Part shown: positions 1 through 64,000 of the stretch, piece by piece
Position numbering within the stretch: position 1 is the stretch's first letter
Layout of the letters: the number at the start of each line of letters is the position of its first letter
Assembly (NCBI RefSeq): GCF_000382245.1
Contig: NZ_KB907879.1
Coordinates: 1-64,000 of the forward strand
Length of the DNA: 64,000 nucleotides
Direction of reading: 5' to 3'
Source: Kushneria aurantia DSM 21353
GTDB taxonomy: Bacteria; Pseudomonadota; Gammaproteobacteria; Pseudomonadales; Halomonadaceae
The notes under the pieces: generated by a model
Seen by the model: only the letters and a program-made list of their open reading frames with translations
Told to the model about the DNA's origin: nothing
Databases searched by the model: none
Made by a program: the position numbers and the translations under genes

Positions 1-150
1 GTCTTCGGCATCATCAAGTCGGTACTCGGTTTTCGTCAGTTCTCGCTGCGCGGACTGAACCGGGTGAGCGGCGAATGGACGCTGGTGTGCCTGGCGTGGA
101 ATCTGAAACGCATGGCCGTATTGCGCCCGACATCCGCCCGAAAGGCCTGA
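1..150 (+). CDS. Transposase C-terminal fragment (IS1182-type, DDE family), 5' end outside the window
   Basis: The first 49 codons are open in frame 1 and end at TGA 148-150. The peptide (VFGIIKSVLGFRQFSLRGL, then VSGEWTLVCLAWNLKRM) is the conserved C-terminal end of IS1182/IS5-superfamily DDE transposases; FGxIK..GFRxFxLRG and W.L.C.A.NLKR are family hallmarks recalled from memory. Only this end is in the window, so I cannot tell whether the element is intact or active. It lies at the edge of an accessory cassette, in keeping with IS-mediated gain or rearrangement. Confidence 0.8.
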   Translation, partial: VFGIIKSVLGFRQFSLRGLNRVSGEWTLVCLAWNLKRMAVLRPTSARKA

Positions 151-291
151 AAAGCGAGCGGCAGGGTGCGTTTTCAGGATATTGGGCGTAAAAAGACGTC
201 ATTATGCGCCGCTGCGCACCATGCTGGTGCAAAAATCTGCCGGGGCGGGTCGCACGCCTCACCTGCCGACGGCAAGCCCGACAGGCTGCTA
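151..291 (+). mobile_element. Probable right end of the IS element
   Basis: Non-coding tail after the transposase stop, ending in GACAGGCTGCTAG. A GACAGGCTGCTAG-like terminus next to CTAG fits what I recall of IS1182-group ends, but the left end is outside the window, so the inverted repeat cannot be confirmed. Base composition changes sharply to AT-rich just after this point. The exact boundary is an inference. Confidence 0.45.
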
Positions 292-1194
292 GAAAAATTT
301 TTTCTTGAGCCAGCGATTTAAAGATTTAAAAATTTTGGGCGCAGCGGAGGCCAAGGCAGTGGCAGCGACTTCTTTCACCTCATCCCATGCACGACCGGCG
401 AATTCTTTTATAGACTCCCACATGCCGGTCGCTGCTCCATCGATAGCGTATTCGCTTACTACATCTTCTTCAGCCTCTCGTGTGATTGAATACTTTTTTT
501 CATTTGGAATCTTATCCACAATGAGATCCACAAGCTTTGTGATATTGTACTTTCTTCCTTTCTTGGATACTGCAACCGAGATGATGATGTTGGGAGAGAT
601 ATCAAAGCGCCTTGCTACATCCAGTACTTTTCTATCAATGTTGACAACTTGAGTTCCGCCTGGTTGGTAGTTGTTTGTGTCCCAGTCGTCCATGTCATTG
701 GTTTTATCAGCTTGAGTGATGACAATAAGTATAGGTGGTTTCTCTTTTATGTCAGTTTTTTTGAAGATTTCGTTATAAGCATCGAGGGCAGAAGCATAAT
801 TACGGTCGTCAGCTTTTATAAGCCAAAGTACAAAATCCAGATCAGCAAGATTGTTTTTATAATATCTCACGTATTCTTTTTGGCGCTCGGGGTCTTCACC
901 TATGCCCGGCATGTCACGCAGGATGATGCCACCTGTCTGGCCTCTCTCACCTATTCGTATATCTTGGGCCTCTCTGGTACAACCCTCTACGTCGTCTACA
1001 TTGGCAACATCTTTACCAAAAATTGCATTGCATAGGCTGGACTTGCCGACGCCTGAATTTCCGAAGAGCCCAACTGTTGGGGTGTAGTTTGTGATTTCTC
1101 TTATTTTTTCATTTATTTTATTTGAAATTTCTTCTTTGTTTTGGTGGTTCATGGATGTATTTCTCTGAGTCGCTTCTTGGTTATGATGATTCAT
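289..1194 (-). CDS. Dynamin/Era-like GTPase (YfjP/YeeP-type), 301 aa
   Basis: A P-loop GTPase of the HSR1/MMR1 type. G1 is GNSGVGKS (residues 45-52), a G2 threonine lies near T73, G3 is DMPG (94-97) and G4 is TQADK (160-164, in place of NKxD). The C-terminal third has an amphipathic, alanine-rich stretch and ends in a basic tail (RWLKKKFF) that could touch membrane or nucleic acid; no transmembrane segment is seen. The start at 1194 has an AGGGGG Shine-Dalgarno five bases upstream. It is last in a minus-strand cassette after a WYL regulator and a zinc-ribbon microprotein. It is clearly more AT-rich than its surroundings, suggesting transfer. Similar GTPases sit in E. coli cryptic prophages; the cellular role is unknown. 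The TAG stop falls in the CTAG at the apparent IS end, so the C terminus may have been altered. Confidence 0.8.
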   Translation of the reverse strand: MNHHNQEATQRNTSMNHQNKEEISNKINEKIREITNYTPTVGLFGNSGVGKSSLCNAIFGKDVANVDDVEGCTREAQDIRIGERGQTGGIILRDMPGIGEDPERQKEYVRYYKNNLADLDFVLWLIKADDRNYASALDAYNEIFKKTDIKEKPPILIVITQADKTNDMDDWDTNNYQPGGTQVVNIDRKVLDVARRFDISPNIIISVAVSKKGRKYNITKLVDLIVDKIPNEKKYSITREAEEDVVSEYAIDGAATGMWESIKEFAGRAWDEVKEVAATALASAAPKIFKSLNRWLKKKFF

Positions 1195-1243
1195 GTAGCC
1201 CCCTTTTGTTGATAAACGTGAAATTTTGGAGAACTAGTGACTT

Positions 1244-1348
1244 TTATCCAAAAGTCGTTGCTTTGCAGAAAGAACAATACCAGTAATTCGGTTTCTTCTC
1301 ATGCATCGTCCAGTTGCTGCAATTTGGACATTTCTTACCTTTTGCCAT
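1244..1348 (-). CDS. 34-residue zinc-ribbon microprotein
   Basis: An ORF encoding MAKGKKCPNCSNW... ending YWYCSFCKATTFG. The two CxxC knuckles (C7/C10 and C25/C28), 14 residues apart, are the pattern of a minimal zinc ribbon, and almost nothing else is in the protein. A GAGG Shine-Dalgarno sits six bases before the ATG, inside the 3' end of the WYL gene, and the start overlaps the WYL reading frame by 14 bp, so the two are probably translationally coupled. It lies between the regulator and the GTPase and should be part of the same transcript. Small stand-alone zinc ribbons of this kind are annotated as hypothetical; function unknown. Confidence 0.7.
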   Translation of the reverse strand: MAKGKKCPNCSNWTMHEKKPNYWYCSFCKATTFG

Positions 1349-2360
1349 AATTAGCCTCGTTTTCGTAAAATTTCATTGCTTGGTTAAGATTGTCAAGAAT
1401 CGTTACAGTCCACCTCGCCGGCTCATACACCCTGATATGGCTATTCAACCCGAACACCCACCACAGCGTCTCCTGATCATCCCTGACTTTCGCCCGTAAC
1501 CGATGCCAGTCGCTATCCGGCAGTGTCTCGATCTGCTGTTCATGGCCAAGTGGGGTTTCCCTCAGAATCCACGCAATATCAGGTGATATATCGGCGACCA
1601 GCTCTACCTCCTTTAACGATCCGGGTGCGTTGAAGTTGCTGCTCAAAAAGTGGTCGATATCGAAGCAGGCATCGTTGTTGGCCGAGCTGTCCAGGCACTC
1701 GGCCTGTTGAATTCGGTGCAGCGCGAACTGGCGTCTGTCGTCGTAACCCTCGACGCTGGCAATCACATAGCTGATGGCGTGGCGTGTGATGAAGCCAAGG
1801 GGATGAAGCTCGAGTGTTTTGACCTCTTCCTTGCTGCGACTCAGGTAGTTGACGCGCAGGCGTTTGTGTTCCAGTAGCGCCGTCGACACCTGCTGCCATA
1901 CCTCGCTGTCGATAGGTGCCGGCTGGAGCGCCTTGCCGTTGGGCAGGGTGCGCACGCGTCGCGCCCAGTCCGCCAGTTCGTTGCGCGCGGAGCAGTCAAG
2001 GTAGCCGCGGGCACGTCGAAACTGCGGTGCCAGCAGGTCGAAGACGCTCTGCGGTAGCACGGAGGCGAGGTGGCCTTCGGCCAGGTGAAGGGCCAGCGCC
2101 GTGGCCGGGTCCATGTCGCGTAGCTCGAGCGGTGCCCCCTGGGTAAGGCTCCAGCGGTAGGGGGTAATGCTCTCGTCGCACAGCAGCGAAAAGGGGACCG
2201 AAAGCCTGTTGAGATCGCGTTGCACGGTGCGCATGTCGATGGCGAAGCCGCGTTCGCGCAGTTTCTCCAGCAGGGTAGTGGTGGCGATATAGCCCGGATA
2301 GGTGGGTATCAGCCGCAGCAGGGCAAAAAGCCGTAAAAGGGTGTCCCTGTTCTGTGACAT
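1335..2360 (-). CDS. WYL-domain transcriptional regulator, 341 aa
   Basis: N-terminal winged helix of the DeoR/HTH_11 kind (about residues 5-58, with RTVQRDLNRLS as recognition region), a WYL sensor domain (about 155-225, LRVNYLSRS...HPLGFI...FALHRI) and a C-terminal WCX-like extension (about 245-325). The name-giving W-Y-L triad reads S-Y-V here, so the ligand contact is diverged. WYL proteins bind nucleic acids or nucleotides and often control prophage and defence genes. An AGAGG ribosome site lies six bases before the ATG. It is first in the cassette, and two similar dyads lie upstream, which suggests autoregulation. Confidence 0.85.
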   Translation of the reverse strand: MSQNRDTLLRLFALLRLIPTYPGYIATTTLLEKLRERGFAIDMRTVQRDLNRLSVPFSLLCDESITPYRWSLTQGAPLELRDMDPATALALHLAEGHLASVLPQSVFDLLAPQFRRARGYLDCSARNELADWARRVRTLPNGKALQPAPIDSEVWQQVSTALLEHKRLRVNYLSRSKEEVKTLELHPLGFITRHAISYVIASVEGYDDRRQFALHRIQQAECLDSSANNDACFDIDHFLSSNFNAPGSLKEVELVADISPDIAWILRETPLGHEQQIETLPDSDWHRLRAKVRDDQETLWWVFGLNSHIRVYEPARWTVTILDNLNQAMKFYENEANYGKR

Positions 2361-2409
2361 GCCATACCTCTGAACCTTGATGGGAGTATTTGGAAGCTAT
2401 CAGTACGGG

Positions 2410-2426
2410 GCGACAATTTATGTCGC
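2410..2426. promoter_or_regulatory. Candidate operator 1 for the WYL regulator
   Basis: Perfect inverted repeat GCGACA-N5-TGTCGC with an AT-rich centre (ATTTA), 50 bp upstream of the regulator's start codon. A related copy lies 53 bp further upstream. WYL-type regulators commonly bind dyads upstream of their own gene; binding here is an inference. Confidence 0.5.
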
Positions 2427-2462
2427 GCAATGAGCAGTAGCAGTACTCCCGGTTCGGCTTTA

Positions 2463-2479
2463 ACGAAAATTTATGGCGA
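2463..2479. promoter_or_regulatory. Candidate operator 2 for the WYL regulator
   Basis: ACGAAAATTTATGGCGA matches the dyad at 2410-2426 at 13 of 17 positions and keeps the AATTTATG core, but its dyad symmetry is degenerate. The centres are 53 bp apart, about five helical turns, which places both sites on one face of the DNA. It lies 75 bp before the start of the exported-protein pseudogene, so it could serve either direction. Confidence 0.4.
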
Positions 2480-2553
2480 CACCGGGTGCCGTCGAAAGGG
2501 TGTAGCGTGATGCTGTTACCTAACGTTACGTGGCATGATTGGAGGCTGAATCG

Positions 2554-3049
2554 ATGAAAAAACAGAACGGCGTGGCGCTATCGGCCGGATTGCTGATGAT
2601 AAGCGGTATGGTAGAGGCGCAATCCCCCTCGCTGGATGACGTATTCAACGGCGATATGTTGAATACCAACCTGCGCTATTTTGAATCGGCCGCGGGTATT
2701 GCGCGGGAGTCGTGGGGAGACCGTCATGTCTATCGAATAGTGGGGTGCCGACTGCCTGACGATGTGCGGCAACGCCTATGACCCCAGTGTATACGCCTAC
2801 TGGGAGGGGCCGCGGGCCGCCGGTTTTATCAATATGGTGACTGGCGTCGAGCTGGTCGGCGATAAGGCGATTGCGGCTGCCGGCGAGTGGCAGCAGGTCA
2901 TGGAGAGCCAAAGGGGTAGTGACTATGTCATTGACCTGGGCTTTGCCTGTGAATATACCTTCGATGAGGCGGCGGCGCGTCTTTTCCGCGATGTTCGTAT
3001 CAGCCGGGTGATCATCGGCGGTGGCGTGGAAGGCCCGCAGTGCGGATAG
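2554..3049 (+). pseudogene. Disrupted exported protein of unknown function (internal deletion with frameshift)
   Basis: The first part starts at ATG 2554, eight bases after a GGAGG ribosome site, with a signal peptide (MKKQNGVALSAGLLMISGM then VEAQ) and runs through NTNLRYFESAAGIARESWGD to a premature stop near 2781. A second frame continues with DCLTMCGNAYDPSVYAYWEGP to the stop at 3047-3049. In that frame a TAG lies just upstream of the DCLTMCG segment, so a simple one-base slip does not rejoin the halves; a deletion around 2735-2755 that lost part of the coding sequence fits better. Family not recognised. Confidence 0.7.
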
Positions 3050-3053
3050 ACGA

Positions 3054-3779
3054 TCACAGCCGGAACTCGTGCCCAAGATAGACATCGCGCACGTGCTGGT
3101 TGCCGAGGATGGCGTTGGCGTCGCCCTCGGCGATAATCAGGCCGCTGCCGACGATGTAGGCGTTATCGCAGATATCCAGCGTTTCGCGCACGTTGTGGTC
3201 GGTGATCAGTACGCCGATACCGCGGTTGCGCAGCTGGCGCACGATGCCCTTGATTTCGCCCACCGAGATGGGGTCGACACCGGCGAAGGGCTCGTCCAGC
3301 AGGACGAAGGCCGGCTCGATCGCCAGCGCGCGGGCGATCTCGACGCGCCGGCGCTCGCCGCCGGAGAGGCTCAACCCCTTGTTGTCGCGGATGTGAGTGA
3401 TGCTGAACTCTTCCAGCAGCTGTGCCAGCCGCTCGCGGCGCCCGTGACGGTCGAGATCCTTGCGGGTCTCGAGAATCGCCATGATGTTGTCGGCCACCGA
3501 CAGTTTGCGAAAGATCGAGGCCTCCTGCGGCAGGTAGCCAATGCCGGCGCTGGCACGTTGGTGCATGGGGCTCTTGCTCAGATCGTGAGCATCGATCGCC
3601 ACGTGACCGGCATCGGCCTTGACCAGTCCGACGATCATGTAAAACGAGGTGGTCTTGCCGGCACCGTTGGGGCCGAGAAGGCCGACGATCTCGCCCTGGC
3701 GGATCGACAGGCTGATGTCCTGCACCACGCGCCGACCCTTGAAACTCTTGGCCAGATGGGAAGCGTGCAGTGTCTTCAT
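3054..3779 (-). CDS. lptB: LPS export ABC transporter ATPase LptB
   Basis: Cytoplasmic ATPase that powers extraction of LPS from the inner membrane through LptFG and drives it along the LptC-A-D bridge. 241 aa, the usual length. Walker A GPNGAGKT (36-43), signature LSGGE (138-142), Walker [14 protein letters not shown] (158-170), switch histidine in TDHNV. Its ATG overlaps the lptA stop (ATGA), so the two are coupled. It is last in the kdsD-kdsC-lptC-lptA-lptB operon; rpoN and hpf, which often follow lptB in gammaproteobacteria, are not here. Confidence 0.97.
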
Positions 3780-4312
3780 TGTGCGCTGCCGTCCTGCTGC
3801 CCGGCCGGTGTCAGCTGCATGCGTACTCGTCCATCGCCGCCCTCGGACTGCTCGTTGCCTCGCGCATTGACCCGACGGGTATCCAGAAAATATTCAACAT
3901 AGCCGCCCGTGAAGATGTCGCTGCCCTGATGCAGCTCGGCGTTGCCGATCAGCTCCACACGTCGTTCGCCGGCATGATAGACGATGCGGTTGCCCCAGCC
4001 ACGCGCCAGCGGATCGTCGGGCGCCGGGCGCTGTTCGATGTAGGCGCGCCCGTCCTCGCCTCCGGTGGCGGTCATTTGCGACAGTCCGCCGCTCTCGGCG
4101 CGCTGCAGTTCGACCCGGTTGGCGCGCAGCTGCATGCTGCCCTGGTCGACTTCGACGGCACCGGTATAAACGGCGGTGCCGTCCTGGTCGCTGATTTCAA
4201 GGGCATCGGCGCTGATATTGATCGGCTGGTTGCGGTCACTCTCCAGTGCCAGCGCAGGCGTGCCGGAAAGCGCCAGCAGGGCGAGAGTGGAGCACAACAA
4301 AGAGCGCATCAT
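3776..4312 (-). CDS. lptA: LPS transport periplasmic protein LptA
   Basis: Periplasmic beta-jellyroll (OstA) protein that forms the LPS bridge between LptC and LptD. 178 aa with a signal peptide ([22 protein letters not shown]), then the characteristic [10 protein letters not shown]...[17 protein letters not shown] start of the OstA fold and repeated strands. I chose the start at 4312 because the signal peptide begins there and AGGGA lies upstream; the longer open frame reads back into lptC and is not coding. The C-terminal tail is rich in Gly, Asp and Gln. Confidence 0.95.
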
Positions 4313-4355
4313 GGCGGTTGTCCCTGGTTTGAAATGATGAAAAGCGGCAAACGCC

Positions 4356-4946
4356 TCAGGGCGTGGTGCCCGGGTAGTAGCCGTGCACGTTACCCTCGAT
4401 ATGCAGGCGGTCCTCGTCGAGCAGTGCCTCGAAGCGATCGCCGCGGGTACGCTGGCGGTTGTCGATAAAGGTCGATTCGCTGTCACTCCAGGCGCGGCGC
4501 TGGTCGAGATTATAGTGCAGCACATCGGTTTCCAGTCGCCACCCCTCGTCGGGCTGGTGCAGCACGGCGTTGCCGGCCAGCTGGAAGGTATTACCATCGG
4601 GTCCCAGCCTGGCTTGCTGACCGTCGGCCTGCCAGCGCCGCTGCTGGTCGTCGAGCAGTGTAAAGTGGGGCGTACGGGCGCGGGTGATATCATCGTTGGG
4701 CGTATGGGTCAGTCGTGGACTCTGCATGGTCTGTGCCGGCCTCCCCTGGGTGTCGAAGCGGGTATATTCCACGCCTTCCAGGTAGTAGTCCGGTTCGCCT
4801 TCACTGCTTTCGGGCACGGGAGGAGGTGACATCAGGTTGCCGCGCTGGTCGATCAGGGTGAGCACGCCGCCCAGCAGCAGTATCAGCAGGCCGAGTGCCA
4901 GCCGGTTGCGGGTGCGTACAGAAAAGGGTCGAAATCTGCCGATCAT
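4356..4946 (-). CDS. lptC: LPS export protein LptC
   Basis: Bitopic inner-membrane protein that passes LPS from LptBFG to LptA. 196 aa: a short cytoplasmic stretch, one transmembrane helix (about 15-33, LALGLLILLLGGVLTLI), then a periplasmic jellyroll with YYLEGVEYTRFDTQGRP and the paired strands of the LptC family. The start at 4946 follows a GGAAG site; upstream codons in this frame belong to kdsC. The gap to kdsC is 19 bp and to lptA about 43 bp. Confidence 0.93.
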   Translation of the reverse strand: MIGRFRPFSVRTRNRLALGLLILLLGGVLTLIDQRGNLMSPPPVPESSEGEPDYYLEGVEYTRFDTQGRPAQTMQSPRLTHTPNDDITRARTPHFTLLDDQQRRWQADGQQARLGPDGNTFQLAGNAVLHQPDEGWRLETDVLHYNLDQRRAWSDSESTFIDNRQRTRGDRFEALLDEDRLHIEGNVHGYYPGTTP

Positions 4947-4965
4947 GAGACTTCCCGTGGCCTGT

Positions 4966-5550
4966 TCAATATGACTTTTGCTCAGCGTCGCTGTCCGCTG
5001 CTGTCTCGAAGCCGGCGATAATGTCATCCAGCTCGCCGCGCGCTGCCAGCAGCCATTCACACAGCTCGCGCACCGCGCCGCGACCGCCGCAGGCCGTCGT
5101 GACGATGTCGGCGCGTTGCTGAATATAGTCGGGGGCATCGGCCACCGTCACGCCCAGACCCGACAGCATGATGGCGCCCAGATCGGGCAGGTCGTCGCCG
5201 CAGTAGCAGGCGTGACGGGGCTCCAGACCACGCTCGTCGAGCAACGCGGTCAGCGCGGCGGCCTTGTCGTCGCGGCCCTGAATGACGCACTCGATGCCAA
5301 GTTCGCGGGCGCGGCGCTCGACTGCCGGTGAGCGGCGGCCGGTAATCAGGGCCACGTCGATACCCCGTGCCATCAAAAGTTTCAGCCCCAGGCCGTCGCG
5401 CACATGGAAGATGCGGTCACCACCCGGGTCGTTGCCGCCACCATCGTAGCGCAGTGCGCCATCGGTCAGTACGCCGTCGACATCGAGTGCCAGCAGGCGA
5501 ATAGCGCGGGCATTTGTGGCTGCATCGGGTGGGACGGAAGACGTCGTCAT
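4966..5550 (-). CDS. kdsC: 3-deoxy-D-manno-octulosonate 8-phosphate phosphatase KdsC
   Basis: HAD-superfamily phosphatase that converts Kdo-8-phosphate to Kdo. Motif I is LDVDGVLTDG, motif II lies in ALITGRRSPAVERRA, and motif IV is CYCGDDLPDLG. 194 aa from the start at 5550, in line with a family length near 180-190; AGGAC lies upstream. A longer frame reaches 5619 but its extra residues come from the inverted-repeat element upstream, so I rejected it. Confidence 0.95.
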   Translation of the reverse strand: MTTSSVPPDAATNARAIRLLALDVDGVLTDGALRYDGGGNDPGGDRIFHVRDGLGLKLLMARGIDVALITGRRSPAVERRARELGIECVIQGRDDKAAALTALLDERGLEPRHACYCGDDLPDLGAIMLSGLGVTVADAPDYIQQRADIVTTACGGRGAVRELCEWLLAARGELDDIIAGFETAADSDAEQKSY

Positions 5551-5576
5551 GCCTGGATTGTCCTGTGTAATGAGCC

Positions 5577-5740
5577 TGGTGTGGTGTCCCACAAATATCA
5601 TCCCATCATATCGGCCCATGGCGCCGCCATGCGGCGTTGCTCGTCGTTGCCATAGACCCCACCATGACGCTTCCTCGCGCCTTGCCTGACAACGCCATGC
5701 CGCCGATATGTCCTGGCGTTACTTGGGGGACACCACACTA
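5577..5740. mobile_element. MITE-like inverted-repeat element between kdsD and kdsC (164 bp)
   Basis: The ends read TGGTGTGGTGTCCC (5577-5590) and, on the other strand, TAGTGTGGTGTCCC (5740-5727), 13 of 14 identical. The similarity continues inward as CATATCGGC..CATGGCG in both arms, so about 50 bp at each end are related. There is no ORF of note inside. The right end supplies the kdsD stop codon (TAG). No convincing target-site duplication is seen. It looks like a non-autonomous IS derivative or a large extragenic palindrome; the parent family is unknown. Confidence 0.6.
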
Positions 5741-6724
5741 GACGATGCCGCTGCGCAGCAGGTCGTGCATCTTCAGAATACCCTGCGGTCGCTGCTCGGT
5801 ATCGACCACTACCAGCGTCGTAACGCGATGCTGCTCCATCACGCGTATGGCCTCGGCGGCGAGTGTATCGGCCTCGATGGTCAGGCCGCCAAAGGTCATG
5901 ACTTCATCGATCGTCAGACGTCGCACATCGCCATGATGGTCTATAGTGCGGCGCAGATCGCCGTCGGTGTAGATGCCGCTCAGCCGTCCTTCGGCGTCGA
6001 CAATGCAGGTAAAGCCGTGCCCCTTGCGGGTCATCTCGATCAGCGCGTCGCGCAGTGACGTGCCGTGGTTGACCAGCGGCAATTCTGCGCCGGTATGCAT
6101 CAGATCTGCTACCTTCAGCAGCAGCCTTTTGCCAAGGGTGCCGCCGGGGTGTGAAAGGGCGAACTCTTCGGGACTGAAGTCGCGCGCTTCGAGCAGGGCA
6201 ATGGCCAGCGCGTCGCCCAGTGCCAGGCTGGCAGTGGTCGATGAGGTGGGGGCGAGATCGAGCGGACAGGCTTCGCGCTCGACGCTGACGTCGAGGTGCG
6301 CGTCGGCATGGCGCGCCAGGGTCGAACCACTATGGCCGGTCATGGCGATCAACCTTGTACCCAGGCGCTTGAAAAGCGGTAGCAGGGCGGTGATTTCGGC
6401 AGTTTCGCCGGAGTTGGAGAGGGCCAGTACCAGGTCGCTTTCGACCACCATGCCCAGATCGCCATGGCTGGCCTCGCCGGCGTGAACGAAAAAGGCCGGC
6501 GTGCCGGTGCTGGCGAGCGTCGCGGCAAGCTTGCGGGCGATATGGCCGGATTTACCAATGCCGGTCACCACTACCCGGCCATGACAGGCCAGTATCAGCC
6601 GGCAGGCGTGCTCGAAGCTCGCATCGAGACGCGCCGCCAGCGCCGCCAGCGCCTGCTGTTCGAGGTCGAGGGTGCGTCGGGCGCTGGCAAGGAAGTCGTG
6701 ATCGCTATCGGTCCGGGTTGTCAT
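5738..6724 (-). CDS. kdsD: D-arabinose 5-phosphate isomerase KdsD
   Basis: Converts ribulose 5-phosphate to arabinose 5-phosphate, the first step of Kdo synthesis. 328 aa, the same length as the E. coli enzyme. The N-terminal SIS domain (about 30-180) shows VVVTGIGKSGHIARKLAATL, HAGEASHGDLGM and TSSTTASLALGDALA; two CBS domains follow (about 205-325, ADLMHTGAELP and IDEVMTFGGLTI). The start at 6724 gives the standard N terminus; the longer frame adds an unlikely 12 residues. Divergent from mlaF, as in Pseudomonas. Confidence 0.96.
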   Translation of the reverse strand: MTTRTDSDHDFLASARRTLDLEQQALAALAARLDASFEHACRLILACHGRVVVTGIGKSGHIARKLAATLASTGTPAFFVHAGEASHGDLGMVVESDLVLALSNSGETAEITALLPLFKRLGTRLIAMTGHSGSTLARHADAHLDVSVEREACPLDLAPTSSTTASLALGDALAIALLEARDFSPEEFALSHPGGTLGKRLLLKVADLMHTGAELPLVNHGTSLRDALIEMTRKGHGFTCIVDAEGRLSGIYTDGDLRRTIDHHGDVRRLTIDEVMTFGGLTIEADTLAAEAIRVMEQHRVTTLVVVDTEQRPQGILKMHDLLRSGIV

Positions 6725-6896
6725 GGCGCCGATTCTGACCCCGGCAGCGATCCGGCACAAGTGCGAGTGAAGGCGCGATGCATTGACACATATTCACACA
6801 CTGCCGAAAGGGTGGCGCCATCAAGGCTGGTGGTGCCGGAGTGAATTCGGATACGATGTTCGCTAACCTATTCCCGGTCTTTCAGACAGGAGTCGT

Positions 6897-7709
6897 ATGG
6901 CCGACTCAACACTGGTAGAAGTCGACAATCTGCATTTTTTGCGGGGGGAGCGGCCGATCTTTTCGGGCGTCGACCTGGCGATTCCAAAGGGCAGGATTAC
7001 GGCCATCATGGGGCCCAGCGGTACCGGCAAGACGACGCTTTTGAAGTTGATCGCCGGTCAGCTCACGCCCGATGAAGGGCGCATCAGGGTCGCCGGCGAG
7101 GATGTCCACCGGCTTTCCCGCCAGGCGCTGTTTCGTATGCGCCGGCGCATGGGGATGCTGTTCCAGAGCGGTGCGCTGTTTTCCGATCTGTCGGTTTTCG
7201 AAAACGTCGCTTTTCCGCTGCGGGTACACACCGAGCTGCCGGAGCAGATGATTCGCGACGTGGTGCTGATCAAGCTGCAGGCGGTGGGGCTGCGCGGCGC
7301 GCGCCATCTGATGCCCTCGGAGCTCTCCGGCGGCATGACCCGGCGCGTGGCGCTGGCGCGAGCGGTGGCGCTCGACCCCGATCTGATCATGTATGACGAG
7401 CCCTTCGTGGGCCAGGACCCGATCTCGATGGGTGTTCTGGTAACGCTGATCCGCAGTCTCAACAGCGCCTTCAACATGACGGCGATTATCGTCTCCCACG
7501 ACATCAAGGAGACGCTGTCGATCGCCGACCATGTCTATGTCATCGCTGACGGACGGGTCATGGCCAGCGGCTCGCCGAGTTCGCTGCGCGATTCCGAGGA
7601 TCCCAGGGTCAGCCAGTTCATTCGGGGCAAGCCGGATGGTCCGGTGCCCTTTCACTATCCGTCGGAGAGTTTTGCCGACGATATTTTTGCAGCTTCGGAG
7701 ACGCCATGA
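6897..7709 (+). CDS. mlaF: Phospholipid ABC transporter ATPase MlaF
   Basis: ATPase of the MlaFEDB complex that moves phospholipids between the inner and outer membranes to keep outer-leaflet asymmetry. 270 aa; Walker A GPSGTGKT near residue 40, signature [14 protein letters not shown], Walker [14 protein letters not shown], switch histidine in VSHDIKE. ACAGGAG lies just before the ATG. First of mlaFEDCB; its stop overlaps the mlaE start (ATGA). Confidence 0.96.
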
Positions 7710-8485
7710 TGTCGCCCTTGATTGCACTGGGACGCCGGGCGCTCGATCTGTTGGAAGCGCTGGGACGCAGCGCGATCTTTCTGGTCCAGTCGCTTTGTTG
7801 CCTGCCGCGCCTGCAGGGTTTTCGGCTGTGGGCGCGGCAGATGTACTTCGTTGGCGTGCTGTCGCTGCCGATTATCGTGGTGTCGGGCCTTTTTATCGGC
7901 ATGGTCATCGCGCTTCAGGGCTACCTGGTGCTGTCGGGCTTCGGTGCCGACGAGGCGCTCGGCCAGATGGTGGCGCTGTCGCTGCTGCGTGAGCTGGCAC
8001 CGGTGGTCAGTGCGCTGCTGTTTGCCGGTCGAGCGGGCTCGGCGCTGACCGCCGAGATCGGCCTGATGAAGGCGACCGAGCAGCTCTCCAGCATGGAGAT
8101 GATTGGTGTCGATCCGCTGCGCAGGGTGATTGCGCCACGGCTGTGGGCAGGGTTCGTGTCGATGCCGATTCTGACCGTGTTTTTCAGCGTGATCGGTATC
8201 ATGGGCGGCTATCTTGTCGGTGTCGACTGGCTCGGCGTCGATGCCGGCTCTTTCTGGGGCAATATGCAAAACAGCGTGGCGTTTTTCGATGACGTCCTGA
8301 ACGGCATGGCCAAAAGCGTTGTCTTCGGGCTGGTGGTGACCTGGATCGCGGTATTCCAGGGGTATGACCTGGTGCCCACATCGGAGGGTATTTCGCGTGC
8401 CACTACCCGCACCGTGGTGTTCGGCTCGCTGGCCGTTCTGGGGCTCGATTTCATTCTGACCGCAATGATGTTTGGAGATTTTTAA
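7706..8485 (+). CDS. mlaE: Phospholipid ABC transporter permease MlaE
   Basis: Inner-membrane permease of the Mla system. 259 aa with several hydrophobic helices and the MlaE signature region ([19 protein letters not shown], then [20 protein letters not shown]). It starts at an ATGA overlap with mlaF; a second ATG follows immediately. Its TAA shares one base with the mlaD ATG (TAATG). Confidence 0.96.
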
Positions 8486-8946
8486 TGAAGCGTTCCGGAA
8501 CACTCGAGGCGGGCGTCGGCGCCTTTGTGCTGGCCGGCCTGCTGGGGCTGATCTTTCTCGGGCTGCAGGTGAGCGGGATGAGCTTCGGTCAGACCGATCG
8601 CAATTTCACCCTCTATGCCAACTTCAGCAATATTGGCGGTCTGCAGGAGCGCTCGCGGGTCACCATGTCAGGTGTCACCGTGGGCCGGGTGACCGATATT
8701 TCGCTCGATCCGAAGTGGCTCGATGCCAGGGTCACCATGCAGATCGATTCCGACGTAGGCAAGCAGCTGTCGCAGGACTCTTCGGCTGCTATCCTGACCT
8801 CGGGACTGCTGGGCGAGCAGTACATTGGCCTGACGACCGGTGGCGCCCCCGAAATGCTGAAAAGTGGCGATACCATTCGTGATACGCAATCGGCGCTGGT
8901 GCTGGAGCACCTGATCCAGCAGTTTGTGTCGAATATGTCCAAATAG
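8485..8946 (+). CDS. mlaD: Phospholipid ABC transporter substrate-binding protein MlaD
   Basis: Membrane-anchored MCE protein that forms the hexameric lipid-binding ring on MlaE. 153 aa: one N-terminal helix (about 8-27, GAFVLAGLLGLIFLGLQVSG), then a single MCE domain with YANFSNIGGLQERSRVTMSGVTVGRV and a C-terminal helix. Start shared with the mlaE stop. Confidence 0.95.
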   Translation: MKRSGTLEAGVGAFVLAGLLGLIFLGLQVSGMSFGQTDRNFTLYANFSNIGGLQERSRVTMSGVTVGRVTDISLDPKWLDARVTMQIDSDVGKQLSQDSSAAILTSGLLGEQYIGLTTGGAPEMLKSGDTIRDTQSALVLEHLIQQFVSNMSK

Positions 8947-8991
8947 TCGAACACCAACGAATCAAAGTGGTCCAATTCGGGTAGTCATGTT

Positions 8992-9010
8992 GGCGGCCGA
9001 AGTGGCCGCC
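8992..9010 (+). promoter_or_regulatory. Hairpin between mlaD and mlaC
   Basis: Perfect seven-base-pair stem GGCGGCC / GGCCGCC with a GAAGT loop, in the 84 bp gap between mlaD and mlaC. No U-run follows, so it is not a classic terminator; it may limit read-through or stabilise mRNA ends around mlaC. Confidence 0.4.
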
Positions 9011-9030
9011 TCATTCAAAGGAGAGGCAGG

Positions 9031-9714
9031 ATGAAAAGGATATCCACCGCTATCGTCATGGCACTGTCGCTGATGTCGGCCGGCTTTACGGTTAATGCTG
9101 TCGCCGCCGACCAGAGTCAGCCGAATCAGTCAGGTCAGTCGAGCCAGTCACCGCAACAGCTGGTGCAGCAGAGCGTCGACAATCTGATGAGCAAGCTCGA
9201 CAATCGCCAGCAGTACTACCGCAGCCACCCCGAGGAGCTCAAGCAGGTGGTGCGGGACAATATCGTGCCGCTGATCGACTGGCAGTATGCAGCTGCCAGC
9301 GTGATGGGCAAATATTTTCGCGCAGCGACGCCCGAGCAGCGCAGCCGCTTCCTGAATGTCTTCCGTCAGACGCTGGTCGATACCTACTCTCAGGGGTTGG
9401 TGACCTTCGACTATCAGAGCGTCAACGTGCTCAGTAGTGACCAGGATCAGCGCTACCAGGATCAGGCCAGCGTCGACATGGAGGTGGTCGGCACCGACGG
9501 TCAGCGTTATCCGGTCTCCTACACCCTGCGCCAGAGCAACGGGCAGTGGAAAGTGGTCAACGTGGTGGTCAACGGCATCAATCTGGGGCTGACCTTCCGC
9601 AATCAGTTCGAGCAGGCGATGCAGAACAATAACCGTAATATCGATGCGGTTATCAACGGTTGGGCACCGGAAGTCGATCTCGAAGAGGGTGGCAACCAGC
9701 AGGCGCAGGGCTGA
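9031..9714 (+). CDS. mlaC: Periplasmic phospholipid-binding protein MlaC
   Basis: Soluble carrier that shuttles phospholipid between MlaD and the outer-membrane MlaA. 227 aa: signal peptide (about 1-26, ending VNAVAA), a Gln/Ser-rich linker, then the Ttg2D fold with IVPLIDWQYAAASVMGKYFR, RQTLVDTYSQGLVTFDYQS and WKVVNVVVNGINLGLTFRNQF. A GGAGAGGCAGG ribosome site precedes the ATG. It is the only Mla gene not overlapping its upstream neighbour. Confidence 0.95.
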   Translation: MKRISTAIVMALSLMSAGFTVNAVAADQSQPNQSGQSSQSPQQLVQQSVDNLMSKLDNRQQYYRSHPEELKQVVRDNIVPLIDWQYAAASVMGKYFRAATPEQRSRFLNVFRQTLVDTYSQGLVTFDYQSVNVLSSDQDQRYQDQASVDMEVVGTDGQRYPVSYTLRQSNGQWKVVNVVVNGINLGLTFRNQFEQAMQNNNRNIDAVINGWAPEVDLEEGGNQQAQG

Positions 9715-10085
9715 TGAGCGAACCGATCTATCAGGACGATGATACCGAGCTGACAGTCAGCGACGATACGCTTCGTCTGAAGGGGGCGCCTGCCTTCGAT
9801 AACGCCGCGGCACTTGCCGCGGCGGGAGCGCGCTGGCTGGAGCGTCACCAGCAGGGTTCGGTCTCCTTCAACGCCTGTGACGTGCACGACGTCAGCAGTG
9901 CCACCCTGTCGGTCCTGCTGGAGTGGTTGCGCATTACCCGCCGCAAGGGCATCGAGGTGGACCGCATACGACTCTCCGACCGCATGCGCGAGCTTGTCGA
10001 GCTGGCCGAACTCAACGATGTTTTTCCTTCCCGCCATACCTCCTTCGAGTGCTCACCGGCCGTCGAGGCTGCGGCTTCCCGGTGA
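9714..10085 (+). CDS. mlaB: STAS-domain protein MlaB
   Basis: Cytoplasmic STAS protein that binds MlaF and supports assembly and activity of the complex. 123 aa; an acidic start (MSEPIYQDDDTEL), then a STAS fold with FNACDVHDVSSATLSVLLEW carrying the loop around the conserved serine/threonine. The ATG at 9714 shares one base with the mlaC TGA (TGATG). Longer in-frame starts fall inside mlaC. Confidence 0.88.
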   Translation: MSEPIYQDDDTELTVSDDTLRLKGAPAFDNAAALAAAGARWLERHQQGSVSFNACDVHDVSSATLSVLLEWLRITRRKGIEVDRIRLSDRMRELVELAELNDVFPSRHTSFECSPAVEAAASR

Positions 10086-10223
10086 CTTCACGCCATTCGC
10101 GCATGACGGCGTTTTTCATTTACCATTGCCGCTATTGAGATGGCACCTGCGAACCCTGCCCATGTCAAAAACGAGGGCAGGGTTTGCATGGCCTTCACCC
10201 AACGGTTAGTAAAAGGAGCCCTC

Positions 10224-11758
<1,535 letters not shown>

Positions 11759-11775
11759 GAGGTTCTGATTATCAC

Positions 11776-11791
11776 CGACGCCGTGGCGTCG
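11776..11791 (+). promoter_or_regulatory. Short hairpin in the murA-hisG gap
   Basis: CGACGCC-GT-GGCGTCG, a seven-base-pair stem with a minimal loop, 25 bp before hisG. It has no U-run. It may separate the murA and hisGD transcripts or be incidental. Confidence 0.3.
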
Positions 11792-11815
11792 TTATCCGGC
11801 AGTTTTCGAGACCCC

Positions 11816-12472
11816 ATGAGTAAACCCCTGATTCTGGCGCTCTCCAAGGGGCGCATTCTCAAAGAGACGCTGCCGCTGCTGGCCGAAGCCGGTATCGAAC
11901 CGCTGGAGCCGCTCGACAAGAGTCGCAAGCTGCTGTTCGAGACCACTCTCGATAACGTCAGACTGGTGATACTGCGTGCCGTCGATGTGCCCACCTATGT
12001 CCAGATGGGCGCCGCCGACGCCGGGGTGGCGGGCAAGGATGTCCTGCTCGAGCACGGCGCTCGCGCGCTCTACGAGCCCCTCGATCTGAATATTTCGCGC
12101 TGCCGTCTGATGACGGCCGGCATCGAGGGTGTGACGCCTGATCGCGCCAGGCGCCGGGTCGCCACCAAGTTCGTCAATATCGCACGGCGCTACTATTCGG
12201 GGTTGGGCATCCAGGCGGAGGTCATCAAGCTGTATGGCGCCATGGAGCTGGCGCCGATGATGAATCTGGCCGACGAGATCGTCGATATCGTGGATACCGG
12301 CAATACCCTGCGCGCCAACGGCATGGTGGCGCGTGAACTGATCGCCGATATCAGCACCCGACTGGTGGTCAACAAGGCCTCGATGACGGTTCAGCACGCG
12401 CGGCTGGGGCCCTTGATCGAGCAGCTGCGCGAAGCCGTGACGCGGCGCAGCGGCGAAGCCACCGGGCCCTGA
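11816..12472 (+). CDS. hisG: ATP phosphoribosyltransferase HisG, short form
   Basis: First step of histidine synthesis, joining ATP and PRPP. 218 aa with no C-terminal ACT-like regulatory domain: this is the short HisG, which in known cases needs the HisRS-like partner HisZ (not in this window). Motifs: [16 protein letters not shown] at the start and the PRPP loop [17 protein letters not shown]. The start at 11816 matches the family N terminus. Confidence 0.95.
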
Positions 12473-12527
12473 GCGGCAGCCTTTTCTTTCGACTTTTCGA
12501 TCCGACCGCGGTGGAGTCGCGCCACCG

Positions 12528-13856
12528 ATGAGGGAGTCAGCGGTGAGTACAGAGCAGGTTATTCGGCGTCTCGATGCCGGTCAGCAGGACTTCGAGCAGT
12601 GTCTTGACGCACTGCTCGACTGGGAAAGCGTCTCCAGCGCCGAGGTGCAGCGCAGCGTTGACGATATTCTCGACGCGGTGCGCCGCCGCGGTGATGCGGC
12701 GCTGATCGAGCTGACGCAGCGCTTCGACCGGCTGGCGGTGGAGAGTATGACGCAGCTGACGCTCGGCGCTGCACGGCTGGAGGCTGCCTGGCAGGCGCTG
12801 CCCGTCGAGCAGCGCGAGGCGTTGACGGTGGCTGCCGATCGCATCCGCGCCTATCACGAACACCAGAAGCCCGGCAGTTGGTCCTTTGAAGAGGCCGACG
12901 GCACCCTGCTGGGCCAGCAGGTCACACCCCTGGATCGCGTCGGTGTCTATGTCCCCGGCGGCAAGGCGGCCTACCCCTCGTCGGTGCTGATGAACGTCAT
13001 TCCGGCGAAGGTGGCCGGCGTGGCCGATATCGTCATGGTGGTGCCCACACCCGACGGCGTGGTCAACGATCTGGTGTTGGCGGCGGCCCGCGCCGCCGGC
13101 GTCGACCGGGTGTTCACCATCGGCGGTGCCCAGGCGGTGGCGGCGCTGGCGTTTGGCACCGATACGGTGCCGGCGGTGGACAAGATTGTCGGCCCCGGCA
13201 ATATCTACGTGGCAACCGCCAAGCGCGCCGTTTTCGGCCGTGTCGGCATCGACATGATTGCCGGCCCGTCGGAGATTCTGATTATCTCCGACGGCGATAC
13301 CGACCCCGACTGGCTGGCGATGGATCTCTTCTCCCAGGCCGAGCACGACGAGGATGCCCAGGCGATTCTGATCAGCTGGGACGACGCTCACCTGGCTGCG
13401 GTGGAGGAGAGCATCGCGCGACTGCTGCCGACGCTTGAGCGTGCCGATATCGTGCGTGAGTCGCTCTCCCGGCGAGGTGCGCTGATTCACGTCGGCAGCG
13501 AGGCGCAGGCAGTGGCACTGGCCAACCGCATCGCCCCCGAGCACCTGGAGCTTTCGGTGGCCGAGCCGCAGCGGCTGGCCGAGCAGGTGCGGCACGCCGG
13601 CGCTATCTTCATGGGGCGCTATACTGCCGAGGCGCTGGGTGACTACTGCGCCGGTCCCAATCACGTCCTGCCCACCTCCGGCACGGCACGCTTCTCGTCG
13701 CCGCTGGGCGTATATGATTTCCAGAAGCGCTCGTCGCTGATTCAGTGCTCGCCGCAGGGCGCCTCGACGCTGGGCCGCACCGCCTCGGTGCTGGCGCGCG
13801 GCGAATCGCTGACCGCTCACGCTCGCTCGGCGGAGAGTCGTATCAGGGAGGAGTAG
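12528..13856 (+). CDS. hisD: Histidinol dehydrogenase HisD
   Basis: Zinc enzyme for the last two steps of histidine synthesis. 442 aa; [54 protein letters not shown] and the C-terminal [15 protein letters not shown] catalytic segment are all present. Two starts are possible: ATG 12528 with a distant GGAG, or GTG 12543 with a well-placed GGGAG. The second may be the true one and would shorten the protein by five residues. It lies 55 bp after hisG; the other his genes are elsewhere. Confidence 0.95.
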
Positions 13857-13879
13857 GGCATCCGCCAGCGGTAAGCGGT

Positions 13880-15118
13880 TCAGCTGTCGCTGTCGCTCGG
13901 TGTCGGCATCATCGAGCGTGCCGGGCGCTCGCCCACGGTGATGGTGACGCTCAGACGCTTGCCATCGCGATAGAGCTCGAGCGGCAGCTTTTCGCCCGGG
14001 GCGATATTGGCGATATCCACCATGGCGCTCTGGGCATCCAGCAGGGGGCGGCCATTGACCGATAGAATTACATCGCCGGTTCTGACCCCGGCCTGGTCCG
14101 CCGGGCCGCCCTCGACCACATCGGAGACCACCACGCCCCGTGGTGCATTGATGTTGAATGACGCCGGCAGACCGGGCGTGACCTCGCGCGCCTCGATGCC
14201 CAGCCAGCCGCGAATGACCCGCCCATGTACCACCAGGTCGTCGAGAATGTCGTGCGCCAGGTTGGTGGGTATGGCGAAGCCGATCCCCTGGGAGCCGCCG
14301 CTGCGCGAGAAGATGGCAGTATTGATGCCCACCAGCGCGCCGTCGGCGTTGACCAGCGCGCCGCCGGAGTTGCCCGGGTTGATCGCCGCGTCGGTCTGAA
14401 TGAAATCCTCGTAGGCATTGAGCCCCAGGTGGCTGCGACCGGTCGCGCTGATGATGCCCATGGTCACCGTCTGGCCCACGCCGAAAGGGTTGCCGATGGC
14501 CAGCGCGATATCGCCGACGCGGCTGTTGTTGGAGTCCGTCAGCCCGATCACCGGCAGATTGTCGAGATCGATATGCAGCACCGCCAGGTCGGTCTCGGGG
14601 TCGGTGCCGATCACCGTGGCGATGGTCTCGCGGCCGTCGCGCAGCGCTACCTGGATTTCGTCGGCGCCGCTGATGACATGGTTGTTGGTAAGAATGTAGC
14701 CTTCTTCGCTGACGATAACGCCGGAGCCCAGGCTCGACAGCATGCGGCGCCGGCCCGACTGGCTGTTGCCGAAGAACTGCTCGAAAAAGGGGTCCGACAT
14801 CAGCGGATGCTGGTCGCGCTCTACCAGTCGCGACGAGTAGATATTGACCACGGCAGGTGCGGCCTTTTCAACCGCGGTGGCGTAACTGGCGGCGCCTTCG
14901 CTGCGCTGCAGGGGCGGTGCGTCGCGGGTCGAGGGCGGATCACGTTCGACCGGCGTTGCCGGAAGCTGGACCGGTTCGACGACCGGGCGTTGGCTGACGG
15001 TTTCACCGCCACTGCGTTCGCCGCCACCGATCATGCTGGGCATGTAATCGAGCAGCACCAGGGCAAGCAGAACACCGCAGATGACGGGCCAGATCAGTGG
15101 CAGCAACAGTCGGCGCAT
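13880..15118 (-). CDS. DegS/AlgW-like S1C periplasmic serine protease
   Basis: Inner-membrane-anchored HtrA protease. 412 aa: N-terminal membrane anchor (about 3-23), a Pro/Glu/Arg-rich linker to about 75, a trypsin-like domain with H147 (NNHVI), D177 (TDLAV) and S251 (GNSGGAL), then one PDZ domain (about 310-395). A single PDZ and a membrane anchor are typical of DegS/AlgW, which cleaves anti-sigma factor RseA/MucA on envelope stress. The substrate is not shown here. The linker is longer than in E. coli DegS. The start at 15118 directly precedes the anchor. Convergent with hisD. Confidence 0.9.
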   Translation of the reverse strand: MRRLLLPLIWPVICGVLLALVLLDYMPSMIGGGERSGGETVSQRPVVEPVQLPATPVERDPPSTRDAPPLQRSEGAASYATAVEKAAPAVVNIYSSRLVERDQHPLMSDPFFEQFFGNSQSGRRRMLSSLGSGVIVSEEGYILTNNHVISGADEIQVALRDGRETIATVIGTDPETDLAVLHIDLDNLPVIGLTDSNNSRVGDIALAIGNPFGVGQTVTMGIISATGRSHLGLNAYEDFIQTDAAINPGNSGGALVNADGALVGINTAIFSRSGGSQGIGFAIPTNLAHDILDDLVVHGRVIRGWLGIEAREVTPGLPASFNINAPRGVVVSDVVEGGPADQAGVRTGDVILSVNGRPLLDAQSAMVDIANIAPGEKLPLELYRDGKRLSVTITVGERPARSMMPTPSDSDS

Positions 15119-15343
15119 GACACCATTTCCCCGCAGGGCGCTGAACCATGGCTCGGCGGGGAGTCTGCCGCCGTTCCCGGGCAGGCGCTCGGTCGCCGAG
15201 CGGTTCAGCACCCTGTATGTATGAATTGTCTTTCACAAGAACTTGTGCCGAAAGGGCATTGCTGCCCCGAAAGGCGTTGAGTCTATCACCCGGCCGGCTG
15301 CGCTGTCGTCGCGGGCCGGCACGGTTACTTCATGGAGGAGCAC

Positions 15344-16099
15344 ATGGCCGAGCGCGACACCCTGCTTGCCGATATGAACGGGTTGCTGACACCGCAGCGC
15401 TTTCGCGACTACACCGCCAACGGCCTGCAGGTCGAAGGCAGGGAGGAGATCAAGCGTATCATGAGCGGCGTCACGGCCTGTCAGTCGCTACTCGACGAGG
15501 CGGTCGCCTGGCGGGCGGATATGGTGATCGTCCATCACGGCTATTTCTGGAAGAACGAGCCGGTCGCGGTGACCGGCATGAAGCGCCGTCGACTGGCGAC
15601 ACTGCTTCAGCACGAGATCAACCTGGTGGCCTGGCATCTGCCGCTGGATGCCCACCCGAAGCTGGGTAACAACGCCCTGCTGGCCGAGCGCCTGGGCTGG
15701 CAGATCGAGGGCGTGCTGGATGGCGAGATGGGCCAGGGCCTGCTTTACCATGGCCGTGCCGGAGGCGTGGCCCATGACGCCCTGGCAGCGCGCATGACCG
15801 AGCGGCTGGGACGTCAGCCGCTTGTCATTGCCGCTCATGACCGACCCATAGAACGCATTGCCTGGTGCACCGGTGGCGCTCAGGACATGATTGCCGAGGC
15901 GGCACAGGCCGGTGTGGACGCCTTTGTGTCGGGCGAGGCCTCGGAGCGAACCACACACATGGCACGGGAGATGGGAGTCAGTTACTTCGCGGCGGGGCAT
16001 CACGCGACCGAGCGTGACGGTATCAGGGCGCTGGGGCAGAGGCTGTCGGAACGCCACGGCGTCGAGCACCGTTTTGTGGATATTGACAATCCTGTCTAG
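15344..16099 (+). CDS. NIF3-like dinuclear metal-centre hexameric protein (YbgI family)
   Basis: 251 aa of the DUF34/NIF3 family, a toroidal hexamer with a dinuclear metal site; the biochemical role is still debated (GTP cyclohydrolase-like or metal trafficking proposals). Metal-binding motifs: VIVHHGYFW and AWHLPLDAH near the N terminus, and GHHATERDG near the C terminus. I chose ATG 15344 because GGAGGAG lies just upstream; ATG 15332 lacks a ribosome site. Confidence 0.93.
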   Translation: MAERDTLLADMNGLLTPQRFRDYTANGLQVEGREEIKRIMSGVTACQSLLDEAVAWRADMVIVHHGYFWKNEPVAVTGMKRRRLATLLQHEINLVAWHLPLDAHPKLGNNALLAERLGWQIEGVLDGEMGQGLLYHGRAGGVAHDALAARMTERLGRQPLVIAAHDRPIERIAWCTGGAQDMIAEAAQAGVDAFVSGEASERTTHMAREMGVSYFAAGHHATERDGIRALGQRLSERHGVEHRFVDIDNPV

Positions 16100-16123
16100 G
16101 CTGCTGCCGGAAGGGCAGCAGCC
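16099..16123 (+). terminator. Hairpin terminator between the NIF3 gene and zapG
   Basis: Ten-base-pair stem GGCTGCTGCC / GGCAGCAGCC with a GGAAG loop starting at the NIF3 stop codon. The downstream tract (GTTGTCGTTGG) has few Us, so termination may be weak. The symmetry would serve both convergent genes. Confidence 0.55.
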
Positions 16124-16146
16124 GTTGTCGTTGGGTGTAACAGCAA

Positions 16147-16602
16147 TCAATAGCGCTGTGTGCGGGAGGTCTCCTCCTCGCCTTGAGGCTTCTCCAGACC
16201 GTAGCGCTCATCGAGCGTGCCGTTGCCGTCGGCGTAATCCCGTGGTGCGTGCAGCGACTCGCTCGGGTCGCTGGTGCGGCGCTCGTGATCGGTCTCGGGA
16301 TTGTGTTGCAGGACAGGCGCGGCCGTGTTGTTGCCGAATTTCACGAGGCTGCCGTGCAGACGCTGACGCAGCCTTTCGCTCTGGCGTGTCAGCTCATCGG
16401 CCAGCTCGGCGGCCTCGACCAGATGACGCCCGCTGCCTTCGCGCTGCTGTCTGAGTTCCAGCTCGGTTTCCGCCAGCCGCTGTTTGAGTCTCTTGTTGGT
16501 GGCCGCGCCACCGCTGCTCATGCGGTGAATCAGGATGCCGATGGCGACACCCGCCAGCAGTGCCACGGCTGCGATTACCCAGTCGATATTGCCTTCGTTC
16601 AC
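16147..16602 (-). CDS. zapG: ZapG/YhcB family inner-membrane protein (DUF1043)
   Basis: 151 aa: one N-terminal transmembrane helix (about 8-26, WVIAAVALLAGVAIGILI), then a coiled coil with LKQRLAETELELRQQREG and HLVEAAELADELTRQSERL, and the family-typical LVKFGN motif, followed by a disordered acidic tail. In E. coli YhcB interacts with division and envelope machinery. Divergent from zapE. Confidence 0.88.
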   Translation of the reverse strand: MNEGNIDWVIAAVALLAGVAIGILIHRMSSGGAATNKRLKQRLAETELELRQQREGSGRHLVEAAELADELTRQSERLRQRLHGSLVKFGNNTAAPVLQHNPETDHERRTSDPSESLHAPRDYADGNGTLDERYGLEKPQGEEETSRTQRY

Positions 16603-16628
16603 CAGCCTTCCCCTGATCGGTTATGACG

Positions 16629-16648
16629 GCCACGCCGGCCGGCGTGGC
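16629..16648. repeat. 20-bp perfect palindrome upstream of zapG
   Basis: GCCACGCCGG followed by its exact reverse complement, 27 bp upstream of the zapG start. It could be an operator for a dimeric regulator or the 5' hairpin of the zapG leader RNA. Confidence 0.5.
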
Positions 16649-16802
16649 AGTTTGGGTAAACGCTGCATAAATGCCTGCGCCAGCGAATCGCTGCGTTGCG
16701 TGGTACTGGTGCGCCAGCCCGGTCGAACACTCGCCCAACCCCATGTTATGTCTCGTGTTCTGTGTTCCACGCGCGTTGCGCTTCATCTCGCTCGTCGATT
16801 TA

Positions 16803-16830
16803 TTCAGCGTTTCCCCGGGTACGCTATTAT
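16803..16830 (+). promoter_or_regulatory. Weak candidate sigma70 promoter toward zapE
   Basis: TTCAGC, 16-bp spacer, TATTAT. The -10 matches five of six consensus bases and the -35 three of six. It lies about 105 bp before the zapE ATG. Confidence 0.3.
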
Positions 16831-16935
16831 AGAGGGCGGTCGCGCGTTTCGGTCAATGCATGATGCTGGCCGTTCGCCGCCTTGATCGTTATACAATCAG
16901 ACTTTTGCACACTTTTTTGCAAGGCACATCCCTCC

Positions 16936-18090
16936 ATGTCCAGACTTCCACCGCTCGAGCAGTACAAAAAGGATCTGCAGCGCGACGATTTCCATTACGA
17001 TCCGGCGCAGGAAAAAACGGTCGAGCATCTGCAGCGCCTTTACGATGAGCTGACCTCCAGGCCGCGCCCGCAGCCCTCGGTACAGGGCGCCGATGAGGGC
17101 GGCGGTCTGAAGTCGCGAATGTCGGGGCTTTTCGGCAAGCGTCAGGCACAGGCGCCCAGTGCCCCGCAACAGCCCGACATCAAGGGGCTCTATCTGTGGG
17201 GGGGGGTAGGGCGTGGCAAGACCTGGCTGGTCGATACCTTTCACGACAGTCTGCCGTTTGACGACCGCATGCGGATGCATTTTCACCGCTTCATGCAGCG
17301 CGTGCATCGCGAGCTGGACGTGCACAAGGGGCAGAAAAATCCGCTGACGCAGATTGCCGTCAAGCTGGCCGGTGAAGCGCGGGTGATCTGTCTCGATGAG
17401 TTTTTCGTCAAGGACATCACCGATGCCATGATTCTGGGCAATCTGCTCGATGCGCTCTTTGCCCAGAAAGTCGTACTGGTCACCACGTCCAATATTGTCC
17501 CCGACGAACTCTACAAAAACGGCCTGCAGCGCGATCGTTTTCTCCCCGCCATCGATCTGCTCAATCGCCACTGCGAGGTGATCAACGTTGATGGCGGTAT
17601 CGATCATCGTCTGCGTACCCTGACCCGTGAGGAGATATTTCACACGCCCGCTGATGACGACGCCGAAAAAGCACTGGCAGAAAGCTTCGAGCGTATTGCG
17701 GGCGAGTCGGCGCAGGCCGCTTCGCTGCGCATCAACGGTCGCTCGCTTGCGGCAAAAGGGAGTCACAACGGCGTGGTGTGGTTCGATTTCGATACCCTGT
17801 GTGATGGCCCGCGCAGCCAGAACGACTATATCGAGCTGTCACGTGAGTATCACAGCGTATTGATCTCCGCTGTGCCGGTGATGGGCGCCAGCGTGGAGGA
17901 CAAGTCACGCCGCTTCATCAATCTGGTCGATGAGTTCTACGATCGCGCGGTCAAGCTGGTGATGTCGGCCGAGGCGAGCCCCGAAGCGCTCTACAGCGGC
18001 GGCCAGCTCGAATTCGAATTCGAACGTACCGTTTCAAGGCTGCAGGAAATGCAGTCGAGCGAGTATCTGGCCCTTGCCCACAAGCCCTGA
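16936..18090 (+). CDS. zapE: Cell division protein ZapE (AFG1-like ATPase)
   Basis: AAA-type P-loop ATPase that associates with the Z-ring in E. coli. 384 aa; Walker [11 protein letters not shown], Walker [12 protein letters not shown], sensor region [20 protein letters not shown]. After the N-terminal DDFHYDPAQ segment there is a low-complexity insertion (about residues 45-75) before the P-loop. The start at 16936 gives the usual [14 protein letters not shown]; the longer frame runs into the promoter region. Confidence 0.94.
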
Positions 18091-18096
18091 AGCAGC

Positions 18097-18125
18097 TTGT
18101 GTGGCGTGCAGCGGGGCTGTACAAT
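18097..18125 (+). promoter_or_regulatory. Candidate sigma70 promoter of rplM-rpsI
   Basis: TTGTGT, 17-bp spacer, TACAAT, just after the zapE stop. It leaves a leader of about 100 nt before rplM, consistent with a separately regulated ribosomal protein operon. Confidence 0.55.
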
Positions 18126-18230
18126 GCGCGCTCGCTTATCGTTGTCACGTGCTGCGTGGCAACCAAGAAAAATAGGGATTGGCCGAACGAACCGCGTTCG
18201 CTTTCGTGCCACAACCATGGTGATTTACAC

Positions 18231-18659
18231 ATGAAAACCTTCAGCGCCAAGCCGCAGTCCGTGCAGCGCGACTGGTACGTCGTCGACGCTGCCGACAAGA
18301 CCCTCGGGCGTCTGTCGACCGAGATTGCTCGTCGCCTGCGGGGCAAGCACAAGCCCGAATATACGCCGCACGTCGATACCGGCGACTACATCGTGGTCGT
18401 CAACGCCGAAAAGGTGCGGGTTACCGGCAAGAAGAGCTTTACCAAGCAGTACTATCGTCATACCGGCTATCCGGGCGGTCTGCGCTCGATGAACTTCGAG
18501 CAGATGATCGATCATGCTCCCGAGCGCGTCATCGAGATCGCCGTCAAGGGTATGCTGCCGAAGGGCCCGCTGGGTCGCGCCATGTATTCCAAGCTCAAGG
18601 TCTATGCCGGCAGTGAACATCCTCATGCCGCACAGCAGCCTCAGGCACTGAATCTTTAA
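18231..18659 (+). CDS. rplM: Large ribosomal subunit protein uL13
   Basis: 142 aa, the standard length. Motifs: [43 protein letters not shown] in two parts, [18 protein letters not shown], and the C-terminal signature [21 protein letters not shown] longer in-frame start at 18099 is not credible. First of the two-gene rplM-rpsI operon. Confidence 0.98.
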
Positions 18660-18672
18660 AGGAACCCCGATC

Positions 18673-19065
18673 ATGGCACAGCAGCAGTACTACGGCACCG
18701 GCCGCCGCAAGACCTCTACCGCGCGCGTTTTCCTGCGCCCGGGCAGTGGCAACATCATCGTCAATCAGCGTGAGCTCAACGAATACTTCGGTCGCGTGAC
18801 TGCCCAGATGGTAGTGCGCCAGCCGCTGGAGCTGACCGAGCTGGGCAGTCAGTTCGACGTCTACGTCACCGTACAGGGCGGCGGCGGGTCGGCTCAGGCC
18901 GGCGCCATTCGCCACGGTATTACCCGTGCGCTGATCGACTACAACGCAGATCTGCGCGCACCGCTGCGCAGCGCCGGCTACGTGACGCGCGATGCGCGCA
19001 TGGTCGAGCGCAAGAAAATCGGTCTGCGCAAGGCGCGTCGTCGTCCGCAGTTCTCCAAGCGTTAA
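18673..19065 (+). CDS. rpsI: Small ribosomal subunit protein uS9
   Basis: 130 aa, the standard length. [19 protein letters not shown] at the start, [18 protein letters not shown] in the middle and the basic tail [18 protein letters not shown] that reaches the ribosomal P site. A 13-bp gap separates it from rplM, with AAAGGAACC as ribosome site. Confidence 0.98.
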
Positions 19066-19085
19066 TACGCTGCGCTCCTCGCGTC

Positions 19086-19115
19086 AACGCCCGGGCTATA
19101 TACCCGGGCGTTTTT
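19086..19115 (+). terminator. Intrinsic terminator after rpsI
   Basis: Stem CGCCCGGG / CCCGGGCG extended by AA/TT, seven-base loop CTATATA, followed by TTTTT. A classic rho-independent terminator ending the ribosomal operon. Confidence 0.9.
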
Positions 19116-19347
19116 GTATGTTCCATCAGGCGAACATTCTGCGGGCCGCTTTTGGCGTTCAGGACTGTTCCCGGCGATATCGTTTTTTGTGCGTTGCCGT
19201 CGAGACTCTCCGGGTATCGTAGCGGCGCTCGATGTCATGCTGTCAACGCACCGGAGTGCGGGGCCGTTCGGTCATCGTTGCAATTCGGCCCCGGAACGCC
19301 ATGGCGGCGTGTTATCATCCGACTCGTGATCAAAGTGAGGAATCTAT

Positions 19348-19980
19348 ATGGGTGTTGTGGCCAAGCGATCGTCGATGACGTTCTATACCGGCAGTAACGA
19401 CCATTACAGCCATCGGGTCAGAATCGTGCTGGCTGAAAAGGGGATCACCGTCGATATCGTCGAGGTGACCGATGAGAAGCGTCCCGCGGAGCTCGCCGAT
19501 CTCAACCCCTACAACAGCGTGCCGACGCTGATCGATCGCGACCTCGTCCTCTACGAGTCAAAGGTCATGATGGAGTATCTCGACGAGCGTTTTCCGCATC
19601 CGCCGCTGTTGCCGGTTTACCCGGTGGCACGTGCCCAGAGCCGCCTGTGGATGCATCGTATCGAGCGCGAATGGTGCCCCATGGCCGAGACCATTCTCGC
19701 GGGCAGTGCCTCGAAGAAGGAGGTCGAGCAGGCGCGCAAGGAGCTGCGTGAAAGCCTTGTCGGTATCAGCCCTATCTTCGAGGATATTCCGTTTTTCATG
19801 AGCGAAGAGTTCTCACTGGTTGACTGCTGTCTGGCGCCTATCCTGTGGCGCCTGCCGCTGATGGGGATCGAACTTCCCGAGCAGCGTGTCAAACCGCTGA
19901 TGAACTACATGCAGCGTCTTTTCGAGCGCGACGCCTTTCGCGCTTCGCTACTGGAATCCGAGCGCGAGCTTCGCGGCTGA
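19348..19980 (+). CDS. sspA: Stringent starvation protein A
   Basis: RNA-polymerase-associated protein with a GST fold that affects stress and stationary-phase transcription. 210 aa: thioredoxin-like N domain ([23 protein letters not shown], then [28 protein letters not shown]) and helical C domain with [15 protein letters not shown]. It lacks GST catalytic residues, as expected for SspA. GTGAGG lies seven bases before the ATG. The petABC (cytochrome bc1) genes often found between rpsI and sspA are absent. sspB follows. Confidence 0.94.
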
Positions 19981-20070
19981 GTGCGCAAGGGCGATGGCCT
20001 GACGGCTATAGTATGAAAAGCGTCGGACTTCGAACGACTCTGCCAGTATGCTTCAGTGAGGTAAGACCCT

Positions 20071-20559
20071 ATGCAATCCAGCCGACCCTATCTGATTCGC
20101 GCCCTGTATCAGTGGCTGCTTGATAACGATAGCACGCCCTATGTGGTCGTCGATGCCGAGCAGCCGGGTGTGGTAGTGCCGGAACAGTTCGTGCAAAACG
20201 GCCAGATCGTGCTCAATATCGGCCCCGGCGCGGTGCGCGAGCTTTTCATGGAAAACGACATGGTGGCTTTCAACGCGCGCTTCAGCGGCCAGCCGATGAC
20301 CGTCGAGCTGCCCATAGAGGCCATCGTGGCAATTTACGCGCGGGAAAACGGCGTGGGCATGGTCTTTGGCCAGGAGCCCGTAATGCCGGAAGGCGAGGCG
20401 ACATCGGAGGGTGATGACGCCGGCGCGGGCGGCGAGGCGCATCTTGAGAGCGTCGAGCGTGCCGATGACGAAAAAAGTGGCGAAGAAGAAGACCATTCGG
20501 GCGACGATGATGGCTCGCGGCCGAAGAAAAAGCGTCCTTCGCTAAGGGTGATCAAGTAG
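20071..20559 (+). CDS. sspB: ClpXP protease specificity-enhancing factor SspB
   Basis: Adaptor that delivers ssrA-tagged peptides to ClpXP. 162 aa: folded domain (about 1-108) with RPYLIRALYQWLLDNDSTPY and FNARFSGQP, a long acidic linker rich in Glu, Asp, Gly and Ala, and a C-terminal ClpX-binding (XB) tail RPSLRVIK. Ninety bp after sspA, so probably one operon. Confidence 0.95.
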   Translation: MQSSRPYLIRALYQWLLDNDSTPYVVVDAEQPGVVVPEQFVQNGQIVLNIGPGAVRELFMENDMVAFNARFSGQPMTVELPIEAIVAIYARENGVGMVFGQEPVMPEGEATSEGDDAGAGGEAHLESVERADDEKSGEEEDHSGDDDGSRPKKKRPSLRVIK

Positions 20560-20584
20560 CCCCCTGCCATGATGTTGCGTTACC

Positions 20585-20612
20585 AGCGGGCCCGTCTGTC
20601 GACGGGCCCGCT
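20585..20612 (+). terminator. Hairpin terminator between sspB and dolP
   Basis: Perfect 12-bp stem AGCGGGCCCGTC / GACGGGCCCGCT with a TGTC loop. The downstream tract is GCTGTTTG, a weak U-run. It lies between convergent genes and may act in both directions. Confidence 0.65.
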
Positions 20613-20647
20613 GCTGTTTGTCGCGTGGAAAGGCAGTGACGAGAGGC

Positions 20648-22239
<1,592 letters not shown>

Positions 22240-22247
22240 GGTGCGCC

Positions 22248-24002
22248 TCAGGGCAGCAGGCCATCGGAGAGCAGCGTCGGCCGGCCGTCGCGGAACTGCG
22301 CCCATGGCAGGATGCGTACGATTCGGCCATCGCTGCGCGGTGCCAGCTCGCCGGTGGCGCCGTGCATCTCGAAGCCGCCAATGGCGTTCATGACCGGCAG
22401 TCGCCGCGCCAGCTCGAAGGCATCGACGCCCATCGCCTCCAGCTTGAGCATATCCGGAGACTGTTCGTCGCTGCTCAGTAGACTCTCGCGGGTGGTATTG
22501 AAGGGCAGGGCCTCGACGCCGCCGCTGGCCGCTTCGGGAATCGCCCAGGGAATGTCGACGAACATGACACCGTCCAGATCGTGATCCAGCCGCGGTTGGG
22601 GAGTGCCTTCGTAGACGTGCGAGGTGGCGTAAACCGGCAGATCGGGGGCACCGTAATACTCGAGTGTTGGTGGCACCTGACGGGCATAGGCAGGCAGCGC
22701 CAGCATGAACAGCATATCGGGTGTGCCGCGACCGTCGCGCAGTGCACGGCGCACCGCTTCGGTCGCCGAGCCCGAGGGGGTGTAGTTGACCATGCTGACG
22801 ACATCGCCCCCGGCCTGTCGGAAAGCGTTGTTGAAAGCGCCGGCAACCCGCGAGCCCCAGTCGTTGTCGGGCACCATGACGGCGGCACGGCTGTGGCCGT
22901 CGCGGCGTGCGCGTTCGGCCGCCTGGCGCGCTTCATCCTCGGCTGAAAGGCCATACTGGAACAGGTTGGCGGCACTGTTGCGCTCGTTGGTGCCGTAATT
23001 GAGCGCCAGCGTGGGCAGCGGCACCTCGCTACGGCTCTCCAGTTCGCTGACCTGCGCCTTTTCAAGCGGGCCGACCACGGCCTGGGCTCCGGCCATGGTG
23101 GCGCGCGCATAAAGGCTGTCCATCGACTGTCCCTGACTGTCGATCATTACCATTTGCGGCGGGTTGTCGCCGCGCTGACGCAGTGTCTCGGCCCGGGCCT
23201 GCATGCCGTTGCGCACCGCCGTGGCGATCGACGCCAGCGAGCCGCCCGAAGGCAGCAGCACGGCGATGCGGCTGATTTCCTGGCCGCGTAGCTGATCGAG
23301 CTGGCTGAGGTCGGTAGGCAGCCTTCTTGAAGCCGGATGGCGTGGATTGTTCGACTGCCACTGGCTGATGGCACCGGAGAGGGTGCTGATACTGCCGCCC
23401 TGACGGCGCTGCAGGCGCGCCAGTTCGACCCAGCCGGCAGCCAGCGTGCTCTGCTCGGCCAGCGCGCTCAGCTGGCGCTCGTCGAGATGGCCGAGCTGGC
23501 GCCAGATCATATCGTTAAGGCCCGGATCGTCGCTTCGCTGCTGTAGTTCGATCAGGGTGCCGGCGGCTTCCATGGGGCGGTTTTGCAGGCCCAATGCTTC
23601 ACCGCGGCGTTGCTGCAGCACGATACGCTGATCCGGCGACAGGGCCATATTGCCATCGACAATCGAGGTCGCCTCCAGCGCGGTGGCGCCATCGTTTTGC
23701 TGCAGCGCCGCCTGTGAGGTGATCAGCGCCCAGCGTACCCGGGCATCGCCGCTCAGCGCCGAGCGGTCCAGGCGCTGTGCGACCTGCAGCGCCTCGGCGC
23801 TGTTGCCACGCTGGAGCAGTTGATTGGCGGCCTCCAGCCGGGTATTGGCGGCGGTGCTGCCCTGCTGCTGCTGCGCCTGGCGCAGCAGCTCATCGGGAGT
23901 AGGGCCGCTGTTGAAGCTGTCGATAACTCCTGAAGTGCCGGCGCAGCCTGCCAGGGTGACCATGATGGCCACGCAGGCCAGACTTTTTAATCCTTTTCGC
24001 AT
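22248..24002 (-). CDS. lpoA: Penicillin-binding protein activator LpoA
   Basis: Outer-membrane lipoprotein that reaches through the periplasm to activate PBP1A. 584 aa: signal peptide with lipobox LAGC (cysteine near residue 19), a TPR-like helical N domain (about 40-250) and a C-terminal periplasmic-binding-protein-like domain (about 260-580) with ISRIAVLLPSGG, GPLEKAQVSELE and GVDAFELARRLPVM. The start at 24002 directly precedes the signal peptide and has GGAAGGA upstream. Divergent from rsmI, the standard order. Confidence 0.93.
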   Translation of the reverse strand: MRKGLKSLACVAIMVTLAGCAGTSGVIDSFNSGPTPDELLRQAQQQQGSTAANTRLEAANQLLQRGNSAEALQVAQRLDRSALSGDARVRWALITSQAALQQNDGATALEATSIVDGNMALSPDQRIVLQQRRGEALGLQNRPMEAAGTLIELQQRSDDPGLNDMIWRQLGHLDERQLSALAEQSTLAAGWVELARLQRRQGGSISTLSGAISQWQSNNPRHPASRRLPTDLSQLDQLRGQEISRIAVLLPSGGSLASIATAVRNGMQARAETLRQRGDNPPQMVMIDSQGQSMDSLYARATMAGAQAVVGPLEKAQVSELESRSEVPLPTLALNYGTNERNSAANLFQYGLSAEDEARQAAERARRDGHSRAAVMVPDNDWGSRVAGAFNNAFRQAGGDVVSMVNYTPSGSATEAVRRALRDGRGTPDMLFMLALPAYARQVPPTLEYYGAPDLPVYATSHVYEGTPQPRLDHDLDGVMFVDIPWAIPEAASGGVEALPFNTTRESLLSSDEQSPDMLKLEAMGVDAFELARRLPVMNAIGGFEMHGATGELAPRSDGRIVRILPWAQFRDGRPTLLSDGLLP

Positions 24003-24217
24003 GCGTCTGCATCCTTCCTTGAGATCGATCCTGGTAGCGGCGTGGCAACGTAGCCGGGCGAGGCGTACCATGCCAGTGTCCCGGTGCCGTGAGAGTGGGT
24101 GCCATCGGCGTGCCGCCGTTTTGTTTTGATGTAGAGCGTAGTTCATGGCGGCTGTCGTGCCCGTTTTGACCGCCCCGGAACCCCGACAGACTTGAACAGT
24201 TTAAATAGTGTGACGAC

Positions 24218-25078
24218 ATGAGCGTTTCAGGCAAGGGCACATTATATGTTGTCGCCACCCCGATAGGTAATCTTGACGACCTGTCACCGCGCGCCGCCGC
24301 CATCCTTGCCGGCGCCGATCTGATCGCTGCCGAGGATACCCGCCACAGCGGCCGTCTGCTGGCCCACATTGGCGCACGGGTGGCACTCATCTCGCTGCAC
24401 GAGCATAACGAGTCATCGCGCATCGCGCGCATCTGCCATGAACTCGACCAGGGACATCAGGTAGCGCTGGTCAGCGATGCCGGTACGCCGCTGATCAGTG
24501 ATCCGGGCTATCGACTGATACGCGCACTGCGCGAAGGTGGTTACCGGGTGGTGCCGGTGCCCGGGCCCAGTGCGCTGGTGACGGCCCTGTGCGCCGCCGG
24601 GTTGCCTACCGAGCGCTTTCTGTTCGAGGGCTTTCTGCCGGCGAAGGGGAGCGCCAGGCGGCAGCGGCTACAGGCATTGGCGCATCAGCAGGTGACGCTG
24701 GTGTGCTATGAATCGCCGCATCGTATTGTGGCTCTGCTCACCGATATCGATGCCGTCTTCGCCGAGCGTCAGGTGGTATTGGCGCGCGAGCTGACCAAGA
24801 CCTTCGAGACCTTTTTACACGGCAGTGGCGCGGCACTGCTGGCGCAACTCGAGGATGACCCCGATCAACAGCGCGGCGAGTTTGTGGTCATGATCGCGCC
24901 CGCCGAGCCGATAGACAGAGGCGATGCGCGAACTGTGGAGGGCGATGCGCTGCTCAGCGCCCTGTTGAGCGAGGCCGTCGGCGTCAAGCAGTGCGCCGCA
25001 GTAGTCGCGCGCCTGCTGGGGGGGCGTAAACGTGACTGGTACGAGCGGGCAATGGCGCTCAGAGACAGTACAGGCTGA
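24218..25078 (+). CDS. rsmI: 16S rRNA (cytidine(1402)-2'-O)-methyltransferase RsmI
   Basis: SAM-dependent tetrapyrrole-methylase-fold enzyme that 2'-O-methylates C1402 in the ribosomal P site. 286 aa: LYVVATPIGNLDDLSPRA, IAAEDTRHSGRLL, VSDAGTPLISDPGYRLI, VPGPSALVTALCAAGLP and ARELTKTFET. Divergent from lpoA across 215 bp. Confidence 0.96.
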   Translation: MSVSGKGTLYVVATPIGNLDDLSPRAAAILAGADLIAAEDTRHSGRLLAHIGARVALISLHEHNESSRIARICHELDQGHQVALVSDAGTPLISDPGYRLIRALREGGYRVVPVPGPSALVTALCAAGLPTERFLFEGFLPAKGSARRQRLQALAHQQVTLVCYESPHRIVALLTDIDAVFAERQVVLARELTKTFETFLHGSGAALLAQLEDDPDQQRGEFVVMIAPAEPIDRGDARTVEGDALLSALLSEAVGVKQCAAVVARLLGGRKRDWYERAMALRDSTG

Positions 25079-25141
25079 AGACGACAACGGTTATCGCCCT
25101 GTAAAAAAAGCCGTGATGCATGGAGTAGCGTCGCGACAGCT

Positions 25142-25519
<378 letters not shown>

Positions 25520-25581
25520 TTCCTGATCTCCGCGTTGAATTCTGATTCCGCGTTTGCCGAATAAAGTGTTTCCGAGCCTTC

Positions 25582-26553
25582 ATGAAGCAAGCCCCAGGCG
25601 CTACCTCATCCCGCCACGGTCATGCCAGTGTTTTGCTGGAGGGTGCGGTTGATGCCCTCGTGCAGGATCCCGAAGGCGTCTATCTGGACGGCACCTTCGG
25701 CCGCGGAGGGCACTCTCGCGCCATTCTCGACCGGCTGGGACAACATGGCCGACTGATCGCCATCGATCGCGATCCCGAGGCGCTGGCGGCCGCCGAGACG
25801 ATCGATGATCCGCGTTTCAGCATTTATCGCGCCACCTTCGCCGAACTGGGTGATATCGCCCGCGAGCTCGGTCTGCACGGGCGACTGTCCGGCGTGCTGC
25901 TTGATGTGGGGGTCTCCTCGCCGCAGCTCGACGATGCCGAACGCGGCTTCAGCTTCATGCGTGACGGCCCGCTGGACATGCGCATGGACCCCGACAGCGG
26001 TATCAGCGCCGCACAGTGGCTGGCCGAGGCCTCCGAGAGCGAGATGGCCGATATCTTCAAGCGCCTCGGCGAGGAGCGCCACGCGCGTCGGCTGGCGCGA
26101 GCGGTCGTCGCCTGTCGGCGTGAGACGCCGATTGAGCGCACTCACGATCTTGCCGAGCTGATCAAGGCCGCCCACCCTGCCTGGGAGAAGGGCAAGCATC
26201 CCGCCACCCGGGTATTTCAGGCCATTCGCATTCATCTTAACGACGAACTCGGCGAGCTCGAGCGCGCCCTCGATGCCGCCCACGATGCGCTGGCGCCGCA
26301 GGGCCGGCTGGTGGTGATCAGCTTCCACTCTCTCGAGGACCGCATGGTCAAGCGTTTCATTCGCGATCGTGAGCGTGGTGATCGTCACTTGCCGCGTGGT
26401 GTGCCACTGCGCGAGGATCAGATCGAGCGCACCATGGCAGCGGTGGGTCGTGCCATTCGTCCCGACGATCGGGAGACCGCCGATAACGTGCGCGCGCGCA
26501 GCGCTGTGATGCGCGTGGCGCGCCGACTGGACCAGCAAAGCGGGGGAAGCTGA
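25582..26553 (+). CDS. rsmH: 16S rRNA (cytosine(1402)-N4)-methyltransferase RsmH
   Basis: Methylates N4 of C1402, the same nucleotide as RsmI. 323 aa: [30 protein letters not shown] (SAM loop), [19 protein letters not shown] and [13 protein letters not shown]. First gene of the dcw cluster; mraZ, usually just upstream, is absent, with rnpB in its place. Confidence 0.97.
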
Positions 26554-26883
26554 GTGGCGAACGACAACCCTTCTCGACAGGGCGGACAGTGGCAGGTGCC
26601 CTTTCGCCTGCGCCTGCGCCCGCTGCACGGGGTCGTGCTGATACTGCTGCTGGCGGTGATGCTGTCGGCGCTGGCGGTGATCGGCAGCGCCTATCAGACC
26701 CGTGCCCAGTATGCCCGCCTGCAGCAGCTGGAGAGCGACCGCGACCGCCTGCAGACCACCTGGAGCCGGCTGCTGCTGGAGGAGAGTACCTGGTCGACGC
26801 CGTCGCGTATCGAGAATCTGGCGCGCCAGCGACTGGATATGCACGTTCCCGGCATTGAAAACACCCGAGTCATGCGACCATGA
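26554..26883 (+). CDS. ftsL: Cell division protein FtsL
   Basis: Bitopic divisome protein of the FtsQLB complex. 109 aa: short cytoplasmic N terminus, one transmembrane helix (about 30-50, GVVLILLLAVMLSALAVIG) and a periplasmic leucine-zipper coiled coil (YARLQQLESDRDRLQTTWSR). GTG start immediately after the rsmH TGA; its stop overlaps the ftsI ATG (ATGA). Confidence 0.93.
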   Translation: MANDNPSRQGGQWQVPFRLRLRPLHGVVLILLLAVMLSALAVIGSAYQTRAQYARLQQLESDRDRLQTTWSRLLLEESTWSTPSRIENLARQRLDMHVPGIENTRVMRP

Positions 26884-28622
26884 ACGACGAACAGCGACGT
26901 GTGGGCAGTAATGCTCGTCGTGAGGGCCGGCCGGCCTCCAGCCACATGGCGGCCACGCCGGTATGGCGGCTGCGGTTGGTGCTGGGCATTATCTTTATCG
27001 CCATGGCGGTGCTGGTCGGGCGTATTGTCTATCTACAGGTCTTTGATCATCAGTTCCTGCAGGGGCAGGGCGATTCGCGTACCGTCCGGGTGCAGAGCAT
27101 CGATGCCCACCGCGGCATGATCAGCGATCGTGACGGTGAGCCGCTGGCGGTTTCCACGCCGGTGGTAACGCTCTGGGCCAACCCCCGGCAGCTGCCGACG
27201 GACCCGCTGCAGCTGACTCGCCTCGCCGAGGCCCTGGGGCAGCGCCCGGCGGCGCTGATGGCGCGCATCGACGACAATCGCGACCGCGAGTTCATGTATC
27301 TCGAGCGACGCATGACGCCGGAACCTGCCCGGCGCGTGCTGGATCTCGATATTGCCGGTGTCTACGGACGGCGTGAATACAAGCGTTACTACCCGGCCGG
27401 CGAGGTCACCTCACAGCTGGTGGGCATGACCAACATCGACGATCACGGTCAGGAGGGGCTGGAGCTCGCCTACGATAACTATCTTTCCGGCGTGCCCGGC
27501 CAGCGGCGCGTGCTGCAGGATCGCAAGGGGCAGCTGGTGCGTGACCTGCATCTGATTCGCGAGGCGCGTCCGGGGGGTAACGTGACGCTCTCCATCAGCC
27601 TGCGCCTGCAGTATCTGGCCTATCGCGAACTGAAGGCGACGGTTACCGAGCACAACGCCGACAGTGGCACCCTGGTGATGATGGATGCCCACACCGGCGA
27701 GGTGCTGGCGATGGTCAGCCTGCCGTCCTACAACCCCAACAATCGCGCCAGTGTCGATCCCGCGGGGCTGCGCAACCGCGCCCTGACCGACGCCTTCGAG
27801 CCCGGCTCGGTGATGAAACCGCTGGCGATGAGCGCCGGCCTCGAGTCGGGTAAGTTTGCGCCCGATACGCCGATGGATACCTCGCCGGGGTGGATGGTGG
27901 TCGACGGTTACACCATCAAGGATGTACGCAATTTCGGTCAGCTCGACATGACCGGCGTGATCACCCACTCCTCCAATATTGGCATGACCCATATGGCGCT
28001 GGCACTGCCCGACGACGCCATCTGGAATGTCTACGACAGCATGAAACTGGGCCACCCCACTGGTCTGGGCTTTCCCGGCGAGGCGAGCGGCAGTCTGCCT
28101 TCGCCATGGGACTGGTCGAAGGCCAAACGTGCCACGCTCTCCTACGGCTATGGCCTGTCGCTCAATGCCGTGCAGCTGGCCAGCGCCTATACCGCCATTA
28201 CCAACGACGGGGTGCAGCTGCCGCCTTCGCTGCTCAAGCTCAACGGCGCTCCCGAGGGGCACCGGGTAATGTCGGCCAAAACCGCCCATGAGCTGATCGA
28301 GATGATGGAGACGGTGATCACCCGGGGTGGCGGCTCGCGCGCCGCGTTGGAGGGTTACCGGGTGGCCGGCAAGACGGGTACGGTACGCAAGGTGGGCAGC
28401 AGCGGCTATCAGGAGGCCGCTTACCGCTCCAACTTTGTGGGCATTGCCCCCGCCAGCGACCCGCGCATTATCACCGTGATCAGTATCGACAACCCCAAGG
28501 GCAGCCAGTACTACGGCGGCCTGGTGGCTGCGCCGGTTTTTTCACGGGTGGCGGGTAATGCCCTGCGCCTGCTGGACGTGCCCCCCGATCAACAGAGCAC
28601 CGAGGAGAGTGGCGGATCGTGA
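26880..28622 (+). CDS. ftsI: Septal peptidoglycan transpeptidase FtsI (PBP3)
   Basis: Divisome class B penicillin-binding protein that crosslinks septal murein together with FtsW. 580 aa: N-terminal transmembrane helix (about 30-50), dimerisation domain, and transpeptidase domain with the active-site SxxK in EPGSVMKPL, SxN in THSSNIG and KTGT in RVAGKTGT. Overlaps ftsL by ATGA and murE by GTGA. Confidence 0.96.
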   Translation: MNDEQRRVGSNARREGRPASSHMAATPVWRLRLVLGIIFIAMAVLVGRIVYLQVFDHQFLQGQGDSRTVRVQSIDAHRGMISDRDGEPLAVSTPVVTLWANPRQLPTDPLQLTRLAEALGQRPAALMARIDDNRDREFMYLERRMTPEPARRVLDLDIAGVYGRREYKRYYPAGEVTSQLVGMTNIDDHGQEGLELAYDNYLSGVPGQRRVLQDRKGQLVRDLHLIREARPGGNVTLSISLRLQYLAYRELKATVTEHNADSGTLVMMDAHTGEVLAMVSLPSYNPNNRASVDPAGLRNRALTDAFEPGSVMKPLAMSAGLESGKFAPDTPMDTSPGWMVVDGYTIKDVRNFGQLDMTGVITHSSNIGMTHMALALPDDAIWNVYDSMKLGHPTGLGFPGEASGSLPSPWDWSKAKRATLSYGYGLSLNAVQLASAYTAITNDGVQLPPSLLKLNGAPEGHRVMSAKTAHELIEMMETVITRGGGSRAALEGYRVAGKTGTVRKVGSSGYQEAAYRSNFVGIAPASDPRIITVISIDNPKGSQYYGGLVAAPVFSRVAGNALRLLDVPPDQQSTEESGGS

Positions 28623-30100
28623 CTGAAACCGTGAGGCCTGCTGCACCGCTGCATATCGCCGCCGCCCTCGAGGCGCTGTGGCCGGGCAGCGTCGTCCCGC
28701 AACTGGCCGAGAGTGCTCGGCTGGTGCTCGACTCACGCGATATCGCAAGCGGCGATGTGTTTGTCGCCGTGCCCGGTACTCGCGTCGACGGTCGCGACTA
28801 TATCGACCGGGCGCGTGCGCGCGGCGCGGCACTGATCCTCGCCGAAGCGCCCTGCGACGACGGCGCCGAGGTGCTGGTACTCGATGCGCTGGGCGCCCGT
28901 CTGGGTGAGCTGGCGTCGCGGGCCTTCGACGTGCCCGATACGCTCGAGCAGATCGCCGTCACCGGCACCAACGGCAAGACCTCGGTGAGCCACTATGTAG
29001 CGGCATTGAGCGAAGCGCTCGGCACGCCCTGCGGGTTGATCGGTACCCTCGGTAGCGGCCGTCCCGGCGCGCTGGGCAGTGCCGGGCTGACCACCCCGGA
29101 TGCTATCTCGCTGCAGGCAGGTTTGCGTTCACTGAGCGATGGTGGCGCACAGCGGGTGGCACTGGAAGCCTCTTCTCACGCCCTGGATCAACACCGCCTG
29201 AGCGGCTGCCGGGTGCGCGCGGCGATCTTTACCAATCTGACTCAGGATCATCTCGACTATCACGCCAGCATGGCCGCCTACGCTGCTGCCAAGGCGCGTC
29301 TTTTTCAGCGCCCGGAGCTGGCGGTCGCAGTGGTCAACGCCGACGATCCGCTGGCGCGACTGATGCTGGCCGGGGTGAAGGAGGGCGTATGCGTGCTGCG
29401 TGTCGGTGACGGCGAGGATAACGACTTTCGCGTACTGGCGTGGCACGGCAGCGTCGAGGGGCTGACGGCGCGCATCGCCACCCCCGAGGGCGAACGCGAG
29501 CTGTCGCCGGGGCTGCTGGGGCGCTTCAACCTGGATAACGTGCTGCTGGCGATCGCCGCGCTCTATGGCCTCGGCGCGCCGCTGGCGCCGCTGTTGAGCG
29601 CTGCCGCCGCGCTCGAAGCGGTGCCCGGGCGCATGCAGCGCCTTGTCGCCGAAGGTGCCCCCGCGGTAGTGGTCGACTACGCCCATACCCCTGATGCACT
29701 GGGCAAGGCACTGATGGCGCTGAGCGAACACGTTGCCGGGCGGCTGTGGTGCCTGTTCGGCTGCGGCGGCGAGCGCGACAGCGGCAAGCGTGCCCTGATG
29801 GGCGAACTGGCGGCGCTGATGGCCGACCGGGTGGTGGTCAGCGACGACAACCCGCGCGGCGAATCGGCTGCCGCCATTCGCGCCGCCATCATGGCGGGTA
29901 GCGGCCGCCCGGCGCACGTCGAAGAGATCGCCGGGCGCCGCGCGGCGATCGAATACGTCGTGGCCCACGCCGACCCCGACGACGTCATTCTGATCGCCGG
30001 CAAGGGTCACGAGAACTATCAGGAGATCGACGGCGTGCGTCATCCCTTTTCCGATGTCGATGCTGCCTGGCAGGCCATCCGGGAGCGTTCTCGTGGCTGA
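28619..30100 (+). CDS. murE: UDP-MurNAc-tripeptide synthetase MurE (meso-DAP adding)
   Basis: Adds meso-diaminopimelate to UDP-MurNAc-L-Ala-D-Glu. 493 aa: ATP loop VTGTNGKTSVSHY, and the DNPR signature in SDDNPRGES that marks meso-DAP specificity. GTG start in a GTGA overlap with ftsI. The murF GTG start lies eight bp inside its 3' end. Confidence 0.96.
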   Translation: MTETVRPAAPLHIAAALEALWPGSVVPQLAESARLVLDSRDIASGDVFVAVPGTRVDGRDYIDRARARGAALILAEAPCDDGAEVLVLDALGARLGELASRAFDVPDTLEQIAVTGTNGKTSVSHYVAALSEALGTPCGLIGTLGSGRPGALGSAGLTTPDAISLQAGLRSLSDGGAQRVALEASSHALDQHRLSGCRVRAAIFTNLTQDHLDYHASMAAYAAAKARLFQRPELAVAVVNADDPLARLMLAGVKEGVCVLRVGDGEDNDFRVLAWHGSVEGLTARIATPEGERELSPGLLGRFNLDNVLLAIAALYGLGAPLAPLLSAAAALEAVPGRMQRLVAEGAPAVVVDYAHTPDALGKALMALSEHVAGRLWCLFGCGGERDSGKRALMGELAALMADRVVVSDDNPRGESAAAIRAAIMAGSGRPAHVEEIAGRRAAIEYVVAHADPDDVILIAGKGHENYQEIDGVRHPFSDVDAAWQAIRERSRG

Positions 30101-31469
30101 CTCTGTGGCACAGATACTTGACGCCCTGGCGCTTGATGACAGCGCCCTCTACGACCCCGAGGGGCGGCTGGCCGCGGCTGACGCCCTGCGTATCGAGACC
30201 GATACGCGCCGGCTGGCGCCGAATGACCTGTTTGTGGCCCTGCGCGGCGAGCGTTTCGACGGCCACGACTACCTGCAGACGGCCGCCGAGCGCGGGGCCG
30301 CCGGCGCGCTCGTCGAGCGCCGCGTGGCGTCATCGCTGGCGCAGATCGTCGTCGCCGATACCCGCCTGGCGCTGGGATTGCTGGCGCGCGCGCATCGGCT
30401 GCACTGGGGCGGGCGGCTGGCCGCCATCACCGGCAACAGTGGCAAGACCACGGTGCGCGCCCTGTGTCAGTCGATTCTCTCTCGCCATGCACCGACGCTG
30501 GCAACGCGTGGCAACCTCAACAACGACATCGGTGTGCCGCTGACCCTTTTGCAGCTTGGCGACGAGCATCAGCTGGCCGTCGTCGAACTGGGCGCCAACC
30601 ACAGCGGTGAGATTGCATGGACCAGCGCGCTGGCGCGTCCTGATGTCGCCCTGATCAACAACGTTACCGACGCTCATGTGGGGGAGTTCGGCGGCTCCGC
30701 CATGATCGCCCGCGCCAAGGCCGAAATTCTCACCGGGCTGGCGCCCGACGGCGTCGCGGTGCTCAACCGCCACGACCGCTTCTATCCCGACTGGTGCGCG
30801 CTGGCGCGTCCCCATGAGGTGATCGACTTTGCCCTCGAGGCGCCGGCCCGGGTGCAGGCGCTCGATCTGCACCTCAGCGAGGGCCGTTACGCCTTCCGGC
30901 TGGTGCTGGAGGGTCGCGATGCGGGGCCGATAACACTGCCGTTGTTGGGGCGCCATAACGTGCTCAATGCGCTGGCGGCTGCCGGTGTCGCTCACGCGCT
31001 GGGCTGCGACTCTGCTACCATCCGTTCCGGTCTCGAACAGGTCACCGCTGTGGCGCGGCGCATGCTGCCGCTGGCCGGGCTGCGTGGCAGCCTGTTGATC
31101 GACGACAGCTACAATGCCAACCCCGGCGCCATGCGCGCTGCGCTGGAGAGCCTGGCAGAGCACCGCGCGCCGCGCTGGTGTCTGCTCGGCGCCATGGGTG
31201 AGCTGGGCGATTATGCCGAAGCCGCGCACCGCGAGGTCGGCGAGTATGCCGCGGCGCTGGATATCGACGCCGTGGTCAGCGTCGGGAATGGGGCCGCCGC
31301 CCTGTCGTACGCCGCGGGCGAGCGCGGACACCACTTTGACGATCGCGACGCGGCGCTGGATTTCGTGCGTGCCCGCCTGCCGGCGGGTGCGACTGTACTC
31401 ATCAAGGGCTCGCTGAGCGCCGGCATGGATCGGTTGGTCGAGGCGCTGCGAGCGGACACCATCGGGTGA
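30093..31469 (+). CDS. murF: UDP-MurNAc-tripeptide D-Ala-D-Ala ligase MurF
   Basis: Attaches D-Ala-D-Ala to complete the UDP-MurNAc-pentapeptide. 458 aa: ATP loop AITGNSGKTTVRAL, VVELGANHSGEIAWTS and the C-terminal IDDSYNANPGAMRAAL. I chose GTG 30093 (preceded by GGGAG at good spacing) rather than the upstream ATG at 30054, which lies inside murE. Confidence 0.95.
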   Translation: MADSVAQILDALALDDSALYDPEGRLAAADALRIETDTRRLAPNDLFVALRGERFDGHDYLQTAAERGAAGALVERRVASSLAQIVVADTRLALGLLARAHRLHWGGRLAAITGNSGKTTVRALCQSILSRHAPTLATRGNLNNDIGVPLTLLQLGDEHQLAVVELGANHSGEIAWTSALARPDVALINNVTDAHVGEFGGSAMIARAKAEILTGLAPDGVAVLNRHDRFYPDWCALARPHEVIDFALEAPARVQALDLHLSEGRYAFRLVLEGRDAGPITLPLLGRHNVLNALAAAGVAHALGCDSATIRSGLEQVTAVARRMLPLAGLRGSLLIDDSYNANPGAMRAALESLAEHRAPRWCLLGAMGELGDYAEAAHREVGEYAAALDIDAVVSVGNGAAALSYAAGERGHHFDDRDAALDFVRARLPAGATVLIKGSLSAGMDRLVEALRADTIG

Positions 31470-31478
31470 ATGTGAATA

Positions 31479-32560
<1,082 letters not shown>

Positions 32561-32561
<1 letters not shown>

Positions 32562-33934
32562 TGACTATCGTCACCGCCGAACAGACGCTGGTGGTAGGGC
32601 TGGGCCGCTCCGGGCTGGCGATCGCCGCCCATCTGAGTGCCCGCGGTGAGCCCTTCGTAATGGCCGACACCCGTGCCGAACCGCCCGGCGAGGCCGCTTT
32701 TCGCGCCGCTTACCCGCAGGTGACGCTGCACTGCGGGCCGCTGACGGCGATCGATTTGCGCTACGCCCGGCGGGTGGTGCTGAGCCCCGGCGTCGATCCC
32801 CGCAGCCCGGGCCTCGAACAGGCTGCCGCGCCGCCGGTGGGTGAGATCGCGCTGTTTGTCGAGGCGCTGACGGCGCTGCCATCCCGGCCGCAGCTGATTG
32901 CCGTGACCGGCTCCAATGCCAAATCGACCGTTACCACGCTGATCGGCGAGCTGGCCACGGCCTGTGGGGTCGATGCCGCAGTGGGCGGCAATCTCGGCAC
33001 CCCGGCGCTGACCCTTGTGCATCAGCGCCCGGAGGCCGACTGCTTCGTGCTCGAACTCTCCTCCTTTCAGCTCGAGACCACGCCGCGGCTGGGCGCCGAT
33101 ATCGCCCTGCATCTCAACCTCAGCGATGATCATCTCGACCGTCATGACGGCATGGCGGGCTATGCACGCGCCAAGCAGCGCATTTTCGAGGGCGCCGGCA
33201 CGGCGATCCATAATCGTGACGATCCCGCTACCCGGCCGCAGACGGCAGATATCGCCCGGCTGGTGTCGTTTGGTGCCGACGCCCCGGCGGCAGGCCAGTG
33301 GGGGCTCGGGGAGCGCGACGGCGCGCCCTGGCTCTGCCAGGGTGACGCGGCGCTGCTGGCCGCCGAGCGGGTGCGCATGCCGGGCCGGCACAATCGCCTC
33401 AACGCGCTGGCGGCGCTGGCGGCGGGCCGTGAAGCGGGCTGGCCGCTGGCGCCGATGCTCGACGTGCTGGCCGAGTTCTCCGGGCTGGCGCATCGCGCTC
33501 AGCTGATTGCCGAGCGCGGCGGCGTGTGCTGGATCAACGACTCCAAGGGTACCAATGTGGGCGCCACCCTGGCGGCGATCGAAGGGGTCGGGGCGACGCT
33601 CGCGGGCCGCCTGATTCTGCTCGCCGGCGGCGTCGGCAAGGGCGCCGATTTCTCTGCGCTGGCTGCCCCACTGGCACGCTACGCTCGCGCTGTGGTGCTT
33701 TTCGGCCGCGACCGTCACCTGCTCGAAGCGGCGCTCTCGGCGCAGGTGACCACCCATGTCGTGGACACTCTCGATCAGGCGATGCAACATGCTGATGAAC
33801 TGGCGCGCCCGGGAGACGGCGTGCTGCTGTCGCCGGCCTGTGCCAGTCTGGATCAATTCGCCAACTTCGAAGCGCGGGGTGAGGCCTTCTGCGCCTGGCT
33901 CGAGCAGCATCCGGAGTCGTCATGCAAGCGCTGA
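32561..33934 (+). CDS. murD: UDP-MurNAc-L-alanine--D-glutamate ligase MurD
   Basis: Adds D-glutamate to UDP-MurNAc-L-Ala. 457 aa: N-terminal GLGRSGLAIAAHL, ATP loop AVTGSNAKSTVTTLIGE (Ser-Asn-Ala in place of the more common Thr-Asn-Gly), ELSSFQLE and VCWINDSKGTNVGAT. The start at 32561 shares a base with the mraY stop; a longer open frame inside mraY is a shadow. Overlaps ftsW by 13 bp. Confidence 0.95.
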
Positions 33935-35097
33935 GTGAACGTTTTTCGACCCGCCACCACCCCATCGACGGCTGGCTGGTGCTCGCCGCCCTGGGACTGA
34001 TGATACTGGGCTGGGTTATGGTGACCTCGTCGTCGACCGAGATCGCCAACAGTCAGACCGGCAACCCCTGGTACTACAGCATCCGCCACGGGGTGTTTCT
34101 GATCGTCGCACTGGTCGCTGCGGCGCTTACCATGCGGGTGCCCTCTGCCTGGTGGCGGGCGCAGGGGCCGACCCTGCTGCTGCTGGCGGCCATTCTGCTG
34201 GCGGCAGTGTTGATCCTGGGGCGTGAGGTCAACGGCGCGCGGCGCTGGATTCATCTGGGGCCGATCAACCTGCAGGCCTCTGAAATCGCCAAGTTCTGTC
34301 TGATCGTTTATGTGGCCGGCTATACCGAGCGCCATTTGACTCGCCTGCGGCGCAGCTGGTGGGGGTTCATGGCGCCGCTGGCGATCACCTTCGCGCTCTG
34401 CGTGCTGCTGATTCTGGAGCCCGACTACGGCGCTACAGTGGTGATGCTGGCTACCACCATGGGCGTGCTGCTGCTGGCCGGGGCGTCGCTGTGGCGCTTC
34501 ATTCTGCTCAGCGGCGCGGTGGTGGCACTGGGCGGCATGGTCGCGATCGCCGAGCCCTACCGGCTGCAGCGCATCGCCAGCTTCATGGACCCCTGGGCCA
34601 ATCAGTACGGTTCAGGCTATCAGCTCACCCAGGCGCTGATCGCTTTCGGCCGTGGCGGCTGGGAGGGTATGGGACTGGGCAACAGCGTGCAGAAGCTGTT
34701 CTACCTGCCCGAGGCCCATACCGATTTCGTCTTCTCGGTGCTCGCCGAGGAGCTGGGGTTGTTCGGTGCGTTGGGGGCGGTGGCGCTCTTTACCCTGCTG
34801 GTCTATCGCTGTTTTCGTATCGGCCGCAATGCCGAAGTGAGCGGCCATATGTTCGCAGCCTGGGTGTGCTACGGGATCGGCATTATCTTTGCCTCCCAGT
34901 CGTTCATTAACGTGGCGGTCAACGCCGGGCTTTTGCCCACCAAGGGGCTGACGCTGCCGCTTTTGAGCTATGGCGGCTCCAGTCTGATTGTCAGCGGTGC
35001 CATGGTGGGGGTGCTGATGCGCGTCGATGGCGAAAATCGTGGGCGCTTGCGTGCGGCGCGCAAGAGAAGTCGGAGTAGCCCGGAGGTGAACGAGTGA
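33922..35097 (+). CDS. ftsW: Septal lipid II polymerase FtsW (SEDS family)
   Basis: SEDS glycosyltransferase that polymerises lipid II with FtsI at the septum. 391 aa with about ten helices. Signatures: GREVNGARRWIHLGPINLQASEIAKF, LEPDYGATVVML and GLLPTKGLTLPLLSYGGSS. Its TGA overlaps the murG GTG. Confidence 0.96.
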   Translation: MQALSERFSTRHHPIDGWLVLAALGLMILGWVMVTSSSTEIANSQTGNPWYYSIRHGVFLIVALVAAALTMRVPSAWWRAQGPTLLLLAAILLAAVLILGREVNGARRWIHLGPINLQASEIAKFCLIVYVAGYTERHLTRLRRSWWGFMAPLAITFALCVLLILEPDYGATVVMLATTMGVLLLAGASLWRFILLSGAVVALGGMVAIAEPYRLQRIASFMDPWANQYGSGYQLTQALIAFGRGGWEGMGLGNSVQKLFYLPEAHTDFVFSVLAEELGLFGALGAVALFTLLVYRCFRIGRNAEVSGHMFAAWVCYGIGIIFASQSFINVAVNAGLLPTKGLTLPLLSYGGSSLIVSGAMVGVLMRVDGENRGRLRAARKRSRSSPEVNE

Positions 35098-36179
35098 CGC
35101 AGCGCAGGGTTCTGATCATGGCCGGCGGTACCGGCGGTCACGTGGTGCCGGCGCTGTCGCTGGCGCGGGCGCTGGTGGCGGAAGGCATCGAGGTGCACTG
35201 GCTGGGCACGCCGCGTGGTATCGAGAATACGCTGGTGCCGGCCGCCGGTCTGCCGCTGCATCACGTCTCCATCGCCGGTTTGCGCGGTCGCGGTACGCTG
35301 GGATGGCTCAGGGCCCCATGGCGGCTGTGGCGCGCGGTGCGCCAGGCGCAGCGGATCATCACCGAACTGGAGGTCTCGCTGGTGGTCGGGCTGGGCGGCT
35401 TTGCCAGCGGCCCCGGCGGACTGGCGGCGCGCAGGCTGGGCATCCCGCTGCTGATCCATGAGCAGAATGCGCTGCCGGGGCTGACCAATCGGGTGCTGGC
35501 CCGGCTGGCGACGCGGGTTTATGCCGCCTTCCCGGGCGCCTTTGCCGAGTCGCGCCGGCCGCAGGTGATCGGCAATCCGGTGCGCGACGAGATCGCCGCC
35601 ATCGGCACTCGTCCCCCTGCTGCCGAGGCGCTTGCGGGTCGGGCGCCGCGACTGCTGGTGGTGGGGGGCTCGCTGGGCGCGCAGGTACTCAACCAGCGCC
35701 TGCCCGAGGCGCTGGCGCTGCTCGAGCCAGGAATTCGCCCCGAGGTGCGCCACCAGGCCGGACGCGACAAGGAACAGGCGACCGTCGAGGGTTATCGCAG
35801 CGCCGGCGTCGAGGCCCGCGTCAGCGCCTTTATCGACGACATGGCGGAGGCCTACGAGTGGGCCGATCTGGTAGTCTGTCGCAGCGGAGCGCTGACGGTT
35901 ACCGAGCTGGCGGCTGCCGGGCGCGCGTCACTGCTGGTTCCCTTTCCGCATGCGGTTGACGATCACCAGACGATCAATGCGCGCTTTCTGGTCGATGCCG
36001 GCGCGGCTGAGCTGCTGCCGCAGTCGCAGATGAGCGCCGAGCGCCTTGCCGATACGCTGCAGGCGCTGCTCGACCCCGAGCGGCTGGTCGCCATGAGTCA
36101 TCATGCCCGCAGCCGGGCGCAGCTGTCGGCCACCGGCGCGCTGGTGCAGGGCTGTCTGGAGATCGGTTTTGAACGATAG
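35094..36179 (+). CDS. murG: UDP-GlcNAc:lipid I GlcNAc transferase MurG
   Basis: Converts lipid I to lipid II at the inner face of the membrane. 361 aa GT-B enzyme: [64 protein letters not shown] and the UDP-GlcNAc pocket [18 protein letters not shown] start in a GTGA overlap with ftsW. Confidence 0.96.
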
Positions 36180-36240
36180 GCGTACCATCCTGAGTCACAG
36201 GTATTCGGTTTTGAGTGATAAATGTCAGGCGCGAAGCGGC

Positions 36241-37662
36241 ATGCGCCGTATCCGCCGCATCCATTTCGTGGGTATCGGCGGTGCCGGCATGTGCGGTATC
36301 GCCGAGGTGCTGGCCAATCAGGGCTTTCAGGTCAGCGGCAGTGATCTGCGTGAGTCGCCGGTGGTCGCCCACCTGCGTCGCTGCTGTGCGCAGGTGGTGA
36401 TTGGCCACCATCAGGACAACGTCCGTGACGCTGATGTGGTGGTCATCTCGAGCGCGGTCGATTCGGACAATCCCGAGGTTCGCTACGCCCGCGAGCACCG
36501 CATTCCGGTGGTGCGCCGTGCCGAGATGCTGGCCGAGCTGATGCGTTTTCGTGACGGCATTGCGGTGGCCGGTACCCACGGCAAGACCACCACGACCAGC
36601 CTGACCGCCACTGTGCTGGCCGAGGGCGGCCTCGATCCCACCTTTGTGATCGGCGGGCGACTGACCAGTGCCGGCAGCAACGCCCGGCTGGGCGAGGGGG
36701 AGTATCTGGTCGCCGAGGCCGACGAGTCGGATGCGTCCTTTCTGCATCTGCAGCCGATGAGTGCCATCGTCACCAATATCGATGCCGACCACATGAGCAC
36801 CTACGAAGGGGATTTCGGTCGACTGCAGGATACCTTCATCGAGTTTCTGCACAATCTGCCTTTCTATGGGCTGGCGATTCTCTGTCTCGACGATCCGGTG
36901 GTGCGCGAGCTGCTGCCCAGGGTGCAGCGTCACTTCGTGACCTATGGCTTCGACGAACAGGCGGACTATCGTATTCGTGATTTCAGCCAGCAGGGTGGGG
37001 CGATCAGTTTTACCGCCGAGCGCGGTGCCGAGCGCAAGCCGCTGCCTGTCCAGCTGGCAATGCCGGGCCGTCACAACGCCCAGAACGCCATGGCGGCGAT
37101 CGCGGTGGCCACCGACGCCGGTGTCGACGATGACGCCATTGTCGCGGCGCTGGCCGGCTTCGCCGGGGTAGGGCGGCGTTTTCAGGTGCAGGGCAACTTC
37201 CGTCTGCCGCAAAGCGCGGCGGATGCCGCACCGGTCATGCTGGTCGATGACTACGGCCACCATCCCCGCGAGGTCGAGATGGTGATTCGCGCGGTGCGTG
37301 AAGGCTGGCCGCACCGCCGGCTGGTGATGATCTATCAGCCGCACCGCTATTCGCGCACGCACGAACTCTACGAGGATTTCGTGAGGGTGCTCTCCAACGT
37401 TGATCTACTGCTGCTGCTGGATGTTTACAGTGCCGGTGAGGCGCCGCTGCCGGGCGCCGACTCGCGCTCGCTGGCGGGGTCGATTCGCAGTCGTGGCCAG
37501 ACCGATCCACTCTTTATCGAAAGCCGTGAGGCGCTGCAGAGCGTGCTGGGTCATGTGCTGCGTGACGACGATATCCTGATCACCCAGGGAGCCGGCGATA
37601 TCGGTGGCATCAGTGCTGCGCTGGCAGAGGCGGCGCTGCAGTTTTGCGCCGAACGGTCCTGA
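36241..37662 (+). CDS. murC: UDP-N-acetylmuramate--L-alanine ligase MurC
   Basis: First Mur ligase, adding L-Ala to UDP-MurNAc. 473 aa: [26 protein letters not shown] loop [26 protein letters not shown] and [14 protein letters not shown]. The start at 36241 matches relatives, though its ribosome site is weak and a TTG at 36211 is an alternative. ddlB, which usually follows, is absent; ftsQ comes 25 bp later. Confidence 0.95.
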
Positions 37663-37687
37663 TGGCCTTTATGCCGGTGAAGTCAGG

Positions 37688-38413
37688 ATGAGCAGTGCAA
37701 CGTCCAACCGCCTGCTGGGGCTCATACTGATTGTCGCGCTGCTGGGGGCCGGCGGGCGAACACTCTGGCTATGGCTGGACCGTCCCATTGAGCGGGTGAC
37801 CATCGACGGCGATCTTCAATACGTCAACGCCGACTATTTACGCAGTCGCCTGGCGCCGCTGATCGTGGGTGAAAGCTGGCTGTCGGTCAATCTTGACCGA
37901 CTGCGTGACGAGGCGCTGCAGATTCCCTGGCTCAAGGATGTGCGGCTGGCCCGTCACTGGCCTGATGAACTCGGTTTCGAACTCACCGAACAGCGCCCTG
38001 TGGCGTGGTGGAATGATCATCAGTTGCTCAATGTCAGCGGTGAGCCCTTTGACGTCGGCCCCATTGCCAGCGTCGGCGACAGGCCCCACCTGGCTGGCCC
38101 TCGCGGCAGTGGCAGTGAGGTGCTGGCCTATTACGATGCGCTGGAAAAAACGCTCGCCGCATCGGCACTCGAGGTTACCAGGTTGCGGCTGGAACCGCGT
38201 GGGGCCTGGCGCATGCAGCTTGATAATGCGTTCTGGGTTATCCTGGGGCGTACCGATCTCGACATGCGTCTTGAGCGCTTTAAAACGGCCTGGCAGCGCG
38301 GCCTTTCCGAACGCCGTGACGAGATCGACCATATCGATCTGCGCTATCCCAACGGGGTGGCGGTCACCTGGCGCGAGGAGGAAGATAATGTATCGGCCGG
38401 GCAGGATGAGTAG
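37688..38413 (+). CDS. ftsQ: Cell division protein FtsQ
   Basis: Bitopic divisome protein that recruits FtsL and FtsB. 241 aa: one N-terminal transmembrane helix (about 8-26, LLGLILIVALLGAGGRTLW), a POTRA domain (about 38-108, IERVTIDGDLQYVNADYLR) and the beta domain. The start at 37688 lies close to the membrane anchor as in relatives. Confidence 0.93.
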   Translation: MSSATSNRLLGLILIVALLGAGGRTLWLWLDRPIERVTIDGDLQYVNADYLRSRLAPLIVGESWLSVNLDRLRDEALQIPWLKDVRLARHWPDELGFELTEQRPVAWWNDHQLLNVSGEPFDVGPIASVGDRPHLAGPRGSGSEVLAYYDALEKTLAASALEVTRLRLEPRGAWRMQLDNAFWVILGRTDLDMRLERFKTAWQRGLSERRDEIDHIDLRYPNGVAVTWREEEDNVSAGQDE

Positions 38414-38444
38414 AGTCCGAGGGTAATATTGAGTAAAACTGCCT

Positions 38445-38504
38445 GAATACGGCCATCAAGGTGTTTCTTTCACTCCGGAATAGCCGTATTCTCGGAAACA
38501 CTTT
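38445..38504 (+). promoter_or_regulatory. Two interleaved dyads in the ftsQ-ftsA gap
   Basis: Stem A pairs GAATACGGC (38445-38453) with GCCGTATTC (38483-38491). Stem B pairs AAGGTGTTTC (38458-38467) with GAAACACTTT (38495-38504), one G-U pair. The arms interleave, so as RNA they form either alternative hairpins or a pseudoknot. An AT-rich stretch with GGTTT-N6-AAACC (38518-38533) and a GGCGCC pair (38551-38556 / 38569-38574) follow before ftsA. The gap is unusually long for a dcw junction and may hold an ftsA-ftsZ promoter or leader control. Confidence 0.5.
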
Positions 38505-38610
38505 TATTAATGTTATTGGTTTTTAATCAAACCGAACCTTTTGCCATTTCGGCGCCGTCAGGAAAGTTGGCGCCTTGCATGAACACAATGATCAGGAGCC
38601 GGTCCGACCT

Positions 38611-39894
38611 ATGGCAGGAGAATCCAACGCTTCCAATATGGTTGTCGGGCTTGATATTGGAACATCCAAGGTGGTTGCCATCGTCGGTCAACCGACCGAC
38701 GATGGCGGCCTTGAAATCGCAGGTATTGGTTCTCACCCCTCGCACGGTATGAAAAAGGGGGTGGTGATCAATATCGAGTCGACAGTGCACTCCATTCAGC
38801 GCGCTGTCGAGGAGGCCGAGCTAATGGCCGGTTGCGATATTCATTCGGTTTATGTCGGCATTGCCGGTAGCCATATCAGCTCGATGAATTCCGATGGTGT
38901 GGTCGCCATTCGCGAGCGTGAAGTCGCCCCTTCGGATATCGAAAGGGTGATCGACTCCGCTCGTGCCCGCGCCATTTCGGAAGGGCAGCGCGTTCTCCAT
39001 GTGCTGCCTCAGGAGTATGCCATCGACACCCAGGAGGGGATTCGCGAACCGCTGGGCATGTCGGGAGTGCGCCTTGAAGCGCGCGTTCATCTGGTGACCG
39101 CGGCGCTCAATGCGGTACAGAATATCGAAAAATGCGTGCGCCGTTGCGGGCTGGAAGTCGACGACATCATCCTTGAGCAGCTTGCCTCGAGCTATGCGGT
39201 ATTGACCGAGGACGAGCGCGAGCTGGGCGTCTGCATGGTGGATATTGGCGGGGGGACGACCGATATTGCCGTGTTTACCGAGGGGGCGATTCGCCACACC
39301 GCGGTGGTGCCGATCGCCGGTGATCAGGTCACCAATGATATCGCCATGGCGCTGCGTACGCCGACCCAGTATGCCGAGGATATCAAGGTCAAGTATGCCT
39401 GTGCGCTGACCCAGCTGGCTTCCAGTGATGAGCTGATCAAGGTGCCCAGTGTCGGTGATCGCCCGGCTCGCGACCTGTCGCGCCAGACGCTTGCCGAGGT
39501 GGTCGAGCCGCGCTACGAAGAGCTTTTTACGCTGGTGCGCGAGGAGCTGCGGCGCAGTGGCTACGAGGACCTGGTCGCGGCCGGTATCGTATTGACCGGC
39601 GGCACGTCGCGCATGGAAGGGGTGGCCGAGCTGGCCGAGGAGATCTTCCATATGCCGGTTCGCATCGCCTGCCCGCAGAACGTGCGTGGATTGGCCGATG
39701 TCGTGCGCAACCCGATTTATTCGACCGGGGTCGGTTTGTTACTCTACGGTATGAGAAACTCGCGATATTCGCGTGCCACGGCCCAACCCCGCCGGGATGA
39801 GCATGGAAGACGCCACTCGTCCGACCGTTCGGGCAGTGATCGACTTTCCTCGACAATGACGCGGATCAAGGGCTGGTTAAAAGGAAATTTCTGA
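38611..39894 (+). CDS. ftsA: Cell division protein FtsA
   Basis: Actin-like ATPase that tethers FtsZ to the membrane. 427 aa: [43 protein letters not shown], and a C-terminal amphipathic membrane-targeting helix ([12 protein letters not shown]) after a Ser/Arg/His-rich linker. ATG 38611 lies 12 bp after AGGAG, a rather long spacing; the only other in-frame start upstream is TTG 38575. Confidence 0.95.
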
Positions 39895-39928
39895 CAGGAC
39901 CGCCGGGGTGGTCCAGGAGACGGGGTTT

Positions 39929-41116
39929 ATGTTCGAGCTAGTAGACAATGCACCTTCCAGCAGTGCAGTCATCAAGGTCATCGGCGTGGGCGGCGGCGGT
40001 GGCAATGCCGTCAACCACATGGTTGAAAGCAACATCGAGGGCGTCGAATTCATCTGCGCGAATACCGATGCGCAGGCGCTCAAGCGGGTTGCGGCCAGAA
40101 CCGTGCTGCAACTGGGCAGTGAAATTACCAAGGGGCTCGGCGCCGGTGCCAACCCCGAGGTCGGCCGCCAGGCGGCCATGGAAGACCGTGAGCGCATTGC
40201 CGAGCTGCTGCAGGGCGCCGATATGGTCTTCATTACCGCCGGTATGGGGGGCGGTACCGGTACCGGCGGTGCCCCGGTGGTGGCTCAGGTGGCCAAGGAA
40301 CTGGGCATTCTGACCGTGGCGGTGGTCACCCGTCCTTTCCCCTTCGAAGGGCCCAAGCGTCAGCGTGCGGCCGAAGAGGGCATGAAGGAGCTCTCCGAGT
40401 ATGTCGATTCGCTGATCACCATTCCCAATGAAAAGCTGCTGACGGTACTGGGCAAGAATGCCAGTCTGCTGACCGCTTTCAGCGCCGCCAATGACGTGCT
40501 GCTGGGGGCGGTGCAGGGTATCGCCGAGCTGATCACCAGCCCGGGTATCATCAACGTCGACTTTGCCGACGTGCGTACGGTGATGTCCGAAATGGGCATG
40601 GCAATGATGGGTACCGGTACTGCGATGGGAGAAAATCGCGCCCGCGAAGCGGCCGAAAAGGCGATTCGCAGTCCGCTGCTGGAAGATATCGACCTCAACG
40701 GGGCGCGCGGCATTCTGGTCAATATCACGGCCGGCCCGGATCTCTCCATCGGCGAGTTCAACGACGTGGGGGCGACGGTGCAGGAGTTCGCCTCCCAGGA
40801 TGCCACCATCGTGGTGGGCACCGCCATCGACATGGAGATGAGCGACGATCTGCGCGTTACCGTGGTGGCTGCGGGTCTCGATGGTCGCATGGAGAAGGCT
40901 TCTTCTACCCAGACACGTACCTCGCGGGGCGAGCAGTCACAGGCCGATGCCCGTCGTCCGGCACGCCAACCGGCGGTTGCACGGCAACAGGCCACCACGC
41001 GTGAAAAAGAGAACGAGCGCGAAAAGGAGAAGGCCTCTCGCGAGCGTCGCCAGAAGTCGCAGGACATGGATGACTATCTGGATATTCCGGCCTTTCTGCG
41101 CCGTCAGGCCGACTGA
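39929..41116 (+). CDS. ftsZ: Cell division protein FtsZ
   Basis: Tubulin-like GTPase that forms the Z-ring. 395 aa: [15 protein letters not shown], the tubulin signature [14 protein letters not shown]7 loop region [11 protein letters not shown], a disordered linker rich in Arg, Gln and Glu (about 320-380), and the conserved C-terminal peptide [13 protein letters not shown] that binds FtsA and ZipA. Start 39929, with GGAG upstream. Confidence 0.98.
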
Positions 41117-41192
41117 CGCAGTAGAGGGTGGCGGCTTCCGGTCGCCACTTTTCCATGACAGTTGCAGAAAATAACGATATTCATCGACTAAT

Positions 41193-41205
41193 CGAACAGT
41201 GTTCG
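41193..41205. promoter_or_regulatory. Perfect 13-bp dyad upstream of lpxC
   Basis: CGAACA-G-TGTTCG lies directly before a candidate -35 element. It could be a regulator site for lpxC. It resembles the Gram-positive SOS box (CGAAC-N4-GTTCG) but with a spacer of three, so I do not call it a LexA site. Confidence 0.4.
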
Positions 41206-41234
41206 TTGTTGAATTGGCGGGGAGCTGTTACCAT
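41206..41234 (+). promoter_or_regulatory. Candidate sigma70 promoter of lpxC
   Basis: TTGTTG, 17-bp spacer, TACCAT, about 45 bp before the lpxC ATG. The -10 matches four of six bases and the -35 three of six. Confidence 0.35.
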
Positions 41235-41279
41235 TGACACAATTGTTTTAATTTTACCTGCTCCTGGCAGCCAGATTAT

Positions 41280-42191
41280 ATGATCCGTCAAAGAACACTA
41301 CAGAACACGATCCGTGCTACCGGCGTGGGTCTGCACTCGGGAAAGAAGGTGTATCTGACCCTGCGTCCGGCGTCGGCCAACAGCGGCATCACCTTCGTGC
41401 GTACCGATCTCGAACCGGCCGTGAGCATTCCGGCACATCCCGAAAACGTTCACTTCACCACCATGTGCACCGCCGTGGCCGTCGATGGCTATCGCGTGGC
41501 GACCGTCGAGCATCTGATGTCGGCCTTTGCCGGTCTCGGTATCGACAACGCCATTGTCGAGCTCAGTGAGCCTGAAGTGCCCATCATGGACGGTAGTGCC
41601 GGCCCTTTCGTATTCCTTATCCAGTCGGCCGGTATCGTCGAGCAGGAAGTGGCCAAGAAGTTTATCCGCATCCGCCGCGAAGTGACTGTCACCGACGGTG
41701 ACAAATACGCTACTTTTCTGCCCCATAACGGCTTCAAGGTCAGCTTCGCGATCGACTTTGACCACCCGGTGTTTGCCAGTCAAAAGCAGACGACCAGCGT
41801 CGATTTCTCGACCACCTCCTTTGTCAAGGAGGTCAGTCGCGCGCGTACCTTCGGTTTTATGCGCGATATCGAGTTTCTGCGTTCGCAGGATCTGGCTCTC
41901 GGCGGCAGTCTCGATAACGCTATCGTGGTGGATGAATACCGCATTCTCAATGAAGACGGCCTGCGTTACGAAGACGAATTCGTGCGCCACAAGGTGCTCG
42001 ACGCCATCGGTGATCTCTACCAGTTGGGGCACAGCCTGATCGGCGAATTCCGCGGCTACAAATCGGGGCACGGTCTCAACAATCAGCTGGTTCGCGCGTT
42101 GCTCAAGCAGCAGGACGCATGGGAAATCGTGACCTTCGAGGATCGTGATACCTCGCCGATCTCCTATTCCGAGCCCGCCATGGCGATGTAG
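41280..42191 (+). CDS. lpxC: UDP-3-O-acyl-GlcNAc deacetylase LpxC
   Basis: Zinc amidase for the first committed step of lipid A synthesis. 303 aa: [23 protein letters not shown], the zinc histidine in [18 protein letters not shown], and [20 protein letters not shown] followed by [17 protein letters not shown], which carry the remaining ligands and catalytic histidine. Last gene of the dcw block, with a strong terminator after it. The C terminus lacks an obvious LA-type degron, ending SEPAMAM. Confidence 0.97.
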
Positions 42192-42230
42192 GCTATGGTG
42201 GCTGACTCATATTGACTGACCCATGCCAGC

Positions 42231-42264
42231 AAAGGGCGCCGTTCGGCGCCCTTTGTGCTTTTTT
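42231..42264 (+). terminator. Intrinsic terminator after lpxC
   Basis: Ten-base-pair stem AAAGGGCGCC / GGCGCCCTTT with a GTTC loop, followed by GTGCTTTTTT. It ends the dcw-lpxC transcripts and faces dciA. Confidence 0.9.
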
Positions 42265-42275
42265 ATGGAAACTCT

Positions 42276-42746
42276 TCAGCTTTTGTCCCGACTGTCATCG
42301 GCATGAGAGGCCAGCCGCTCCAGAGAGCGGCGCAGGCCATCGTGTTGGGTATCGCTGGCACAGTCGCGCAGGTGTGAGGCTGCTTCTTCGGGAAGGTGGC
42401 GGACTCGCGGTTGCGGTATATAGACCGGACGGATGGGGCGCACGCGAAAGTCCAGTTCGCGCACTTTTTCGAGCCCCGCTACCGACTGCAGAAGCGTCAG
42501 CAGACGGGCGCGCTCGAAGCGCAGCCAGGTCAGCCATACGGCGCGATCGGTTATCAACGTCAGTCGACCGTCGCGATAGCCGCCCACACGCAGGTGGTCG
42601 GCCAGCTCATCAGGCAGCGAGGTCTGCAGCTGGCGCTGTGCTCGCTCGATCAGCTCGGCAGTATGCACCAGCCTGGTCAGCGAGCCGCCGCGTTGGAGCA
42701 ATTGCCCGACGGGCTGGGCGCGTCTCGTTTTAGCCTTTATACTCAT
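42276..42746 (-). CDS. dciA: DUF721 protein, DciA-like DNA replication factor
   Basis: 156 aa. The N-terminal KH-like DUF721 domain (about 10-105) carries LVHTAELIERAQRQLQTSLPDELADHLRV in two parts and DGRLTLITDRAVWLTWLRFE. DciA proteins load or regulate the replicative helicase DnaB in bacteria without DnaC; the position beside secA and lpxC matches Pseudomonas. The C-terminal tail is probably disordered. Confidence 0.83.
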   Translation of the reverse strand: MSIKAKTRRAQPVGQLLQRGGSLTRLVHTAELIERAQRQLQTSLPDELADHLRVGGYRDGRLTLITDRAVWLTWLRFERARLLTLLQSVAGLEKVRELDFRVRPIRPVYIPQPRVRHLPEEAASHLRDCASDTQHDGLRRSLERLASHADDSRDKS

Positions 42747-42760
42747 GCCCCTGCTGCGCG

Positions 42761-42789
42761 TTCCATGGGCACAGTGCCCCGCAATGGAA
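42761..42789. promoter_or_regulatory. Nested dyad between dciA and the secM-like ORF
   Basis: GGGCAC-A-GTGCCC (42767-42779) nested in TTCCAT (42761-42766) and ATGGAA (42784-42789). It lies in the 83-bp divergent gap, next to a TTGACA (42822-42827) that lacks a convincing -10. It could be an operator or the start of the dciA leader RNA. Confidence 0.4.
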
Positions 42790-42829
42790 AGAGCGCCAAT
42801 CTATCACGGCCAATCCCGTTATTGACAGC

Positions 42830-43195
42830 ATGAGCACTGCTTCACGCACATTTGGACTGCCTCGTCGCCTGGTGACGCGCTGGTGGCTGGCGGGCATTCT
42901 TATCGGCTGTTTATTGCCGATAGGGATGGCCGACGGACGCGCGACGCTGAGCACGGCTCAACTGATCCGCATCTGTTTTCACTCGCCTGCCCATATTCGC
43001 GCCGAGTCGCGTCGCCGCTGTCGCCGTTCACGTCCAGGCATAAGCGCTCCGGTGCGGCAAACCCTGGCGGCACTGAAGCACGTGCTGCGGCGGCCGCTGC
43101 CGCGTCTTGCGCTTCCTGCGGTGTCGGTCGGCCACGACACCCTGTCACGTCGCGGTCCGCCAGCGCCGTGCTACGCCTGCTCAATCGCGACGTAA
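42830..43195 (+). CDS. Candidate SecM-like secretion-monitor leader peptide upstream of secA
   Basis: 121 aa, the only gene between the divergent dciA and secA. An Arg-rich n-region is followed by a signal-peptide-like hydrophobic core (WWLAGILIGCLLPIGMA, about 18-34). The middle is basic and Cys/Arg-rich. Near the C terminus is SRRGPPAPCY: R107-R108-G109-P110 matches the essential R-x-G-P core of the E. coli SecM arrest peptide, though the upstream W/I residues of SecM are not conserved. The stop lies 24 bp before the secA ATG, as in secM-secA. By hand count about two thirds of third codon positions are G or C, lower than neighbours but plausible. There is no clear Shine-Dalgarno. No wider similarity to SecM is claimed; this is a hypothesis from position and motif. 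Confidence 0.5.
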   Translation: MSTASRTFGLPRRLVTRWWLAGILIGCLLPIGMADGRATLSTAQLIRICFHSPAHIRAESRRRCRRSRPGISAPVRQTLAALKHVLRRPLPRLALPAVSVGHDTLSRRGPPAPCYACSIAT

Positions 43196-43213
43196 CACGA
43201 CGACAAAGGACCG
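43147..43213 (+). promoter_or_regulatory. Candidate stall-controlled RNA structure over the secA ribosome site
   Basis: CGGTCC (43153-43158), inside the codons for R-G-P of the SecM-like ORF, is the exact complement of GGACCG (43208-43213), which includes the secA Shine-Dalgarno (AAAGGA, 43205-43210). A competing eight-bp stem joins ACGTCGCG (43147-43154) to CGCGACGT (43186-43193). A ribosome paused at RGPP would cover the upstream strand of both helices and could free the secA site, as in the E. coli secM mechanism. Confidence 0.45.
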
Positions 43214-43219
43214 AAAACG

Positions 43220-45973
<2,754 letters not shown>

Positions 45974-46041
45974 GTCTTCCTTCAGCCGCTCGGCCGGCGT
46001 ATCGGTCGGGCACTTTTACCTATCGCGCGGAGAGCAGTTTC

Positions 46042-47250
46042 ATGGCGACCGGCAAGGCTCACTTTCCCGACATGCCCCCTATCGATGGCCTGCGCATTGG
46101 TGTGGCGCGCGCCGGTATTCGCAAGCCCGGCCGCCGCGACCTGGTGGTATTTGAAATCGCCGAAGGCAGCCATGTTGCCGCTACCTTCACCCGCAACGCC
46201 TTCTGCGCCGCGCCGGTGCAGCTGGCACGACGTCACCTGAGCGCTGCCACGCCGCGCTATCTGCTGATCAATACCGGCAATGCCAACGCCGGCAACGGTG
46301 AGCAGGGTATGCAGGATGCGCTGGCCTGCTGCGCGGCGCTTGCCGAACGCAGCGGTGCCGTGGCACAGGAGGTACTGCCCTATTCGACCGGCGTGATTGG
46401 CGAGCGGCTGCCGGTCACCCCGCTGTGTAATGGTCTCGATGCGGCGCTGGCCGATCTCGATGGTGGTCACTGGCACGCCGCCGGCGAAGGCATCATGACC
46501 ACCGACACGCGCCCCAAGGGGGCGACGCGCACGGTGGCCATCGACGGCAGGCAGGTGACGCTCAACGGCATCGCCAAGGGTGCCGGCATGATTCGCCCCG
46601 ACATGGCCACCATGCTGGCCTTTGTGGCGACCGACGCGGCTATCGATCAGGACGATCTGGCACGCCTGCTGCGCGGCGGTGTGGATGCCAGCTTCAATCG
46701 CATCACCATCGATTCCGACACCTCGACCAACGACGCCTGCACGCTGGTGGCAACCGGTCGCGGCGCGCGGCTGGCGAGCGACGAGGCGCTGTCGGCGTTT
46801 GCCGCGGCGCTCGATGAGGTGCTGCTGGAACTGGCGCAGGCGATCGTGCGCGACGGCGAGGGTGCCAGCAAATTCGTCAGTATCAGCGTCGGTGAGGCGG
46901 CCAGTCGCGATGAAGCCCTCGAGGTGGCCTTCAGCGTCGCCCACTCGCCGCTGGTCAAGACCGCGCTTTACGCCGGCGATGCCAACTGGGGGCGGCTGCT
47001 GATGGCGGTCGGCAAGGTACCCATCGAGGCGTTCGATGTGGGTCGCGTGGGTATCGATATCAACGGCGTGACCATTGCCGAGCAGGGCGGTCGGGCCGCC
47101 GGCTACCGTGAAGAGGCCGGTGCGGCTGCCATGGCCGATGAAGACATCGCGATTACCATTCGTCTTGGCCGAGGTAACGCCACAGAGACGGTCTGGACCT
47201 CCGATCTATCCCATGACTATGTCTCCATCAACGCCGACTATCGCAGTTGA
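46042..47250 (+). CDS. argJ: Bifunctional glutamate N-acetyltransferase/amino-acid acetyltransferase ArgJ
   Basis: Arginine synthesis enzyme that transfers acetyl groups from acetylornithine to glutamate, recycling the acetyl moiety. 402 aa; autocleaves before the threonine in KGAGMIRPDMATMLAF to form alpha and beta chains. INTGNANAGNG and NRITIDSDTSTNDAC are also present. Follows secA, as in Pseudomonas. Confidence 0.96.
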   Translation: MATGKAHFPDMPPIDGLRIGVARAGIRKPGRRDLVVFEIAEGSHVAATFTRNAFCAAPVQLARRHLSAATPRYLLINTGNANAGNGEQGMQDALACCAALAERSGAVAQEVLPYSTGVIGERLPVTPLCNGLDAALADLDGGHWHAAGEGIMTTDTRPKGATRTVAIDGRQVTLNGIAKGAGMIRPDMATMLAFVATDAAIDQDDLARLLRGGVDASFNRITIDSDTSTNDACTLVATGRGARLASDEALSAFAAALDEVLLELAQAIVRDGEGASKFVSISVGEAASRDEALEVAFSVAHSPLVKTALYAGDANWGRLLMAVGKVPIEAFDVGRVGIDINGVTIAEQGGRAAGYREEAGAAAMADEDIAITIRLGRGNATETVWTSDLSHDYVSINADYRS

Positions 47251-47311
47251 ATCCGCGCTGTGCGCAAAATATCCAGAGTGTAATAACGCCGATATGAAGG
47301 GTCATGCCAGC

Positions 47312-48259
47312 ATGCCGAAGAGAAGAGTCCACGTCGCCGCGGCGGCGATCTTCAACGATCAGGGCAAGGTACTGATCGCAAGGCGACCGTCGATCGCCGA
47401 TCAGGGCGGCCTGTGGGAGTTTCCCGGGGGCAAGCTGGCGCCTTTCGAGACCGGCCTGGAGGCGCTCAAGCGTGAACTGCGCGAGGAGCTGGGCGTGTCG
47501 ATTCTGCGCGCCCAGCCGCTTATCCGGGTACATCATGAGTACCCTGATAAACATATCCTGCTCGATGTGTGGGAGACCCGTCACTTCGAGGGCGAGCCCT
47601 GGGGGCGCGAGGGACAGGCGGTACGCTGGGTGGCGCCGGCGGAGCTGCAACGCTACTCCTTCCCGGAGGCCAACGGGCCCATCGTGAGCGCGGTCACCCT
47701 GCCGCATGACTATATGATTACCGGTGAAGAGCAGGACGAGCAGCGCTTCGACCATATGCTCGAGCGCGCCCTGGTCGAGGACGGTATACGGCTGGTGCAG
47801 CTGCGTGCTCACGGGCTCGACGAGGTTGCCTATCGAGCGCGGGCCGAACGAGCGCTGGAAAAATGCCACGCTCATAGTGCAGAGCTGATTATCAACGGCT
47901 CGCCCGAGACCTTCCATGCCGTTGGGGCCGACGGTCTGCATCTGCCCAGCCGTGCGCTGATGTCACTCAATCACCGGCCGATCGGCAACGACCAATGGCT
48001 GTCGGCGTCGACTCACAACCTTGAGCAGATTCAGCAGGCCCAGCGTATCGAGTGCGATTTCGCCACTCTGTCGCCGGTGCGCGAAACGCCCAGCCATCCG
48101 GGCGCGGTCACCATTGGCTGGCACGATCTGCAGCAGATGGTCGAGCGTGTCACCATGCCGGTCTATGCTCTTGGCGGCACGCGCCACGTGGATAGTGACC
48201 GGGCGCGTGCGGTGGGCGCTCAGGGTATCGCCTCTATTCGTGAGTTCTGGCACGAATAA
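47312..48259 (+). CDS. Nudix hydrolase fused to a thiamine-phosphate-synthase-like domain (MutT-related)
   Basis: 315 aa. The N-terminal Nudix domain has the box G40-x5-E46-x7-R54-E55-L-x-E58-E59-x-G61-V62 and WEFPGG, closest to MutT (8-oxo-dGTPase). The C-terminal half (about 145-312, [45 protein letters not shown]) is a TenI/ThiE-like TIM barrel, probably without thiamine synthase activity. The fusion is known from Pseudomonas and relatives. ATG 47312 is preceded by GAAGG; ATG 47294 is an alternative. Confidence 0.92.
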   Translation: MPKRRVHVAAAAIFNDQGKVLIARRPSIADQGGLWEFPGGKLAPFETGLEALKRELREELGVSILRAQPLIRVHHEYPDKHILLDVWETRHFEGEPWGREGQAVRWVAPAELQRYSFPEANGPIVSAVTLPHDYMITGEEQDEQRFDHMLERALVEDGIRLVQLRAHGLDEVAYRARAERALEKCHAHSAELIINGSPETFHAVGADGLHLPSRALMSLNHRPIGNDQWLSASTHNLEQIQQAQRIECDFATLSPVRETPSHPGAVTIGWHDLQQMVERVTMPVYALGGTRHVDSDRARAVGAQGIASIREFWHE

Positions 48260-48324
48260 GAGACAGGAGCGAGGATTCCGGGCAATCTGCTCCCGGCGCG
48301 AGGGCTCGGTTTCAGGACGTATAC

Positions 48325-48555
48325 TTACCGCCTGTCGTTGTCGCCTCGCTCGAGGCGTTCCATCAGCTCTTCAATATTGGCCTCGTCAAGCGCCGGCTCG
48401 CCGGCGATACGATGCGACTCGTCGGCCCAGGCGCCCAGGTCGAGGGTTCGACAGCGTTTCGAACAGAAGGGGCGCCATGGATTGTCGCTGGTCCAGTAGA
48501 GCCGCTTGCCGCACTGCGGGCAGGGCACTTCCGGTGTTGTGGAAAAATCACTCAT
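48325..48555 (-). CDS. yacG: DNA gyrase inhibitor YacG
   Basis: 76 aa zinc-finger protein. C12-x2-C15 (CPQCGK) and C31-x3-C35 (FCSKRCR) form the zinc site; DLGAWADESHRIAG is typical of the family, and the acidic tail is the part that contacts GyrB in E. coli. Lies 43 bp after coaE on the same strand. Confidence 0.95.
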   Translation of the reverse strand: MSDFSTTPEVPCPQCGKRLYWTSDNPWRPFCSKRCRTLDLGAWADESHRIAGEPALDEANIEELMERLERGDNDRR

Positions 48556-48597
48556 GGTGGATCGGTTTTATCGATAATGACCCGCTGTTTCGGCAGC

Positions 48598-49209
48598 TCA
48601 CGGGTCAGCGTTGAGTTGCTGCGCCAACTGACGATAGAAATGATCGAGCCGATCGACCCGGGTCTCGACCACCTGAAAGCTGCCTACATTGTCGATAACG
48701 TCGTCGGCGCTGGCAAGGCGTCGGTTTCTCGACATCTGCGCCTCGACGATAGCGCGTGCCTGCGCCTCGCTGACGTTGTCACGCTGGCGGGTGCGGCGTA
48801 CCTGCTCTTCGGGCGGCACGTCGATCACCAGAATGCGCTGTACCAGCTGGTGCTGATCGGTCTCCAGCAGCAGCGGTGACACCAGCAGCCCGTAGGGGCC
48901 CGGCAGCGCCTCCAGCCGTGCCGTCAGCCGCTTGCGCACACGCGGGTGGATGATGGCTTCCAGATCGCTGCGCGCGCTGGAATCGGCAAACACCTGCTCG
49001 CGCAGAGCGCGGCGATCGAGCTCGCCGTCCGCGCTCATCACCGACTTGCCAAAGCGCTTATAAATCTCTTCCAGTGCCGGCTCGCCCGGCGCCACTACTT
49101 CTCTGGCCAGCTGGTCGGCGTCGACCCAGCCCGCGCCGCGTCTTGCGAAGGCGCGGGCGATCGTACTTTTACCGGCGGCGATGCCGCCCGTCACGCCGAT
49201 GATCAACAT
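48598..49209 (-). CDS. coaE: Dephospho-CoA kinase CoaE
   Basis: Last step of CoA synthesis. 203 aa: Walker A GGIAAGKST (8-16), VDADQLAREVV, the lid region RTRQRDNVSEAQARA and the C-terminal ADDVIDNVG. The start at 49209 gives the family N terminus MLIIGVTGG. Order pilB-pilC-pilD-coaE-yacG matches Pseudomonas. Confidence 0.96.
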   Translation of the reverse strand: MLIIGVTGGIAAGKSTIARAFARRGAGWVDADQLAREVVAPGEPALEEIYKRFGKSVMSADGELDRRALREQVFADSSARSDLEAIIHPRVRKRLTARLEALPGPYGLLVSPLLLETDQHQLVQRILVIDVPPEEQVRRTRQRDNVSEAQARAIVEAQMSRNRRLASADDVIDNVGSFQVVETRVDRLDHFYRQLAQQLNADP

Positions 49210-49253
49210 AAATCCTCTCGTGCCCGAATCTACACAGCGCCCTCGCGGGCGAA

Positions 49254-50111
49254 TCAATAACCTGCCGGAGCGCCCAGCAGGGTGTTATAAAGCGCCATCA
49301 GAGCGTCGCCTTCGATCACCATCAGCACGCCCGCCGCACCCAGAAAGGGGCCGAAGGGCAGCGGCGCACCGCGCAGACGCGGCAGCGCCAGTTGAATGGC
49401 GATACCGACTATCGCGCCAACCCCTGCCGACAGCACCAAAAGCAGCGGCAGCGCCTGCCAGCCGCACCAGGCGCCCAGCGCCGCCAGTAGCTTGAAATCG
49501 CCGTAACCCATGCCTTCGCGCCCGGTCATCAGCCGAAACAGCCAGTAAAAGCTCCAGCAGAATAGATAGCCCGCCGCAGCGCCGACCACCGCGGCGCTCA
49601 GCGCCTGTGGCTGCCAGATCAGCTGATAGAGCAGCCCGGCCCACAGCAGCGGCAGAGTCAGCGCATCCGGCAGCAGCCGGGTGTGCAGGTCGATCACCGC
49701 CAGCGCCAGCAGCGTCAGGCACCCACCCAGCAGGGCGGCGGATTCGACACTCACGCCCTGAGCCAGCGTCAGCCACAGGGCGAGCCCCATGGCGGCCAGC
49801 TCGACCAGCGGGTACTGCACGCTGATGCGGCTGCCGCAGCCGGCGCAGCGTCCGCGCCGCTTGAGATAGCCCAGCAGCGGCAGGTTATCGTGCCAGGCGA
49901 TGGGCGTTCGGCAGTGGGGGCAGTGCGAACGCGGGACCGCCAGGTTGAAGGTCTCGTTCACCTCGTTTTCGGCGCTCAGCGACAGCGTCTCGCGCGCCTG
50001 GGCGCGCCAGTCGCGCGCGATCATCACCGGCAGCCGCGCGATCACCACGTTGACAAAACTGCCCAGTACCAGCCCCAGGGCGGCCACCAGCAACAGCAAC
50101 AATGGGGTCAA
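49254..50111 (-). CDS. pilD: Prepilin peptidase / N-methyltransferase PilD
   Basis: Aspartic membrane protease that cleaves and N-methylates type IV prepilins and type II secretion pseudopilins. 285 aa with about eight helices; zinc tetracysteine CPHC..CAGC (about residues 75-105), catalytic aspartates in DLHTRLLPD and GMGYGDFKLLA. I chose TTG 50111 because GGGAG lies six bases upstream and the protein then begins MTPLLLLLVAALGLVLGSF as in relatives; TTG 50168 gives a longer form overlapping pilC. Confidence 0.93.
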   Translation of the reverse strand: MTPLLLLLVAALGLVLGSFVNVVIARLPVMIARDWRAQARETLSLSAENEVNETFNLAVPRSHCPHCRTPIAWHDNLPLLGYLKRRGRCAGCGSRISVQYPLVELAAMGLALWLTLAQGVSVESAALLGGCLTLLALAVIDLHTRLLPDALTLPLLWAGLLYQLIWQPQALSAAVVGAAAGYLFCWSFYWLFRLMTGREGMGYGDFKLLAALGAWCGWQALPLLLVLSAGVGAIVGIAIQLALPRLRGAPLPFGPFLGAAGVLMVIEGDALMALYNTLLGAPAGY

Positions 50112-50145
50112 GAGTCTCTCCCTGCCTTGCCACAAGCCTGCGGCG

Positions 50146-51381
50146 CTACAGCGCGCCGCCGAATTCAAATACCGGCAGATACATGGAGATCACCACGCCG
50201 CCCACCAGACTGCCCAGCACCACGATGATCAGCGGCTCCATCAGGCTGGTCAGGCTGTCGACGCGGTTCTCCACCTCGCTTTCGTAGAAATCCGCCACCT
50301 TGTTGAGCATTGTCTCCAGCGAGCCCGCCTCCTCGCCGATGGCGATCATCTGCATCGCCATGGCGGGAAACAGCCCGGTATTGCGCAGCGCAAACTGCAG
50401 TGACTGGCCGCTGCTGACGTCCTGGCGGACCCGTTCGATAGCGCGCTCATAGACCAGATTGCCGCATACGCTGCCTGCCGTCTCCAGCGCCGACATCAGC
50501 GGTACGCCGGCGGCAAAGGTCGTCGCCAGGGTACGGGTGAAGCGGGCGATGGCGGCATGGCGTTGAATAACGCCGAGAATCGGTAGTTTAAGTATCAGGC
50601 GATGAACCTGAAAGGCCACCCGCGGCGAGCGCCGCATCGAGCGCCGCAGCAGCACAATGCCGCCCACCAGAATCAGCAGCACCTGCCACCAGCTGCTCTG
50701 CGCCGCCTCGGAAAGGGCAATGGTGACCCGTGTCGGCCCCGGAAGCTCGGCGTCCACATTGGCGAACATGCGCTCGAACTGTGGTACCACCTTGACCAGC
50801 AGCAGAGCCGTGACGCCCAGTCCTATGGCGACCACCGCCCCCGGGTAGTACATCGCCTTGACGACGCGCGCGCGCAGCGCATCGGTGCGCTCCTTGTGGG
50901 TGGCGATGCGCTCCAGCATGCTGTCCAGCGCGCCGGCCTGCTCGCCGGCCTCCACCAGGTACACGAACAGCGCGCCCACCAGGTGGCGATGTGACTGCAG
51001 CGCCCGCGAGAAGCTCATGCCGCTGGCGACATCGCGCTTGAGGGCTTCGATGAAGTGGCTCAGGGCCGGCCGGCCGGCGCCACCGCCGATGGCTTCCAGC
51101 GACTGCAGAATGGGCACCCCGGCGCGGATCATGGTGGCCATCTGGCGGGCGAAAAGGGTGATATCGCGGCTTTTGAGACGGTTGCCGAAGCTCGCCAGGC
51201 TGCGCTTGCGGCTGATCCGGCGGACGGTCACGCCCTGGCCCGAAAGCTGTTGGCGCACCTCCTGCTCGCTGAAGCCGCGCGATTCGCCGCGCACGCGCTC
51301 GCCGCGGCCGTTGCGTCCCAGCCAGCGGAAGGTGGCGGGCGCTTTCAGGCTGCTGCCGGCGGCGCTGGAGGAGGTGGCCAT
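50146..51381 (-). CDS. pilC: Type IV pilus inner-membrane platform protein PilC
   Basis: Assembly platform between the PilB/PilT motors and the pilus base. 411 aa: N-terminal cytoplasmic ARM-like region, two GspF domains (about 75-200 and 275-405) with FARQMATMIRAGVPILQSLE and FTRTLATTFAAGVPLMSALE, and three transmembrane helices. Three bp follow the pilB stop. Confidence 0.95.
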   Translation of the reverse strand: MATSSSAAGSSLKAPATFRWLGRNGRGERVRGESRGFSEQEVRQQLSGQGVTVRRISRKRSLASFGNRLKSRDITLFARQMATMIRAGVPILQSLEAIGGGAGRPALSHFIEALKRDVASGMSFSRALQSHRHLVGALFVYLVEAGEQAGALDSMLERIATHKERTDALRARVVKAMYYPGAVVAIGLGVTALLLVKVVPQFERMFANVDAELPGPTRVTIALSEAAQSSWWQVLLILVGGIVLLRRSMRRSPRVAFQVHRLILKLPILGVIQRHAAIARFTRTLATTFAAGVPLMSALETAGSVCGNLVYERAIERVRQDVSSGQSLQFALRNTGLFPAMAMQMIAIGEEAGSLETMLNKVADFYESEVENRVDSLTSLMEPLIIVVLGSLVGGVVISMYLPVFEFGGAL

Positions 51382-51384
51382 CGC

Positions 51385-53109
51385 TTACTCCTTGATAATG
51401 CGGTTGAGTTCTTCGAGCGTGGTCACCCCCGCCAGCACCTTGCGCAACCCGCTGCGGCGCAGGTTCTCGTGCCCTTCGCGGGCGGCCTGGTCGGCCAGCG
51501 CGATGGCGTCGGTGCCCTGCATGATCAGCCGGCTCATGTCGCGGGATACCGGCACCATCTCATAGATACCGATACGGCCGCGGTAGCCGTTGGTGCAGCG
51601 CTCGCAGCCTACCGCGCGGTAGAGCGTGGCGCTGTCGATCTCCGCCTCGGTAAGGCCCTGCTCGCGCAGCACCGCAGCAGGCAGCTCGGTGGGCTGGCGG
51701 CAGTGCCTGCACAGCCGGCGGGCGAGGCGCTGGGCAATGATCAGTGACACCGAGGTGGCGATGTTGAACGACGCCACTCCCATGTTGCTCAGCCGGGTGA
51801 GGGTCTCGGCGGCGGAGTTGGTGTGCAGCGTCGACAGTACCAGGTGGCCGGTCTGGGCGGCCTTGATCGCTACCTCGGCGGTCTCCAGATCGCGCACCTC
51901 GCCGACCATCACCACGTCCGGGTCCTGGCGCAGGAAGGCGCGCAGCGCGGCGGCGAAGTCGAAGCCGATGCGCGGGCGCACGTTGACCTGGTTGATACCC
52001 TCCAGCTTGATCTCTACCGGATCCTCGGCGGAGGCGATATTGCGCGCCTCGGTATTGAGGATATTGAGCGCGGTGTAAAGTGTGACCGTCTTGCCGCTAC
52101 CGGTGGGGCCGGTGACCAGGATCATCCCCTGGGGGCTGGCAAGCGCACGCTCGAAATGCTCGCGCTGAGTGGGTTCGAAGCCCAGCGCATCGATACCCAT
52201 GCGTGCGCTCTCGGGGTCGAGCAGACGCATGACGATCTTCTCACCGTAGAGGGTGGGCAGCGTATTGACGCGAAACTCGACGCTGCGCCGGTTGGGCAGG
52301 CGAATGTTGACGTTGCCGTCCTGCGGCAGGCGGCGCTCGGAAATATCCAGCTGCGTCATCACCTTGATGCGGGTGACGATGCGCTGGCGCAGATGCGCCG
52401 GCGGGCGCGAGGCCTCGAGCAGAATACCGTCGATGCGAAAGCGGATGCGAAAGCTCTCTTCGTAGGGCTCGAAGTGAATATCCGAGGCGCCGCGACGAAT
52501 GCCATCGAGCAGGGTCTGCTTGACGAAGCGTACCACCGGGGCGTCGCTCTCCTCGTCGATATCGTCGTCCGCTCTGCTGTCGTCCTCCTCCATTTCGAGG
52601 CTGTCCAGCGCCCCTTCGTCACCCAGCAGCGCCAGTGCCCCCTCGCCCTTGAGCTGCAGATAGTGCTCCAGCTTGCTGTCGAGCTGGTCGGCCGGTACCA
52701 GCACCCCTTCAACGCTCATACCGCTGACGAACTGCAGTTCGTCCAGCACCGACAGCCGCGCGGGGTCGTCGATGGCGACGATCAGCCGGTGCGCGTGGCG
52801 CGACAGCGGCAGCGCCCGGGTGCGCCGGATCAGCGCCTCGGAGAGCTTCTCCAGCGGCGGCAGGGCGGTGGCCGGGAAGGCGTCGAGGTCGACGCACACC
52901 AGGCCAAAGGCGTGGGAGGCGGCCAGCGCCGCGTCGCGCGGCGCTACCAGCTCACGCGCCACCACCATTGCCAGCAGCGACTCCTCCTTCTGCTGCGACT
53001 CCTTGAGCAGCGCACTGACCGTCTGCTCGTCGAGCAGGCCGTCATCGACCAGCTGCCGGGCGAGGCCGCGCAGCGGTGAAGCGGTAGAGGGGGAAGCAGC
53101 GTCGGACAT
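51385..53109 (-). CDS. pilB: Type IV pilus extension ATPase PilB
   Basis: Hexameric motor that drives pilin polymerisation. 574 aa: N-terminal MshEN-like domain, an acidic insertion (about 171-190, LEMEEDDSRADDDIDEESD), Walker A GPTGSGKT (334-341), Asp and His boxes (SAEDPVEIKLEGINQ, GEVRDLETAEVA) and a zinc motif CRHC...CERC. The start at 53109 gives MSDAASPS. Divergent from pilA. Confidence 0.96.
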   Translation of the reverse strand: MSDAASPSTASPLRGLARQLVDDGLLDEQTVSALLKESQQKEESLLAMVVARELVAPRDAALAASHAFGLVCVDLDAFPATALPPLEKLSEALIRRTRALPLSRHAHRLIVAIDDPARLSVLDELQFVSGMSVEGVLVPADQLDSKLEHYLQLKGEGALALLGDEGALDSLEMEEDDSRADDDIDEESDAPVVRFVKQTLLDGIRRGASDIHFEPYEESFRIRFRIDGILLEASRPPAHLRQRIVTRIKVMTQLDISERRLPQDGNVNIRLPNRRSVEFRVNTLPTLYGEKIVMRLLDPESARMGIDALGFEPTQREHFERALASPQGMILVTGPTGSGKTVTLYTALNILNTEARNIASAEDPVEIKLEGINQVNVRPRIGFDFAAALRAFLRQDPDVVMVGEVRDLETAEVAIKAAQTGHLVLSTLHTNSAAETLTRLSNMGVASFNIATSVSLIIAQRLARRLCRHCRQPTELPAAVLREQGLTEAEIDSATLYRAVGCERCTNGYRGRIGIYEMVPVSRDMSRLIMQGTDAIALADQAAREGHENLRRSGLRKVLAGVTTLEELNRIIKE

Positions 53110-53307
53110 GAGGCGTCGGGGTCTCCGTATGGGAAGCCGTTGCCTCATCTATCGGCCGATCATGATGGAACTAAAGTTTTGCTGCCCACTGACGTTAAGG
53201 GCTAAAGGAGAGGAAAAACAGGGCAGGGTGCCCTTTATGCCGCCAGCCTGCGGGGCGCAGGGAGAGGCGGTTAATCGGAATCGGCAAACAGCATGAGGAG
53301 CAGGATG

Positions 53308-53754
53308 ATGTCAAGCAGGCAGGGCGGTTTTACACTGATCGAGCTGATGATCGTGGTGGCGATTATCGGCGTGTTGGCGGCGATTGCGGTGCCGCAGTAT
53401 CAAAGTTATGTTGCGAGATCTGAGGCCGCTTCGGGACTTGCATCACTGCGTGCCTATCAAACTGGTGTTGAGGAAAGGATTGTTTCTGCAAATCTTCCGT
53501 CGCCCGCTACAGATGGCACTATCGGCGATGCTTTAGAGGGCCAACTGGGTATACCCGGTGATTCTCCTATAAGTATTACTATAACTACGCAAGATGGAAA
53601 TAATTCGGCTGCAACAGGAGCTGCGACAATGACTTATAGCTTTCAGGGTGGAGGTGGTCTTTCCGGCCAATCCCTGTCTTTGAATCGCACAGAAGACGGA
53701 GTCTGGAGTTGCACCACTACCCTTGATGATGATTTAAGTCCTGGTGATTGCTAA
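53308..53754 (+). CDS. pilA: Type IV major pilin PilA
   Basis: Type IVa prepilin, 148 aa: leader MSSRQGG, cleaved by PilD before F1, with the essential E5 ([20 protein letters not shown]). The globular part ends in a two-cysteine D-region ([15 protein letters not shown]) expected to form the C-terminal disulfide loop. AGGAG lies seven bases before ATG 53308; ATG 53305 and 53293 are alternatives. The 5' part is as GC-rich as the surroundings, but the part coding for the globular domain is visibly AT-richer, as in pilins that exchange alleles. Confidence 0.95.
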
Positions 53755-53766
53755 GCTAATGGCTTC

Positions 53767-53797
53767 AAAGCCGGCCCGGCGCCGGCTTTCATCTTTT
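53767..53797 (+). terminator. Intrinsic terminator after pilA
   Basis: Nine-base-pair stem AAAGCCGGC / GCCGGCTTT with a five-base loop, followed by CATCTTTTTT. It insulates pilA from trkH. Confidence 0.85.
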
Positions 53798-53888
53798 TTC
53801 CCACCTATTCCACCTCGCCCACCGGCTGCACCTCTTCGCCCGAACCGCTATAGTAGCGCCCACCTGACACCGACCGACGAAGAACTGC

Positions 53889-55400
53889 ATGACGCGCTTT
53901 TCCGCCTCATCTTCCGCGACGCTGCCGCGCCCGCTGCGCATTCTGCGCAACCCCATCGGCATGGGCCCGATACTGCGTATTCTGGGCGTGCTGCTGCTGG
54001 TGCTGGCGCTGATCATGTTGATTCCGCTGGCGCTGCTGGCCATCGAAGGAGATGGCCAGTTGTGGTCATTCGCACTGGCCTTCGCCATCACCTTCGGCAC
54101 CGGCGCGGCGCTGGTCGGCATCACCCTGGGCATGCCCATCGAACTGCGCCCCAGGCAGATGTTTATCCTCACCACCGCCAGCTGGGTGGTGATGTCGACA
54201 TTCGCCAGCCTGCCGATGCAGCTGGGCGCACCGCGGCTGTCGGTGGCCGATGCGGTGTTCGAGTCGGTCTCGGCGATTACCACCACCGGCGCCACCGTGC
54301 TGGTGGGCATCGACGATCTTTCCGACGGTCTCAAGCTGTGGCGCGGCCTGATGCAGTGGATGGGCGGGGTGGGGATCATCGTCATGGCAATTGCCGTGCT
54401 GCCCTTTCTGCGCGTCGGCGGCATGCGTCTTTTTCAGACCGAATCCTCCGACTGGTCGGACAAGGTGCTGCCCCGCGCCGGCACCGTCGCCAAGGCGATC
54501 GGCCTGGTGTATGTCGGCTTTACCCTGGTCTGCATGGCGAGCTACTGGCTGGCGGGCATGACGCCGCTGGATGCGGTGGTGCACGGCATGACGTCGGTGG
54601 CCACCGGTGGTTTCGCCAACTACGACGCCTCCTTTGGCCACTATGACGACCAGCCGCTGATTCTTTGGCTGGGGGTGCTGGGCATGCTGACCGGGGCGCT
54701 GCCCTTCGTGCTCTACATCCGCATGGTGCGTGAGCGCTCCGGGGCGCTGTGGCAGGATCAGCAGGTGCGCGGCCTGTTCGCGCTGCTGACGGTGGTCATC
54801 CTGCTGCTGAGTCTCTACCGCACGCTCAATGGCATACCCTTTTTCGAGGCTCTCACCGAGGTCGCTTTCAACGTGGTATCGGTGGTGACCACCACCGGCT
54901 ACGCCTCCAGCGACTATTCCGCCTGGGGGCCGCTGTCGGCGGTGGCCTTTTTCTATCTGATGTTCGTCGGCGGCTGCTCTGGCTCCACCAGCGGCGGCAT
55001 GAAGATATTTCGCTTCCAGATCGGGCTGATCATGCTGGTCAACCAGCTGCGCTACCTGGTGCACGCCAGCGGCGTTTTCGTGCAGCGCTACAACGGCCGC
55101 CTGCTGACCGACGACCAGGTGCGCGGCGTTATCGCCTTTTCGTTTTTCTACTTCTTTACCGTGGCGGCGCTGGCGCTGGGCCTGGCGGCGATGGGGCTCG
55201 ATCTGATTACCGCGCTCTCCGGTGCGGTGACGGCAGTCTCCAACGTGGGCCCGGGGCTGGGGGAGACCATCGGACCTTCGGGAACCTTTGCCTCGCTGCC
55301 GGACGCCGCCAAATGGATGCTGAGTCTGGGCATGCTGATGGGGCGTCTCGAGATCCTGACGGTGCTGGTGTTGATGACGCCGACCTTCTGGCGCAAGTAA
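53889..55400 (+). CDS. trkH: TrkH-family potassium uptake protein
   Basis: Membrane subunit of the Trk K+ uptake system, central to osmoadaptation in halophilic bacteria; it works with the NAD/ATP-binding TrkA (not in the window). 503 aa, multiple helices, with four pore repeats: TTTGATVL, SVATGGFANYD, TTTGYASSDY and SNVGPGLGE, each with the selectivity-filter glycine. Halomonas has two such proteins (TrkH and TrkI); I cannot tell which this is. Confidence 0.92.
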   Translation: MTRFSASSSATLPRPLRILRNPIGMGPILRILGVLLLVLALIMLIPLALLAIEGDGQLWSFALAFAITFGTGAALVGITLGMPIELRPRQMFILTTASWVVMSTFASLPMQLGAPRLSVADAVFESVSAITTTGATVLVGIDDLSDGLKLWRGLMQWMGGVGIIVMAIAVLPFLRVGGMRLFQTESSDWSDKVLPRAGTVAKAIGLVYVGFTLVCMASYWLAGMTPLDAVVHGMTSVATGGFANYDASFGHYDDQPLILWLGVLGMLTGALPFVLYIRMVRERSGALWQDQQVRGLFALLTVVILLLSLYRTLNGIPFFEALTEVAFNVVSVVTTTGYASSDYSAWGPLSAVAFFYLMFVGGCSGSTSGGMKIFRFQIGLIMLVNQLRYLVHASGVFVQRYNGRLLTDDQVRGVIAFSFFYFFTVAALALGLAAMGLDLITALSGAVTAVSNVGPGLGETIGPSGTFASLPDAAKWMLSLGMLMGRLEILTVLVLMTPTFWRK

Positions 55401-55470
55401 GCGTCGCGTCGTCCCTTTTTATACCGTTATCTTATCTTTTCGCGTGACCCTGCATGCTCTGCAGGCTGGC

Positions 55471-56676
55471 TCACAGCGGCTGGTGCCCCGCCCGGTTGAG
55501 CACCGGGTTGGCGTACTGGCACAGCCACTGATCGCGCAGTTCGGGCGGTATGCCGGCAAGGCGCTGCTCGAAGGCGCGGCGGTCGGCCGGGGTGATACCG
55601 GCAAGGTCGACCAGCTCGGGCGCTGCGCCGGTTGCTTCCAGCGCCATATGGTGGCTGGGAAAGAGGGTATAGCCGCTGAGTACCTGGCGGTCGATCTCCT
55701 CGGCAACGGTGGCGTAGTCGTCATACTCCGCCGACAGCGGCGTGCCGAATACCAGTTTGACCCGCCCCTTGAAGCCTGTAATGCCGGCGGCAATGGAGAG
55801 AATGTCCTCGTAGGCGATCTTCTGATACGACTCGCCGTCGGTGCGCGCTTTCAGTTCGCGCGCCTTGTGCAGGTCGCAGGGGTCGAACTCGTAGCTGATC
55901 GATACCGGCACCATGCGCAGCTCGCCGATGGCGTCGCCCACCCGGCTGCCGCCGCCCTGCATGCGCCGCGCCATGTCGAGCATCTTGATGATGGCGGTAT
56001 CGGTACGGTCGATGCCGTTCTTGGCGCGCCCCTCGCGCTGGGCCATCCAGATCGGGTGGTTGTCGACGGTAATCGAGCGGTGAATATAGTTCGACAGCTG
56101 CTGATAGGCGGCCAGCATGGCGCGCTTGCCGCGTGCCGAACGCGGCACGATAAAGCTCTTGTTGAGCCGCATCAGGTCATTGACCCATGACTTCTGCAGC
56201 AGGTTGTCGCCGATGGCGATGCGCACCGTGCTCAGCCCGCTCTGGTAGAGGGCGTAGTTGACGAAGGCCGGGTCGAGGGCAATATCGCGGTGGTTGCCGA
56301 TGAACAGGTGCGCCCGGTGACGGTCGAGCTTGTCCAGCCCCTCCACCGTGAAGGTGGTGGTGGTGGTATCGATCATATGCGCCATGTAGTGGGCGATATG
56401 ATTCTGAAAGTCGTCGATACTGTGAATATGGCGCACCGTGCGCTGCAGTCGGCGGCGCACCAGTGAACGGGCCAGTCGTGGCGTCAGCCGCGACAGCCGT
56501 TTGAGCCGATAGCGGGCGATGGTGTCGAGAAATTCGCCGTTGCGCACCAGCGCGGCGAGGGTGGCATCCACCTCGTCATCGCGGTAGGGGCGTATGGCGT
56601 CGAAATCATCGCCGGCCTCATGCTGCCCGTCGCAGGCATCCATACTGGCGCTCGCTCTATCCGGGGGTTGGGTCAT
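55471..56676 (-). CDS. PlsC-like glycerol-3-phosphate acyltransferase-family protein
   Basis: 401 aa. The acyltransferase core is about residues 100-300: block I is GNHRDIALDPAF (H129, D135), with five rather than four residues between His and Asp; block II is KSFIVPRS; block III is QREGRAKNG. It probably acylates a phospholipid precursor or lysolipid, substrate unknown. Its ATG overlaps the rdgC stop (ATGA), so it is co-translated with rdgC. The longer frame to 56715 lies inside rdgC. Confidence 0.82.
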   Translation of the reverse strand: MTQPPDRASASMDACDGQHEAGDDFDAIRPYRDDEVDATLAALVRNGEFLDTIARYRLKRLSRLTPRLARSLVRRRLQRTVRHIHSIDDFQNHIAHYMAHMIDTTTTTFTVEGLDKLDRHRAHLFIGNHRDIALDPAFVNYALYQSGLSTVRIAIGDNLLQKSWVNDLMRLNKSFIVPRSARGKRAMLAAYQQLSNYIHRSITVDNHPIWMAQREGRAKNGIDRTDTAIIKMLDMARRMQGGGSRVGDAIGELRMVPVSISYEFDPCDLHKARELKARTDGESYQKIAYEDILSIAAGITGFKGRVKLVFGTPLSAEYDDYATVAEEIDRQVLSGYTLFPSHHMALEATGAAPELVDLAGITPADRRAFEQRLAGIPPELRDQWLCQYANPVLNRAGHQPL

Positions 56677-57596
56677 GGTGTGGCCGGTACCGCCTGCGCC
56701 TCGCCACCCAGCCATTCGAGCAGACGCTCGACGCTGTGGCCGAGTACCTGCGCCATTAACACAAATTCGGTTTCCATTTTCATGACCGGGTCGTCGTGCT
56801 CGAATTCGTCGACTTCGCCCACCACGGCGTCGGCAAAGCGGATCGAGCGCAGCATCATGTCCTCCTGCAGCACCAGCGACATCTGCTCGTCGATGTCCAG
56901 CGCCAGCCGGCTTGCCTGGCGCCCCATCTCGAGCGCGACCCGCACTTCATCGCCGTCGGGGTCAATGTGGCGAGCGCGCAGCACGCCATCATCGCCTTTG
57001 GCACGCAGCTCGATCTGGTCGCCCAGGGTCAGCCCCGCCGGGCGGGTCGCGGCGTCGCTCAGCCAGCCGGTCATGGTGCGCCCCGCCGGGGTCTGCGGCG
57101 CCAGCGGAATGACCTTCAGCGAGCCCAGCGACTCGCGCAGCAGATCCAGCGCCTCCTCGGCGCGTTTGGCGCTGGCGGCATTGACGCCGATCAGGCGGCG
57201 CTCGCTGTCCCACCACAGGTCGGTGCGGGTGGTGCGGGTAAAGGCGCGCGGCAGCAGCTCTTCGATAATGCGCTCCTTGAGCACCTGCTTTTCGCGCCGT
57301 CCGGGCGGGTAGCCCTGCTGCGCGGTCTGCGCCTCGACGCGCTGTTCGAGGGTCTCGCGAATCACTGCCGGAGGCAGCAGGCGCTCCTGGCGCTGCAGGG
57401 TCAAAAGGCGCTGGCCGCGAATCTCGTGGGCCAGCTGCTCGCCGTTGCGGCCGGCCGGTGGCGCCCAGCCGACACGACGCGCCTGACTTTCGCCGACCGG
57501 CTGAAAACGTTGTGTCTCCAGCGCGTCGATGAGCTGATCGAAGTCCGGCGACTGCTCGTCGAGCAGCCGATAGAGTTGCAGGTTTTTAAACCACAT
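56673..57596 (-). CDS. rdgC: Recombination-associated protein RdgC
   Basis: Ring-shaped DNA-binding protein that modulates RecA. 307 aa, close to E. coli RdgC: MWFKNLQLYRL start, FQPVGESQARRVGWAPP, and RADLWW-like TRTDLWWDSERRLIGVNAAS. Start 57596. Upstream of and coupled to the acyltransferase gene, divergent from gyrA. Confidence 0.95.
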   Translation of the reverse strand: MWFKNLQLYRLLDEQSPDFDQLIDALETQRFQPVGESQARRVGWAPPAGRNGEQLAHEIRGQRLLTLQRQERLLPPAVIRETLEQRVEAQTAQQGYPPGRREKQVLKERIIEELLPRAFTRTTRTDLWWDSERRLIGVNAASAKRAEEALDLLRESLGSLKVIPLAPQTPAGRTMTGWLSDAATRPAGLTLGDQIELRAKGDDGVLRARHIDPDGDEVRVALEMGRQASRLALDIDEQMSLVLQEDMMLRSIRFADAVVGEVDEFEHDDPVMKMETEFVLMAQVLGHSVERLLEWLGGEAQAVPATP

Positions 57597-57739
57597 AAGC
57601 ATCCTGTCCGTGAAGGCGCACATTATGTCGAATGGCGCGCGCCGGTGCCAGCATCATGGTTGGTGGCGCCCGTCCCGCAACACTGGCCGATGGTGGGCGC
57701 CGGGCACGATCAAGGAGTGCGCTGGCGGTGAACAGCCTT

Positions 57740-57769
57740 CTGACCGAAGGGCCGCTGGCGTGGTACAAT
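57740..57769 (+). promoter_or_regulatory. Candidate gyrA promoter with extended -10
   Basis: CTGACC, 18-bp spacer, TACAAT, with TGG directly before the -10 (extended TGn motif). It lies about 50 bp before the gyrA ATG. A TACAAT -10 element suits supercoiling-sensitive control, but no such regulation is shown by the sequence. Confidence 0.55.
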
Positions 57770-57818
57770 CCTTCGCCTTCAGCATGGCTTCTTGAACAGT
57801 ACCAGGATTGGACGACCC

Positions 57819-60497
57819 ATGGGTGAGATCGCCAGAGAGATTCTGCCAGTCAACATCGAGGACGAGCTGAAACAGTCGTACCTCGACTACGCGATGAGCG
57901 TCATCATCGGCCGCGCACTCCCCGATGTCAGAGATGGGTTGAAACCGGTTCATCGCCGCGTTCTTTATGCCATGCACGAGCTGCGCAACGACTGGAACAG
58001 GCCCTATCTGAAGTCGGCGCGCGTGGTGGGCGATGTGATCGGTAAGTACCATCCCCACGGCGACAGCGCCGTCTACGACACCATCGTGCGCATGGCGCAG
58101 TCGTTTTCGATGCGCTACGTGCTGGTCGACGGTCAGGGCAACTTCGGCTCGATCGACGGCGATAACGCCGCCGCCATGCGCTATACCGAGGTGCGTATGT
58201 CGCGCCTCGCCCACGAACTGCTCTCCGACCTTGAAAAGGACACCGTCGACTGGGTCGACAACTACGACGGCACCGAGCGCATTCCCGACGTACTGCCGAC
58301 CCGGGTGCCCAACCTGCTGGTCAACGGTGCTTCCGGCATCGCGGTGGGGATGGCCACCAACATTCCGCCCCATAACCTGGGCGAGGTGATCGACGCCGCC
58401 CTGGCGCTGACCGCCGATCATACCCTGACCGTCGATGACCTGATGGAATATGTGCCGGGGCCCGACTTTCCCACTGCCGGTATTATCAACGGCCGCGCCG
58501 GTATTCTCGATGCCTACCGCACCGGGCGCGGTCGCGTCTATGTTCGCGCGCGCCATACCGTCGAGCATGATGACCGCACCGGCCGCGATCATATCGTGGT
58601 GACCGAGCTGCCTTACCAGGTCAACAAGTCGCGGCTGATCGAGAAGATCGCCGAGCTGGTCAAGGAAAAGCGTATCGACGGCATCGCCGAGCTGCGCGAC
58701 GAGTCCGACAAGGATGGGCTGCGGGTCGTGATCGAAACCCGTCGCGGCGAGTCCGGCGACGTAGTGGTCAATAACCTCTTCGCCCAGACCCAGCTGGAGA
58801 CGGTGTTCGGTATCAATATCGTGGCGCTCGAGGGCGGCCAGCCGCGCATCCACAACCTCAAACAGCTGCTGGAAGCCTTTGTGCGTCATCGCCGCGAGGT
58901 GGTTACCCGGCGCACCCTGTTCGAGCTGAAAAAGGCAAAGGAGCGCGGCCACATTCTGGAGGGCCTGACCGTTGCCATCTCCAGCATCGACGAGGTGATC
59001 GAGCTGATCAAGGCGTCGCCCACTCCTGCCGATGCCCGCGAACAGCTGATCGCCCGCGACTGGGCGCCGGGGCAGGTGATCGGCATGCTCGACCGCGCCG
59101 GGGCGACCTCCTGTCAGCCGGAGGATCTCGAAGAGGTGTGCGGTATCTCCGAGGACCGCAGCCGCTATCAGCTCTCCAGCCGCCAGGCACAGGCAATTCT
59201 GGAACTGCGCCTGCACCGCCTGACGGGACTCGAGACCGACAAGCTGCTCGACGAGTACAAGGGCATTCTCGAGACCATCGCCGAGCTGACCCATATTCTC
59301 TCCTCCGCCGACCGCCTGATGGAGGTGATCCGCGAGGAGCTGGAGGCGGTGCGCGATCAGTACCGCGATGAGCGCCGTACCGAGATTCAGGCCAGCCGCC
59401 AGGATCTCACCATGGAGGACCTGATCGCCGAGGAGGATATGGTGGTCACCATCTCCCGCTCGGGCTACGCCAAGAGCCAGCCGCTCTCCGACTACCAGGC
59501 GCAGAAGCGCGGCGGGCGCGGCAAGTCGGCGACCAGCATGAAGGACGAGGATGTCATCGAGCACCTGCTGGTGGCCTCGACCCACGACACCGTGCTGCTG
59601 TTCTCCGACCGCGGCAAGGTCTACTGGCTCAAGGTCTACGAGGTGCCGCAGGCCAGCCGCGGCTCGCGCGGCCGGCCGATGGTCAACCTGCTCTCTCTCG
59701 ACGAAGGCGAGTGGATCACCGCCATTCTGCCGGTGCGCGACTACTGCGCGGAGAGCTATATTTTCTTTGCCACCGCCAACGGCACGGTCAAGCGCACCAG
59801 CCTCGATCAGTTCTCGCGGCCGCGCAGCGCCGGCCTGATCGCGCTTGACCTTGACGAGGGCGACCGGCTGGTGGGGGCGGCTGTCACTTCCGGTCACGAC
59901 CACGCCATCCTGCTCTCCTCCAACGGCAAGGCGATCCGCTTTAACGAGGCCGATGTGCGCGCCATGGGCCGTACCGCCCGCGGCGTACGCGGCATGCGCC
60001 TGCTGGGAGATGCCAGGGTCATCAGTCTGATCATTCCCGACAGCACCACCATCGATGACGCCGCCGACGACGACAGCGAGGTGGTCGATGGCCACATCAA
60101 CGAGGGCCAGCGCTACATTCTGACCGCCTCGGAAAACGGCTACGGCAAGCGCACCCGCCTCGAGGAGTTCCCGCTGCGCGGCCGCGGTGGCCAGGGGGTA
60201 ATCGCCATGCAGACCACCGCGCGCAACGGCGCACTGGTGACGGCCATCCAAGTGAGCGACAGCGACGAAATGATGATGATCTCCGATCGCGGTACCCTGG
60301 TGCGCACCCGTGTCGGCGAGGTGTCGATCAGCTCGCGCAACACCCAGGGGGTTACCCTGATTCGCACCGGCAAGGGCGAGCGGCTGGTCTCCACCGTGCG
60401 CCTTGACGAAGTGGTCGCCGAAGACGTGCCGGTTGACGAAGAGGCGCCTGCCGACGACGACACGGGGATGGCGAGTGACGGCGCCGACAGCGAATAA
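57819..60497 (+). CDS. gyrA: DNA gyrase subunit A
   Basis: DNA cleavage and rejoining subunit of gyrase. 892 aa: winged-helix domain with catalytic Y122 (MRYTEVRMS), a quinolone-determining region with S83 and D87 ([13 protein letters not shown]), i.e. the sensitive residues, and a C-terminal beta-pinwheel with the GyrA box QKRGGRG. The C terminus is acidic. The start at 57819 gives [16 protein letters not shown]. serC-pheA-tyrA/aroA follow, as in Pseudomonas. Confidence 0.98.
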
Positions 60498-60504
60498 ATG
60501 CCGA

Positions 60505-60525
60505 GGCGCCCGTTCATCGGGCGCC
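60505..60525 (+). terminator. Hairpin between gyrA and serC
   Basis: Eight-base-pair stem GGCGCCCG / CGGGCGCC with loop TTCAT. No U-run follows, so at most a weak terminator; some gyrA transcripts may read into serC. Confidence 0.45.
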
Positions 60526-60550
60526 GATTCCCTATAGCCAGAGTTCGATC

Positions 60551-61630
60551 ATGACCCGACACTTCAATTTCTGCTCCGGTCCCGCCACCCTGCCCACCGC
60601 GGTGCTCGAACGTGCCCGCGACGAGATGCTCGACTATCAGGGGCGCGGGCTGTCGGTGATGGAGATGAGCCACCGCAGCGATACCTTTATTGACATCGCC
60701 GAGCGCGCCGAGGCCGACTTTCGCCAACTGATGGGCGTGCCGGACAACTACAGCGTGCTGTTCATGCAGGGCGGTGCGACCCAGCAGTTTGCCTGCGTGC
60801 CGCTCAATCTGCTGGGCGCTGGCGGCAGTGGCAGCTATCTGGATACCGGCATCTGGTCGCAGAAAGCGCTCAAGGAGGGCCGTCACCTGGCCACGGCGAG
60901 CGTGGCGGCCAGCGCCGAGGACAACGGCTATACCGCTGCGCCTGCACCCCGGGCGATCCTGCCGGCCAGTGATGCCGCCTACCTGCACTACTGCGACAAC
61001 GAGACCATCGGCGGCCTGCAGATGGACCGCGTGCCCGAGGCCGATCTGCCGCTGGTGTGCGATATGTCGTCGTCGATCCTGTCGAAGTCGGTGGACGTAT
61101 CGAAATTCGGCGTCATCTACGCCGGTGCGCAGAAAAATATCGGCCCGGCGGGCATTACGGTGGTGATCGTGCGCGACGACCTGCTCGAGCGCGCCCGTGC
61201 CGACACGCCGACGATGCTCAACTGGAAGGCCTTTGCCGATGAAGGCTCGATGCTCAACACCCCGGCCACCTACGCCTGGTATCTGGCCGGGCTGGTGTTT
61301 GACTGGCTCGGGGAGCAGGGCGGCGTGGCGGCCATCGAGCGCCTCAACCGGCGCAAGGCGGCGAAGCTCTATGATGCCATCGATGCCAGCGGCTTCTACC
61401 GCAACCCGATTGCCGCCGCCAACCGCTCGCTGACCAATGTGCCCTTCGTGCTGCACGATGCGTCGCTCAACGCGACGTTTCTCGAGGAGTCGGAGGCGGC
61501 CGGACTGTTGACGCTGAAGGGCCATCGCAGCGTTGGCGGCATGCGCGCCAGTATTTATAACGCCATGCCGGAAGAGGGCGTCGATCGGCTGGTCGACTTC
61601 ATGGGCGATTTCGAGCGCCGCTACGGTTGA
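60551..61630 (+). CDS. serC: Phosphoserine aminotransferase SerC
   Basis: PLP enzyme for serine and pyridoxal phosphate synthesis. 359 aa: FNFCSGPATLPTAVLERA, EMSHRS, the PLP lysine in YAGAQKNIGPAG, and KGHRSVGGMRASIYNAMP. First gene of an amino-acid operon with pheA and tyrA-aroA. Confidence 0.97.
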   Translation: MTRHFNFCSGPATLPTAVLERARDEMLDYQGRGLSVMEMSHRSDTFIDIAERAEADFRQLMGVPDNYSVLFMQGGATQQFACVPLNLLGAGGSGSYLDTGIWSQKALKEGRHLATASVAASAEDNGYTAAPAPRAILPASDAAYLHYCDNETIGGLQMDRVPEADLPLVCDMSSSILSKSVDVSKFGVIYAGAQKNIGPAGITVVIVRDDLLERARADTPTMLNWKAFADEGSMLNTPATYAWYLAGLVFDWLGEQGGVAAIERLNRRKAAKLYDAIDASGFYRNPIAAANRSLTNVPFVLHDASLNATFLEESEAAGLLTLKGHRSVGGMRASIYNAMPEEGVDRLVDFMGDFERRYG

Positions 61631-61664
61631 GAGCGCCTTTCTCGCAGCATTTCAGGGGGTAGCC

Positions 61665-62786
61665 ATGAAGGACGACAAGTATGCGCCGCACAATGAAGAC
61701 GGCAGTGATGAAGACCTGAACGCGCTGCGCGAGCGTATCGACGATCTCGACCACCGCATCATGGCGCTGATCAGCGAGCGCGCCGAGTGCGCTTCGACGG
61801 TGGCGCGGGTCAAGCTGGCGGAGAGCCCGGAGGCGATTTTCTACCGCCCCGAGCGCGAGGCTCAGGTGCTCAAGCGCATCATGGCGCTCAACCCCGGACC
61901 GCTGGCCAACGAAGAGATGGCGCGGCTGTTTCGCGAGATCATGTCGGCCTGCCTGGCGCTGGAGAAACCGCTGCGCGTCGCCTACCTGGGGCCGGAGGGG
62001 ACCTTCACCCAGCAGGCCGCGCTCAAGCACTTCGGCGACAGCGCCATCTGTACGCCGCTGCCGGCGATCGACGAGGTGTTTCGTGAAGTCGAGGCCGGCG
62101 CGGTCAACTACGGCGTGGTGCCGGTGGAGAACTCCACCGAGGGGATCGTCAACCACACCCTCGACTCCTTCATGGACAGCTCGCTGCGCATCTGCGGCGA
62201 GGTAGTGCTGCGCATTCACCATCATCTGCTGGTGGGCGAGAACACCCGTCGCGACAAGGTGTCGCGCATCTATTCGCACTCCCAGTCGCTGGCCCAGTGC
62301 CGCAAGTGGCTGGATGCGCACTATCCCCATGCCGAGCGGGTGGCGGTCTCCTCCAACGCCGAGGCGGCGCGGCGGGTCAAAAGCGAGTGGCACACCGCGG
62401 CGATCGCCGGCGATATGGCGGCGCGTCTCTACGCTCTTGAGCGCCTCGATGAGAAGATCGAGGACCAGCCCGATAACGCCACCCGTTTTCTGATTATCGG
62501 CAATCACGATGTGCCGCCCAGCGGCGAGGACCGCACCTCGCTGGTAGCGGCGATGCGCAACCAGCCCGGTGCGCTGCACGATCTGATCGAGCCCTTTCAG
62601 CGCCACGAGATCGACATGACCCGGCTGGAGACGCGGCCGTCACGTCACGGCGCCTGGAACTACGTCTTTTTCATCGATTTTCGCGGTCACCTGGAGGACC
62701 CGCGCGTGCGCGCCGCGCTGGACGAAGTACACCAGCGCGCCAGCGACGTGCGCCTGCTGGGCTCCTATCCGATGGGCGTGCTTTGA
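61665..62786 (+). CDS. pheA: Chorismate mutase / prephenate dehydratase PheA
   Basis: Bifunctional phenylalanine synthesis enzyme. 373 aa: AroQ chorismate mutase (about 15-100, LRERIDDLDHRIMALISERA), prephenate dehydratase (about 105-285, AYLGPEGTFTQQAALKHFG, PVENSTEGIVNHTLD) and a C-terminal ACT domain with ETRPSRHGAWNYVFFID. AGGGGGT precedes the ATG. hisC, often between pheA and tyrA, is absent; the next gene starts in the overlap. Confidence 0.96.
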   Translation: MKDDKYAPHNEDGSDEDLNALRERIDDLDHRIMALISERAECASTVARVKLAESPEAIFYRPEREAQVLKRIMALNPGPLANEEMARLFREIMSACLALEKPLRVAYLGPEGTFTQQAALKHFGDSAICTPLPAIDEVFREVEAGAVNYGVVPVENSTEGIVNHTLDSFMDSSLRICGEVVLRIHHHLLVGENTRRDKVSRIYSHSQSLAQCRKWLDAHYPHAERVAVSSNAEAARRVKSEWHTAAIAGDMAARLYALERLDEKIEDQPDNATRFLIIGNHDVPPSGEDRTSLVAAMRNQPGALHDLIEPFQRHEIDMTRLETRPSRHGAWNYVFFIDFRGHLEDPRVRAALDEVHQRASDVRLLGSYPMGVL

Positions 62787-64000
62787 GTGGGGCGCCGCTG
62801 AACGCCGCCGTCAGCGAACGCGGGGTGCTGGTGATCGGCCTGGGGCTGATCGGCGGGTCGCTGCTGGCGGCGTTGGCAGAGAACGGCTTTGCCGGGCGGC
62901 GCTACGGTGTCGACCTTGACCCTCAAGAAGTCGCCCGGGCGCGCCTGATGGGGCTGATCGAGGAGGGCGGCAGCGACCCGGCGCCTTTCATGTCGCAGGT
63001 GTCGATGATCGTGCTGGCGGTGCCGGTGCTGGCGGTGGCACCGCTGGTGGCTCGGCTGGCGCCGCTGCTGACGCCCGATCAGGTGGTCACCGATGTGGGC
63101 AGTACCAAGGTGGCGATCCGCGACGCCGTGGTCGCGGCGCTGGGTGCGCTGCCCGAATGGCTGGTGCTGGGCCACCCCATTGCCGGCGCCGAGAAGAGTG
63201 GTGTGGCGGCGGCAAAAGCGACGCTCTTTCGTCATCACACCGTGATTGTCACGTCCGCGGTGCACACTGACGCTGCGGCACTGGCGCGCGTCGAGCGGCT
63301 GTGGCAGGCCTGCGGCGCGCAGCTGGAGCGCATGAGTGTCGAACGCCACGACCAGGTGCTGGCGCGCACCAGCCATCTGCCCCATCTGCTGGCGTTTTCG
63401 CTGGTCGATACGCTGGCGCGCCAGGACCAGCGTCTCGAGATCTTTCGCTACGCCGCCGGCGGTTTTCGCGACTTCACCCGCATCGCCGGCAGCGACCCGG
63501 TGATGTGGCGCGATATCTATCTCGCCAACCGCGATGCCGTGCTCGCCTCGCTGGATGAGTTCGAAAACGGCATTCAGGCGCTGCGCCGGGCGGTCGAGGC
63601 GGGCGACGGCGACGCCATGCTGGCCACCTTTGCGCGCGCCAGCCATGCACGCCACTATTTCGACAGACTACTGACGCAGAAGAGCTATCAGGTCATGGAA
63701 AGTACAAGCATTATCTATCGTGCCCGTGCCGGCGGTGATGTCAGCGGTCGCATCCGGGTGCCGGGCGACAAGTCGATGTCGCATCGCGCCATCATGCTGG
63801 GCGCGCTGGCCGAGGGGGTCACCACCGTCGAGGGTTTTCTGGAGGGCGAGGACAGCCTGGCCACCCTGCAGGCCTTTCGTGAGATGGGCGTGGCGATCGA
63901 AGGGCCGCACGGCGGCCGGGTGGTGATTCATGGGGTTGGCCTGCACGGCCTGCAAAAGCCTGCCGGCCCGCTCTATCTGGGCAACTCCGGTACCGCCATG
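62783..64000 (+). CDS. Prephenate dehydrogenase / EPSP synthase fusion (TyrA-AroA), 3' end outside the window
   Basis: One frame stays open for 406 codons to the window end. The TyrA part (about 1-300) has VLVIGLGLIGGSLLAAL (NAD loop), GSTKVAIRDAV, LGHPIAGAEKSGV and HLPHLLAFSLVDTLA. The AroA part begins near codon 305 (an in-frame ATG at 63695) with RVPGDKSMSHRAIMLGALAEG and continues to LYLGNSGTAM. The same fusion occurs in Pseudomonas aeruginosa. The start is uncertain: TTG 62783 overlaps the pheA TGA, but its ribosome site is weak. The protein takes part in both tyrosine synthesis and the shikimate pathway. Confidence 0.9.
   Translation, partial: MSGAPLNAAVSERGVLVIGLGLIGGSLLAALAENGFAGRRYGVDLDPQEVARARLMGLIEEGGSDPAPFMSQVSMIVLAVPVLAVAPLVARLAPLLTPDQVVTDVGSTKVAIRDAVVAALGALPEWLVLGHPIAGAEKSGVAAAKATLFRHHTVIVTSAVHTDAAALARVERLWQACGAQLERMSVERHDQVLARTSHLPHLLAFSLVDTLARQDQRLEIFRYAAGGFRDFTRIAGSDPVMWRDIYLANRDAVLASLDEFENGIQALRRAVEAGDGDAMLATFARASHARHYFDRLLTQKSYQVMESTSIIYRARAGGDVSGRIRVPGDKSMSHRAIMLGALAEGVTTVEGFLEGEDSLATLQAFREMGVAIEGPHGGRVVIHGVGLHGLQKPAGPLYLGNSGTAM

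Follow-up and report, generated by a model that had tools for sequence, protein, structure and literature searches.

In Kushneria aurantia DSM 21353, a small open reading frame stands directly ahead of secA, and the question raised by this locus is whether its product monitors protein export and thereby controls SecA. The window analysed is a stretch of 64,000 nucleotides of contig NZ_KB907879.1. A preliminary description, made from these letters, saw in the frame a SecM-like arrest peptide with an R-x-G-P core whose codons are complementary to the secA Shine–Dalgarno sequence. Its coordinates were all found correct on rechecking. Comparison across the Halomonadaceae supports the peptide, gives it a different arrest core, and changes the picture of the RNA.

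The reading frame ahead of secA and its distribution

The genes relevant here follow in the order lpxC, dciA (on the minus strand), a 121-residue ORF and secA; a gene which we take to be ftsZ also lies in the window.

42830..43195, + strand: candidate arrest-peptide ORF, 121 aa, a uORF of secA
43205..43213, + strand: secA Shine–Dalgarno sequence AAAGGA with a CCG extension
43220..45973, + strand: secA, 917 aa, with Pfam SecA domains

The stop codon of the ORF falls 24 nt ahead of the secA start. A strong terminator-like hairpin at 42229-42256, between lpxC and dciA, would part secA transcription from lpxC, and because dciA is divergent the ORF and secA probably form a transcription unit of their own; no sigma-70-like promoter was found within 42150-43260. 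Two reservations of the preliminary description are upheld: the ORF has no evident Shine–Dalgarno sequence in this genome, and its GC3 is 0.66 against 0.82 for secA. At family cut-offs the protein has no match in Pfam or NCBIfam, a PDB profile search gave no hits, and Rfam returned only a sub-threshold isrG match.

The ORF is a real and conserved coding gene, far beyond chance. A search with an alignment of 29 proteins, A1, found relatives in 257 of 275 Halomonadaceae genomes (the window's own included) and in 20 of 24 genera, and secA, recognised by the SecA Walker A motif, lay downstream on the same strand in all 106 loci checked. In all pairwise comparisons of six Kushneria ORFs of equal length taken together, the 829 nucleotide differences fall on codon positions 1, 2 and 3 as 176, 94 and 559, and the 682 codon differences comprise 489 synonymous and 193 non-synonymous changes, biases which indicate purifying selection on the protein. 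The absence of a conserved frame or motif from close relatives had been named as the outcome that would count against an arrest peptide; both the ORF and an RGPP or RAPP motif are conserved, which favours one.

The ORF is missing from genera g3, g5, g22 and g24. In g3, g5 and g24 secA is preceded by a gene whose product is mostly 309 aa long, and the one representative tested from each of these three genera is a Peptidase_M23 by Pfam; the single g22 genome has no ORF above the listing threshold of 50-55 codons ahead of secA. The Halomonadaceae belong to the Pseudomonadales in GTDB release 202 and to the Oceanospirillales in the NCBI taxonomy. Amongst 391 genomes drawn from the order, of which the non-matching ones were listed only in part, 23 matched A1, namely 22 Halomonadaceae and one other genome, whose marginal match spans 46 positions and contains two stops. 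Many order relatives beyond the family carry before secA a gene resembling the M23 gene in size and look, or the end of lpxC. No plausible RAPP-like uORF was seen before secA in 61 order loci outside the family, with ORFs listed only above 50-55 codons and signal-like starts judged by eye; these loci comprise 25 from one set and 36 of 40 from a second, in which four had no recognised secA start and L182 holds only about 150 nt upstream. Looser motif matches outside the family were rejected: RASG, LAGG and RAGG occur inside long or M23-looking ORFs, and RAPP and RSPG in L198 and HSPG in L203 were, by eye, in no short ORF with a signal-like start. Since order relatives and four genera of the family are without the ORF, it was probably gained within the Halomonadaceae or just before.

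In the complete genome of Halomonas socia CKY01 (locus L110, from 2899) the uORF runs in frame into secA with no stop. An unstalled ribosome would there yield a fusion of signal peptide and SecA; this may be a true fusion or the result of a sequencing error. Short open frames were listed in the other genomes of its genus, g13.

Peptide architecture, predicted arrest core and proposed mechanism

42830..42934, + strand: signal-like N terminus, a basic region followed by a hydrophobic core, W18-M33 (alignment A1, by eye)
43136..43162, + strand: conserved C-terminal stretch D103-T-L-S-R-R-G-P-P111
43151..43162, + strand: arrest core RGPP
43157..43159 and 43160..43162, + strand: predicted P-site (P110) and A-site (P111) codons, by analogy with published RQH toeprints
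43142..43172, + strand: approximate footprint of the predicted stalled ribosome, about -15 to +15 with P110 in the P site

Throughout the family the hydrophobic core, mostly WWLAG[LI]L[VI]GCLLP, is followed by a divergent Arg-rich linker, a motif mostly of the form DVL[ST]RRGPP and, after PP, a variable tail that is short, 6.7 aa on average. L20, L24, C27, L28 and P30 are invariant in the core in A1, and type I cleavage is likely near A34. From the end of the core to the P-site residue there are 71-78 residues (sd 1.8, 95 distinct proteins). Short SecM homologues are given a published median of 71 for a similar spacing, by a slightly different measure. The tight spacing in Halomonadaceae is mildly unusual, since most published secA and secDF uORF peptides are reported to vary widely in length.

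The codons of the motif are CGT for R107 (43148), CGC for R108 (43151), GGT for G109 (43154), CCG for P110 (43157) and CCA for P111 (43160). R108, G109, P110 and P111 are invariant in all 29 proteins of A1, and a pattern requiring GPP is matched by 106 of 110 fetched loci, which include the window's own and duplicates: RRGPP in 90, QRGPP in 12, CRGPP in three and PRGPP in one. The four others are L031, L089 and L091, which end in RAPP, and L110, which has RGPP in its open frame. RGPP or RAPP is thus present in 110 of 110 loci, and in seven more from genera g7, g8 and g18: L117, L118 and L121 have RGPP, and the g7 loci L119, L120, L127 and L128 have RAPP (L128 is the same genome as L031). The replacement of RGPP by RAPP in three lineages represents a natural exchange of one core for another, each of them reported to arrest strongly. 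The CRGPP variants are L018, L051 (Aidingimonas halophila) and L072 (Aidingimonas lacisalsi).

This variation moves the register of the core. It had been read as R107-x-G109-P110, reproducing the R-x-G-P of SecM; of 106 loci, however, 16 have Q, C or P instead of R107, and where the motif is RAPP the R-x-G-P is missing from this position. The apparent R107-x-G-P is a by-product of a common extra Arg. To judge from its sequence, the core is R-[GA]-P-P, based on R108 and of the RAPP-like (RQH) class, not the SecM type. Thus, of the earlier idea of a divergent secretion monitor with an RRGPP motif, the conserved arrest-peptide ORF is retained and the fixed first Arg is not. The register decides which mutants are worth making, R108A rather than R107A.

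Of the features by which the RQH class is recognised, three are found here: a small, functionally unannotated uORF of secA, over 30 residues separating the signal-like core from the arrest site, and a C-terminal (R/Q/H)-(A/G/D)-(P/G/S)-(P/G) motif. The class was defined by such uORFs, and those lying ahead of secA in 'a subset of Pseudomonadales' were named uA_RQH_Pseudomonadales (Fujiwara et al. 2024, PMC10987492). The same article reports translation arrest by a member with R109GPP, at fAP > 0.9, in PURE systems of both E. coli and B. subtilis, and toeprints of RQH peptides in which the P site holds the third residue of the motif. A 2025 EMBO J article (PMC12992588) describes RGPP as generally the most robust arrest sequence amongst the cores it compares. 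The peptide described here shares with uA_RQH_Pseudomonadales its place as a secA uORF, a small protein with a signal or signal-like N terminus and the C-terminal RGPP, with the motif Arg at 109 there and at 108 here (and at 109 in six of 106 Halomonadaceae loci, by the start choice made in this work). Perhaps nothing distinguishes the two as far as the published account goes. The absence of a plausible RAPP-like uORF from the 61 order loci outside the family suggests that the published group is probably the Halomonadaceae one; the string 'Halomona' is absent from the main text of PMC10987492, in which the species list sits in the supplements. Amongst other known peptides, ApdA and ApdP, RAPP peptides of Actinobacteria and Alphaproteobacteria, share, as described in print, the RAPP/RGPP core and a third residue in the P site, although apdP is described as preceding secDF. 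As published, uDF_RQH_Enterobacterales has an R125GPP arrest that induces its downstream gene, which however is secDF2 and not secA.

In all likelihood, then, the product of the ORF is an arrest peptide of the RAPP-like (RQH) class which monitors secretion and probably controls SecA. The conserved ORF, signal-like core, spacing, motif and position are seen directly. By analogy with published assays of other RGPP peptides the ORF very probably stalls ribosomes, and release of the stall by export and the control of SecA are likewise probable. The signal sequence would direct the nascent chain to SecYEG and SecA, and RGPP near the C-terminal end would stall the ribosome when P110 occupies the P site and P111 the A site. 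Active export would exert a pull on the chain and release the stall. When export is slow the stall would persist, the ribosome would occupy mRNA otherwise folded against the secA leader, and SecA synthesis would rise.

Three other explanations bear on the same features. The peptide may stall and yet sense something other than SecA-dependent export, such as signal-peptide processing, with secA as one output. All 29 proteins of A1 have Cys27 (42908-42910), and its L-[VIF]-[GST]-C context resembles a lipobox. The uncharged stretch before it, however, is short, only nine residues (W18-G26), and hydrophobic residues carry on beyond it. A lipoprotein signal was judged unlikely. As secA also lies downstream in every one of the 106 loci checked, a sensor of this other kind is quite improbable.

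A conserved short leader ORF might instead act mainly through translational coupling, with stalling incidental, as a ribosome terminating 24 nt before the secA start would reach the Shine–Dalgarno sequence. Simple coupling needs neither RGPP, signal core nor fixed spacing, and it is these that are constant, whereas the gap from stop codon to assigned secA start ranges from 15 to 148 nt over 102 loci. Coupling as the main activity is very unlikely.

Descent from SecM, with position kept and sequence drifted, would account for the shared place (lpxC ... secA), the signal-like N terminus, the same presumed output and a C-terminal core containing R and P, yet it is the least credible explanation: PF06558 does not match the protein even when E values up to 10 are admitted, an hhalign comparison between A1 and E. 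coli SecM yields a Prob of 0.1 of 100 (one side a single-sequence profile), BLASTP gives E 11, and the absence of the ORF from order relatives outside the family and from four genera within it fits an independent origin. The remark in the preliminary description that the rest of the protein does not look like SecM is thereby borne out. PF06558 gave no match in 229 genomes of the class, with E. coli found as control; the draw seemingly holds few or no close relatives of E. coli and mainly shows that SecM is absent near the Halomonadaceae. The published SecM arrest sequence is FxxxxWIxxxxGIRAGP (Sakiyama et al. 2021, PMC7897499). Aligned on R108, its F, W, I, G and I positions are occupied here by L95, V100, G101, S106 and R107. 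A full-text literature search for SecM together with Halomonas gave no on-topic match, judging by title. The likeness to E. coli SecM thus lies in the place before secA, the signal sequence, the export-sensing logic and a stall predicted to open the secA start, and not in sequence.

RNA structure at the secA start

The RAPP-like peptide considered here would act through the mRNA, and the preliminary description had proposed a particular pairing.

43153..43158, + strand: CGGTCC in the arrest codons, paired with 43208-43213 in the minimum free energy (MFE) fold of this genome
43163..43175, + strand: 5' arm of a genus-conserved hairpin, GCGCCGTGCTACG
43191..43202, + strand: 3' arm of the same hairpin, CGTAACACGACG, with two pairs changed on both sides

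GGACCG at 43208-43213 is indeed the exact complement of CGGTCC, and in the MFE fold the CGGUCC/GGACCG helix encloses a hairpin. Such a helix can arise by chance, as had been cautioned: when the RGPP codons were redrawn synonymously 60 times, 17% of the draws paired equally well (p ~0.17). In an alignment with seven congeners it is not kept, two columns being missing and a third mismatched in five of the seven, which rules it out as a conserved element of the genus; in L008, one of the seven, the arrest-codon and Shine–Dalgarno regions still pair, more weakly (probability 0.67). The competing eight-bp stem, ACGTCGCG with CGCGACGT, is present at 43147-43154/43186-43193 in the window and absent in congeners, the alignment being judged by eye.

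Covariation, proposed as a check on the arrest-codon helix, is found in a different structure. The enclosed hairpin, 43163-43175/43191-43202, is common to all eight aligned species, with 96.6% of cells paired and two compensatory pairs that rest on one divergent sequence against seven close ones. For this hairpin and the arrest-codon helix jointly, 14 of 500 shuffles reach as good a result. Outside that alignment, Kushneria sinocarnis (L011) and its relative L010 have a different hairpin at the same place. A stalled ribosome is predicted to cover the 5' arm of the genus-conserved hairpin.

A broader test compared the cost of opening the secA Shine–Dalgarno sequence and start, in the free RNA and with the stalled footprint removed, in 91 distinct leaders out of the 106 loci, leaving out duplicates and loci with no secA start or one too far away. 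L018, L024, L051 and L072 had no secA start by the first pattern; SecA was found downstream, and their leaders are not amongst those folded. The 91 include L046 and L055, whose secA starts are misassigned and which the cluster and swapped-partner tests leave out. Leaders were grouped by protein similarity, a rough guard against shared ancestry and not a phylogenetic model. The mean opening gain was 1.56 kcal/mol against 0.07 in shuffles, and lay above the control mean in 73 of 91 leaders and in 21 of 28 clusters (Wilcoxon p = 0.0009). The other seven clusters showed no gain. A ten-leader cluster with Vreelandella aquamarina and V. nanhaiensis gave none (0.06 kcal/mol), and the cluster of seven Kushneria congeners almost none (0.11). 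E. coli secM–secA, the control, behaved as expected (shuffle fraction 0.003-0.047). The window's leader gained 1.6-1.9 kcal/mol, equalled by 31-53% of shuffles (shuffle fraction 0.31-0.53). The prediction that stalling opens the secA start thus has statistical support family-wide and is not detectable in this genome alone.

Pairing of the Shine–Dalgarno sequence with the arrest region, taken as 30 nt before RGPP to 10 nt after, was compared with that after synonymous recoding. In 87 of the 91 leaders (a GGA core being required) the mean pairing probability with this region was 0.53 against 0.27 for synonymous recoding, and 19 of 27 clusters exceeded their synonymous-codon controls (p = 0.002). 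Over the family as a whole, pairing with the RGPP codons themselves did not exceed its control (12 of 27 clusters, p = 0.31), nor did matched arrest codons and Shine–Dalgarno sequences have an advantage over swapped partners (12 of 27 clusters; permutation fraction 0.22). Such pairing exceeded 0.5 in six of eight Chromohalobacter, four of six Onishia-group and nine of 26 main-cluster Halomonas leaders, in L015 and in the window's own leader. The Gly codon GGT was used in 43% of cases against 22% expected (by cluster 15 of 27, p = 0.04).

Meaning for the family

It is tempting to consider, as a tentative reading with rather less than an even chance of being right, that the peptide module is fixed and the RNA half turns over. 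The segment masking the secA Shine–Dalgarno sequence would then be rewired by lineage, and in some lineages (most Chromohalobacter and Onishia-group leaders, one Litchfieldella, part of the main Halomonas cluster and the window's species) the arrest codons GGN-CCN-CCN would double as an anti-Shine–Dalgarno sequence, with synonymous codons under selection. If this is true, proline-rich arrest motifs would be pre-adapted to regulation, since the codons that encode them are by nature complementary to Shine–Dalgarno sites rich in GG.

This kind of switch is already known, the peptide is of a kind already described, and its group has probably been described as well. What is added is conservation across the family and the variation of the RNA half. 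For the Sec field this is confirmation more than surprise, and the new RNA angle is a modest one. A published kind of arrest peptide is a near family-wide companion of secA in the Halomonadaceae, with a fixed architecture, and the RNA comparison leads to the testable idea that arrest peptides may recruit a downstream gene through arrest codons that double as its anti-Shine–Dalgarno sequence.
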